Assembly: GCA_002774635.1 (NCBI GenBank) | Contig: PEXU01000004.1 | Span: 1 to 33,645 of the forward strand | DNA length: 33,645 bases | From: Candidatus Kerfeldbacteria bacterium CG08_land_8_20_14_0_20_40_16 | GTDB taxonomy: Bacteria > Patescibacteriota > Patescibacteriia > UM-FILTER-42-10 | Direction: 5' to 3' | Shown here: piece by piece, positions 1-33,645 of the stretch | How positions within the stretch are numbered: position 1 is the stretch's first letter | How the letters are laid out: each line of letters starts with the position of its first letter | Translations under genes and position numbers: made by a program | Notes under the pieces: generated by a model | What the model was told of the DNA's origin: nothing | Database searches by the model: none | The model's input: only the letters and a program-made list of their open reading frames with translations

Positions 1-2
1 AG

Positions 3-269
3 CAAACGGAATATCTTGTCGATGAAGGAGTGTATAATTTAGTGCATTCATATTCAATCAAATTGGCTAATAATAATGACTATTCCGGACTTAAAGTAAT
101 GCAGAGTATTCCAGAAATTTATGATGAGCTTAATAGGGATATTACCGAAATAGAGAGAAATAATTTACTGCAAACCAAAGCTAAGACTCTATTAAGCAAA
201 AGCGACAATAGTTACAATGCTCAAATTAACGAAATTGAGGCAATTATTTCCTCAATAAGCTTCAAGTAA
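3..269 (+). CDS. Unknown protein, C-terminal part (5' end outside window)
   Basis: The frame is open from the first bases of the window to the stop ending at 269, so this is the last 88 residues or so of a longer protein. The in-frame GTG at 30 need not be a start. The visible part is hydrophilic, rich in Asn, Ile, Glu and Lys, and looks helical; no transmembrane segment, signal peptide or catalytic motif can be seen. The next gene starts 7 bases after the stop on the same strand, so the two are probably co-transcribed. I do not recognise the family. Confidence 0.6.
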   Translation, partial: QTEYLVDEGVYNLVHSYSIKLANNNDYSGLKVMQSIPEIYDELNRDITEIERNNLLQTKAKTLLSKSDNSYNAQINEIEAIISSISFK

Positions 270-276
270 TAATCAT

Positions 277-624
277 ATGCCAAATAAGTTGGGGGGTTAT
301 CGTATTTCCGTTGAAGCTCATATAATTGCTTTGATTTTTACTTTAATTCTTATTTTCGCTTCTCTCTTTGTACCAGTAAACATAAACAATAAAGAAGAAC
401 TTAATGCGGTGCATCTAGATTTACCTTTCCGTTTTATTGTTCAAAACCAAACCTCCTATGATCCGCCCTTTCCGGCGAAAGTAAGATTTTATTCACCTTG
501 GGAAAATCCTCCAGAGGTGAATGGCCTAAATTTATTATTATCGATAGCTGTTGTTTTTATAGTATTGGAGGTAGGGGTATTTACTGTTGAAAAAATAAAA
601 AAACAAAAAATGAGATTCTTTTAG
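277..624 (+). CDS. Unknown two-helix membrane protein
   Basis: This encodes 115 residues starting with ATG. A hydrophobic helix spans about residues 15-34 and a second about 84-104, followed by a basic tail (KIKKQK). The roughly 50-residue stretch between them is rich in Pro and aromatic residues and would lie outside the membrane if both ends are cytoplasmic. It follows the preceding partial gene by 7 bases and its stop lies 4 bases from the stop of the convergent hydrolase. No family is recognised and there are no catalytic motifs, so the function is unknown. The membrane topology is an inference from hydrophobicity only. Confidence 0.6.
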   Translation: MPNKLGGYRISVEAHIIALIFTLILIFASLFVPVNINNKEELNAVHLDLPFRFIVQNQTSYDPPFPAKVRFYSPWENPPEVNGLNLLLSIAVVFIVLEVGVFTVEKIKKQKMRFF

Positions 625-628
625 AAAA

Positions 629-1402
629 TTATCTCACTAAAAAATTATAAATCTTCTCAAAAAATTCCGGCGTGGAATAATCCACAAAGGGGTTATGATA
701 AGACTTTTCAATCCAGAAAAGTTCTTTTTTTTCTGATCCAATATTATTATAAATGTATTCCGCACTAATCGGAGGAATAACGATATCTTTTTTAGAATGA
801 ATAATTAAAGCCGGAATTTTCACGTTCGGAAGTTCTTGGCGAGTAAATTCACTGATAAAACGTATGAAGTCTTGTAAATTATTGTAAGGAATTTTTTGAT
901 AGGTGCCAACATGGGAATTTTCGTTCCTGACTTTCATCCACCAGCTTTTTTTGTGGTATTTCTTAATCATTTTGGCGATGGGAATCAAATTGTTTTTCAA
1001 TCTTTCTCGATAGATTTTAGTGGGAGTTCCCACAGTAACTACTTTTTGAACAGCACTGGGGTAACAATTAATTAAATTGAACGCTAAATTTCCGCCAAAA
1101 GAAAAACCCACGATGTGGATTTTGCTGTATTTTTCTTCCATTTTTTTTAAACCCAAACGGGTCGATTCCTGCCAATCACGATAAGTTGTTCTGGCTAATT
1201 TATCCAAAGAGGTGCCGTGCCCGGCCAACCGAATAGCGGAGACAGAAATTCCTTTTTCTGCCAGAAATCTGCCAAACTCCTGGAAATAGGCCGGGGTGCC
1301 CGTAAAACCGTGAATCAAAAGCACAGCGGCATCTCCCCGACCCTGATAAAAAAAGGGTTGGTGCTCCTCAGCAATATCTTCGAGTTTCTCTTCAAATTTC
1401 AT
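629..1402 (-). CDS. Alpha/beta hydrolase (carboxylesterase / monoacylglycerol-lipase-like)
   Basis: A 257-residue serine hydrolase of the Est30/monoacylglycerol lipase type, expected to cleave short esters in the cytoplasm. The oxyanion-hole motif HGFTGTP is at residues 31-37. The nucleophile elbow GFSFGG puts Ser101 at its centre. The acid is probably Asp206 in HSKKDIVIP and the base His236 in SYHNPF, so the triad is complete and in the usual order. There is no signal peptide, and the length is normal for the family. The substrate cannot be told from sequence. It is convergent with the two plus-strand genes on one side and divergent from the tRNA unit on the other. Confidence 0.85.
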   Translation of the reverse strand: MKFEEKLEDIAEEHQPFFYQGRGDAAVLLIHGFTGTPAYFQEFGRFLAEKGISVSAIRLAGHGTSLDKLARTTYRDWQESTRLGLKKMEEKYSKIHIVGFSFGGNLAFNLINCYPSAVQKVVTVGTPTKIYRERLKNNLIPIAKMIKKYHKKSWWMKVRNENSHVGTYQKIPYNNLQDFIRFISEFTRQELPNVKIPALIIHSKKDIVIPPISAEYIYNNIGSEKKELFWIEKSYHNPFVDYSTPEFFEKIYNFLVR

Positions 1403-1409
1403 TTTTTTA

Positions 1410-1438
1410 TTGACCGCCTATTCCGTTTTGGTTATATT
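1410..1438 (+). promoter_or_regulatory. Sigma70-type promoter of the tRNA-Thr unit
   Basis: A -35 box TTGACC (1410-1415) is followed after 17 bases by a -10 box TATATT (1433-1438). Transcription would start near 1445, just ahead of the tRNA-like region and pointing towards the intact tRNA. It lies in the gap beside the start of the divergent hydrolase gene. It is predicted from consensus match and spacing only. Confidence 0.6.
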
Positions 1439-1449
1439 AATAATGTTAT

Positions 1450-1542
1450 GCCAATCTAGTCCCGACGTTCGCTGAAGTCGGGATCCCGGCTTCCGACGTA
1501 AAGTCGGAACGTCGGGACTCAATTGGTAGAGCGACGGTATCG
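1450..1542 (+). pseudogene. 5' half of a tRNA-Thr-like gene with a hairpin inserted in its D-stem
   Basis: Positions 1450-1456 (GCCAATC), then TA and G, look like an acceptor strand, bases 8-9 and the first D-stem base. A 58-base palindrome (1460-1517, beginning TCCCGACGTTC and ending GAACGTCGGGA) follows. The sequence then resumes with CTC AATTGGTA GAGC. Without the palindrome this reads as a perfect D-arm, GCTC-AATTGGTA-GAGC. Next come G, a possible anticodon stem ACGGT (1534-1538) and ATCG. A matching 3' half lies at 1692-1735: ACGGT pairs ACCGT, the joined 7-base loop would be ATCGTAA with anticodon CGT, and the acceptor strands pair at 6 of 7 positions including one G-U. Whether it is dead, or processed in an unknown way, cannot be told. 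Confidence 0.5.
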
Positions 1543-1563
1543 CCCGCCTGCCTATCGCCTAGC

Positions 1564-1638
1564 GCCGATATAGCTCAACGGTAGAGCAATCCCTTCGTAA
1601 GGGAAAGGTTGCCCGTTCAAATCGGGCTATCGGCTCCA
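1564..1638 (+). tRNA. tRNA-Thr (anticodon CGT), CCA encoded
   Basis: This is a full cloverleaf. The acceptor GCCGATA pairs perfectly with TATCGGC. The D-arm is GCTC-AACGGTA-GAGC. The anticodon arm is ATCCC-TTCGTAA-GGGAA, with an A-A mismatch at the outer pair, U33 and anticodon CGT reading ACG codons. The variable loop is AGGTT and the T-arm is GCCCG-TTCAAAT-CGGGC. The discriminator is T and the CCA tail is encoded at 1636-1638. It lies inside a transcription unit bounded by a promoter at 1410-1438 and a terminator at 1852-1883, surrounded by tRNA fragments and GC-rich palindromes. Confidence 0.93.
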
Positions 1639-1656
1639 GGCACTGGGCGGGCCCGT

Positions 1657-1722
1657 CCATCCCGCGAATGCGGGATGATCGGGCGGGCAGGTAAACCGTA
1701 GGTTGTCCCGCGAGATGCGGGA
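1657..1722. repeat. Two copies of the TCCCGC-N-GCGGGA palindrome
   Basis: Two short palindromes follow the intact tRNA, at about 1661-1677 (ATCCCGC-GAAT-GCGGGAT type) and 1706-1723 (GTCCCGC-GAGAT-GCGGGAC). They belong to a family also found at about 1780-1797, 7898-7915, 8624-8640, and at 18042-18057, 18073-18090 and 18179-18196 inside the RNase P RNA gene. The second copy replaces the T-loop of a tRNA-like 3' half. Confidence 0.7.
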
Positions 1723-1735
1723 CGGGTCGGCTCCA
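1692..1735 (+). pseudogene. 3' half of a tRNA-Thr-like gene, T-loop replaced by a palindrome
   Basis: The segment reads TAA, ACCGT (anticodon-stem 3' strand), variable AGGTT, T-stem GTCCC, the 9-base loop GCGAGATGC, T-stem GGGAC, one extra G, acceptor GGTCGGC, discriminator T and CCA. The loop lacks the TTC-A signature and is instead the centre of the local palindrome family. It shares AGGTTG and TCGGCTCCA with the intact tRNA. It complements the 5' half at 1450-1542, so the two may be one gene interrupted in the anticodon loop by the 149 bases that hold the intact tRNA-Thr. Confidence 0.45.
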
Positions 1736-1751
1736 AGCTATGATATACAAG

Positions 1752-1835
1752 TAAAGCAGATGTCGTGTGGTTTTCCGCCATCCCGCGGACGCGGGACGGA
1801 CCCCGCTATGCGGGGGAATCCCACCATCGGCTCCA
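1752..1835 (+). pseudogene. Third tRNA-like 3' end with palindromes in the T-loop
   Basis: TAA-AGCAG-ATGTC resembles an anticodon-loop end, stem and variable loop. GTGTGG-TTTTC (to 1775) and GAATCCCAC (1816-1824) look like a T-arm of the GTGGG-TTCGAAT-CCCAC type split in its loop by about 40 bases holding two GC-rich palindromes. The tail CATCGGC-T-CCA ends at 1835. The three tRNA-like 3' ends fall at 1638, 1735 and 1835, about 100 bases apart, all sharing TCGGCTCCA. No matching 5' half was found, so this is less certain than the other remnant. Confidence 0.35.
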
Positions 1836-1851
1836 TGTTTAGAGTTTATCC

Positions 1852-1883
1852 CCTCCTTTTTCTTTAAGGAGGTTTTATATTTT
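1852..1883 (+). terminator. Rho-independent terminator of the tRNA unit
   Basis: CCTCCTT (1852-1858) pairs with AAGGAGG (1866-1872), and TTTTATATTTT follows. It ends the plus-strand tRNA transcript and overlaps the stop codon of the convergent PPIase gene at 1875. Confidence 0.75.
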
Positions 1884-2987
1884 CACTAAACGAAATATTT
1901 GAGCGTTTTCTAATTCACCTCCTAGCCATTCATCAAAAGCAGGATATCGAATAAGGATGTGCCGAGTATGCACTACCTCTTTATCATTTCCTGCTTCATC
2001 TTTTTGAATAACTTTCTCTTCCACTTTTATAATATGATAGCCATAGTCTGTTTTTATCAAGTCACTAACCTCTCCATTATTCAAGGCAAAAGCGGCTTCT
2101 TCAAATTCCGACACCATTTCTCCCCGGCCAAAATAACCTAAATCTCCTCCGTTGCTGCTTGTGGAACTATCCTCACTGTATTGCTGGGCTAGATCCTCAA
2201 AACTTTGCTCTCCGGCTTTCACTTTGTCTAAAACTTCTTGTGCTTTTGCTTTGGTTTGAGCATCAATATCAGCTTCACTATTAATTTCTTTTTCTAGATT
2301 TCTTCTTAGAATAAAAGGGTAGAGCACTTTGCTTTTGAACTGATCAACATTCCACTGATAAAGCTCCTGCAGTGTTTGCTCTAAAGTTTCCTGCGATCCG
2401 GCCTGCTGAATAATTAATTGAAATTCTTGATCTATTTCTTCCTGGGTGGCGGTAACGTTTTTTTGTTTGGCTAATTGAATCACTAATTCATCCTCAATTA
2501 GGCGGTTAAGAACAGTATCCTTTAATTCCGTTTCCGTTTGGGTAGGCGCATCATTCGGATAAAGTTCCTGTTGTTTTTGATAAAAAAAGCGCAGCGTATC
2601 TAGATCGGCACGAAAGTCGGAATACTTTACAATTTGCCAATTCACTAAAGCAACGGGATAGGGAATTACTTTAATAATCGCATTGGTGTATTTGTCATTC
2701 CAATCATAACGGTATAGACCAACTCCTATTGTTGTTAGAGCGCCAATTATTACAATTAAGACAAGGATAATAATCCACGTAATTACTTTCTTTTTCCCTT
2801 TTTTGCTGGCGGTTGATTTCTCTTTGATATCAGAATCGGTCTGTTTTTTAGCAAAGATCTTTTCTTCTTTACTTTTTTGCTCCTCGCTTTTTCGAACAGA
2901 ACCACTTTTTAATGACTTCGATTTTGGATCTTGGGACGCTTCTTTTGTCTTAGAAGAAACGTCGTTTTTATTGGTTTCTTGATTCAT
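1875..2987 (-). CDS. Membrane-anchored parvulin-type peptidyl-prolyl isomerase (SurA/PrsA-like)
   Basis: A 370-residue foldase expected to help proteins fold outside the membrane. A Lys/Ser-rich cytoplasmic tail (1-67) precedes one transmembrane helix (about 69-91). A SurA_N-like helical region (about 120-235) follows, then parvulin elements: LAQQYSEDSS, GGDLGYFGRGEM (280-291), EFEEAAFALNNGEVS and GYHIIKVEE (316-324). The strand carrying the first catalytic His, normally at the domain start as ARHILI, is instead at 341-347 (TRHILIR), after the rest of the domain. It may be a circularly permuted domain or a lost second parvulin repeat. The FtsB-like gene lies 3 bases upstream, so they are co-transcribed. 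Confidence 0.85.
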   Translation of the reverse strand: MNQETNKNDVSSKTKEASQDPKSKSLKSGSVRKSEEQKSKEEKIFAKKQTDSDIKEKSTASKKGKKKVITWIIILVLIVIIGALTTIGVGLYRYDWNDKYTNAIIKVIPYPVALVNWQIVKYSDFRADLDTLRFFYQKQQELYPNDAPTQTETELKDTVLNRLIEDELVIQLAKQKNVTATQEEIDQEFQLIIQQAGSQETLEQTLQELYQWNVDQFKSKVLYPFILRRNLEKEINSEADIDAQTKAKAQEVLDKVKAGEQSFEDLAQQYSEDSSTSSNGGDLGYFGRGEMVSEFEEAAFALNNGEVSDLIKTDYGYHIIKVEEKVIQKDEAGNDKEVVHTRHILIRYPAFDEWLGGELENAQIFRLVKI

Positions 2988-2990
2988 ATT

Positions 2991-3395
2991 TTATTGACTA
3001 AAGAAATAATTCCACCATCTTTGGGGATTCGACATTTCCTCAAGATTGGCAGGGGTATTAATTGTTCCTTCTTCTGGCTGCTGTTCGGGAACATCAGGAA
3101 TCACGACTACTTTTTCTCCTGGTTTAGCCATACCCAGTTTTGTCCGGGCTTCTTTTTCTTGAAAATCTTCGGTGTTGACGTATTGAATTAAATCGGCCAG
3201 CTCAGCATTCCTTTTTTCTAAATCTTCCACATCCTTCTTTAATTGATTGATTTCCCGATTAACAGCGTACCTCCGGACCACTTCTTTACTTAAGGCTATG
3301 GAAACAAGAACCAGCATTGCTACTCCCCCAATCAGAAAAAGGCGGGAGCGAAGAATTCTGGTGAAGTTAAACTTCTGATTATATTTAGAGGGCAT
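2991..3395 (-). CDS. FtsB/DivIC-like septum formation initiator
   Basis: A 134-residue bitopic protein of the divisome, expected to pair through its coiled coil with an FtsL-type partner. A short basic N-terminus precedes one transmembrane helix (about 18-36). A coiled coil follows (about 43-75, INQLKKDVEDLEKRNAEL). Then comes the family's C-terminal signature, EKEARTKLGMAKPGEKVVVI-like, near 80-99, and a Pro-rich tail ending in an aromatic cluster. Length is typical. It sits 1 base after the PH-domain gene and 3 bases before the PPIase gene, forming a three-gene operon. FtsB and FtsL types are hard to separate, so no symbol is given. Confidence 0.85.
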   Translation of the reverse strand: MPSKYNQKFNFTRILRSRLFLIGGVAMLVLVSIALSKEVVRRYAVNREINQLKKDVEDLEKRNAELADLIQYVNTEDFQEKEARTKLGMAKPGEKVVVIPDVPEQQPEEGTINTPANLEEMSNPQRWWNYFFSQ

Positions 3396-3396
3396 T

Positions 3397-4044
3397 TTAT
3401 TTATTTTTAGCTGGCGGAGAATCGTCTTTTGATTCTTCTGGAATGTCTTTTTTCTTTATAAAGGTGTTGAATTTTTCTTCTCCCATTTTTTCTTTGGCTT
3501 TTTCCAAAATATCAATTAGTTCCCGGGCGGATAGTTCTTCGGCATCTTTGTTTAGCCCTTTTTTTTGAATTTCGGTAATGAGCTCCTGTATTTTTTCAGG
3601 CTCAAAAATATTCCTTATTTCTAAATTAGCGTTAGTTCCTGCGGTCTGAATTATAATTGTACCATAATTCAAAACAGTTGAAAAGATTCCCTTTTTTTTA
3701 AAACTGACGTCTTGAATTTTTTCGTAGATGCTTTCCGAAACTGTTTTTTCGAATAATCCCCTTTGGTCAAAGTCAATGATCCGCTGACTGGTTATGACGA
3801 AAGCGTTAAAATACCAAATAAATAAGAAACGGGCTCCGGCTCCTAAACCAAACAAAAGCAATAGAAAAAAAAGCAATACGCCCCAGAATCCCCTTTGAAA
3901 AAGCGGGAAAAGAAGAAAAAAGGGCAAAATGATGAAAAATAAGGAAACCAGAATTGACCAGAGATGGCTAAGTAGGTAGGAACGGATTATCTTGATTACC
4001 TCTTCCCTTTCTTTCAAATGTTTTGTAAAATAATTATTGGACAT
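3397..4044 (-). CDS. Bacterial PH-domain membrane protein (YdbS-like)
   Basis: 215 residues with two adjacent hydrophobic helices at about 25-49 and 53-77, connected by a very short turn. A bPH2-type domain follows, with ITSQRIIDFDQRGLF and the conserved pattern ESIYEKIQDVSFKKKG, then VLNYGTIIIQTAG. The C-terminus is charged and probably cytoplasmic. Proteins of this kind are widespread in Gram-positive and CPR bacteria, and their exact role is not established. It is the first gene of the operon with the FtsB-like and PPIase genes, and is divergent from the small ORF at 4074. Confidence 0.8.
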   Translation of the reverse strand: MSNNYFTKHLKEREEVIKIIRSYLLSHLWSILVSLFFIILPFFLLFPLFQRGFWGVLLFFLLLLFGLGAGARFLFIWYFNAFVITSQRIIDFDQRGLFEKTVSESIYEKIQDVSFKKKGIFSTVLNYGTIIIQTAGTNANLEIRNIFEPEKIQELITEIQKKGLNKDAEELSARELIDILEKAKEKMGEEKFNTFIKKKDIPEESKDDSPPAKNK

Positions 4045-4073
4045 AGCTAATAATTGATTATCGCATAAAACAA

Positions 4074-4178
4074 ATGATTAGAAAGCGACGTCGGTTATTT
4101 AGAGTTATTTGGATAGTCATTTCAATGATTGCCGGATTAGGAATGATTTTCTTTTTAATCTATCCCCTATTTTATTAG
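4074..4178 (+). CDS. 34-residue single-helix membrane peptide
   Basis: ATG at 4074, stop TAG at 4176-4178. The product has a basic start (MIRKRRRLFR) followed by one hydrophobic stretch of about 22 residues (VIWIVISMIAGLGMIFF...). This is the pattern of a positive-inside single-span peptide. It fills the gap between two minus-strand genes almost exactly, ending 5 bases before the lepA stop. There is no clear ribosome binding site. Similar small membrane ORFs are common in CPR genomes, but I know of no function. Support is from composition only. Confidence 0.5.
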   Translation: MIRKRRRLFRVIWIVISMIAGLGMIFFLIYPLFY

Positions 4179-4183
4179 AAAAA

Positions 4184-6010
4184 TTATTTTCCTTTTAAGA
4201 CTGACAGGTAGGCATGAGAGGGAATTTCCACTTTACCTTGGGAACGCATCCGTTTCTTTCCCTTTTTTTGTTTTTCCAAAAGCTTTCTCTTGCGGGTAAC
4301 ATCGCCTCCGTACAATTTGGCGGTAACATCTTTCCGCATGGGGGCGATTCTTTCTGAAGCGATTATTTTCCCGCCACCTAAGCTAGCGCCCGCTTGCTTT
4401 TGATATCCCAAGACGGCTTGAATCCGAACTTCAAATAGTTGAGGCGGAATGGCTTCTTTTAAGGTCTGAACTATTCGCCGGGCAGTCTCGTAAGCGGAAT
4501 CTTCATAAACAAAAGTAGCCAGCGCCTCCATTTGTTCCCCGGCCACCAAGATATCCAGCCGGCGGATCTTAGTCTCTTTCATTCCGGAAAAATCGTAATT
4601 TAAAGAAGCGTATCCGGAAGTAACGCTTTTTAGTTTATCATAAAAATCCACAATCAGAGAAGTAAGCGGCAGTTCAAAGTGCAAAATAACCCGGTTTTGC
4701 TCTAAATATTCGGTGGTAAGGTATTCCCCCATGCGCTGCAGCACCAGTTCCATAACCACGCCCTGAAAATTAGCCGGGGCAATAACATCTACTTTCATCC
4801 ACGGTTCTTGGATATTTTCGATTGTGCCTTCTTCTGGAAAATCGCTAGGATTATTAATCACCATTTCTTTGCCGCTTTTAAGCCGAATCCGATAAGCCAC
4901 CGAGGGAACGGTTACCACTACTTCCAAATCATATTCCCGTTTTAATCTTTCCTGAACAATATCTAAATGAAGAATTCCTAAAAAGCCGCAGCGAAAACCT
5001 ATTCCTAGGCCAGAAGATTTTTCCGGAACAAAGGTAAAGGCAGAATCATTTAAATGCAGTTTCTCTAAAGCCTCTCTTAAGCGGGTACTGTCCTCTCCTT
5101 CTCTAGGGAAAAAACCGGCATAGACCATTGGCTTCACTTCTTGGTATCCCGGAAGCGGTTCAACTTTTTCCTTTTCTAATTCTAAAACAACGGTGTCCCC
5201 CACCCGGCAGTCCTTTACTGTCTTCAAACCGGAAATTAAATAACCAATCTCCCCTTCAGAGAGCCTAGAAACCGGCTGTAACTGCGGCTTTAGATAACCA
5301 ATGGCAAGCGCCGTAGCATCTTTGCCAGTGGCAATAAAATGAATTGAGTCATTTTTTTCTAAACTGCCTTCTAAAATTCTAACTAAAGCTACTACTCCCT
5401 GATATTCGTCAAAATAAGAGTCGAAAATCAGGGCTTTTAATCTTCCGTTTCCCGCGCTTTGAGGAGCAGGGATATCAGTAATTATTTTTTGAATTATCTT
5501 TTCTACCCCTTGCCCGGTTTTGGCTGATGCCAGAATTATTTCTTCGGATTTAACCCCTAAAAGATTAGCTAGCTCTTGAGCAACTTTATCGGGCTCGGCA
5601 TTAGGGAGATCAATTTTGTTAATAATCGGAATAATTACCAGATTCTGGGCTAGGGCCTGGTACAAATTAGCCAAGGTCTGGGCTTGAATGCCCTGAGTGG
5701 CATCGACCAATAAAAGCGCCCCTTCCACTGCGGAAAGCGAACGAGAAACTTCGTAGCTGAAATCAACGTGGCCCGGGGTATCAATCAGATTGAGAATATA
5801 TTTTTCGTCACCCTGCTGATATTCCATGCAGACCGGCTGTAGTTTAATGGTGATCCCCCGCTCCCTTTCTAAATCCATCTGGTCTAAAAGCTGATCCCGC
5901 ATCTTTCTTTTTTCCACGGTACCGGTAAATTCCAAAAGCCGATCGGCCAAGGTTGATTTACCATGATCGATATGGGCGATAATGCAGAAATTGCGAATTT
6001 GTTGGTTCAT
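4184..6010 (-). CDS. lepA: Elongation factor 4 (LepA), ribosome-associated GTPase
   Basis: 608 residues, full length for LepA, which acts on ribosomes during elongation or subunit assembly. The GTPase motifs are intact: AHIDHGKST (12-20), DTPGHVDF, and NKID. Domain II and an elongation-factor G-like domain III/V follow (GFRCGFLGILHLDI; LNYDFSGMKETKI). The LepA-specific C-terminal domain ends with GGDVTRKRKLLEKQKKGKKR and VEIPSHAYLSVLK. A TATCCT box ends 7 bases before the ATG, which suggests a leaderless or very short leader transcript. A degenerate copy of the first 38 bases of coding sequence lies just upstream. Confidence 0.97.
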   Translation of the reverse strand: MNQQIRNFCIIAHIDHGKSTLADRLLEFTGTVEKRKMRDQLLDQMDLERERGITIKLQPVCMEYQQGDEKYILNLIDTPGHVDFSYEVSRSLSAVEGALLLVDATQGIQAQTLANLYQALAQNLVIIPIINKIDLPNAEPDKVAQELANLLGVKSEEIILASAKTGQGVEKIIQKIITDIPAPQSAGNGRLKALIFDSYFDEYQGVVALVRILEGSLEKNDSIHFIATGKDATALAIGYLKPQLQPVSRLSEGEIGYLISGLKTVKDCRVGDTVVLELEKEKVEPLPGYQEVKPMVYAGFFPREGEDSTRLREALEKLHLNDSAFTFVPEKSSGLGIGFRCGFLGILHLDIVQERLKREYDLEVVVTVPSVAYRIRLKSGKEMVINNPSDFPEEGTIENIQEPWMKVDVIAPANFQGVVMELVLQRMGEYLTTEYLEQNRVILHFELPLTSLIVDFYDKLKSVTSGYASLNYDFSGMKETKIRRLDILVAGEQMEALATFVYEDSAYETARRIVQTLKEAIPPQLFEVRIQAVLGYQKQAGASLGGGKIIASERIAPMRKDVTAKLYGGDVTRKRKLLEKQKKGKKRMRSQGKVEIPSHAYLSVLKGK

Positions 6011-6038
6011 AAGAAATAGGATACTTTAGCAAGTCTTG

Positions 6039-6094
6039 CCCCGTCGAATGACGGGGTGATCGATATGGGCAATTATACAGAAGTTGCGAATTTG
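6039..6094 (-). repeat. Degenerate copy of the lepA 5' end next to a palindrome
   Basis: Positions 6057-6094 match 5964-6001 inside lepA at 34 of 38 bases, in the same orientation. The copy could encode QIRNFCIIAHIDH, the start of the LepA GTPase domain, but has no start codon and runs directly into the palindrome CCCCGTC-GAAT-GACGGGG (6039-6056). It looks like a small tandem duplication of the gene start, with the palindrome at the junction. Confidence 0.75.
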
Positions 6095-6130
6095 AGTTTT
6101 CGTGTCTTTATTAAAGCAGTAAAAATAGAA

Positions 6131-7720
6131 TTAACCAGCTTTATTCCATAATTGATTCTTAGCTTTTTTAAGCATCCGAACCATGGTGGCCACTTCTTCA
6201 AACCGGAAAAGAGCCGCTAATAAAAGGTAAACCGTCAGGCCGCCCAATATACTACCGGCCGTCTGCGAAAATACTCCCACAAAAGTCTGCATATTAACCT
6301 GGGGAGCAATTAAATATTTTAATCCTTGAATTACTAAACCCATCAACAGGGATAAAAAAATAATTTTAAGGGTGGAGTTAATGATTCTCTGATCATCCAG
6401 CTCTCCGATCTCAATCCTTAGCATTATCAACAACAGAATCATATTCACAAAGCTGGCTAAGGAGAAAGCAAGCGCTAGGCCATAAACTCCCCAAAAGTGG
6501 ACAAAAATCAGTGATCCAATAACATTAGCGATCATGGAAATAACGCTAATAATAACGGGCGTTTTGGTGTTTTGAAAAGCATAAAAAGCTCGAGCCAGCA
6601 CCGGAATTAAGCTTTGGGCAAAAAGAGAGAGGGAGAAAAACCCTAAAGTCTGAGCGGTAAGAATGGTATCCTCCCAGTTAAAATTGCCTGCTCCTAAAAC
6701 CAGCCGGACAATCTGAGCTCGCAATAGCAGAATGATCAGACTGGCAGGAATGATTAGAAATAAAATTCGGCGAAAAGTCTGAGAAAAATGGAGAATGAAT
6801 TTTTCTTTATTTTTTTCGGTAAAGGCTTGGCTGAACACCGGAAAAGCGGAAAGTGCCAGGGAAACGCCGAACACGCTAATCGGGAAATACTGGAGATTAT
6901 TCGCTAAATTAAAAACTGCCACGCTTCCTACCGCTAAAGTAGAAGCAATAGCGGTAATCACCACTTGATTGATTTGAGTAACTCCTAAGCCGAGTGCCCG
7001 AGGCAACATCAATTTACCAATTTTCTTCACTCCGGCTAAGCTCCAATCAACCAGAATCCGATATCGAAAGCCGGCTTTGACCACCGACGGAATTTGAACC
7101 ACAAGATGCAGAAAAGCTCCTGCTACCACTCCATAGGCCAGGCCACTTGTTCCAAAACGGGGCACCAGAGCAATGATTCCGAAAATTATTCCCAAATTGT
7201 ACATAATGGGAGCGAGCGAAAAAGCGATAAACCTTCGGAAGGAATGCAAAATTCCCGAAACGATATTACTCACTCCAAAGAATAATATTCCTAAATACAT
7301 TATTTTGACCAGCTGAGCGGTCATTTCCCTTTTTTCTTCATTGAAACCAACCGCTACTAACGGTACCAGCAAATCAGTGAAGAAAAATACAACTATCCCA
7401 ATCGCCAGCAAAGCTAAAAGAATAATATTCAGCAAGGAATTGGCAATTTTAAAACTCTCCTCTTTACTCTTATTCCAGTATTCCAAAAACACCGGAACAA
7501 AAGCGGAGGAAAGAGCGCCCAGGACAATGATATTAAAAACAAAATCGGGAATCTTAAAAGCGGCATAGTAGACATCTAAAGTGTTTCCGGCTCCAAAGGT
7601 AGATGCTAAAAGCCGCTCTCTTAGCAAGCCAAGTAGCCGGCTTAAGACTTGAGCGGTTCCGATAATAATGGCGCCACCCATGATGGTGGTCGATAGTTTG
7701 CGACGAATCTCTTGAAACAT
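6131..7720 (-). CDS. murJ: MurJ/MviN lipid II flippase
   Basis: 529 residues of the MOP superfamily, which moves lipid II across the cytoplasmic membrane for peptidoglycan synthesis. The N-terminus contains the family pattern IIGTAQVLSRLLGLLRERLLA followed by FGAGNTLDVYYAAFKIPD. About 14 hydrophobic helices span the full length, and conserved features such as the GILHSFRRF segment and SLALSAFPVFSQ are present. Length is typical. It is upstream of lepA in the same orientation, with 120 bases between them. An extended -10-like TGATAAAAT lies shortly before the ATG. Confidence 0.93.
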   Translation of the reverse strand: MFQEIRRKLSTTIMGGAIIIGTAQVLSRLLGLLRERLLASTFGAGNTLDVYYAAFKIPDFVFNIIVLGALSSAFVPVFLEYWNKSKEESFKIANSLLNIILLALLAIGIVVFFFTDLLVPLVAVGFNEEKREMTAQLVKIMYLGILFFGVSNIVSGILHSFRRFIAFSLAPIMYNLGIIFGIIALVPRFGTSGLAYGVVAGAFLHLVVQIPSVVKAGFRYRILVDWSLAGVKKIGKLMLPRALGLGVTQINQVVITAIASTLAVGSVAVFNLANNLQYFPISVFGVSLALSAFPVFSQAFTEKNKEKFILHFSQTFRRILFLIIPASLIILLLRAQIVRLVLGAGNFNWEDTILTAQTLGFFSLSLFAQSLIPVLARAFYAFQNTKTPVIISVISMIANVIGSLIFVHFWGVYGLALAFSLASFVNMILLLIMLRIEIGELDDQRIINSTLKIIFLSLLMGLVIQGLKYLIAPQVNMQTFVGVFSQTAGSILGGLTVYLLLAALFRFEEVATMVRMLKKAKNQLWNKAG

Positions 7721-7761
7721 ACAATTTCCGTTATTTTATCACGATTTTGGCATAAATAAAA

Positions 7762-7789
7762 GAAAGCGATAAACTAGCGCATCGCTTTC
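7762..7789 (-). terminator. Terminator at the end of the hairpin-rich unit (possibly bidirectional)
   Basis: GAAAGCGAT (7762-7770) pairs with ATCGCTTTC (7781-7789). On the minus strand TTTTATTTAT follows the stem, and on the plus strand a run of CTTTCTTTTTT follows. It lies about 40 bases upstream of the murJ start and would close the minus-strand transcript that starts near 9714. Confidence 0.6.
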
Positions 7790-7835
7790 TTTCTTTTTTA
7801 AGATAATCCTCTCCTCTTTTTGTTTTTCTTGCTTA

Positions 7836-7985
7836 GAAGCACTGTGCTGCTGGCAATGGAATAGCATAGGATTATACGAACTTTAGAATGAGAATTATCC
7901 CGCTGACGCGGGATAGAGGAGAGAGTTTTTCATTCTGAGGTCCGATCTATGCCTTGATATCCATCCACCAACAGCACACTGCTTC
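7836..7985. repeat. Long imperfect inverted repeat (about 35-bp arms) with nested palindromes
   Basis: The left arm 7836-7869 (GAAGCACTGTGCTG...ATGGA...CATAG) pairs with the right arm 7947-7985 (CTATGCC...TCCAT...CAGCACACTGCTTC), with few mismatches and small bulges. Inside are AGAATGA/TCATTCT and the palindrome ATCCCGC-TGAC-GCGGGAT (about 7898-7915). The whole folds as one long hairpin. Confidence 0.75.
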
Positions 7986-8034
7986 CAACACTATTAATAT
8001 AATTTTATCTGCTGAATTGTCAAATTACCTTTTT

Positions 8035-8106
8035 AACAGAAAGAATTGGAGCGAAGAGATTTGATAAGGAATAATTATTTAAGCTCCGCTACAATTTTCT
8101 CCTTTA
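8035..8106. repeat. Hairpin module A
   Basis: AGAAAGAATTGGAGC at the left pairs imperfectly with GCTCC-gctac-AATTTTCTCCTTT at the right. The arm sequence is shared with modules B to E. The interior is AT-rich. Confidence 0.55.
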
Positions 8107-8114
8107 AAATTTAA

Positions 8115-8188
8115 TATCAAAGAAAGAACTGAAGGTGAATTGCAGGCCTTCCGATTCGCCAAATTCACCTCCATTTCTCTCCTTGAAA
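8115..8188. repeat. Hairpin module B
   Basis: The left arm 8115-8141 (TATCAAAGAAAGAACTGAAGG then TGAATT) pairs with the right arm 8162-8188 (AATTCACCTC then CATTTCTCTCCTTGA). The core GGTGAATT/AATTCACC is perfect. The loop is about 20 bases. Confidence 0.65.
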
Positions 8189-8286
8189 CTATTCTTCCAT
8201 CAGAAATATCCTTAATTTTCAAAAAGCTTTTTTAATCAATTGATCCGTCAAAGGCGGACATGTCTTTCTTTAAAAAAAGATAGGAA

Positions 8287-8340
8287 GGGAACCGCAAGCA
8301 ATGGAAACGAACTGATGGATTAATATTACTTGCGGTTCCC
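8287..8340. repeat. Perfect 12-bp stem hairpin between modules
   Basis: GGGAACCGCAAG (8287-8298) pairs perfectly with CTTGCGGTTCCC (8329-8340) around a 30-base loop. It is not followed by a T-run on either strand, so it is not an obvious terminator. Confidence 0.7.
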
Positions 8341-8380
8341 CCATGGTTTGTGCGGCTGGGAGGTAGGAAATAAGGTAGGA

Positions 8381-8562
8381 TTTTAAGGAGAGATTTGGAG
8401 GCGTCCCGCTCAAGCGAGATGTTATGTGACTTAATCAAGTAAAACTTGATATCACATTAACAGCAAGTAAATAGAGTAAGGTTCTAGTTTGCACCAGATC
8501 CTACATCCTTTATACTGTTAGTCGAGCTGAGCTCGACTCCTCCTCCAAACTTCTCCTTAAAA
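8381..8562. repeat. Hairpin module C, with further nested hairpins
   Basis: The 21-base arms at 8381-8401 (TTTTAAGGAGAGATTTGGAG...) and 8542-8562 pair at 19 of 21 positions. Nested inside are TTATGTG...CACATTAA with ACTTGAT/ATCAAGT, AACAG...CTGTT, and AGTCGAGCT-G-AGCTCGACT. This is the longest member of the shared-arm family. Confidence 0.75.
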
Positions 8563-8586
8563 CCGATTGATAAGGTACCTTTCCCT

Positions 8587-8717
8587 ATTTCAGCAAATCG
8601 AGCTCTTGGGCGAAGTCTCGAGTCCCGCGCCTGCGGGACGAGGGAACCAGGTTATTTCTCAACTCAGCCCTGTTTCAGCAGGCATAGACATTAGCCGATA
8701 CCCGCTGGAATAGAGGG
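8587..8717. repeat. Inverted repeat region with inner palindromes
   Basis: CCCTATTTCAGC near 8590 pairs with GCTGGAATAGAGGGG near 8704-8718 with one mismatch and one extra base. Between them are TCGAGCTC...GTCTCGAG and GTCCCGC-GCCT-GCGGGAC (about 8624-8640). It lies directly downstream (minus sense) of the tRNA-like element. Confidence 0.55.
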
Positions 8718-8743
8718 GCGAAAATCACATAGATTTTTCGCCC
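8716..8743. repeat. GGGCGAAAA hairpin, copy 1
   Basis: GGGCGAAAATC pairs with GATTTTTCGCCC around a short loop. The 14-base sequence TAGAGGGGCGAAAA at 8711-8724 recurs exactly at 8931-8944, 220 bases away, where a second related hairpin forms. The two copies flank the tRNA-like element. Confidence 0.7.
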
Positions 8744-8751
8744 GGAATTTG

Positions 8752-8869
8752 TGGCTGGTAGAGGAGTCGAACCTCGTCAAGTTAGTTTCCTAACTCCGTC
8801 CACTATGCCGCGAGAGGCATAGTTTCCTAGGGAATGGTTACCCTCCATATTGCCGTCTGGGACCAGCCA
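8752..8869 (-). ncRNA. tRNA-like folded element, identity unknown
   Basis: On the minus strand TGGCTGGT (8869-8862) pairs perfectly with ACCAGCCA (8759-8752) as an 8-bp acceptor-like stem. Directly inside it is a T-arm-like hairpin GAGG-TTCGACT-CCTC. The rest contains AGTTAG-GAAA-CTAACT (variable-arm-like), ACTATGCC-TCTCGC-GGCATAGT, and AGGG-TAACCATT-CCCT. No loop has U33 plus a credible anticodon, and there is no encoded CCA after the discriminator position. It is not a standard tRNA, tRNA-Sec or tmRNA. It could be a tRNA gene remodelled by hairpin insertions or a separate tRNA-mimic RNA. Confidence 0.45.
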
Positions 8870-8935
8870 AACTTTTAAGGTACTATACCCCTATCTTAAC
8901 AAACATCTTATCTTTGATTATTTACTAAGATAGAG

Positions 8936-8963
8936 GGGCGAAAAGACAGAGTCAAATTCGCCC
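8936..8963. repeat. GGGCGAAAA hairpin, copy 2
   Basis: GGGCGAA...TTCGCCC forms a hairpin related to the one at 8716-8743 but with a different loop. It is preceded by CTATCTTA...TAAGATAG (8891-8933), another inverted repeat. Confidence 0.65.
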
Positions 8964-9039
8964 TGCTAAAAGTACTAACAGCAAATGCTTTCAACATTCC
9001 AAGGAGGTACTGACCATTTGGATTTCAATCATCTTCTTT

Positions 9040-9228
9040 TTAGAAATCCTTCCTCGCCCTGAACACCATAACCACACATACTATGGCCACGACGGTATTA
9101 GCTACCGCCACGATTCTGTTAAAAGCTCCCGTTTGAAAGGACCACGCCACCACTTCGTTCAATAGTGAAGTGGCTAGCCAAATTACCATTGCGATACGCG
9201 CTTTCTTATAGATGTAGTACAATTTCAT
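9040..9228 (-). CDS. Small hydrophobic protein, two predicted membrane segments
   Basis: 62 residues. A GGAG motif stands 6 bases before the ATG, giving a reasonable ribosome binding site. The sequence has a basic N-terminus (MKLYYIYKKAR), one hydrophobic segment at about 12-26, a second at about 40-56, and a basic end (FRARKDF). It lies about 480 bases downstream of the strong minus-strand promoter at 9721-9749, between hairpin modules. It resembles small holin- or toxin-like membrane peptides only in general shape; I do not recognise a family and claim no function. Confidence 0.5.
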   Translation of the reverse strand: MKLYYIYKKARIAMVIWLATSLLNEVVAWSFQTGAFNRIVAVANTVVAIVCVVMVFRARKDF

Positions 9229-9254
9229 GTTTTCTCCAGTTTATGTTTCTGTTT

Positions 9255-9419
9255 GTCTTTTCAAAGAAAGAATTGGAGGCGATGATGGCCAAAGCTTATT
9301 GTTAAAAACAATGCTTATTAGACCTGGAAACATTCCGGTCAGGAAGTTTCCAGCCGAGGCCGGAAACTTCCTGGGAGACATTCCTTTTCTCTCTCCTCCA
9401 AATCTTTCTTGGAAAGACT
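9255..9419. repeat. Hairpin module D
   Basis: GTCTTTTCAAAGAAAGAATT at 9255 onward, continuing GGAGG, pairs with CCTCCAAATCTTTCTTGGAA ending GAC at 9419, an outer stem of about 24 bp. Nested are ATTGTT-AAA-AACAAT and AGGAAGTTTCC...GGAAACTTCCT. The start of the 62-residue ORF lies just outside on the minus-strand 3' side. Confidence 0.7.
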
Positions 9420-9438
9420 TTTTTTAAGGAACTTTTAC

Positions 9439-9560
9439 TAAGAAAGAATTGGAGGCGGATTGAGGCAAGGGCCCTAATTTTAATTTAAGAAGCTGTGACC
9501 TCCTCTTCACTAAACTTTGTGGATCTTTGTCCAAAAGTTTAGTCCTCCTCCAAATCTTTC
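9439..9560. repeat. Hairpin module E
   Basis: AGAAAGAATTGGAGG (9441-9455) pairs with CCTCCAAATCTTTC (9547-9560). Nested is ACTAAACTTT...AAAGTTTAGT with an inner GGA/TCC. It has the same arm sequence as module D. Confidence 0.65.
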
Positions 9561-9590
9561 CCAGTGAAGATATTGCAACGTACTTTTTTC

Positions 9591-9642
9591 GAGCAATTAA
9601 AACGGGCTCTCACACTTTTTGGAGAGAGCCCGTTTATTGCTC
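9591..9642. repeat. Long hairpin near the start of the structured unit
   Basis: GAGCAATTAAAACGGGCTCT (9591 onward) pairs with GAGAGCCCGTTTATTGCTC (9624-9642), giving about 18 bp with one small bulge. On the minus strand it is followed by GAAAAAAG, so early termination or attenuation here is possible. Confidence 0.7.
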
Positions 9643-9720
9643 AATAATTTATTAACACTAATAACTTTGATTCTCTCTCCCCGATAGACTTTTTAAGGAC
9701 ATTTTGATTTTTAACCTAGC

Positions 9721-9749
9721 AGTATATACCAGGCGAAAAATTTTGTCAA
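9721..9749 (-). promoter_or_regulatory. Strong sigma70-type promoter reading into the hairpin array
   Basis: On the minus strand a perfect -35 TTGACA (9749-9744) is followed after exactly 17 bases by TATACT (9726-9721). Transcription would start near 9714 and run left. Directly upstream of it, in the same orientation, is the terminator of the polysaccharide operon, so this is a separate transcription unit. Confidence 0.75.
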
Positions 9750-9773
9750 GACTATCGGGCTCATAAAACAATA

Positions 9774-9797
9774 AAATTGGCTAATCTTAGCCAATTT
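9774..9797 (-). terminator. Terminator of the polysaccharide/DUF4012 operon
   Basis: AAATTGGCTAA (9774-9784) pairs perfectly with TTAGCCAATTT (9787-9797). On the minus strand the stem is followed by TTATTGTTTT. It lies about 120 bases after the DUF4012 stop codon and immediately before the promoter of the hairpin array. Confidence 0.75.
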
Positions 9798-9838
9798 ATT
9801 AGTCGCGTACCTGTTTAATTTATACTTAAATACTCCCC

Positions 9839-9905
9839 CTTGTAAGGCGAGGCTTTTAGCCTTGTCTAGTCTAAACAAGCGACCCTAAAAGAGTCACATT
9901 ACAAG
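9839..9905. repeat. Three-armed cloverleaf-like inverted repeat
   Basis: A 7-bp closing stem CTTGTAA/TTACAAG (9839-9845 with 9899-9905) encloses three hairpins: GGCT-TTT-AGCC (9851-9861), CTTGT...ACAAG (9861-9879) and GACCC-TAAAA-GAGTC (9881-9895). It is 67 bases long, about the size of a tRNA, but has no tRNA sequence signature. It starts 11 bases beyond the DUF4012 stop. Its role is unknown; an RNA 3' end structure or a recombination site are possibilities. Confidence 0.6.
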
Positions 9906-9916
9906 CGGAATTACTC

Positions 9917-12187
9917 CTATTTCTCTAAAACAAATCCTAAGTAATGATCAGTATCTAACATGGTAGTAATCTCTCCTTGGCCTTTGGTAAATTTAAACGA
10001 GTCAGCTGGGGGATACTGCCATAATATTTGATAATTGGAATGATAAGTGATTTGCGAGGTAAAAATTGATCCTTTGGTACCAGGTTGTTTTTGGACAAAA
10101 AGGCTGTAGGAAGCAGACCTTTCGAATAATCCTTCTGGTTTGATTTTAAACGGCAGACGATAAGTCACCGAAACCTGCGAGCTTTTGCCCGGCTCGGTTA
10201 CTACCCAGTTGCCAAACACCGTCTTGCCAAACTCTTCACTGATGCGGGTATCCGAATTCTCGTCAATCATTACGTTTTGTTCAATTCTTTTAAGATCTTC
10301 ATCTTCGAGGTATCCCTCGTTGGGATAAATGAACAATTTTGGATCAATCCGATCAAATCCTTTGGCTTCAATTAATTGAGACCCTTGAGGAACGTAAAAA
10401 CGCATAAAATCAGTATTGTTAATTCCGGAAAAAGCATCCCCTTCTTTTCCTTTGTGGGTGCGGGTAACCGTAACGGTGGCGGTGGCGGTTCCGTCTTCTG
10501 AAATATTGATCTGGTGGTCAATCTTTTCTTCCATCATTAGATCAGTTTTACCGCCACTGATATTGGTATTGATAACGCTAAGATAATCTTTAGGAACCAT
10601 TTTTATCTCCCCTCCCCAGCCCTGATTGACAATAACATTCTCCAGTTCCGGATCATTAAAATAGAAAAGCAAGAATTTTTCTTTCAGTAAATTATTAAGG
10701 ATAGCTAAAGCCTGAAGTTGCTTTGTTTGTTCCAAACCAAGAATTTTATTAAATACCAAGGGAGTTAACTCCGAAATAATTTTTTTTGATTCTTTTGTTT
10801 CCTCATATTTTTTTTCTGCTTCCTGCTGTAAGATTTCGCGAAAATTGTCTTTGGTGATTACTTCTCCGTATTTTTCCGTCAGATCAATCGGCCCCGATAA
10901 TTCTAGAAGTGATTCGATTACATCCGGCGTTAAGGCCATTACTCCGTCAACGGAAGGACCGCCGCTTTGATTAAAAAACCAAATCAACTTCTGAGCGCTG
11001 CTTGGAAAATCAGGAAACCAATTGGCATCTTGGAAATACCAATGAGGATTAACCAGGTGCAATGGCTTCGGAGAAATAACGCGTTCTTTTAACCAACCAT
11101 TCAAATCATACGATCCCCCGCCGGGAATCTCTAACTCTTTCATTACTCCTTCCTCTAAAGTAACCAAGGCAAAGCTGCCAATAAAACCGCCGGTTGGTCT
11201 TAATTCGGCATTGTTTTGAAAGACCACTAGATAGCGCTTTCCGCTGCCGTGTCCCAAAACTTGCAAAAGAAGATCAGAAAGATCTAGTGATTCTTTTAAG
11301 GTTTTGTTTAAAGTGGGAAGATTGTCTTTAATGACTACGAACTGAGCTTGATACTCTTCCGGCAATATCTTCGGCGATACCTTCTCAAGATAATGTTCCG
11401 CTCTTTCTAGTTCTGAAATGGCCGGCCTTAAATTGGTATTAGCTAAAAGAAGAGCAGTAGCGAAATTAAATTGGATGTTAATACTTTCTTTACTACTTTC
11501 CGAAAAAGTAACTAGGGGGGCAAAGGCCTTGGCGACGTATTGTCCAGCAGTAGAGATTGCCTCTCCCGCTTTTAATAGGCTTTCGGCGGCAGCCACCTCC
11601 CCTCCTTTTACGGGAACCAGCTTGAGCACTCCGGAAACGGTTTGGAGCATTTCTTGCGCCTCCGTAAAATAGCCAAGGGCGGAATCAAATTCGGTAGAGG
11701 CAGAACCAAAGTCTAAATCAGCAAAAGCCTGCCCAGCCCGACTAAGGTGATTATAGGCTTCCCAAGAAACTCCCAGTACCCTTCCTTTTAATTCATCCAC
11801 CTTATGATAAGAAGCTAAGACATAGATCGGCAGGATAATAGCGACAGCCACAATTAAAAATCCCGCTAAGGCTTTAGGGTTTACTGCTGGAAATTTTCGA
11901 AAGGGATTAGTAAATACTTTTTTCCGAAAAGAAATGGGCGGAATTATCTTCTTTTCCTTTACCAGGAACGAGGATATCTTATTATTAGCTGGCTGTTTCT
12001 TCTTTTGTTTTCTAAGACGGCTAAATAACCCCTTTTTTTCTGCGGCGGATTCCTGTTTCTCTTTTTTCTCTTCTCTTGCCGCCACTATTTTTTTCAAATC
12101 CAACACATTATCAGGCGGAATAATAAAATCGGCTTGCTGCCTGAATTTCAGGTGGTGCTTTTTTTTGTCGGCAATACGCTTAGCCAT
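9917..12187 (-). CDS. DUF4012-family membrane-anchored protein
   Basis: 756 residues, the last gene of the polysaccharide operon. A long basic cytoplasmic N-terminus (1-100, many Lys) leads to one transmembrane helix (about 107-126). A helical region (about 140-310) follows, then the DUF4012 core beginning near 318 with YLVVFQNNAELRPTGGFIGS. The C-terminal third is beta-rich with Thr/Val repeats (ATATVTVTRTHKGKEG). Family members are common in CPR and Gram-positive bacteria next to glycan genes; the biochemical role is not established. The location suggests a part in surface-polysaccharide attachment or assembly. The upstream glycosyltransferase stop is 3 bases away. Confidence 0.88.
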   Translation of the reverse strand: MAKRIADKKKHHLKFRQQADFIIPPDNVLDLKKIVAAREEKKEKQESAAEKKGLFSRLRKQKKKQPANNKISSFLVKEKKIIPPISFRKKVFTNPFRKFPAVNPKALAGFLIVAVAIILPIYVLASYHKVDELKGRVLGVSWEAYNHLSRAGQAFADLDFGSASTEFDSALGYFTEAQEMLQTVSGVLKLVPVKGGEVAAAESLLKAGEAISTAGQYVAKAFAPLVTFSESSKESINIQFNFATALLLANTNLRPAISELERAEHYLEKVSPKILPEEYQAQFVVIKDNLPTLNKTLKESLDLSDLLLQVLGHGSGKRYLVVFQNNAELRPTGGFIGSFALVTLEEGVMKELEIPGGGSYDLNGWLKERVISPKPLHLVNPHWYFQDANWFPDFPSSAQKLIWFFNQSGGPSVDGVMALTPDVIESLLELSGPIDLTEKYGEVITKDNFREILQQEAEKKYEETKESKKIISELTPLVFNKILGLEQTKQLQALAILNNLLKEKFLLFYFNDPELENVIVNQGWGGEIKMVPKDYLSVINTNISGGKTDLMMEEKIDHQINISEDGTATATVTVTRTHKGKEGDAFSGINNTDFMRFYVPQGSQLIEAKGFDRIDPKLFIYPNEGYLEDEDLKRIEQNVMIDENSDTRISEEFGKTVFGNWVVTEPGKSSQVSVTYRLPFKIKPEGLFERSASYSLFVQKQPGTKGSIFTSQITYHSNYQILWQYPPADSFKFTKGQGEITTMLDTDHYLGFVLEK

Positions 12188-12190
12188 AAT

Positions 12191-13318
12191 TTAGGTTAGT
12201 TTTTGAAGATAGATCGAATGAGTCCGCTCTACCATTTTTCCCCAGCTGAATTTCTTTACATGCTCTAATCCTTTGGCTTTTAACTGATTTCTAAGCTTTT
12301 CATCAACTACCAGTCTTTTAACTACTCTCACTATATCATCAATTTTAGTAGGATCAAAGTATTCCGCCGCATCCTGCAGAATTTCTGGTAGACAAGGTGC
12401 TTTTGAAGAAGCAACCGGTAAACCATAACTCATTGCTTCTAAGGGCGGTAACCCAAAACCCTCGATCGAGGAGGGAAAAACGTATAATAGGGCATTTCGA
12501 TAATAAAGGGGCAATTCTCGATCTTCGACAAAACCGGTAAAGATAACGTCTTCTGCTAGGTTCATCTCTTTTGCTTTCGCTTGAAGCCGTTTAGAAAAAT
12601 AATCCTCTTTACCAACCAAAACCAATTGGATATTCAACTTTTCTTCTTTAATCAGTTTCTGAAAAGCGGCTAGCATTTTTTCTAAATTCTTGTGAGGATA
12701 AGTATTACCCACGTAAAGTAAAAAGGGCTTGGTAATTTTAAACCTGCGAGCTAATTCCTCAAAAGAAGCAGTAATTGCGAGAGGAAGATCGCAAGCCTCG
12801 TAAGTTACCGCCACTTTTTCATCAGGGAGTTTAAAATGCCTTATAATCTCCTGCTTCGAAAACTTAGAAACCGTAATTATTTTTTTTGCCCTTTTAGCTG
12901 CAAACCAAATTACTATCCGATAACCAAACTGCTTTATCTTATAAAGCAACGGTCCGAGAGTAGTGGCTCTTCTGGTAGGAAAGTGAGTGATGATTAAATC
13001 ATGGATCGTAACAATAAACTTGCCCCAATAAAAAATAGGAACGTTAAAATGAGGAAAATGCATCAGATCTACTTGCGTTTTGGAAATCTTTATCGGCATG
13101 AAAATCTGCTCGGCAAGAGAATACCAGCGATAATCAGCCAATACTTTGATAAAATTGGGGCTTTTGGGCTTAAAACTATCCCAGTTGTCTTTTTTTAGAA
13201 AAATAAGATAGGTGTTTTCCTGATCGATCTCCTGAAGATAATCAACCAGCTTCTGGGTGTATCGCCCTGGCCCGGTGCGAGTCGGCCCGTAAAATCGGGC
13301 ATCAATTCCTATCCGCAT
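12191..13318 (-). CDS. GT4-family glycosyltransferase
   Basis: 375 residues with the GT-B fold pattern of GT4 enzymes. The N-terminal acceptor domain opens MRIGIDARFYGPTRTGPGRY. The nucleotide-sugar domain starts near 198 (FLLYVGNTYPHKN). The donor-binding motif EGFGLPPLEAMSYGLPVASS is near residue 285-300, with the conserved E-x7-E glutamates in it. There is no membrane segment; it is expected at the cytoplasmic face, adding a sugar to a lipid-linked glycan. The sugar is unknown. It is in the operon between a second GT4 gene (154 bases upstream) and the DUF4012 gene (3 bases downstream). Confidence 0.9.
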   Translation of the reverse strand: MRIGIDARFYGPTRTGPGRYTQKLVDYLQEIDQENTYLIFLKKDNWDSFKPKSPNFIKVLADYRWYSLAEQIFMPIKISKTQVDLMHFPHFNVPIFYWGKFIVTIHDLIITHFPTRRATTLGPLLYKIKQFGYRIVIWFAAKRAKKIITVSKFSKQEIIRHFKLPDEKVAVTYEACDLPLAITASFEELARRFKITKPFLLYVGNTYPHKNLEKMLAAFQKLIKEEKLNIQLVLVGKEDYFSKRLQAKAKEMNLAEDVIFTGFVEDRELPLYYRNALLYVFPSSIEGFGLPPLEAMSYGLPVASSKAPCLPEILQDAAEYFDPTKIDDIVRVVKRLVVDEKLRNQLKAKGLEHVKKFSWGKMVERTHSIYLQKLT

Positions 13319-13336
13319 AATATAGATATTAGGTAA

Positions 13337-13356
13337 TTAGCTTTTTAGCTTCTTAG
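13337..13356. repeat. 20-bp dispersed repeat in the intergenic gap
   Basis: TTAGCTTTTTAGCTTCTTAG here is the exact reverse complement of 29867-29886, and parts of it recur at about 29812-29845. The surrounding 154-base gap between two glycosyltransferase genes also holds GTTTCATTGTTTCATGG-like inverted copies and no gene. Confidence 0.75.
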
Positions 13357-13472
13357 GTTTTATAGTTTCATGGTTCCATTATTTCATTGTTGGTTTTAGT
13401 ATAGCCATGAAACAATGAAACAATCTTTTTTTCCGCTTAAAACCTTGCTCATTCTGACAATTCCGTTACTGG

Positions 13473-14627
13473 TTATTTATCATCAACAAGGCTTTCAAAA
13501 AGATCTAGAGTTGCTTGAGCGGTTTCTCGCCAGGAGTATTTCTGAACTTGTTTTAATCCTTTTGCTACCAACCTTTTTGAAAACTCCGAGTTGGAAAGCA
13601 CTTGATAAATCGCTTCCGTCAATTCTTCAATATTATGAGGATCAATTAGGATTGCTGCTTCTTCGCAGATCTCAGAAAGAGAAGAAGAATAACTGGCAAT
13701 TACCGGCGTCGAGGCGGCCATGGCTTCGAGGGGAGGGAATCCGAATCCCTCATAAAAAGAGGGGTAAACAAAGAGACTGGCTAAATTATAGAAATAAGGC
13801 TTTTCTTGATTAGAGACATATCCGATGAAATGAACCTGTTCTTTAAACTGGGAATTATTGATTAGAAACCGAAAACCATTAATTTTTTCACGGTACCCTC
13901 CTACGATTACCAGATGGTAACCGCTGTCCGAGCGCTGTTTAAATAATTTAAAGGAAGAGATTAGGCTATCAATGTTTTTGCGCGGTTCGATAGCAGAAAG
14001 ACTCAAAATAAATTTTTCAGGCAATTGATATTTCTTTTTTACTTTAGCTTGGGTAATTAAATCAAGGCTCTGATAATTTTCGGGATTAATCCCGGAGTAG
14101 ATAATTTTAACTTTTTCAGGGGGCGCCTCTAGAAGATTAATAATGTCATTTCTGGTACTCTCCGATACTGCGATTACTTGATCAAAATCTTGAATAATCT
14201 TTTTGGGATTGACTGCCTTATGCCACCAACGGCCTTTAACCGAATAGAATTGGGGATAAAGCAAAAAAGAAAGATCATGGAGAGTGATTACCTTTTTGAT
14301 TTTTCTAGAAAGAGCAAGAAATATCAAATTGGGAATAAAAAAAAGATCAACCCCTCCAATTAATCTGTCTATTTTTGGAAAACAGAGATAATTTAAGGAA
14401 GAATTGAAAATCTTATTGGGGAAGTGGAACGATTTAATTGAAAAATTGGGAGCAGAGAATTTCTTTTTAAAAACAGAGTCAATTTCTTTCTGAAAAACAT
14501 TATAAAAGAGAAAATAATCATTAACCGTATCTATTTTTGCCAGATTAATCAGTAACTGTTCGGTATAAGTAGCCACTCCTCCGGTTTCCTGATCAAGCAA
14601 GGACCTAATATCAACTCCGATACGCAT
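13473..14627 (-). CDS. GT4-family glycosyltransferase
   Basis: 384 residues, a GT-B glycosyltransferase of the mannosyltransferase-like GT4 group. It opens MRIGVDIRSLLDQETGGVATY and continues through ITLHDLSFLLYPQFYS to the donor domain FILSLSAIEPRKNID. The signature EGFGFPPLEAMAASTPVIAS lies near 293-312. The GTB architecture matches its two operon neighbours, but the sequences differ enough to imply different acceptors or sugars. The Wzz-like gene ends 5 bases upstream. The sugar specificity cannot be read from the sequence. Confidence 0.9.
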   Translation of the reverse strand: MRIGVDIRSLLDQETGGVATYTEQLLINLAKIDTVNDYFLFYNVFQKEIDSVFKKKFSAPNFSIKSFHFPNKIFNSSLNYLCFPKIDRLIGGVDLFFIPNLIFLALSRKIKKVITLHDLSFLLYPQFYSVKGRWWHKAVNPKKIIQDFDQVIAVSESTRNDIINLLEAPPEKVKIIYSGINPENYQSLDLITQAKVKKKYQLPEKFILSLSAIEPRKNIDSLISSFKLFKQRSDSGYHLVIVGGYREKINGFRFLINNSQFKEQVHFIGYVSNQEKPYFYNLASLFVYPSFYEGFGFPPLEAMAASTPVIASYSSSLSEICEEAAILIDPHNIEELTEAIYQVLSNSEFSKRLVAKGLKQVQKYSWRETAQATLDLFESLVDDK

Positions 14628-14632
14628 AATGG

Positions 14633-15280
14633 TTAGGAAATATTTTCTGAATGGATGTTGACTTTAGATTGAGTGGGAGGTCTAAAATAGCGGTAAAGGT
14701 AAACCAAGATGATGCTTGTTGTCAACCCCACCACAAATCCAATAACAGTTATTAAAGCAATATTTGTCCTATTTTTTACAATAACCGGCTTTTCCCCCGT
14801 TATTTCAAACACCGCTTTGTTGTCTGCTGTTTGGTTAAGGGTAGCAGCTTTTTCCTCCATTACTTCAGCAATGGTCCTCGCTATTGTCTGAGCAGTTTCT
14901 TCATTTTTTTCGGTAAATCGTACTACAATGTTCTGAGCAGAATATTTTTTTGTTTTAAAACGATTAACAAACCGCTCCAAACTGCCGATTTGGGGGTCAA
15001 TGCCTGCTCGATCGTAAATATCTAATAAGACCGAAGGGGTCAGAAACCAGCTGATCACGGTCTGGGAAAAGAGATCCGCCGCCTGAATTCCAAAATAGCT
15101 GTCATCATAGTAAATAGTTTCCACCTTGTTAATTCGTTTTACGGCGAACGAGATCGAGGCAGAATAAGCTACTGGCCGTAAATAGGAGAACAAAAAAGCG
15201 GCCAAAGTAATCAGTAAAGTAAAGACGATAATAAATCTTTTTCCCCTTTTTAAAATTGAGATGTGGTTAGAAAGTTCCAT
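14633..15280 (-). CDS. Wzz/YveK-type polysaccharide chain-length determinant protein
   Basis: 215 residues with the topology of the Wzz family: a short cytoplasmic start, a first transmembrane helix (about 16-35), an extracytoplasmic domain of about 135 residues (SASISFAVKR; AETAQTIARTIAEVM-like helices) and a second helix (about 172-195) followed by a short basic tail. There is no tyrosine-kinase domain, so it is the Gram-positive-style short form. Such proteins set glycan length by working with the polymerase; no polymerase or Wzx is in this window. It sits between two glycosyltransferase genes. Confidence 0.8.
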   Translation of the reverse strand: MELSNHISILKRGKRFIIVFTLLITLAAFLFSYLRPVAYSASISFAVKRINKVETIYYDDSYFGIQAADLFSQTVISWFLTPSVLLDIYDRAGIDPQIGSLERFVNRFKTKKYSAQNIVVRFTEKNEETAQTIARTIAEVMEEKAATLNQTADNKAVFEITGEKPVIVKNRTNIALITVIGFVVGLTTSIILVYLYRYFRPPTQSKVNIHSENIS

Positions 15281-15316
15281 ATTTTCCTTATTAACTATAA
15301 AATAGTTTTTAAAATA

Positions 15317-16423
15317 CTAGTTAATGTCGGCCTGAAATTTACTCCAGCTTTGAGCGATGTACTCTTTTATCTTATCTTTAAAAATAGTTGTGTCAAATTG
15401 CCGGACATGCTTTTTGATTTCTTCGGAATCAAAATTCTCCGGTTTAAAATGAATCACCGCGTCGGCCAGCGCTTCCCAATTTTGATCATTAAAGAACACC
15501 CCCGTCTGATTGGGAATTACTATTTCCTCTGCCCCACCCTTCTTATAAGCGATTACTGGTCTTCCGAAAACCATTGATTCAATCATAACAATGCCAAAAT
15601 CTTCCACTTGGGGATTAATAAAAGCAATTGCTTCGCTGAACAGTTTTGCTTTTTCCTCTTCGGATACCCGGCCTAGAAATTCTATATTGGAACGCGCAAT
15701 TTTTTTCAGTTTATGATAGGCGGGGCCCACGCCGAATATTTTTAGAGGAATCCCTAAGCGATTGAAAGCCATCACTCCTAGATCGAATCTTTTATATGAC
15801 ACCAAACGCCCACCCATTAAATAATAATTTCCGACTTTGGGATTTATCTGGAATCTTTTTGTCTCTACCGGCGGGTAGATGATGTCACTATCACGGTTAT
15901 AATATTTCTTGATTCTCTGCTGGACTATTTTAGAATTGGCAATAAACTGATCTACCCGATCCGCTGCTAGACGATCCCAGATTCTTATTCGATTAAGAAT
16001 TAAAGGAACCGCTTTTCGAATCAATGGACCGTAAGCCAGTTCTTCAACATAACTATGGGTGTCGCTCCACAAAAAGCGAGTAGGGGTATGGCAATAGCAA
16101 ATATGTAAAGCGTCGGGTCGGGTAATTATCCCTTTAGCAAAGGAAGAAGTGCTAGAGAGTATTAAATCATAGTCCATTAAGTCGTAGCGTTCCACTGCCG
16201 AGGGCATTAAGGGCAAAAACCACTGATATTTTTTAACTCCCCAAGGAAGTTTTTGGATAAAGGAGGTGCGGATATCTTTTTTTAAAAAAGCTTCGTTTGT
16301 CTGTGCTGGATTATAAACTAAAACATAAATCGGCGCTTCGGGATAAATTTCTTGGAAGGCTTTTAATACTTTTTCTGCTCCTCCGTCTTGAGCGAGATGA
16401 TCGTGTACTAAGGCAACTTTCAT
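15317..16423 (-). CDS. GT4-family glycosyltransferase (WbaZ-like)
   Basis: 368 residues. The start MKVALVHDHLAQDGGAEKVL is characteristic of a GT4 subgroup often found next to undecaprenyl-phosphate sugar transferases. It continues with CYCHTPTRFLWSDTHSY and the donor domain YYLMGGRLVSYKRFDLGV. The motif EDFGIVMIESMVFGRPVIAY lies near 275-294. It is the second gene of the operon, immediately after the initiating transferase, so it probably adds the second sugar to the lipid-linked primer. That order of action is inferred from gene order. Confidence 0.9.
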   Translation of the reverse strand: MKVALVHDHLAQDGGAEKVLKAFQEIYPEAPIYVLVYNPAQTNEAFLKKDIRTSFIQKLPWGVKKYQWFLPLMPSAVERYDLMDYDLILSSTSSFAKGIITRPDALHICYCHTPTRFLWSDTHSYVEELAYGPLIRKAVPLILNRIRIWDRLAADRVDQFIANSKIVQQRIKKYYNRDSDIIYPPVETKRFQINPKVGNYYLMGGRLVSYKRFDLGVMAFNRLGIPLKIFGVGPAYHKLKKIARSNIEFLGRVSEEEKAKLFSEAIAFINPQVEDFGIVMIESMVFGRPVIAYKKGGAEEIVIPNQTGVFFNDQNWEALADAVIHFKPENFDSEEIKKHVRQFDTTIFKDKIKEYIAQSWSKFQADIN

Positions 16424-16445
16424 AAAAATTAAAATCTTTCTTTGC

Positions 16446-17837
16446 TTAAGGGGCCCCTCTTCTTGACACTAAGGCAAAGGGAGTTCGGAAAATTAATTGT
16501 AAATCAAGCAATAAAGACCAGTTTTCAATATAGTAGACGTCCAGCGTTGCTTCTTCTTCAAAATTCAAATCTGACCTTCCTGAAACTTGAGCCATCCCGG
16601 TCATCCCCGGTTTGATGGTTAAAAGCTTCTTATGATCCTTCTGATACCGAGAAACTTCCTCCGGCTCATGTGGCCGGGGACCAACGACACTCATATCTCC
16701 TTTAATCACATTAAAAAATTGAGGGATTTCGTCAATGCTGGTTTTACGAAGAAATTTTCCAAAGCGGGTGATTCTGGGATCATTCTTCATTTTAAAAAGG
16801 GGGCCATCGGAACGTTCATTATAAGCAATTAGGTCTTTTTTCATCGCGTGCGCTCCTTCAATCATGGAACGAAACTTAAAAAACAGGAACTTTCTGCCTT
16901 TCTGGCCAACTCTTTCTAGTTTAACAAACACTGGTCCGGCCGAATCAAGTTTGATAATAACAGCAATAATGATGATAAAGGGTATTAAGATAATTAAGAT
17001 AAATACGGAAAAAATAATATCAAATGCTCTTTTAAAAATTTTTCCCCACCCATCAAGGGGAGTTTTTTTCATTTCGATAACCGGAATTCCGGCTAAAGGA
17101 GCGATTGCGATATTAGTGACTGAGGTTTCAAATAAATTAGCAACGTATTTAAAAGTAATGTGGTACTCATTACAGATATCAATTATTTTAAGTACCAGCT
17201 CTTTTTGGATATTAGGATCCGCTTGAATAACTTCGTCAATATTGGAATCTTTCAAACTCTCTTTCAGTTTTTGAATTTCGCTTTCGTTGACCTCTTTAAG
17301 CTGACCAACAATTTTATATCCCAGACCGGGATTATCATTGAGCTCATTGACTATTCGCCCGGTGGTGGCATCTTTTCCAACCACAAATACTCTATGGATT
17401 CCAATTCCCTTTTTCAGGAAATGTCTCTGAATGGAGCGAATAATGAACCGTTCGATACTGATAAAAATGATGCTTAATAACCAGCCGGAGATAATAATGA
17501 AACGAGAGGAAAATAACTCTCGCTGAAAAAAGATAAAGACGATAATGATTAAAACGGCGGTGGAACAGGCCAGAAATATCTTAGCTAACTCCTCAACCAT
17601 TCGCCGAGTAGTTTTGATGTTATATAATCCGCTCAACGCAAAAACAAAAATCCAAATAGAACTGGCGATCAATAGAATGGGAAGGAAATTTCTGAAGGAT
17701 AATTCATAAATCACCGGCCGGATATCAGTTAAAAAAGTTCCGAAACGCAAACCATGTGCTACTAATCCAGCTAAAAAAACAACCAAATAATCCAGAGGTA
17801 CCAATATGGCGCTAAAAGTTAGTTCTGATTTATTCAT
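16446..17837 (-). CDS. Undecaprenyl-phosphate sugar-phosphate transferase (WcaJ/ExoY-type PNPT)
   Basis: About 463 residues from the ATG at 17837 (MNKSELTF). The reading frame is open 29 codons further, but that would run into the RNase P RNA. Four N-terminal membrane helices are followed by a nucleotide-binding-like domain (RVFVVGKDATTGRIV), a re-entrant membrane helix (FDIIFSVFILIILIPF) and the catalytic bacterial sugar-transferase domain: KFRSM, DPRITRFGKFLRKTSIDEIPQ, NVIKGDMSVVGPRP and KPGMTGMAQVSGR. It moves a sugar phosphate onto undecaprenyl phosphate, the first step of the glycan made by this operon. A TATAAT ending 9 bases upstream suggests a leaderless mRNA. Confidence 0.93.
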   Translation of the reverse strand: MNKSELTFSAILVPLDYLVVFLAGLVAHGLRFGTFLTDIRPVIYELSFRNFLPILLIASSIWIFVFALSGLYNIKTTRRMVEELAKIFLACSTAVLIIIVFIFFQRELFSSRFIIISGWLLSIIFISIERFIIRSIQRHFLKKGIGIHRVFVVGKDATTGRIVNELNDNPGLGYKIVGQLKEVNESEIQKLKESLKDSNIDEVIQADPNIQKELVLKIIDICNEYHITFKYVANLFETSVTNIAIAPLAGIPVIEMKKTPLDGWGKIFKRAFDIIFSVFILIILIPFIIIIAVIIKLDSAGPVFVKLERVGQKGRKFLFFKFRSMIEGAHAMKKDLIAYNERSDGPLFKMKNDPRITRFGKFLRKTSIDEIPQFFNVIKGDMSVVGPRPHEPEEVSRYQKDHKKLLTIKPGMTGMAQVSGRSDLNFEEEATLDVYYIENWSLLLDLQLIFRTPFALVSRRGAP

Positions 17838-17846
17838 GTTAGGCAT

Positions 17847-17881
17847 TATAGTTAAATAGAGGTTAAAAAAAACCTCTATTT
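17847..17881 (-). promoter_or_regulatory. -10 box and hairpin between rnpB and the polysaccharide operon
   Basis: An 11-bp perfect stem AAATAGAGGTT/AACCTCTATTT (17854-17864 with 17871-17881) with a 6-base loop follows the RNase P RNA on the minus strand. TATAAT (17852-17847) comes next, 9 bases before the ATG at 17837 on the minus strand. No good -35 is visible. The hairpin may end the RNase P RNA, and the -10 box may start a leaderless operon transcript. Confidence 0.45.
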
Positions 17882-17917
17882 TGTGCCTTGAGTTTAGTCT
17901 ATAAGCCGAATTCTGTC

Positions 17918-18023
17918 CCCCCACACCATTTGTCGTAATGATTTTTGTAAGTCCTAGTGCGATTAGCTAAATTTGATTCCATTGTTCAAACTAACCAACC
18001 TATTTCGACAGATGGTGTGGGGG
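17918..18023 (-). other. RNase P RNA P19-position helix with an 84-base structured insert
   Basis: CCCCCACACCA (17918-17928) pairs perfectly with TGGTGTGGGGG (18013-18023), directly before the universal 3' segment. The interior can fold further: TGTCG/CGACA, GGTTAG/CTAATC and TTTGA/TCAAA. In model class A RNAs this position has no helix or a short one. Confidence 0.7.
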
Positions 18024-18412
18024 TGATGATTATCTATCTTGTCCCGCAGACGCGGGATCTAGCAATCAACCCATCCCGCGTTTGCGGGATCTATTTGATC
18101 TTGCACCGGATAGGGTTTTTCACTCCGCACTGTTACCAATGTAGAGAGAGGATTCTTAGGCCCTCACTTTTCACCCTTGTCCCGCTGATGCGGGACGGTA
18201 TTGTCTCTGTGACACTTTCCCTAGATTTCAAGATATTTAAAAACCTATAGGTACTTTTAAAGATCTTTCCATCCGGCCCGAGTTACAGGCTATCCATTCG
18301 ACTCGGTCCCGCTTTCGCGTGACCTCGCTCAGGACAAGTCCCCTTTCTAGAGGGCCTGCCCCGAGCGAGCCCCCGATAGGGGGTAAGTCGAGGGGTGTTC
18401 GGACTTTCCTCC

Positions 18413-18515
18413 CCTTCGACTCACTCCTCACTGCGTTCGTCGTTCGCTCAGGGCGACGCCCATTTGCGGGCTTGTCCTGAGCGAGCTTGACACGTAGTGA
18501 CAAGCGAGTCGAAGG
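18413..18515 (-). other. RNase P RNA P3-position hairpin, expanded
   Basis: CCTTCGACTC (18413-18422) pairs perfectly with GAGTCGAAGG (18506-18515). Inside are TCGCTCAGGG and CTTGTCCTGAGCGAG, a common mobile-palindrome motif that also appears at about 18329-18365 in the same RNA. The arm is 103 bases, about two to three times the usual P3. Confidence 0.7.
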
Positions 18516-18547
18516 AGTAATCATCCGACTAAACTTAAGGCAACTAT

Positions 18548-18575
18548 ATCGTAATATAAATCCAAAAATTGTCAA
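18548..18575 (-). promoter_or_regulatory. Promoter of rnpB
   Basis: A perfect TTGACA -35 (18575-18570) lies 16 bases from TACGAT (18553-18548), a weaker -10. The start would fall at about 18541-18544, which agrees with the beginning of the P1 helix at 18542. Confidence 0.6.
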
Positions 18576-18660
18576 CCAGGGCAGTTCTAAAAAACTGCCA
18601 CCGGTCAACCACTTAAGAAAGGCTAAATAGATGGATTAATAGACTATTTTAACGCCACTA

Positions 18661-18718
18661 GCCTTTGGTATATCTATCCAAACACAAATTAACTTGGTTA
18701 TCTATTAATCTATTTTTC
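18661..18718 (-). pseudogene. Duplicated, diverged 3' end of rnhA
   Basis: This segment aligns over its whole length with 19222-19279, the end of rnhA, including an identical 21-base core (18676-18696 and 19236-19256). On the minus strand it reads MKNRLIDNQVNLCLDRYTKG then stop; the true C-terminus is KNKLADSQVNLCLDQYTKA. The frame and a nearby stop are preserved despite base changes and one added base. It is in direct repeat with the real end and the two enclose a small gene cassette. The fragment lacks the rest of RNase H and cannot be an enzyme. Confidence 0.8.
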
Positions 18719-18768
18719 ATGGCGAGGAAAGTATAGTGGATTGATTAAAATTTTGCTCTAAGAGAATG

Positions 18769-18799
18769 AAAAAATCCACTCAAATAGTATTTAAGTGGA
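18769..18799 (-). terminator. Terminator of the 88-residue ORF
   Basis: On the minus strand TCCACT pairs with AGTGGA (18799-18794 with 18780-18775) around a 13-base loop, followed by six T. It lies about 40 bases after the ORF stop. Confidence 0.6.
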
Positions 18800-18839
18800 C
18801 CCAAAATTTCCCTCTTAAGAGTGCGGAAACACTTGGAGA

Positions 18840-19106
18840 TCAGGTATCAATGGTACCAATAAGGTCAAATACTAAACCCGCTAAGTGTTTCTTCTTCCCC
18901 TTTCCTTCCCAAAGATCGCGCTTTATTACTATCTCTGATAGATCAAAGCTCACCGGAATTAAAGCAATATTACGCCCCCCCTCTTTTTTGCTTTGACGAT
19001 AGTACAATGGCACCCCAAGTGGGATCGCTTCACCCTTAGCTACAGCACTCTGAATTTCCGATAGTGCCTCAAACACATGGAGAGGCACATAGCCATGAAT
19101 ACGCAT
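18840..19106 (-). CDS. Small protein of unknown function in a cassette beside rnhA
   Basis: 88 residues from the ATG at 19106, chosen because AAGGAGG stands 8 bases before it; the in-frame GTG 9 bases earlier overlaps that site. The protein (MRIHGYVPLHVFEALSEIQS...) is soluble, with a predicted helix near the start and a basic GRNIALIPVSFDLSEIVIKRD segment, split here as GRNIALIPVSF then DLSEIVIKRD, and a GKGKKK stretch. No family is recognised. It has its own promoter (19193-19221) and terminator (18769-18799) and lies between direct repeats of the rnhA 3' end, so it looks like an inserted single-gene unit. Confidence 0.65.
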   Translation of the reverse strand: MRIHGYVPLHVFEALSEIQSAVAKGEAIPLGVPLYYRQSKKEGGRNIALIPVSFDLSEIVIKRDLWEGKGKKKHLAGLVFDLIGTIDT

Positions 19107-19192
19107 AATGAACACCTCCTTAAAGAACTATGCAACCACGATATCCTCGCGGCTAGAGATACTATGACAAATGGCATCTTTAGTATCAAAAC

Positions 19193-19221
19193 AGGATAGC
19201 AGAAAACAAAATATAAGTCAA
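19193..19221 (-). promoter_or_regulatory. Promoter of the 88-residue ORF
   Basis: TTGACT (19221-19216) is followed after 17 bases by TATCCT (19198-19193) on the minus strand. The -35 box overlaps the end of rnhA. The 5' leader would be about 80 bases, ending in the strong AAGGAGG site. Confidence 0.7.
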
Positions 19222-19631
19222 GCCTTGGTGTATTGATCCAAACACAAATTAACTTGACTATCAGCTAGTTTATTTTTTTCTCTGGGAATGTAATTATATT
19301 CAATTGATTTAAAACTCTGTCCGGTATTCCAGATTTTTACAAACAGTGCTGCCAGCCCTGAATCTTTAATTTTGTACTTGCGGTTGAGTTGCTGAACCAC
19401 TATTTCACTATCTAAATGTAGTTTTAAAGTTGTCCCTTTTAACTGTCGAGCTTTTTCTAAAGCAAAGATTACTGCTTGATACTCCGCTTGATTATTGGTG
19501 GTTTCTCCGAGAAATTTGGAGTATTTACCGATTAACTTTCCTTGTTCATTAAAAATCACTACTCCCGCAGCTGCGGGACCAGGATTACCTCTCGCTCCTC
19601 CATCAGTATATATTTTTAGCAAGCTTTTCAT
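19218..19631 (-). CDS. rnhA: Ribonuclease HI
   Basis: 137 residues. It cuts the RNA strand of RNA-DNA hybrids in the cytoplasm using two metal ions. The acidic active-site residues are in place: Asp10 in IYTDGGARGNPGPAAAG, Glu50 in NNQAEYQAV, Asp74 in LHLDSEIVV and Asp124 in LADSQVN. It is slightly shorter than E. coli RNase HI and lacks a clear basic handle, as in many compact bacterial forms. The spermidine-synthase-like gene stop is 1 base upstream, so it ends that operon. Its last 58 bases are duplicated at 18661-18718. Confidence 0.95.
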   Translation of the reverse strand: MKSLLKIYTDGGARGNPGPAAAGVVIFNEQGKLIGKYSKFLGETTNNQAEYQAVIFALEKARQLKGTTLKLHLDSEIVVQQLNRKYKIKDSGLAALFVKIWNTGQSFKSIEYNYIPREKNKLADSQVNLCLDQYTKA

Positions 19632-19632
19632 T

Positions 19633-21192
19633 TTAAGATTTCTTAAATAAATAATCGAATATTTCTTTTTCAGTTAAAAGCTCGACGGGCGCTTTATTAT
19701 CGGTTAGCACCGGGTAGCGGGAATCGGCTTTTATTTCTTCAAAACCTGAAATTACCTCGTTCGCCACCGGCTGCAGTATAGGATTATCAACGCTTTGCTT
19801 CATGCCTCCCAAATCTAGATTTGATTCTGAAGCCAAAACCAGCCAATTATATCCTTCACCAAGAGGAGAAAGATAAACATGGGCATAAACAGACTTAAGA
19901 GTCTGAAGAATCCGGTTCAAAAGTTCTGAATCCCGGCTTGCGGCATTGACATTGATTGCTAAAATTCCTTTTTCTTTAAGGTGACTTTTAGTGACATTGA
20001 AAAATTCTCTGGTGGTCAGATGAAAGGGAATGTAGATTTGTTGACTATAAGCATCAACGATTAAAATATCATACCGCTGGTTGGCTTTTTCCAAAAAAGC
20101 TCTTCCGTCAGATATATGAATTGATATTGGCTGCTGAGCTAAATCAAAATACTGCTGAGCGGCCTTAATGACGCCTGGATCAATTTCTACGGCGTCGATA
20201 TTTAGAGAAATCCGATCTTGAAAAAACGCCAGGTATTGCCGACTGATGGTGCCGCCGCCCACTCCGATTAGCAAAACATCTTTTGCTCGGTTGGGATGCT
20301 CAAAATAAGGAAGCACCGAATAATCATCGTAGTAACTATTTACTAAAATGCTATTCGGATCATAAATAGATTGTAATCCCCATCCGTCGTTCACCCTTAG
20401 TTCATATCTTTTATCCTTTTTGATAATCTGGATAAATTGATATGGTGATTCTTTTTCATAAATAAGGCCGGCCACTGATTTAATATTATCCCCCTTCGTA
20501 ACAAAATACAGCACGATGGGAATAAGAATCAGCAGAAAAAAGACCGGTTTTTTCTTTAATCCCCAGGCCGAGAAAAACAGCAGAATTAGAGCGGAAAGAT
20601 AGATTGTTTCTTTAGTGCCCCAGAAAGGAATTAAGATAAAAGCGGATAAAAATGTTCCCACAATACTGCCCAGCGTGGAAAAAGCGTAAAGAGAACCGGC
20701 CGTCTTGCCACTGGATTTTAGATCAGAAATCATAATTCGAATGGCAAATGGGCTGACCATTCCTAAAAGAAAAACGGGAAAAAAGAAAAGTAGAATCATT
20801 GCCAAAAATGATCCGGCGATCAGAAAAGTGAGAAAGGAAAAATTAACAGCGGCTAACTTAGTATAAAGCTGGAACAGGAGAGGGATTAGACTGGTTAAAA
20901 TGCCAGCCGCGATCAATAAATACATCAGATATTCAACATTAGGATGTTGATCCGCCAGCTTGCCTCCGATCCAATATCCTAAGGAAAGGGCGATTAGAAT
21001 AGTTCCGATGATATTCCCCCAAACAAAAATCGAACTGCCAAAATAGGGAGCTAAAAGACGAGAGGCGGCCAGTTCAATCGCCAATACTGAAACACCCGCC
21101 CCGAAAACCACCAGGTATAAAAATATTCTTCGGGCTTTTTTGTTTTGGGGCGCCTTTTCCTTTTTTGACTTTAGGGCGTTCTTTTTTTTCAT
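19633..21192 (-). CDS. Membrane protein with spermidine-synthase-like methyltransferase-fold domain
   Basis: 519 residues. After a basic start, about seven membrane helices span residues 24-232 (AIELAASRLLAPYFGSS is a typical opening of this family). A cytoplasmic spermidine-synthase-like domain follows from about 245: RVNDGWGLQS, DYSVLPYF, the nucleotide motif VLLIGVGGGTISRQY (306-320), an acidic strand end (DAVEIDPGV) and YDILIVDAYSQQI. Such fusions are annotated as polyamine aminopropyltransferases, but the usual DSTDP-type active-site motif is replaced by DAYSQQ, so polyamine synthesis is doubtful. It overlaps recJ by 4 bases. Confidence 0.82.
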   Translation of the reverse strand: MKKKNALKSKKEKAPQNKKARRIFLYLVVFGAGVSVLAIELAASRLLAPYFGSSIFVWGNIIGTILIALSLGYWIGGKLADQHPNVEYLMYLLIAAGILTSLIPLLFQLYTKLAAVNFSFLTFLIAGSFLAMILLFFFPVFLLGMVSPFAIRIMISDLKSSGKTAGSLYAFSTLGSIVGTFLSAFILIPFWGTKETIYLSALILLFFSAWGLKKKPVFFLLILIPIVLYFVTKGDNIKSVAGLIYEKESPYQFIQIIKKDKRYELRVNDGWGLQSIYDPNSILVNSYYDDYSVLPYFEHPNRAKDVLLIGVGGGTISRQYLAFFQDRISLNIDAVEIDPGVIKAAQQYFDLAQQPISIHISDGRAFLEKANQRYDILIVDAYSQQIYIPFHLTTREFFNVTKSHLKEKGILAINVNAASRDSELLNRILQTLKSVYAHVYLSPLGEGYNWLVLASESNLDLGGMKQSVDNPILQPVANEVISGFEEIKADSRYPVLTDNKAPVELLTEKEIFDYLFKKS

Positions 21193-22907
21193 TTGTCAGA
21201 TTTCTTAATATCAATAATTTTTATTTCCAGTTCGCGATTCCCGTTCCATTCATTCACTCCCACTTCAAATACGATATTAACTAAATCTCCAATTGATAAG
21301 CAATCGGCCCATGCTCCAAAATTAAATCCGATTGCTTTTTTGGCATTTCCATTCTGTTCCAAAAGCAACTTTAAGTGCTGGCCGTTTTCCCCCACTTTCT
21401 GCCAATCCAGCACTTGCGCTTGATAAGCAACAAAAAGCGGCTTGGGATTCGCTTCGCCAAAAGGATTGAACTTCTCTAGATAATCGTAAAACTCCCAGTC
21501 GACCTCTCCTAGTTTTACTTCTGCTTCAATTTCAATAAAGGGGGTTAGCTTTTTTTCTGCTAATTCCTGCTCGACAATTTTTTCAAAATCAAATCGGAAT
21601 TTTTCCACCAATTCCACTTTTTTCAAAGTGAATCCGCAGGCCTGAGCATGTCCGCCCCAACGATCAAAATAGATTTGGGTTTTTTCTAATGCTTTCACAA
21701 TGTTGAATTCGGCAACACTCCTTCCCGAACCGGTTACTCTTCCATTTTGTTCCGTTAAAATCAGTACCGGCCGGTAAAACTCATCCGCTATTTTTCCGGC
21801 CACCAATCCAATGATTCCTGCCGGCCATTCCTGACCAACGGCAAAAATCAACTTTTGTTCCTCGGTAAAATCTTGCAGTTGCGCTTTCACCTTCTGCATT
21901 AGACTATTGGTCGCCTTTTGTCTTTCTTGGTTGTTGAGGTGCAGCCGGCTGGCCAGTGCCTTTGCTGCTGGCTCTGATTCAGCGGTTAAAAGCTCAAAAG
22001 CAAGGTTAGCGTGGTCAATGCGGCCGGCGGCGTTGATGCGAGGTCCTATTTGATAGCCGATGGTAAAAGTGTCAATTCTTCCCCGCCTGGGATTGATTAT
22101 TGATAATAGCGCTTTTAAGCCGGGCCGGCGGGTCTTTTTAAGCACTACCATGCCATATTTTACCAACGCCCGGTTTTCTCCCTTGAGCGGAGCGATGTCA
22201 GTGACGGTGCTAATCGCCACCAGATCCAAAAGCCATTTTTCGAAACCTTGAGGTAATGACTGCCGAGAATGTCTGGCCGCTTCCTTGATTAAAGCGGATG
22301 CTAATTTGAAAGCGATTCCGGCTCCTACTAAGAACTGGTAAGGATAGGTTTCCTCTTTCTGGTGGGGATTCAAGATCGCATAGGCCTTAGGAATATTTTC
22401 CGGAGGCGCGTGGTGATCAGTGATAATAACGTCAATCGAATGGGAATTAGCTAAATCGACCTCTTCCTGATTACTGATTCCACAATCGGTGGTAATAATT
22501 AAATTCGTTCCCTGGTCAGCCAATTCCTCAACCGTCTGCTTATTCATCCCGTATCCTTCTTTTTCCCGATGGGGCAGATAAATATCCACCGCGGCGCCTA
22601 GAGTTTTAAGGGTGTCATAAAGGATTACCGAACCGCATACGCCGTCAGCGTCATAATCGCCATGGACCACTACCTTTTCTTTATTCTGAATTGCTTTCCA
22701 GATTCGCTTTACCGCCTTTTTCATGTCTTTGAACAAATAGGGATCATGGGTATGCTTATCGTAATCAGGATTAAGAAATTCATCCACTTCTTCTTTTTCA
22801 GTAAGCTTGCGATTATATAGTAATTGCAAAACAACCGGAGGGATTTCCGGAAATTTGCTCTTAAACTCCAAAGGCGCTTTAGCCAAAACTTTCCATTCTT
22901 TATTCAA
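21189..22907 (-). CDS. recJ: Single-stranded-DNA-specific exonuclease RecJ
   Basis: 572 residues, the usual core length. This 5'-3' exonuclease works in recombination and mismatch repair. Motifs of the DHH superfamily are intact: HGDYDADG (82-89), TTDCGIS (139-145), ITDHHAPPE (162-170), VAISTVTDIAPL, and the DHHA1 motif GRSVAEFNIVKAL followed by GGHAQACGFTL. A C-terminal OB-like domain follows. The start codon is TTG at 22907, with the overlap TTGA joining it to the stop of the upstream gene; the next in-frame ATG is about 60 codons in and would cut the catalytic domain's lead. Confidence 0.95.
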   Translation of the reverse strand: MNKEWKVLAKAPLEFKSKFPEIPPVVLQLLYNRKLTEKEEVDEFLNPDYDKHTHDPYLFKDMKKAVKRIWKAIQNKEKVVVHGDYDADGVCGSVILYDTLKTLGAAVDIYLPHREKEGYGMNKQTVEELADQGTNLIITTDCGISNQEEVDLANSHSIDVIITDHHAPPENIPKAYAILNPHQKEETYPYQFLVGAGIAFKLASALIKEAARHSRQSLPQGFEKWLLDLVAISTVTDIAPLKGENRALVKYGMVVLKKTRRPGLKALLSIINPRRGRIDTFTIGYQIGPRINAAGRIDHANLAFELLTAESEPAAKALASRLHLNNQERQKATNSLMQKVKAQLQDFTEEQKLIFAVGQEWPAGIIGLVAGKIADEFYRPVLILTEQNGRVTGSGRSVAEFNIVKALEKTQIYFDRWGGHAQACGFTLKKVELVEKFRFDFEKIVEQELAEKKLTPFIEIEAEVKLGEVDWEFYDYLEKFNPFGEANPKPLFVAYQAQVLDWQKVGENGQHLKLLLEQNGNAKKAIGFNFGAWADCLSIGDLVNIVFEVGVNEWNGNRELEIKIIDIKKSDK

Positions 22908-23638
22908 AGCTTTACTCGATCAGGGTATTTAGAAATTATTCCATCCACTCCGTTCTCGATCATTCGCTTGATTAGCTTTTTTCCGTTAACTGTCCAAGCG
23001 CTTACTCGGAAACCAAGTTTATGCAGCCTAGCTACAAAGCGCTTGCTGGCAAAAACAAAAAAAAGATTAATATGGTCTACTTGGGCATATCTTGCTCTTC
23101 GGATAATAATCTGTTTGCTAATAGGAAAAATGAGAATGTTTAGAAGAGCAAAGGGGATTATGCGCCAAGTTGTTTTAGTTGAATAATAGATTAAGGCGGT
23201 CTCTAGAGATGGTATTTTTCGCTTGACAATTCTTAAACTGTGCGGTTCGCTGGAGGACACGATGATTTCTTTCTCCATTCTGTTTTGGGCAATCAGCTCG
23301 GCCACTTGTTCTGCTGCCACGCCGCCTTTCAGCTCAACATCGATTTTTATCTTTCCTTTCAATTCATCAACCACTTCTTGCAAGGTAGGAATGGGCTGGC
23401 TTTTTGCTTTGGTCCGAGATTTTCTTATCTCCGCCAAAGTTTTTTCTTTGACTTTCCCTTTACCGGTGGTAGTCCTATTTAATGTTTCATCATGAATCAC
23501 TATCAGCTGGTTATCTTTAGTTAAATGAACATCCAGTTCCACAAAGTCAGCGCCCAGTTCTACCGCCTTTTTAAAAGAAAGGATGGTGTTTTCTGGTTCG
23601 TATCCCCATGCTCCGCGATGTCCAATTTTTAGCACCAT
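22904..23638 (-). CDS. Glycerophosphodiester phosphodiesterase
   Basis: 244 residues with the GDPD TIM-barrel. It hydrolyses glycerophosphodiesters to glycerol 3-phosphate and an alcohol. The motif IGHRGAWGYEPENT (5-18) holds His7, Arg8 and Glu16. ELDVHLTKD supplies metal ligands Glu34 and Asp36, and VIHDETLNRTT supplies His49. The end has VSAWTVN and GVDGIISKYPD, also standard. There is no signal peptide, so it acts in the cytoplasm. It lies 1 base after the stop of the oxidoreductase beta-subunit gene and overlaps recJ. Confidence 0.93.
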   Translation of the reverse strand: MVLKIGHRGAWGYEPENTILSFKKAVELGADFVELDVHLTKDNQLIVIHDETLNRTTTGKGKVKEKTLAEIRKSRTKAKSQPIPTLQEVVDELKGKIKIDVELKGGVAAEQVAELIAQNRMEKEIIVSSSEPHSLRIVKRKIPSLETALIYYSTKTTWRIIPFALLNILIFPISKQIIIRRARYAQVDHINLFFVFASKRFVARLHKLGFRVSAWTVNGKKLIKRMIENGVDGIISKYPDRVKL

Positions 23639-23639
23639 T

Positions 23640-24494
23640 TTAAACCAGCTCCCTCATGCTTTTAGTAATATCGATTCCGGCCAAACTCTGTCTGACCAAC
23701 GGTTTTTCTTTGATGGAAAAAAGCTCGCTGTGGTAGGCTGGTCTTTTCTCTTGATAAAATATTCCAATCGGAATTCTTTCTCCCCATTCCTGTGCCTTCT
23801 TAAAAGCTTTTTCTTTATCATTAGGCTGGTAGCCTTCTTTCTGCAGATCATAAACCCGCTCATAAAAGTAGGGGAAGGTATTGAGCTTATTAAAAGTAAC
23901 GCAGGGCTGCAGGATATCCACTAGAGAGAATCCCTTATGTTGAATCGCTTTAACCATCAAATCGGTCAGATGCTCCTCTTTTCCAGAAAACCCCCTAGCT
24001 ACAAAAGTAGCCTCGGCTGTTAGAGCTAGGGCAATCGGGTTCAACGGTCGTTCCAAAACTCCTTCAGGAGTTGATTTAGAAGGCATTCCCTTTTGCGAAG
24101 TCGGAGAGGCCTGGCCGGTGGTAAGGCTGTACATTTCATTGTTATGAACCAGATAAGTTATATCGTGGTTCCCCCGGCAGGCATGGATAAAGTGGTTGCC
24201 GCCCTCTCCATAAGCATCGCCATCGCCGCTCACCGCAATAACCGTTAGCTCATGGTTAACCATTTTGATTCCGTTGGCCGGCGGCACCGGGCGCCCATGC
24301 AGACTGTGAAAAGCATAGGTACCGACAAAATTATTCTCATTTCCGGAACAGCCGATGCCGTAAGAAATTACCACTCTAGAGGGATCCAATTCTAATTTAG
24401 CAACGGCATTTTTTAGAGCCACCCAAATAGCATAGTTGCCGCAGCCCGGACACCAAGTTGGTTTATGGGGAGTATTGAGGTCTTCTGGTTTCAT
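23640..24494 (-). CDS. 2-oxoacid:ferredoxin oxidoreductase, beta subunit
   Basis: 284 residues. It binds thiamine diphosphate and a [4Fe-4S] cluster and, with the alpha subunit, converts a 2-oxoacid plus CoA to acyl-CoA, CO2 and reduced ferredoxin. The cluster cysteines are Cys15 and Cys18 (WCPGCGN), Cys49 (GIGCSGNE) and Cys198 (LQPCVTFN). The ThDP motif GDGDAYGEGGNHFIHACRGN begins near 90. Pyruvate is the likely substrate given the neighbouring acetyl-CoA synthetase and glycolytic genes, but 2-oxoglutarate cannot be excluded. The alpha gene ends up 24 bases upstream in the same operon. Confidence 0.93.
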   Translation of the reverse strand: MKPEDLNTPHKPTWCPGCGNYAIWVALKNAVAKLELDPSRVVISYGIGCSGNENNFVGTYAFHSLHGRPVPPANGIKMVNHELTVIAVSGDGDAYGEGGNHFIHACRGNHDITYLVHNNEMYSLTTGQASPTSQKGMPSKSTPEGVLERPLNPIALALTAEATFVARGFSGKEEHLTDLMVKAIQHKGFSLVDILQPCVTFNKLNTFPYFYERVYDLQKEGYQPNDKEKAFKKAQEWGERIPIGIFYQEKRPAYHSELFSIKEKPLVRQSLAGIDITKSMRELV

Positions 24495-24518
24495 TTTTTA
24501 GGAATTAGTAATTAGTAA

Positions 24519-26282
24519 CTACTTTTTAAAATTGTCCGTTAAATATTGATAAATCTCTGAGGGATAAAAGGGGCGGCCGCTGAACTTGAGTAATTTTCGA
24601 TCAATTTCTATCCCGGTGAATTCCCGAATCAAAGAACCTAGCTGGGCCGTCGCATTGTTTTCAATCAATACCATTTTTTTGGCCTTCCTGATTACTTCCT
24701 TCACTTTTTCAGCCGGAAAAGGATAAACATACATTACATGTAAAAAGTTAACTCTGATCCTGTTTTTCTCAAACAGCTTCATTGCTTCGATAATCGGCCC
24801 TTTGGTTGAACCCCAGGCAATCAGGGTAAGATCGGCTTTGGCCGGGCCGTAGAGAATAGGGTCAGGAATTTCTAAAGCGACCTGATCCAGTTTTCCCAGT
24901 CTCTTTTCCATCATGCGGGCCCGGTTTTCCGCATCTTCTGAGGAATAGCCAAACTGATCATGTTCGTCGGAATTAGCGTTGAATATCCCGCCTTTTTGGC
25001 CTGGGATGGAACGAGGAGAAATTCCCGATTTAGCAAAAGCGTAACGTCTGTATTTTCTCATCTTCTGGAGCTGGGTATTGGTAAGCAGAGCACCTCGTTC
25101 TATCTTGATAATCTTGGGGTCAAAAAACTCCTGCGATTTATTGCTTTCTGCCAAGAACTTGTCCGAAAGAATAAAAACGGGCAGCTGGTATTTTTCCGCC
25201 AGATTAAAGGCGCTTTGCGTAGCATAGAAGGATTCTTCCACGTCTCCGGGCGCAATAATAATGCGGGGAAATTCTCCTTGAGCGGCATGGATCAAAAACC
25301 GCAGATCGGCCTGTTCAGTCCAGGTGGGCAGACCGGTGGCTGGCCCGGGGCGCTGGACTTCCGCAATCACTAAAGGCGTTTCGGTCATGCCGGCCAGGCC
25401 CAGCCCTTCGACCATTAAAGAAAAGCCGCCGCCCGAGGTACAGGTCATTGCCCGAACGCCGGCATAGTTGGCTCCAATGGCCATGGTAATGGCGGAAATT
25501 TCATCTTCCGTCTGCTTAACAATCAGATTGTGGTTTTTCTGCTGGGAAGCGAGGTAATGAAGAATGGGGGTGGCCGGAGTCATGGGATAGGCCGATATGA
25601 ATTTGCACCCGGCCTGAATCGCGCCCAGAGCAATCGCTTCGTTTCCGGTCAAAACCATGCGGGGGGAAGATTTAAGGTGTTTTAATTGATAAGGATATTT
25701 GGCAACATCAAAATTTTGGGAGACATAGTTAAATCCAGCTTCTGCTATTTTAACATTCAGGTCTATCACTTCTTTTCCTTTTTTTTGAAAGGAGTCCTGA
25801 ATGACGCTTTGAAGATATTTAAAATCGTAATTCAGTAAAGCAAAAGAGGCTCCCAGTGCTACGGAATTGCGCATTATTTCTTTGCCTCCGTTTTCTTTGG
25901 CCAATCTGGACAAAGGGACTGGGAAAAGTTGGCAGTTATTCTTTTTCAGGCTGGTAATCTCTATTTTTTTGTCTTCCTGTTCATAAATCACACCCGCTTG
26001 GTTTGATAATTCGTCTTTGTGAAAATCAATCGTATCCTGATTAAGCGCCACTAGTAAATTCACTTCCGATTGGGGAGAAAAAACTTCTTCTTCCGAAACG
26101 TTCACCTGATAAGTATTGTGCCCGCCGCGAATTAAAGAGGGGTATTCCGAATAATCAAATATTTGGAGTCCCCCTCTGGCGCAGGCTTTGGCGAACATTA
26201 AGCCGGAGGCCTTTATTCCGTAGCCGGCCTCGCCCGCTATCTTCCAGTTGAGATTATTAATGCTAATACTGTTTTGTTTCAT
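24519..26282 (-). CDS. 2-oxoacid:ferredoxin oxidoreductase, fused gamma-alpha subunit
   Basis: About 587 residues from the ATG at 26282; the frame extends 10 codons to a TTG that overlaps the NUDIX gene, so ATG is preferred. The gamma domain (about 1-190) opens WKIAGEAGYGIKASG and has YPSLIRGGHNTYQ. The alpha domain follows with GNEAIALGAIQAGCKFISAY, YPMTPATP, TCTSGGGFSLMVEGLGLAGM and EVQRPGPATGLPTWTEQADL. The C-terminal domain has LIAWGSTKGPIIEAM and VMYVYPFPAEKV. This is the two-subunit OFOR layout seen in archaea and many anaerobic bacteria. With the beta subunit it supplies acetyl-CoA. Confidence 0.93.
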   Translation of the reverse strand: MKQNSISINNLNWKIAGEAGYGIKASGLMFAKACARGGLQIFDYSEYPSLIRGGHNTYQVNVSEEEVFSPQSEVNLLVALNQDTIDFHKDELSNQAGVIYEQEDKKIEITSLKKNNCQLFPVPLSRLAKENGGKEIMRNSVALGASFALLNYDFKYLQSVIQDSFQKKGKEVIDLNVKIAEAGFNYVSQNFDVAKYPYQLKHLKSSPRMVLTGNEAIALGAIQAGCKFISAYPMTPATPILHYLASQQKNHNLIVKQTEDEISAITMAIGANYAGVRAMTCTSGGGFSLMVEGLGLAGMTETPLVIAEVQRPGPATGLPTWTEQADLRFLIHAAQGEFPRIIIAPGDVEESFYATQSAFNLAEKYQLPVFILSDKFLAESNKSQEFFDPKIIKIERGALLTNTQLQKMRKYRRYAFAKSGISPRSIPGQKGGIFNANSDEHDQFGYSSEDAENRARMMEKRLGKLDQVALEIPDPILYGPAKADLTLIAWGSTKGPIIEAMKLFEKNRIRVNFLHVMYVYPFPAEKVKEVIRKAKKMVLIENNATAQLGSLIREFTGIEIDRKLLKFSGRPFYPSEIYQYLTDNFKK

Positions 26283-26304
26283 AAATTCTCTTTCGGTTAT
26301 CTTT

Positions 26305-26736
26305 TTAATCAAGAAAAATAAGCGGTTGTTCTAATCTTCTAATAACTGCTTTTAGAACCTCCTTATGGTTTTCATGCTTGAAAAGGCGATTAGCTTTTTC
26401 AAAACTGCACCAGCGGTATTGTTCATGCTCCTCGGATAGTTTTACTTCTTCATCAGTTATCCCTAAAAAGTAAGTAACGGTTTTGTCAAATATCTCTTTA
26501 TCTCTTCGAAACCGGTAGTAGGTTTTTTTACGGAAATCTTTAACTAAACGAAATTTTTTTATGTTTGTTTCTTCCACTACTTCCCTTTTCAATGTTTCCA
26601 ATAGATCTTCATTCTCTTCCCTTGTACCCTGGGGAAACTCCCATACCTTGGTCATTTTCTTAAAGACTACCAGTACCTTATTTTGGGCATTCAGCAAAAC
26701 TATTCCTACACTTTCAATTTTCTGAAATTTAGACAT
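26305..26736 (-). CDS. NUDIX hydrolase
   Basis: 143 residues, mostly one NUDIX fold. The Nudix box runs from Gly37 to Ile59: G-x5-E43-x7-R51-E52-VVE55E56-T-N58-I. All metal-binding glutamates are present, though the usual glycine near the end is Asn58. VWEFPQGTRE before the box resembles diadenosine-polyphosphate or RNA-pyrophosphate hydrolases, and YRFRRDKEIFDKTVTYFLG fits that group. The substrate is not certain. It lies between the acetyl-CoA synthetase and oxidoreductase genes, 14 bases after the former, as a housekeeping gene in the operon. Confidence 0.88.
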   Translation of the reverse strand: MSKFQKIESVGIVLLNAQNKVLVVFKKMTKVWEFPQGTREENEDLLETLKREVVEETNIKKFRLVKDFRKKTYYRFRRDKEIFDKTVTYFLGITDEEVKLSEEHEQYRWCSFEKANRLFKHENHKEVLKAVIRRLEQPLIFLD

Positions 26737-26750
26737 TAACCATCCCCAGT

Positions 26751-28697
26751 TTAATCTTCCAAGGTGCTGATATCTCCCAAGGGTAAACCCAACTCTTTTG
26801 CTTTCAACACCCGGCGCATTATCTTGCCGCTTCTAGTCTTAGGTAGTTTATCCACGAATTCAACCTCATCGACAATGGCAATCGGGCCGAGGGTATTGCG
26901 GATGTGCTTCTTTAAGGCATCAATCAATTCATCAGAGGGTTCAAATCCTTTTTTCAGAATAACAAAGCCCTTAGCGCTTTCCCCTTTTATGGGATGAGGC
27001 TTGCCGATTACGCCTGCCTCTACTACCGCTTCGTGAGAAACTAGGGCACTTTCAATTTCCGCGGTGCCGATCCGGTGACCGGAAATGTTCATGACGTCAT
27101 CGGCCCGGCCCTGAATCCAGAAATATCCGTCTTTATCCACAAAACCCATGTCGCCGGTGGTGTAGACATTAGGGATTTTTTCCCAGTAGGTTTCCAAATA
27201 TCTTTCTGGATTGCGCCAAAGGGTGTTCAGCATGGCTGGCCAGGGATTATTTATGGCTAAAAAACCACCTTTTCCGACTGGCACCCGCTGGCCTTTTTTA
27301 TCGACAATCGAAGCCTTAATACTGGGAAAAGGCCTGGTGGCGGAACCAGCTTTCAAGGCTGCGACAGGCAAGGGGGTAATCATAAACATGCCAGTTTCGG
27401 TCTGCCACCAAGTATCCATAATCGGGCATTTTTCCTGGCCAATCACTCTGTAAAACCAGCGCCAGGCTTCGGGGTTAATCGGCTCGCCTACCGAACCTAA
27501 AAGCCGCAGGGTAGCAAGATTGTGCTTTTTGGGCGGTTCATCACCATATTTCATCATCAGCCGAACCAAGGTCGGAGCGGTATAGAGAATGGTTATTTTA
27601 TGCCTTTCGATCATTTCCCAGATACGGTCGTTTTCCGGATAATCAGGAACCCCTTCGTACATTATATTGGTAATTCCAGCCATTAAGGGACCGTAGATAA
27701 TATAGCTGTGACCGGTAATCCAGCCTGGGTCAGCGGTGCACCAGTAGACATCATCTTCTTTGAGATCAAACACCCATTTAAACGTGCGATTAACTCCCAC
27801 CATATATCCGGCGTGATCATGCACTACTCCCTTTGGCTTGGAAGTGGTGCCGGAGGTGTAGAGCACGAAAAGCGGATCATTGCCATCCACAATTTCCGTC
27901 TCTACATTTTCTTTTTCGTTTTGAGTGATATTCTTAAACCACAGATCCCGACCTTCTTTCATAATCGTCTCTTGATCAACGTTTTTAACCACAATCATAT
28001 ATTCAATAGAAAGGCAGTCTTCCTCCACAGCCTTGTCACAGGTTTTTTTTAGATTGACTATCTTTCCTCTTCTCTGACTGGCGTTGGCCGTTACCAGAAG
28101 CTTGGCCCCGGCATCATTGATTCGGTCTCTTAACGCCAGATAAGAAAATCCAGCATAAACTACGGAATGGATTGCTCCCAGCTTAGCGCAAGCCAGCATG
28201 GTAATGGCCGTTTCTGGAATGTTAGGAAGGTATACTGCTACCCGATCGCCTTTAGTGATTCCCAGTTTTTTAAGCGCCGCCGCGAACTTATTCACTTCTT
28301 GATATAGCTCACTGTAAGTAAGTTTTTGGATGCGGCCTCCCTCTTGTTCTGAGATAATGGCAATTTTGTCTTTAACCGCAGTTTTTTGGTGCCGCTCCAA
28401 TGCATTTTGGAAAATATTGCATTTGGACCCGACAAACCATTTGTAAAAAGGCTTCTTGCTGTCATCTAGAACTTTTTTCCATTTTTCGGCCCATTCCAAA
28501 TCTTCGGCCGCTTCGGCCCAAAACGCTTCCGGATCACTTTCGGCCACATGAATTGCTTCGTCCCAGTCTTTGACCGTTGCATTTTCTTTCATTGCTGCTG
28601 AAGGATAGTAAAATTTAGTTTCTTCGGTAAGAACTTCCGTTAACCCCTCTTCTTTATTTTCTCCCCCCGAAGCGGACTGCTTGTTTTTATCCGTCAT
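26751..28697 (-). CDS. acsA: Acetyl-CoA synthetase (AMP-forming)
   Basis: 648 residues, full length. It joins acetate and CoA using ATP, via acetyl-AMP. The P-loop is YTSGTTSKPKGVVH (a Gly of the usual TSGTTGKPKG is Ser). Other family motifs are TADPGWITGHSYIIYGPL, DTWWQTETGM, GRADDVMNISGHRIGTAEIE and the C-terminal KTRSGKIMRR, where Lys625 is the catalytic lysine that is acetylated in related enzymes. The order next to the oxidoreductase suggests acetate and acetyl-CoA interconversion at the end of sugar breakdown. The PfkB kinase gene lies 24 bases upstream. Confidence 0.95.
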   Translation of the reverse strand: MTDKNKQSASGGENKEEGLTEVLTEETKFYYPSAAMKENATVKDWDEAIHVAESDPEAFWAEAAEDLEWAEKWKKVLDDSKKPFYKWFVGSKCNIFQNALERHQKTAVKDKIAIISEQEGGRIQKLTYSELYQEVNKFAAALKKLGITKGDRVAVYLPNIPETAITMLACAKLGAIHSVVYAGFSYLALRDRINDAGAKLLVTANASQRRGKIVNLKKTCDKAVEEDCLSIEYMIVVKNVDQETIMKEGRDLWFKNITQNEKENVETEIVDGNDPLFVLYTSGTTSKPKGVVHDHAGYMVGVNRTFKWVFDLKEDDVYWCTADPGWITGHSYIIYGPLMAGITNIMYEGVPDYPENDRIWEMIERHKITILYTAPTLVRLMMKYGDEPPKKHNLATLRLLGSVGEPINPEAWRWFYRVIGQEKCPIMDTWWQTETGMFMITPLPVAALKAGSATRPFPSIKASIVDKKGQRVPVGKGGFLAINNPWPAMLNTLWRNPERYLETYWEKIPNVYTTGDMGFVDKDGYFWIQGRADDVMNISGHRIGTAEIESALVSHEAVVEAGVIGKPHPIKGESAKGFVILKKGFEPSDELIDALKKHIRNTLGPIAIVDEVEFVDKLPKTRSGKIMRRVLKAKELGLPLGDISTLED

Positions 28698-28721
28698 GGA
28701 TCTCTTTTTAATAGTTAACTA

Positions 28722-29720
28722 TCAAAATTTATTTTTTGCCGCGGACCATTTCAGTAATCCTCCCTGAGCGCCGATCTTCTGAACCAGGGAAGCGGTATTG
28801 ATCATTCCTAATTTAATGGCTTTTCTGACATCACCTTTGCATTTGACCAAGCCAGCCACGAAAGATGAGCCGAAGCAGTCTCCCGCACCAGTGGTATCCA
28901 CCACCGGAGCGCTGATGACTGGGGAGTAGAAATTCCGCTGTCCATTATAAGCAAAGGCTCCTTTTTTTCCTTGAGTAATAACCACTATTTTCGGACCCCA
29001 TTCCTTGATTATTTTAATCAGTGTTTTAGGATCATTTATTCTTTTAGGCTTAAACCCAGCGGACAAAACCAGTTCGATCGCTTCATCCTGATTAATTAGT
29101 AAGACCTCAGTTGCTTTGAGTACCCTTAGTAGTTTTTTTTGTCCGGCCAGAAGTTGAGTTTCGCCCGGATTCCAGGCTAAGCGCACTTTTTTCTTGTTGA
29201 CTAAATCAATAATGGCGTCAGCGGTTCTTTTCCAGTTTTTTCCAGTTAAGGAAGAAACGTAAAGCCACTGGGCATTTAAAAGCTTTCCGACGTTATGGGG
29301 AAAAAGCAGATTGTTATTTGCCCCGCGGTACAGAAAAGCCACGTGGTCTTTGGTTCTTTCAGTAATGGTAATAAAAGAAAGACCAGTTGAAAGTTTGGGG
29401 TCGCGGTGGACAAATTCCGTGGCGACTCCTTCTGCTTCTAGGTCTTTGATAATAGAATCCCCTTCCCGATCCTGGCCGACCACTATCCAGCAAGCCGTCT
29501 TTAAACCTAGCCGGGCGAAAGAAACAGCGGTATTGCAGCCGCCGCCGCCTAATCCGAAAAACACCTTTTCACTGATTATTTTGGCACCATATTCAAATCC
29601 TAACAGCTTTTGGCAGGTTAGGTCACGGGGCGTTTCAATTATCCGGCCCGAATTAGTATAGAAAATTATGTCGCGAGTCGATCCGCCGAGGGTAATGACA
29701 TCGTAGATTTTTCTTTTCAT
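28722..29720 (-). CDS. PfkB-family sugar or nucleoside kinase
   Basis: 332 residues with the ribokinase fold. The N-terminal signature contains VFFGLGGGGCNTAVSFARLGLK, shown here only in part: GLGGGGCNTAVSFARLG. The C-terminal motif is DTTGAGDCFGSSFVAGL, with Asp281 as the catalytic base. The lid strands and PfkB motif spacing are normal. The substrate could be ribose, fructose derivatives, adenosine or another sugar; no residue set decides it. It is between gpmI and acsA in the same orientation. An extended -10-like TGCTAAAAT lies about 9 bases before the ATG, hinting at a short-leader transcript. Confidence 0.88.
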   Translation of the reverse strand: MKRKIYDVITLGGSTRDIIFYTNSGRIIETPRDLTCQKLLGFEYGAKIISEKVFFGLGGGGCNTAVSFARLGLKTACWIVVGQDREGDSIIKDLEAEGVATEFVHRDPKLSTGLSFITITERTKDHVAFLYRGANNNLLFPHNVGKLLNAQWLYVSSLTGKNWKRTADAIIDLVNKKKVRLAWNPGETQLLAGQKKLLRVLKATEVLLINQDEAIELVLSAGFKPKRINDPKTLIKIIKEWGPKIVVITQGKKGAFAYNGQRNFYSPVISAPVVDTTGAGDCFGSSFVAGLVKCKGDVRKAIKLGMINTASLVQKIGAQGGLLKWSAAKNKF

Positions 29721-29774
29721 GCTGGTTATATTTTAGCAGAATTAGTGGAAAATGATAAATTAGGAGGTTAGCTT

Positions 29775-29886
29775 GTCCGCCCGACTCGCTTTGCGATTCG
29801 AAGCGGACGGGTAGCTTCTTAGCTTATTAGGCGTTAGCTTTTTAGGAGAAGTCCCCTCATAAACAACTAAGAAGCTAAAAAGCTAA
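29775..29886. repeat. Intergenic inverted repeats between gpmI and pfkB genes
   Basis: GTCCGC (29775-29780) and GCGGAC (29803-29808) bound a GC-rich palindrome with CGCTT/AAGCG-type inner pairing. Beside it are copies of an AGCT-rich unit: TAGCTTCTTAGC at about 29811 and CTAAGAAGCTAAAAAGCTAA at 29867-29886, in inverted orientation. The last is the exact reverse complement of 13337-13356. No gene was found in the 177-base gap. Confidence 0.65.
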
Positions 29887-29897
29887 TTCCTAATAAG

Positions 29898-31469
29898 CTA
29901 GATCAAACTTCTTCCGGTCATTTCAGCTGGTTTTTCAATACCCATTATTTTTAGAATAGTCGGGGAAACGTCAGCCAAAATTCCCATTGGATGCAAAACA
30001 CTCAGATCCCGGGAGGACAATATGCTTTGACCCTCCCAGTTTTTTCCGATTAAGACAAACGGGACTGGATTGTTAGAATGCTCTTTATTAATTTCTCCGG
30101 TCTGAGCGTTCATTACCTCTTCTGCATTGCCGTGGTCAGCAGTAATAATCGCCACTCCCCCTTTATCTAAGCTGGCTTCCACTACCTCTTTTAAACAATT
30201 ATCAATGGATTCAACTGCCTGAACCGTTGCCTTTAAATTACCGGTATGACCCACCATATCGGCATTGGCAAAATTAGCTACGATCAATTGATACTGACCG
30301 CTTAAGATTCCCTGGACCACTTTTTCTTTAATTCCCCGAGAAGACATTGCCGGTTTTTGATCGTAACTGGAAACGTGCGGCGAAGAAACCAGGGCCCGGT
30401 CTTCTCCGGGAAAGGCGCTCTCTTTTCCTCCATTAAAGAAAAAAGTGACGTGGGGATATTTTTCGGTTTCCGCAATGTGCAGCTGTTTTAATCCCTGATC
30501 CGAAATTACTTTGGCCAAAGGACTGTTTATTTCTTCCGGCGGGAAAGCAATGGCTCCCACCGGCAAATCCTTTTCATATTTCGTCATGGTAACAAAAAAA
30601 AGATTTCTGAAGGTGCGCGGCCTTTTGATTTTTTCAAAACCGGGCAGAATGAAAGTTTTGGTCAGCTGGCGAGCCCGGTCCGGACGGAAGTTAAAAAAGA
30701 TTATCCCGTCATTCTCTTCTACTTTAGAGACGGGTTGGCCATTTTCCGTTATGACGGTAGGATAGAATTCTTCATCGTAAACTTCCTTAGCATAAGATTC
30801 CCGAATGGCTTTAATTGGATCTTCCCTCTTATTCTCCGATTCTCCTTCACTGATTGCGAAATAGGCCTTTTCTACTCTATCCCACCGGTTATCACGATCC
30901 ATCGCATAATACCTTCCGGAAAGCGAAGCGATCTTGCCGATTCCCAGCTCACCAATTCTTTTCTGTAGCTGCTGGATAAAATCTTCCGCGCTGTCCCGAG
31001 GAGCATCGCGGCCGTCTAAAAAAGCATGCACAAACACTTTCTTTAATCCGCTGCCCTTGCATAATTCCAGCAGAGCGTAGAGGTGCTCCGAAGAACTGTG
31101 CACTCCGCCATCAGAAACCAGTCCCATCAGGTGCAGAGTAGATTTATTCTTTTTGATGTGCTGGATCACTTTTAAAAATGCCTCGTTTTTGTAAAAACTG
31201 CCATCCGCGACGGCTTTGGTGATGCGGGGGAAATATTGATAAACAATCCGGCCGGTTCCTAAACTCAAATGACCCACTTCGGAGTTACCCATTTCTCCCC
31301 AAGGCAGGCCAACCATTTCCCCGGATGACTGAAGAGCCATGGTAGGATAAGTAGTCACCAGTTTGTCAAAAAAAGGAATGTTGGCCAAACTAATCGCATT
31401 GCCTCGGCGAGGTGGAGCGATTCCGAATCCATCCAGAATAATTAAGGTTACGAGGTTGGGAGTCGTCAT
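29898..31469 (-). CDS. gpmI: 2,3-bisphosphoglycerate-independent phosphoglycerate mutase
   Basis: 523 residues, typical of iPGM, which interconverts 3- and 2-phosphoglycerate using two Mn ions. Asp13 in LIILDGFGIAP and the phospho-accepting Ser63 in MGNSEVGH are present. The substrate-site motif SDGGVHS (119-125), DGRD (152-155), FNFRPDRARQLT, AETEKYPHVTFFFNGG, ANADMVGHTGN and ITADHGNAE are all intact, so this is the copy expected to be fully active. It is one of two tandem paralogues, with enolase further upstream, forming a lower-glycolysis cluster. Confidence 0.96.
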   Translation of the reverse strand: MTTPNLVTLIILDGFGIAPPRRGNAISLANIPFFDKLVTTYPTMALQSSGEMVGLPWGEMGNSEVGHLSLGTGRIVYQYFPRITKAVADGSFYKNEAFLKVIQHIKKNKSTLHLMGLVSDGGVHSSSEHLYALLELCKGSGLKKVFVHAFLDGRDAPRDSAEDFIQQLQKRIGELGIGKIASLSGRYYAMDRDNRWDRVEKAYFAISEGESENKREDPIKAIRESYAKEVYDEEFYPTVITENGQPVSKVEENDGIIFFNFRPDRARQLTKTFILPGFEKIKRPRTFRNLFFVTMTKYEKDLPVGAIAFPPEEINSPLAKVISDQGLKQLHIAETEKYPHVTFFFNGGKESAFPGEDRALVSSPHVSSYDQKPAMSSRGIKEKVVQGILSGQYQLIVANFANADMVGHTGNLKATVQAVESIDNCLKEVVEASLDKGGVAIITADHGNAEEVMNAQTGEINKEHSNNPVPFVLIGKNWEGQSILSSRDLSVLHPMGILADVSPTILKIMGIEKPAEMTGRSLI

Positions 31470-31719
31470 CTTATTTACAAGTAGCTTGTGGTTCTAATGG
31501 TTATTTTCATTTAAATTGATTCAAAAATCTTCAATTTTCAATTCTCAGTTTTCAGTGAATTTCCAATTTTCAATTATACAATTAAATCCTTGAAAATTAA
31601 GTAATTGAAAATTAATTGGAAATTGCTAAATTGTAAATTGAAAATTATATTACAATGAAACTATCTCGCTTCTCATTGCATGTTCCTACCTACAAGCTAA
31701 CACCCTAACTTCCTACGAG
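31470..31719. repeat. AT-rich gap with repeated AATTTTCAATT-type units
   Basis: This 250-base gap between the two gpmI genes has no gene. It holds many direct and inverted copies of CAATTTTCAATT / AATTGAAAATT, mostly between 31530 and 31650, able to form weak hairpins. It may be decayed repeat DNA. No clear promoter was identified. Confidence 0.6.
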
Positions 31720-33303
31720 CTAAAGGAGGCTTTGGCATTTCATCAGCTTCGGCTTTTCTATTTTCAAAATATCAAGGATGGTCGGAGCGACATTACCAAG
31801 TATTCCTTTGGGTAGCTGCTTTTTGCTGGTAAGCTGGCGGCTATTACTAACAATAATCAAAGGCACCTCTGAAGAAGAATGCTTGGTATCCACTTCGCCC
31901 GTCGCCAGGTTAATCATTTCTTCGGCATTACCGTGGTCAGCGGTGATAACCACCGTTCCTTTCTGCTTTAATACTTCCTGGACAATCCTTTTAAGGCACA
32001 AATCGACAAATTCTAGGGCAACAACGGTGGATTGCAAATTGCCGGTATGGCCCACCATGTCCGGGTTGGCAAAATTGAGCGCTAAAAAATCATACCGCTT
32101 TTCTTTAAGTTTCTTCAATGCAATAGTAGTTATCATTCCCGCGCTCATTTTCGGCTTTTCTTCAAAATGCTTCACTGAAATAGAGGGAATAGTAACTCGT
32201 TCCTCTCTTCCTACTGGTTGAGCATATCCTCCGTTGAAAAAATAAGTCATGTGGGCATATTTTTGAGCCTCAGCAATATAGATCTGATGCAAATTACTCA
32301 AAGCCATAGGCAGGGTATCTTTGACCTCAATCGAGGGATAAGCCGTTAACACTCCCTCCAAATCCGGTCCGAAATCGGTCATTACCACGAACTTAATGTC
32401 TTTAAGCACTTTCTTTCTTCGGAAAGCGCCGGGGTTTTTGGCATTGAAATCTTTTTGAACAAAAGGCTTGGTTAACTGGCGAGCCCGATCAGACCTTAAG
32501 TTAAAGAAAATAACAGAGTCTTTGTTATTAATGGAACTAAGGGGTCGATGATCAGAAGTGATCTTAGTGGGAGAAATGAATTCATCGGTTTCTCCCCGAT
32601 TATAGGCTTGCAAAATGGCTTTACTGGGACTAGAAGCCTTGAGACCTTCTCCTAATATCAAGGAATTATAGACTAGTTCGGTAACCTCCCAGTTTTTGGT
32701 TCGGTCTAAATAATATCTTCCTAAAATAGAGGCTACTTTTTCCTGGTTTTTCAGTTTTTTCTCCAGTTTTCTAATCAGCTTGATTGCGGCATAACGGGCC
32801 GAATCGCGACCATCAGTAAATAGATGAAGAAATACTGGTCTGATTTTTCGAATTTTTTCCAATTGTAAAAGGGCTTCCAGATGATCCGGGCTGGCGTGCG
32901 GACACTGGTCATCGGAAAGAATCCCTAAAAGATGCAGATGCGATTTGCGACGCTGCACATGGCCGATTGCTTCAAGAAAAGCAGGATTTTTAAAAAAAGT
33001 TCCGTCTTTGATGCTTTTAGAAATAATTACGGAATCCTGGTTCACGATTCGCCCTGCCCCCAAATTCATGTGTCCCGCTTCGGAATTTCCGTTTTGTTTA
33101 AGGGGCAGGCCAACATACTGGCCGGAAGCTTTCAGGGAAGTATGAGGATATCTTTTCCAAAGCCGGTCCATTATTGGAGTTTTAGCCAGCCAAATTGCAT
33201 TGCTTTTAGAAGGAGGCGCGATTCCCCAACCATCCAGAATAATCAGTACAAGAGGGGTATTTTGAGCTTTACTATTAGTTTTTGTCTTTTTTACTATAGG
33301 CAT
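31720..33303 (-). CDS. gpmI: Second, divergent iPGM-family phosphoglycerate mutase
   Basis: About 527 residues from the ATG at 33303 (MPIVKKTKT); an in-frame TTG 5 codons upstream is less likely. It keeps the two-metal phosphatase core: LIILDGWGIAPP, NGNSEAGH with the nucleophile Ser, FNLRSDRARQLT, AEAQKYAHMTYFFNGG, NPDMVGHTGN and ITADHGNAEE. However, the substrate-binding SDGGVHS motif reads SDDQCPHAS, and DGRDxP reads DGRDSAR. It may be a mutase with changed substrate handling or a related phosphatase. Residues around the nucleophile differ little from the neighbour, so it probably arose by duplication. Confidence 0.88.
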   Translation of the reverse strand: MPIVKKTKTNSKAQNTPLVLIILDGWGIAPPSKSNAIWLAKTPIMDRLWKRYPHTSLKASGQYVGLPLKQNGNSEAGHMNLGAGRIVNQDSVIISKSIKDGTFFKNPAFLEAIGHVQRRKSHLHLLGILSDDQCPHASPDHLEALLQLEKIRKIRPVFLHLFTDGRDSARYAAIKLIRKLEKKLKNQEKVASILGRYYLDRTKNWEVTELVYNSLILGEGLKASSPSKAILQAYNRGETDEFISPTKITSDHRPLSSINNKDSVIFFNLRSDRARQLTKPFVQKDFNAKNPGAFRRKKVLKDIKFVVMTDFGPDLEGVLTAYPSIEVKDTLPMALSNLHQIYIAEAQKYAHMTYFFNGGYAQPVGREERVTIPSISVKHFEEKPKMSAGMITTIALKKLKEKRYDFLALNFANPDMVGHTGNLQSTVVALEFVDLCLKRIVQEVLKQKGTVVITADHGNAEEMINLATGEVDTKHSSSEVPLIIVSNSRQLTSKKQLPKGILGNVAPTILDILKIEKPKLMKCQSLL

Positions 33304-33512
33304 TGTTTTTATTATCAAAATTCTAAATCCGAAGTATTAAATTCTAAACAAATCCCAAATTCTAAATCACAATTTTTAAACTTATTAGAGGAATAGCTGT
33401 TTGGAATTCGGAACATTGGAATTTAGATATTGTTTATGATTTCGAATTTATGATTTCGAATTTTATCAAAACCGCTTTAATAAAGTTCTCTTAACTATCT
33501 ATCAAGTTATAA
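33304..33512. repeat. AT-rich gap with AAATTCTAAAT-type repeats
   Basis: About 200 bases between enolase and the second gpmI. Units such as AAATTCTAAATCC and AAATTCTAAAC are repeated at 33319-33368, and related inverted units (GGAATTTAGA, GATTTCGAATTTATGATTTCG) occur at 33400-33465. No ORF, RNA gene or convincing promoter is seen. Confidence 0.6.

Positions 33513-33645
<133 letters not shown>

Follow-up and report, generated by a model that had tools for sequence, protein, structure and literature searches.

We propose that the 2-kb unit lying between a DUF4012 protein gene and murJ is an RNA-controlled operon and that the structured RNA at its 3′ end belongs to a new small-RNA family controlling a leader attenuator of the very cargo operon that encodes it (probability about 0.55). 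The window, a 33,645-nt stretch of DNA from a Candidatus Kerfeldbacteria bacterium, is contig C34 of a 1.13-Mb genome in which this region is single copy, and the unit and both flanking genes run in the same direction. Because the 3′ RNA carries an invariant loop that matches the beginning of the predicted long RNA, the locus may form a self-regulating RNA switch. In the proposed mechanism, promoter P1 would start a long RNA, probably aided by a DNA-binding protein at the palindrome GGCTAA-nn-TTAGCC. Leader element A (GGAGAGAG) would pair with element B (CUCUCUCC); since B is part of a terminator-like hairpin or sits at its edge, A:B pairing would act as an anti-terminator, and transcription would continue through the hairpin modules and small cargo ORFs. 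The 3′ end would give rise to a rod-shaped small RNA of 130 to 180 nt that displays the invariant loop CUCUCUCCUC; some genomes would transcribe it from a dedicated promoter, P2, or it might be processed out of the long RNA. Once the small RNA had accumulated, its loop would bind A, B would be freed, the terminator would form, and the operon would be turned off, constituting negative feedback. Module M2 would offer the loop a second target in many genomes.

Table 1. Features of the transcription unit, with positions numbered along the window.
Feature	Position	Strand	Remarks
Palindrome GGCTAATCTTAGCC, putative operator	9779..9792		upstream of P1
Promoter P1, TTGACA-17-TATACT	9721..9749	-	11/12 consensus bases; also in sister and distant genomes
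Leader element A, GGGGAGAGAG	9673..9682	-	complementary to B and to the 3′ RNA loop
Leader hairpin ending UUUU	9591..9642	-	element B CUCUCUCC (9628-9621) in 5′ arm and loop
Module M1, GATTTGGAGG..CCTCCAATTC stem	9439..9560	-	same arms in sister genomes
Module M2	9255..9419	-	contains GAGGAGAGAG at 9398-9389
Cargo ORF, 62 aa, probable small membrane protein	9040..9228	-	Shine–Dalgarno-like sequence
Double hairpin X1 (h1 + h2) after ORF	8885..8963	-	
tRNA-like cloverleaf	8752..8869	-	acceptor GGCUGGU/ACCAGCC; T-arm GAGG-UUCGACU-CCUC; fold z = -3.35
Double hairpin X2	8665..8743	-	recurs after ORFs in sister genome
Module with shared outer arms	8381..8562	-	
Hairpin GGGAACCGCAAG..CTTGCGGTTCCC	8287..8340	-	
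Module with shared outer arms	8115..8188	-	conserved in G002
Module with shared outer arms	8035..8106	-	
Promoter-like P2, TTGACA-16-TATATT	7996..8023	-	just ahead of last hairpin
Rod-shaped 3′ small RNA	7832..7990	-	unpaired loop AAAACUCUCUCCUC at 7929-7916
Terminator-like hairpin AGAAAGCGAT..ATCGCTTTCTTTT	7762..7789	-	after 3′ RNA; visible in sequence

Within one class of tiny uncultured CPR/Patescibacteria, many families have the same locus, placed either between DUF4012 and murJ or ahead of ftsK. At least 17 genomes have the same architecture between DUF4012 and murJ. In distant genomes, with DUF4012 proteins 38 to 41% identical, 0.5 to 6.3 kb separates the two genes and follows the plan of the window, and in the ftsK-linked versions (G009, G030, G039) leader and 3′ RNA lie on the same strand, 2.1 to 3.3 kb apart. 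At one locus (L054), DUF4012 directly adjoins murJ with no insert. The nearest relative, G002, also a Candidatus Kerfeldbacteria genome, carries a longer version at the same place, split over two contig ends (L046, L045); MAG contigs frequently stop within such arrays, and G001 has the same beginning as the window locus before its contig ends. At 63 to 86% DNA identity, G002 has counterparts of the promoter, the leader, the M modules, the N and X elements, the tRNA-like element, and the 3′ hairpin. Its ORFs (152, 65, 125, and 163 aa) differ from those of the window, its M2 is duplicated, and a 145-nt block is found at two of its ORF ends. Across the relatives, promoter, leader, modules, and 3′ RNA are conserved, and ORFs and individual module copies come and go. 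The earlier note, made from the window sequence, had called for this comparison and had suggested a cassette-like structured RNA in one transcribed locus, a description close to the comparative picture.

The 3′ RNA is a rod of 130 to 180 nt whose unpaired loop, AAAWCUCUCUCCUC, does not vary and is complementary to A. In the window, positions 7990-7832 fold with −71.3 kcal/mol, compared with −37.3 ± 3.8 kcal/mol for shuffled sequences (z = −9.0), and leave 14 nt around ACUCUCUCCUC unpaired. In 14 genomes the 3′ element folds as a rod; stem sequences differ from genome to genome, and the CUCUCUCC loop is always presented, mostly unpaired. Of the 381 genomes of the class, 64 contain the exact loop pattern AAAWCTCTCTCCTC and 4 the reversed pattern; outside the class, the loop pattern is near background. 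Among 63 loop hits examined, 47 fold with z < −3, and in 40 of these 47 the loop is at least 90% unpaired; about 7 of the 63 look like chance. The 3′ RNA is usually present in one copy per genome, upstream of murJ, upstream of ftsK (G008, G009, G030, G039, G200), or elsewhere, with rpoC, lepA, and infB among its contexts.

Covariation supports the fold. In family f46 (16 aligned sequences), 30 of the 46 rod pairs show compensatory double changes and the loop is invariant. The alignment contains 94 covariation cells, compared with 28.3 ± 4.7 after shuffling, and scores 0.477 relative to 0.231; each of the five covariation measures lies above its value in all 500 shuffles, and the signal is lost when the partner strands are slid (score < 0.14). 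The compensatory changes that the earlier note had asked for in the stems are thus present in those of the 3′ RNA, where the reading as a structured RNA stands. It is scarcely credible that the region is a passive accumulation of palindromic repeats between genes: inverted repeats are indeed numerous, but the locus is single copy and conserved across families, and compensatory changes far above controls, together with the invariant loop, refute this explanation for the 3′ RNA. A covariance model built from f46 only retrieves full-length relatives in many other families (E from 3e-19 to 7e-3), including the murJ-linked loci L051, L055, L056, L130, L166, and L167. Because the rod is near-palindromic, reverse-strand matches contaminated the alignment of multifamily hits. 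Applied to the 3′ RNA of the window, the model recognizes the loop only, and a search of the window genome with it returned no match at E ≤ 1; membership of this copy in the family rests on its exact loop, rod fold, and synteny.

The leader of the window (9714-9590) also folds more stably than shuffled sequence (z = −4.6). Counted from the start of the −35 box, element A lies at 44 to 87 nt, in most cases at 60 to 75 nt, and usually takes the form (G/C)(A/T)GGAGAGAG. Element B is found in or beside the next hairpin, commonly with a T-run following. The complementarity of A to B has p ~0.01 against shuffles in the window leader; over 15 leaders the combined Fisher p is 7e-13 and over 14 more it is 3e-11, values that overstate independence because the leaders are related. 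The match is weak in six genomes (G069, G307, G364, G009, G039, and G071; p 0.14-0.5). Taken over the 29 leaders, an element able to pair with part of a downstream terminator is present, as expected of an attenuator. In f46, the terminator stem (in G283, for instance, CCCGTGTTTGG..TCTCTCCAGACATGGGATTTTTT) has the B sequence TCTCTCCAG within its 3′ strand, so A:B pairing and the terminator would be mutually exclusive. This overlap is clear in f46; the terminator of the window leader is non-canonical because its U-run lies partly within a long stem.

An attenuator of this kind would also call for a separate small RNA complementary to the leader element, and in most genomes A and the 3′ RNA loop (C) share 8 to 10 bp of complementarity. 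In G043, all three elements carry matching substitutions (GAGAAGAGAG / CTCTCTTC / CTCTCTTCTC for A, B, and C). The loop of f46 pairs with just 8 nt of A, and in G104 and G076, which belong to one family, A and the loop motif are both missing. Pairing of A with the loop in the window includes one G-U, and the exact 10-nt complement sits in M2. The earlier note had seen Shine–Dalgarno and anti-Shine–Dalgarno cores in the GGAGG/CCTCC arms of the modules. That idea is half right; the arms make up a conserved stem of their own, and what is conserved as complementarity between leader and 3′ RNA is GGAGAGAG with CUCUCUCC. We considered GAGGAGAGAG as a Shine–Dalgarno site and dropped it, there being no start codon at a conserved position after it.

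In attenuators of the pT181 and pIP501 type, which are controlled by antisense RNA, a small RNA is complementary to the leader, anti-terminator and terminator exclude each other, and a promoter lies upstream. The present locus resembles them in all of these features, here as predictions. It differs in that leader and small RNA are not opposite strands of one sequence: the RNA is encoded downstream, where the operon ends. The RNA is chromosomal and would pair through a loop of 8 to 10 nt, and the operon has variable cargo rather than a replication gene. Attenuators controlled by antisense RNA are among the subjects reviewed in PMC5415839 and PMC7430163.

Two other readings fit the same data less well than the attenuator. 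In one, which we consider unlikely but worth keeping in view, the locus makes a single large structured RNA in which the CUCUCUCC loop and the GGAGAGAG elements of leader and M2 form long-range contacts, the ORFs are passengers, and no attenuation occurs. Short forms without convincing ORFs (G032, G069, G307) indicate that the RNA is retained even when cargo is missing, and such minimal forms keep the leader, the GGAGG modules, and the 3′ rod, as a single RNA would; the tRNA-like domain and the many modules point the same way. So does M2, which in many genomes often holds an exact complement of the loop, the GAGGAGAGAG copy being the sole one on the transcribed strand of the whole window genome. 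However, the putative contacts are separated by 0.4 to 6 kb of unrelated ORFs, the hairpin and T-run directly follow A with B inside the hairpin, P2 is enriched before the 3′ RNA, and intrinsic terminators come after it.

The other reading, to which we give rather little weight, takes the 3′ RNA for a general trans-acting small RNA that acts on Shine–Dalgarno-like GGAGAGAG sites in many mRNAs, with the neighboring operon as one target. Its usual single copy, its several gene contexts, and the anti-Shine–Dalgarno look of its loop would suit such a role. Yet exact GAGGAGAGAG sites are few (1 to 7 per genome), the only one on the transcribed strand of the window genome falls within the locus itself, and P1 and an A-containing leader lie upstream on the same strand in most cases with enough sequence.

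The boundaries of the unit agree with those drawn in the earlier note, which had described a near-perfect promoter at 9749-9721 and a terminator at 7789-7762, both on the minus strand; the G002 equivalent of the latter hairpin is AAAGAAAGCGCGAA..TTCGCGCTTTCTTTG. Upstream of P1, a GGCTAA-nn-TTAGCC palindrome with at least 10 of 12 matches occurs within 130 nt at 14 of 29 loci, relative to 0.6% in shuffled sequence. Its distances to the −35 box cluster at about 10, 18 to 20, 29 to 31, and 39 nt, one helical turn apart, as would be expected if an activator bound on one side of the helix. Genome G025, which is complete, has exact GCTAATNTTAGC only at the P1 of the locus. Other genomes hold several GGCTAA-nn-TTAGCC sites, and for this reason the sites probably constitute a regulon. 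At the other end of the unit, a P2-like site scoring at least 10 precedes the 3′ RNA in 11 of 47 relatives, compared with 2.7% in shuffles; P2 is not universal, being absent from the sister genome G002.

Between the leader and the 3′ RNA, the five copies with shared arms (starting at 8031, 8114, 8380, 9258, and 9434) form one direct-repeat family, 79 to 100% identical to the reference copy and with partner arms as the earlier note had described them; the long stems it had listed at 7836-7985, 8287-8340, and 9591-9642 are likewise present. Its alternative suggestion, a family of miniature palindromic elements nesting at the locus, is contradicted by the region being single copy in the genome and syntenic in relatives. 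When we searched the genome for MITEs or dispersed palindromes, the copies found were the locus itself and one 34-nt hairpin match elsewhere. The note had seen little coding sequence; the unit is not purely non-coding, since a 62-aa ORF is plausible and the sister genomes contain further ORFs. That ORF matched no Pfam family above the cut-off. Judged by sequence, the small ORFs of many genomes can be regarded as cargo with no homology between genomes: among 66 ORFs with a Shine–Dalgarno-like sequence (22 loci), we found one homologous pair, which overlaps the tRNA-like element. Several cargo products look like lipoproteins, secreted proteins, or small membrane proteins; pentapeptide repeats occur in one, and another has a pilin-type N terminus.

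The ORFs are followed by a hairpin pair in which h1 is variable and h2 is conserved in plan, and similarity among these pairs is higher inside one genome (0.72) than across genomes (0.59). Chromosomal integron arrays with attC sites and IntI are similar in that one promoter drives a series of small unrelated ORFs and a folded site stands behind every ORF. That the locus is an integron-like recombination array, with the post-ORF hairpins as folded recombination sites and the ORFs as captured cassettes, is nonetheless very improbable. The co-directional, unrelated ORFs with their genome-specific hairpin pairs and the 145-nt repeat in G002 would fit such an array, but attC boxes (RYYYAAC/GTTRRRY) number 0 to 1 per array, with no excess over shuffled sequence, and conserved RNA structures form the ends of the locus. 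Array-bearing complete or near-complete genomes have one tyrosine recombinase each (G000, G025, G043, G160, and G120). The two examined, in G000 and G025, score 129 to 132 bits against a cut-off of 265 for the integron integrase model TIGR02249 and match XerD/XerC best. No viral contigs with the h2 hairpin pattern were found.

Comparison with known RNAs gave no established family for the locus. At the gathering threshold, Rfam matches in the window and nine relatives were just RNase P and ordinary tRNAs, and a permissive scan of the region returned weak subthreshold matches only. Like 6S RNA, the 3′ RNA is rod-like, about 180 nt long, has an internal single-stranded region, and usually occurs once per genome; it differs in that the single-stranded part, an invariant loop rich in C and U, lies close to the apical end. 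RF00013 had no match at E ≤ 1 in 12 genomes, with the control detected in 6 of 14 known genomes. OLE, GOLLD, and ROOL (PMC12286853) are also large, highly structured bacterial RNAs under selection on structure, whereas the locus has no Rfam match and carries ORFs, an apparent attenuator, and a separate 3′ RNA. In the open-licence literature we found neither a small regulatory RNA described in CPR/Patescibacteria nor an earlier description of the locus or of the 3′ RNA.

The 3′ RNA combines class-wide distribution, an invariant loop, strong compensatory changes, and a plausible target next door; being class-wide and having a computable model, it is open to immediate testing in public metatranscriptomes. 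In bacteria thought to be host-attached, variable small membrane or secreted cargo would indicate a self-limiting site reserved for surface or interaction genes that evolve fast. A broader and more tentative interpretation, which we hold as a possibility somewhat against the odds, is a new genetic platform, a self-regulating RNA locus ancestral to a whole class within the CPR/Patescibacteria, in which small, fast-turning genes for membrane and secreted proteins would be exchanged at a conserved RNA dock. No known recombinase would be involved, and the small RNA of the platform itself would set the dosage. The conserved RNA parts of such a platform would be the attenuator leader, the GGAGG modules, the ORF-capping hairpins, the tRNA-like domain, and the 3′ loop RNA.

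The tRNA-like cloverleaf was missing from the earlier note. ARAGORN and RF00005 were negative for tRNA or tmRNA identity of 8869-8752, although its acceptor- and T-arm-like parts fold, and the element has counterparts at L046, L062, L055, and L056.

Within family f42, the leader element A and the loop of the 3′ RNA to which it is complementary are both kept in genome G043, with matching substitutions (L051 13800-13945, compared with L052 and L053), whereas G104 and G076 lack both. The G104 locus that lacks A and the loop RNA also carries a doubled TCTCGAGCGAAGTCGAGAGG palindromic repeat in near-identical copies, possibly reflecting invasion by a mobile repeat together with loss of the system.

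In genome G120, two copies of promoter P1 and leader A lie within a single locus (L163). The two copies are ~1.46 kb apart, with a single 3′ RNA following the downstream copy, an arrangement that looks like the insertion of one unit into another.

Several GCTAATNTTAGC palindrome sites were found per genome, well above the count for the reversed pattern; in genome G000 they lie on contigs C4, C12, C32, C35, and C52, and other genomes carry them too. This palindrome may be the operator for a putative regulator of the class.

The tRNA-like cloverleafs of the window and four related loci have an acceptor and a T-arm (GGTTCGA), and an anticodon is not recognisable in any of the five; the L056 element terminates in CCACCA. 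The window's RNase P class A RNA carries an unusually long insertion, which falls between positions 335 and 336 of the model.

Coordinates of RNA elements and repeats
Feature	Locus	Position	Strand	Length
tRNA-like cloverleaf	window	8869-8752	(-)	
tRNA-like cloverleaf	L046	5791-5921		
tRNA-like cloverleaf	L062	11034-11152		
tRNA-like cloverleaf	L056	18013-18152		
tRNA-like cloverleaf	L055	14135-14273		
RNase P class A RNA	window	17886-18342	(-)	~457 nt
TCTCGAGCGAAGTCGAGAGG repeat, one copy	L052 (G104)	12812-12930		
TCTCGAGCGAAGTCGAGAGG repeat, other copy	L052 (G104)	from ~14349

Follow-up and report, generated by a model that had tools for sequence, protein, structure and literature searches.

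Palindromic hairpins at peripheral helix ends of an enlarged RNase P RNA in a Kerfeldbacteria-related Patescibacteria genome

Palindromic Repeats and RNase P RNA

RNase P RNA, the ancient ribozyme that trims transfer RNAs, has peripheral helices that serve as class markers. STRR sequences have been reported in the rnpB gene of heterocyst-forming cyanobacteria (Vioque 1997). Like the hairpins considered here, these are reportedly genome-wide short repeats in a peripheral rnpB helix, but they are tandem heptanucleotides in one region of the RNA, whereas the present elements are palindromes. With regard to REP sequences and their RAYT transposases, the likeness lies in short, GC-rich, mostly intergenic palindromes and in the presence of RAYT-family transposases in the genome; unlike REPs, the TCCCGC palindrome described below was found without the conserved 5' tetranucleotide or a transposase-flanking copy. 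REPs are not known to occur in rnpB helices.

In Rickettsia, the genes of M1 RNA and tmRNA contain RPE palindromes (Ogata et al. 2002, reviewed in PMC2229807). They too are interspersed palindromic repeats within an RNase P RNA gene and are presumed neutral, but they measure 105–146 bp, compared with 16–18 nt for the interspersed element here, which furthermore recurs in several helices of the same rnpB and at a 16S helix tip. The diverged RNase P RNAs of the CPR, the bacterial group that includes the present genome, show low Rfam scores and extended or missing helices, and need manual refolding (Lui et al. 2021, PMC8172020); however, that study traces no extensions to repeats, and its example is an extended P15. 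The literature searched, to which most subscription journals did not belong, contained no report tying CPR rnpB extensions to repeats. What is new in the present case is how far this goes: a single RNA has several helices affected, with exchange between congeners, elements in common with 16S rRNA, and recurrence in other families. We read this as the tolerance of short palindromic REP-like elements at helix tips.

Gene Identity and Conserved Core

The window is the whole stretch of DNA analysed, 33,645 nucleotides of contig PEXU01000004.1 from Candidatus Kerfeldbacteria bacterium CG08_land_8_20_14_0_20_40_16 (GCA_002774635.1). On its minus strand, the Rfam model of class A RNase P RNA (RF00010) matches positions 18342–17886 with 108.8 bits, against a gathering threshold of 100, and an E value of 1.2e-32. 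The alignment to this model, proposed as a check in a preliminary description of the locus, found the RNA and misplaced its 5' third: it starts too late, model positions 1–50 being fitted onto the arm that separates P5 from P7, and it misses the conserved GAGGAAAGUCCG of J3/4 and the 5' strand of P4 (18400–18411, minus strand). The preliminary description had placed J3/4 (18411–18400) and P1 correctly where the Rfam alignment had not. The gene extends over about 17891–18541 (minus strand), with its 5' end near 18541 and the 3' strand of P1 stopping at 17891, and measures about 650 nt, close to the 660 nt first estimated. It gives the single RF00010 match in the 1.13 Mb of the genome (62 contigs, about 96% complete); a second, normal rnpB, which would have spoken against the preliminary description, was searched for in this assembly and not found.

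Two relatives served for comparison, one of the same genus (Candidatus Kerfeldbacteria bacterium CG_4_10_14_0_8_um_filter_42_10, hereafter G001; rnpB on contig PFMD01000047.1) and one of the same family (Patescibacteria group bacterium, hereafter G002; rnpB on contig JAHJEX010000078.1). A predicted sigma-70-like promoter, TTGACA-16 nt-TACGAT, lies just upstream of the gene (18548–18575, minus strand). As it ends at 18548 and has counterparts at an equal place in both relatives (TTGACA-16-TACTAT and TTGACA-16-TATGAT), the transcript would be about 650 nt long. The downstream gene, the same in all three genomes, codes for a sugar transferase family protein (ORF 16446–17924), the start codon of which is probably nearer 17840 than the ORF limit. 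All three genomes also possess rnpA, the gene of the RNase P protein.

The 5' strand of P1, AGUUUAGUC (18527–18535, minus strand), forms nine Watson-Crick pairs with GACUAAACU (17891–17899), and in G002 the P1 sequence is changed on both sides with pairing kept. P2 forms eight pairs between 18518–18525 (minus strand) and 18025–18032. Pairing is canonical throughout P1, P2, P4, P5 and P7, and P4 and P5 display both-sided base changes with respect to the E. coli sequence. The universal boxes GAGGAAAGUCCG, ACAGA.A, GGGUGAAA, GCAAG..CAAAUAG and ACAGAA..CGGCUUA follow each other in order, which, together with the pairing strands, upholds the earlier view that the universal class A segments are present and the gene is real. 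The type A arrangement of P6, P16 and P17 is not found: P16 is a simple hairpin, P17 and P6 are absent, and P5 is separated from P7 by an arm. Loss of P16/P17 is common among CPR RNase P RNAs (PMC8172020). P4, P5, P7 and the conserved joining regions are free of palindromes, and the picture of an intact, enlarged class A RNA with palindromic hairpins only in peripheral helices is supported. Judging from these sequence features, the RNA is presumably active. With a probability of roughly 60%, we consider this Kerfeldbacteria-related Patescibacteria genome to have here its functional and only rnpB, with an untouched core and with peripheral helix ends that have been replaced or extended by palindromic elements.

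Size of the Peripheral Helices

The rnpB of E. coli is about 377 nt long; as excised, the gene measures 653 nt here, 719 nt in G001 and 451 nt in G002. Two core segments are nearly constant in the three genomes (in the same order, 72, 72 and 73 nt for P7–P10, and 61 nt each for P13–P14), and the variation resides in the 5' part of P3 (125, 126 and 48 nt), the P5/P7 arm (116, 78 and 87 nt), P11–P12 (45, 131 and 45 nt), P15–P18 (78, 101 and 75 nt) and P2-P19-J19/4 (138, 138 and 50 nt). Net growth relative to G002 is confined to P3 (+77), the P5/P7 arm (+29) and P19 (+88). P12 and the P16/P17 region, taken to be enlarged in the preliminary description, have the size seen in G002 (45 nt in both; 78 vs 75 nt), and since the P12, P16 and P18 segments match the lengths of this relative, the palindromes there represent a replacement and not an enlargement.

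While the core is conserved, the same helices carry unrelated hairpins of other lengths in G001 and G002. In G001, P3 carries a 17-bp CUCCCACACC stem and P12 another long nested hairpin, and the P5/P7 arm of G002 contains a CUCCUCACACC stem. The rnpB insert GCCTTCGCTGAAGCTTCGGCAGG of G001 has no repeat in its own genome, so that interspersed repeats do not account for all rnpB inserts.

The size of the present rnpB is not unique within the class. The segment from J3/4 to P4 ranges from 302 to 620 nt among 39 parsed rnpBs, namely the window gene and class relatives (parsing was incomplete for 12 of 51 loci, and the P1 assignments made automatically in L010 and L035 were left out for their implausible 5' parts of about 305 nt), and the window gene (510 nt) ranks eighth. 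Two of the largest, L048 and L047, come from other families. In the former, P3, P12 and P19 each bear a copy of one foldback element; 72 nt are identical between the P12 and P19 copies, and diverged relatives of the element lie elsewhere in the genome. In the latter, P3 and P19 both contain a 114-nt element that is nearly the same in the two helices, two blocks (29 and 47 nt) being identical; a search of 180 kb of that genome did not find this element.

The TCCCGC Palindrome Family

Genome pattern searches revealed 31 exact copies of TCCCGC-N4-GCGGGA and none of a reversed-pattern control; with loops of 1–28 nt, the palindrome occurs 43 times, compared with 6 for the control. Related genomes contain between 0 and 20 TCCCGC palindromes. 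The window holds 12 with up to two mismatches, where 0.74 would be expected. Three of the 31 exact copies are situated in rnpB, against 0.018 expected by length (P about 9e-7, a value that treats sites as independent and ignores the hairpin richness of RNA genes). They form the stem-loops of P12 (GUCCCGCAUCAGCGGGAC; 18179–18196), P16 (AUCCCGCAAACGCGGGAU; 18073–18090) and P18 (AUCCCGCGUCUGCGGGAC; 18041–18058), all on the minus strand, the last replacing the usual GNRA-capped hairpin. These three tetraloop hairpins share an identical loop-closing 6-bp stem, which is also that of the perfect GC-rich hairpin found most often in the window. As the P16 and P18 palindromes are identical, they could pair with each other, an arrangement that a simple fold favours by about 5 kcal/mol over the native form.

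The flanks of the remaining copies place them mostly between genes, several near tRNA genes or tRNA-like fragments, and one in 16S helix 6, the tip of which is a perfect TCCCGC palindrome (L066 1000–1017, contig C4). The family thus resembles REPs in having many copies (31 exact), most of them intergenic or in RNA genes and hence mainly outside protein genes; a search with a longer pattern of REP type (GAGYGAGYTTGTC...) gave no match. Several of the rnpB inserts had been taken for repeats present elsewhere in the window, and TCCCGC alone qualifies as such a family. One of the 31 copies, a 16-nt palindrome at 19563–19578, is inside an RNase H reading frame and probably a coding coincidence. Downstream of a tRNA gene, at 1636–1830 of the window, TCCCGC palindromes are interleaved with repeated tRNA 3' ends (CGGCTCCA).

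Elements of P3, the P5/P7 Arm and P19

The enlarged P3 arm (about 110 nt; 18409–18517, minus strand) is built of nested palindromes, UUCGACUC../..GAGUCGAA and CUCGCUCAGGACAAG../..CCUGAGCGA. The extra arm between P5 and P7, at the position of P5.1 in type B RNAs (18296–18393, minus strand), comprises three hairpins closed by UCGACU/AGUCGA. It is also the actual site of the TCGCTCGGGG/CCTGAGCGA stem, earlier assigned to the P8–P10 region, and its inner hairpin GUCACGCGAAAGCGGGAC (18306–18323, minus strand) is an imperfect TCCCGC palindrome with one mismatch, at 18307–18322. P3 and this arm have in common the outer UCGACU/AGUCGA stem and a 15-nt match, CTCGCTCAGGACAAG (BLAST E 2.7e-5), of which the genome contains one further copy, with one mismatch. 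An AT-rich extended hairpin after P8 (P9/P10 region; 18224–18275, minus strand) is conserved in sequence within the genus.

The enlarged P19 (17918–18023, minus strand) has a stem, CCCCCACACCAUCUGUCG/CGACAAAUGGUGUGGGGG, with 17 of 18 positions paired and a loop of about 70 nt, and this stem is also present in P19 of G001. Its 11-mer CCCCACACCAT occurs in the present genome in the two P19 arms and nowhere else, in G001 in P19 only, and in G002 only in both arms of 16S helix 6, the rnpB P19 of the latter being devoid of the element. As it is confined to P19 or 16S helix 6, it would be a structural-RNA-hairpin sequence of the family and not a general repeat. Three palindromes CCCCACACCAT-N3-ATGGTGTGGGG were also noticed in a genome of another family (G025, contigs C1 and C2).

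Origin of the Hairpins

In the mechanism that we propose, short self-complementary DNA elements would have replaced or extended the ends of P3, the P5/P7 arm, P12, P16, P18 and P19. A palindrome at a helix tip may fold as a coaxial continuation of the helix and would therefore be tolerated there, while it would be lethal in the core. The TCCCGC-N4-GCGGGA family, interspersed in this genome, would be the source of the P12, P16 and P18 tips, and the other elements are common to several rnpB helices, or to rnpB and 16S rRNA, within the family. What is observed is an intact core, hairpins located at tips, sequences in common, and hairpins that differ among relatives, including P12, P16 and P18 tips that differ between species. 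We infer that the elements arrived by copying at the DNA level, possibly via REP-associated tyrosine transposases of the genome. About seven Y1_Tnp genes are present, and the two Y1 transposases examined both score above the cut-off of the NCBI REP-associated tyrosine transposase model, which makes a REP-type mechanism possible. The near flanks of the seven Y1_Tnp loci carry other palindromes, none of them a perfect TCCCGC hairpin, and at these loci the family lacks the copies flanking a cognate transposase gene by which REPs are also recognised. No target duplication marking a direct insertion was seen; the one comparison of a candidate empty and filled site, a tRNA-like locus with and without a palindrome between two congeners, likewise displays none.

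The TCCCGC stems have just 6–7 bp, with variable loops, so that a single shared stem carries little weight: with ten random 12-bp stems, any two share a 6-mer 66% of the time. This statistic being uninformative, only longer matches or three-fold sharing were used. Since the elements of P3, the P5/P7 arm and P19 are not interspersed in this genome, just two origins would fit them: copying from one structural RNA gene to another, or older decay.

Ordinary divergence, in which peripheral helices of Patescibacteria rnpB differ without constraint, stable stems rich in GC are preferred and hairpins resemble one another through convergence or chance, is possible, though we regard it as doubtful. It would agree with the wide range of core lengths in the class (302–620 nt), with the extended helices on record for this bacterial group (PMC8172020), with the ease with which two random stems share 6-mers, and with P18 of G002, which is likewise a CCCCGCC/GGCGGGG stem. 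It accounts poorly, however, for three tetraloop hairpins sharing the 6-bp stem of the window's most frequent perfect GC-rich hairpin, for the 15-nt match between P3 and the P5/P7 arm, and for the identical blocks between helices in L048 (72 nt) and L047 (47 nt). Quite improbable is the view that the stems are functional sites for a dsRNA-binding protein or nuclease, and hence kept in rnpB and 16S rRNA: the restriction of CCCCACACCAT to rnpB P19 in two species and 16S helix 6 in a third, instead of scattered sites, would suit it, but elements switch helix between species (P3, the P5/P7 arm or P19), the element is missing from P19 of the same-family rnpB, and no protein has been identified. That rnpB is decaying while another RNase P does its work is hardly credible; the large insertions and the alternative P16–P18 pairing would agree with it, but core, promoter and rnpA are conserved in three genomes, and the genome yielded no second rnpB.

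The insertion of palindromic elements at helix ends could be taken further. Palindromes might preferentially colonise the hairpin tips of structural RNAs (rnpB, 16S rRNA and tRNA-like loci), perhaps via a Y1 transposase acting on single-stranded DNA hairpins, and RNase III might then cut the long, perfect stems of P3 and P19, so that RNase P RNA would work as several pieces; we hold this extension to be unlikely. With regard to its wider meaning, insertion at helix ends would make peripheral helix exchange visible between close relatives, with genome repeat families as raw material, and would offer structured RNAs a simple way of acquiring domains. Repeat-built helices would also account in part for the low Rfam scores that rnpB genes of Patescibacteria obtain, and would provide natural insertion maps of ribozyme tolerance.

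16S rRNA and tRNA-Like Loci

The tip of 16S helix 6 is ATCCCGCGCAAGCGGGA in the present genome and in G001, and a 45-nt CCCCCACACC palindrome in G002, in which the helix reads CCCCCACACCATTACTG...CAGTAATGGTGTGGGGG. Behind the 16S rRNA gene, an orthologous tRNA-like locus reads TCCCGA-TTCCCGCCTCAGCGGGACA-TCGGGA here, vs TCCCGA-CCGCAGCG-TCGGGA in G001; this pair is the pattern that would be expected after insertion of a palindrome at a hairpin tip.

At the same locus (L067 962–1090 here; L088 3717–3836 in G001), nested hairpins are located on the 5' side in both congeners. ARAGORN predicts a tRNA-Ile in G001 and makes no call in the present genome, where the locus may be a broken tRNA copy. Between tRNA-Leu and tRNA-Val, at about 960–1090 of L070, tRNA-like pieces are interrupted by palindromes. 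16S helix 10 (L066, about 1105–1122) contains an imperfect TCCCGC palindrome, TCCCGCATATGCGGAA, which G001 does not have. In the 16S rRNA gene of G001 (L088 2054–2294), the 530 loop contains about 310 nt of inserted sequence that match a group I intron weakly, with 30.3 bits, less than the gathering score; the 3' part of this gene harbours an extension of about 70–80 nt near the tip of helix 44.
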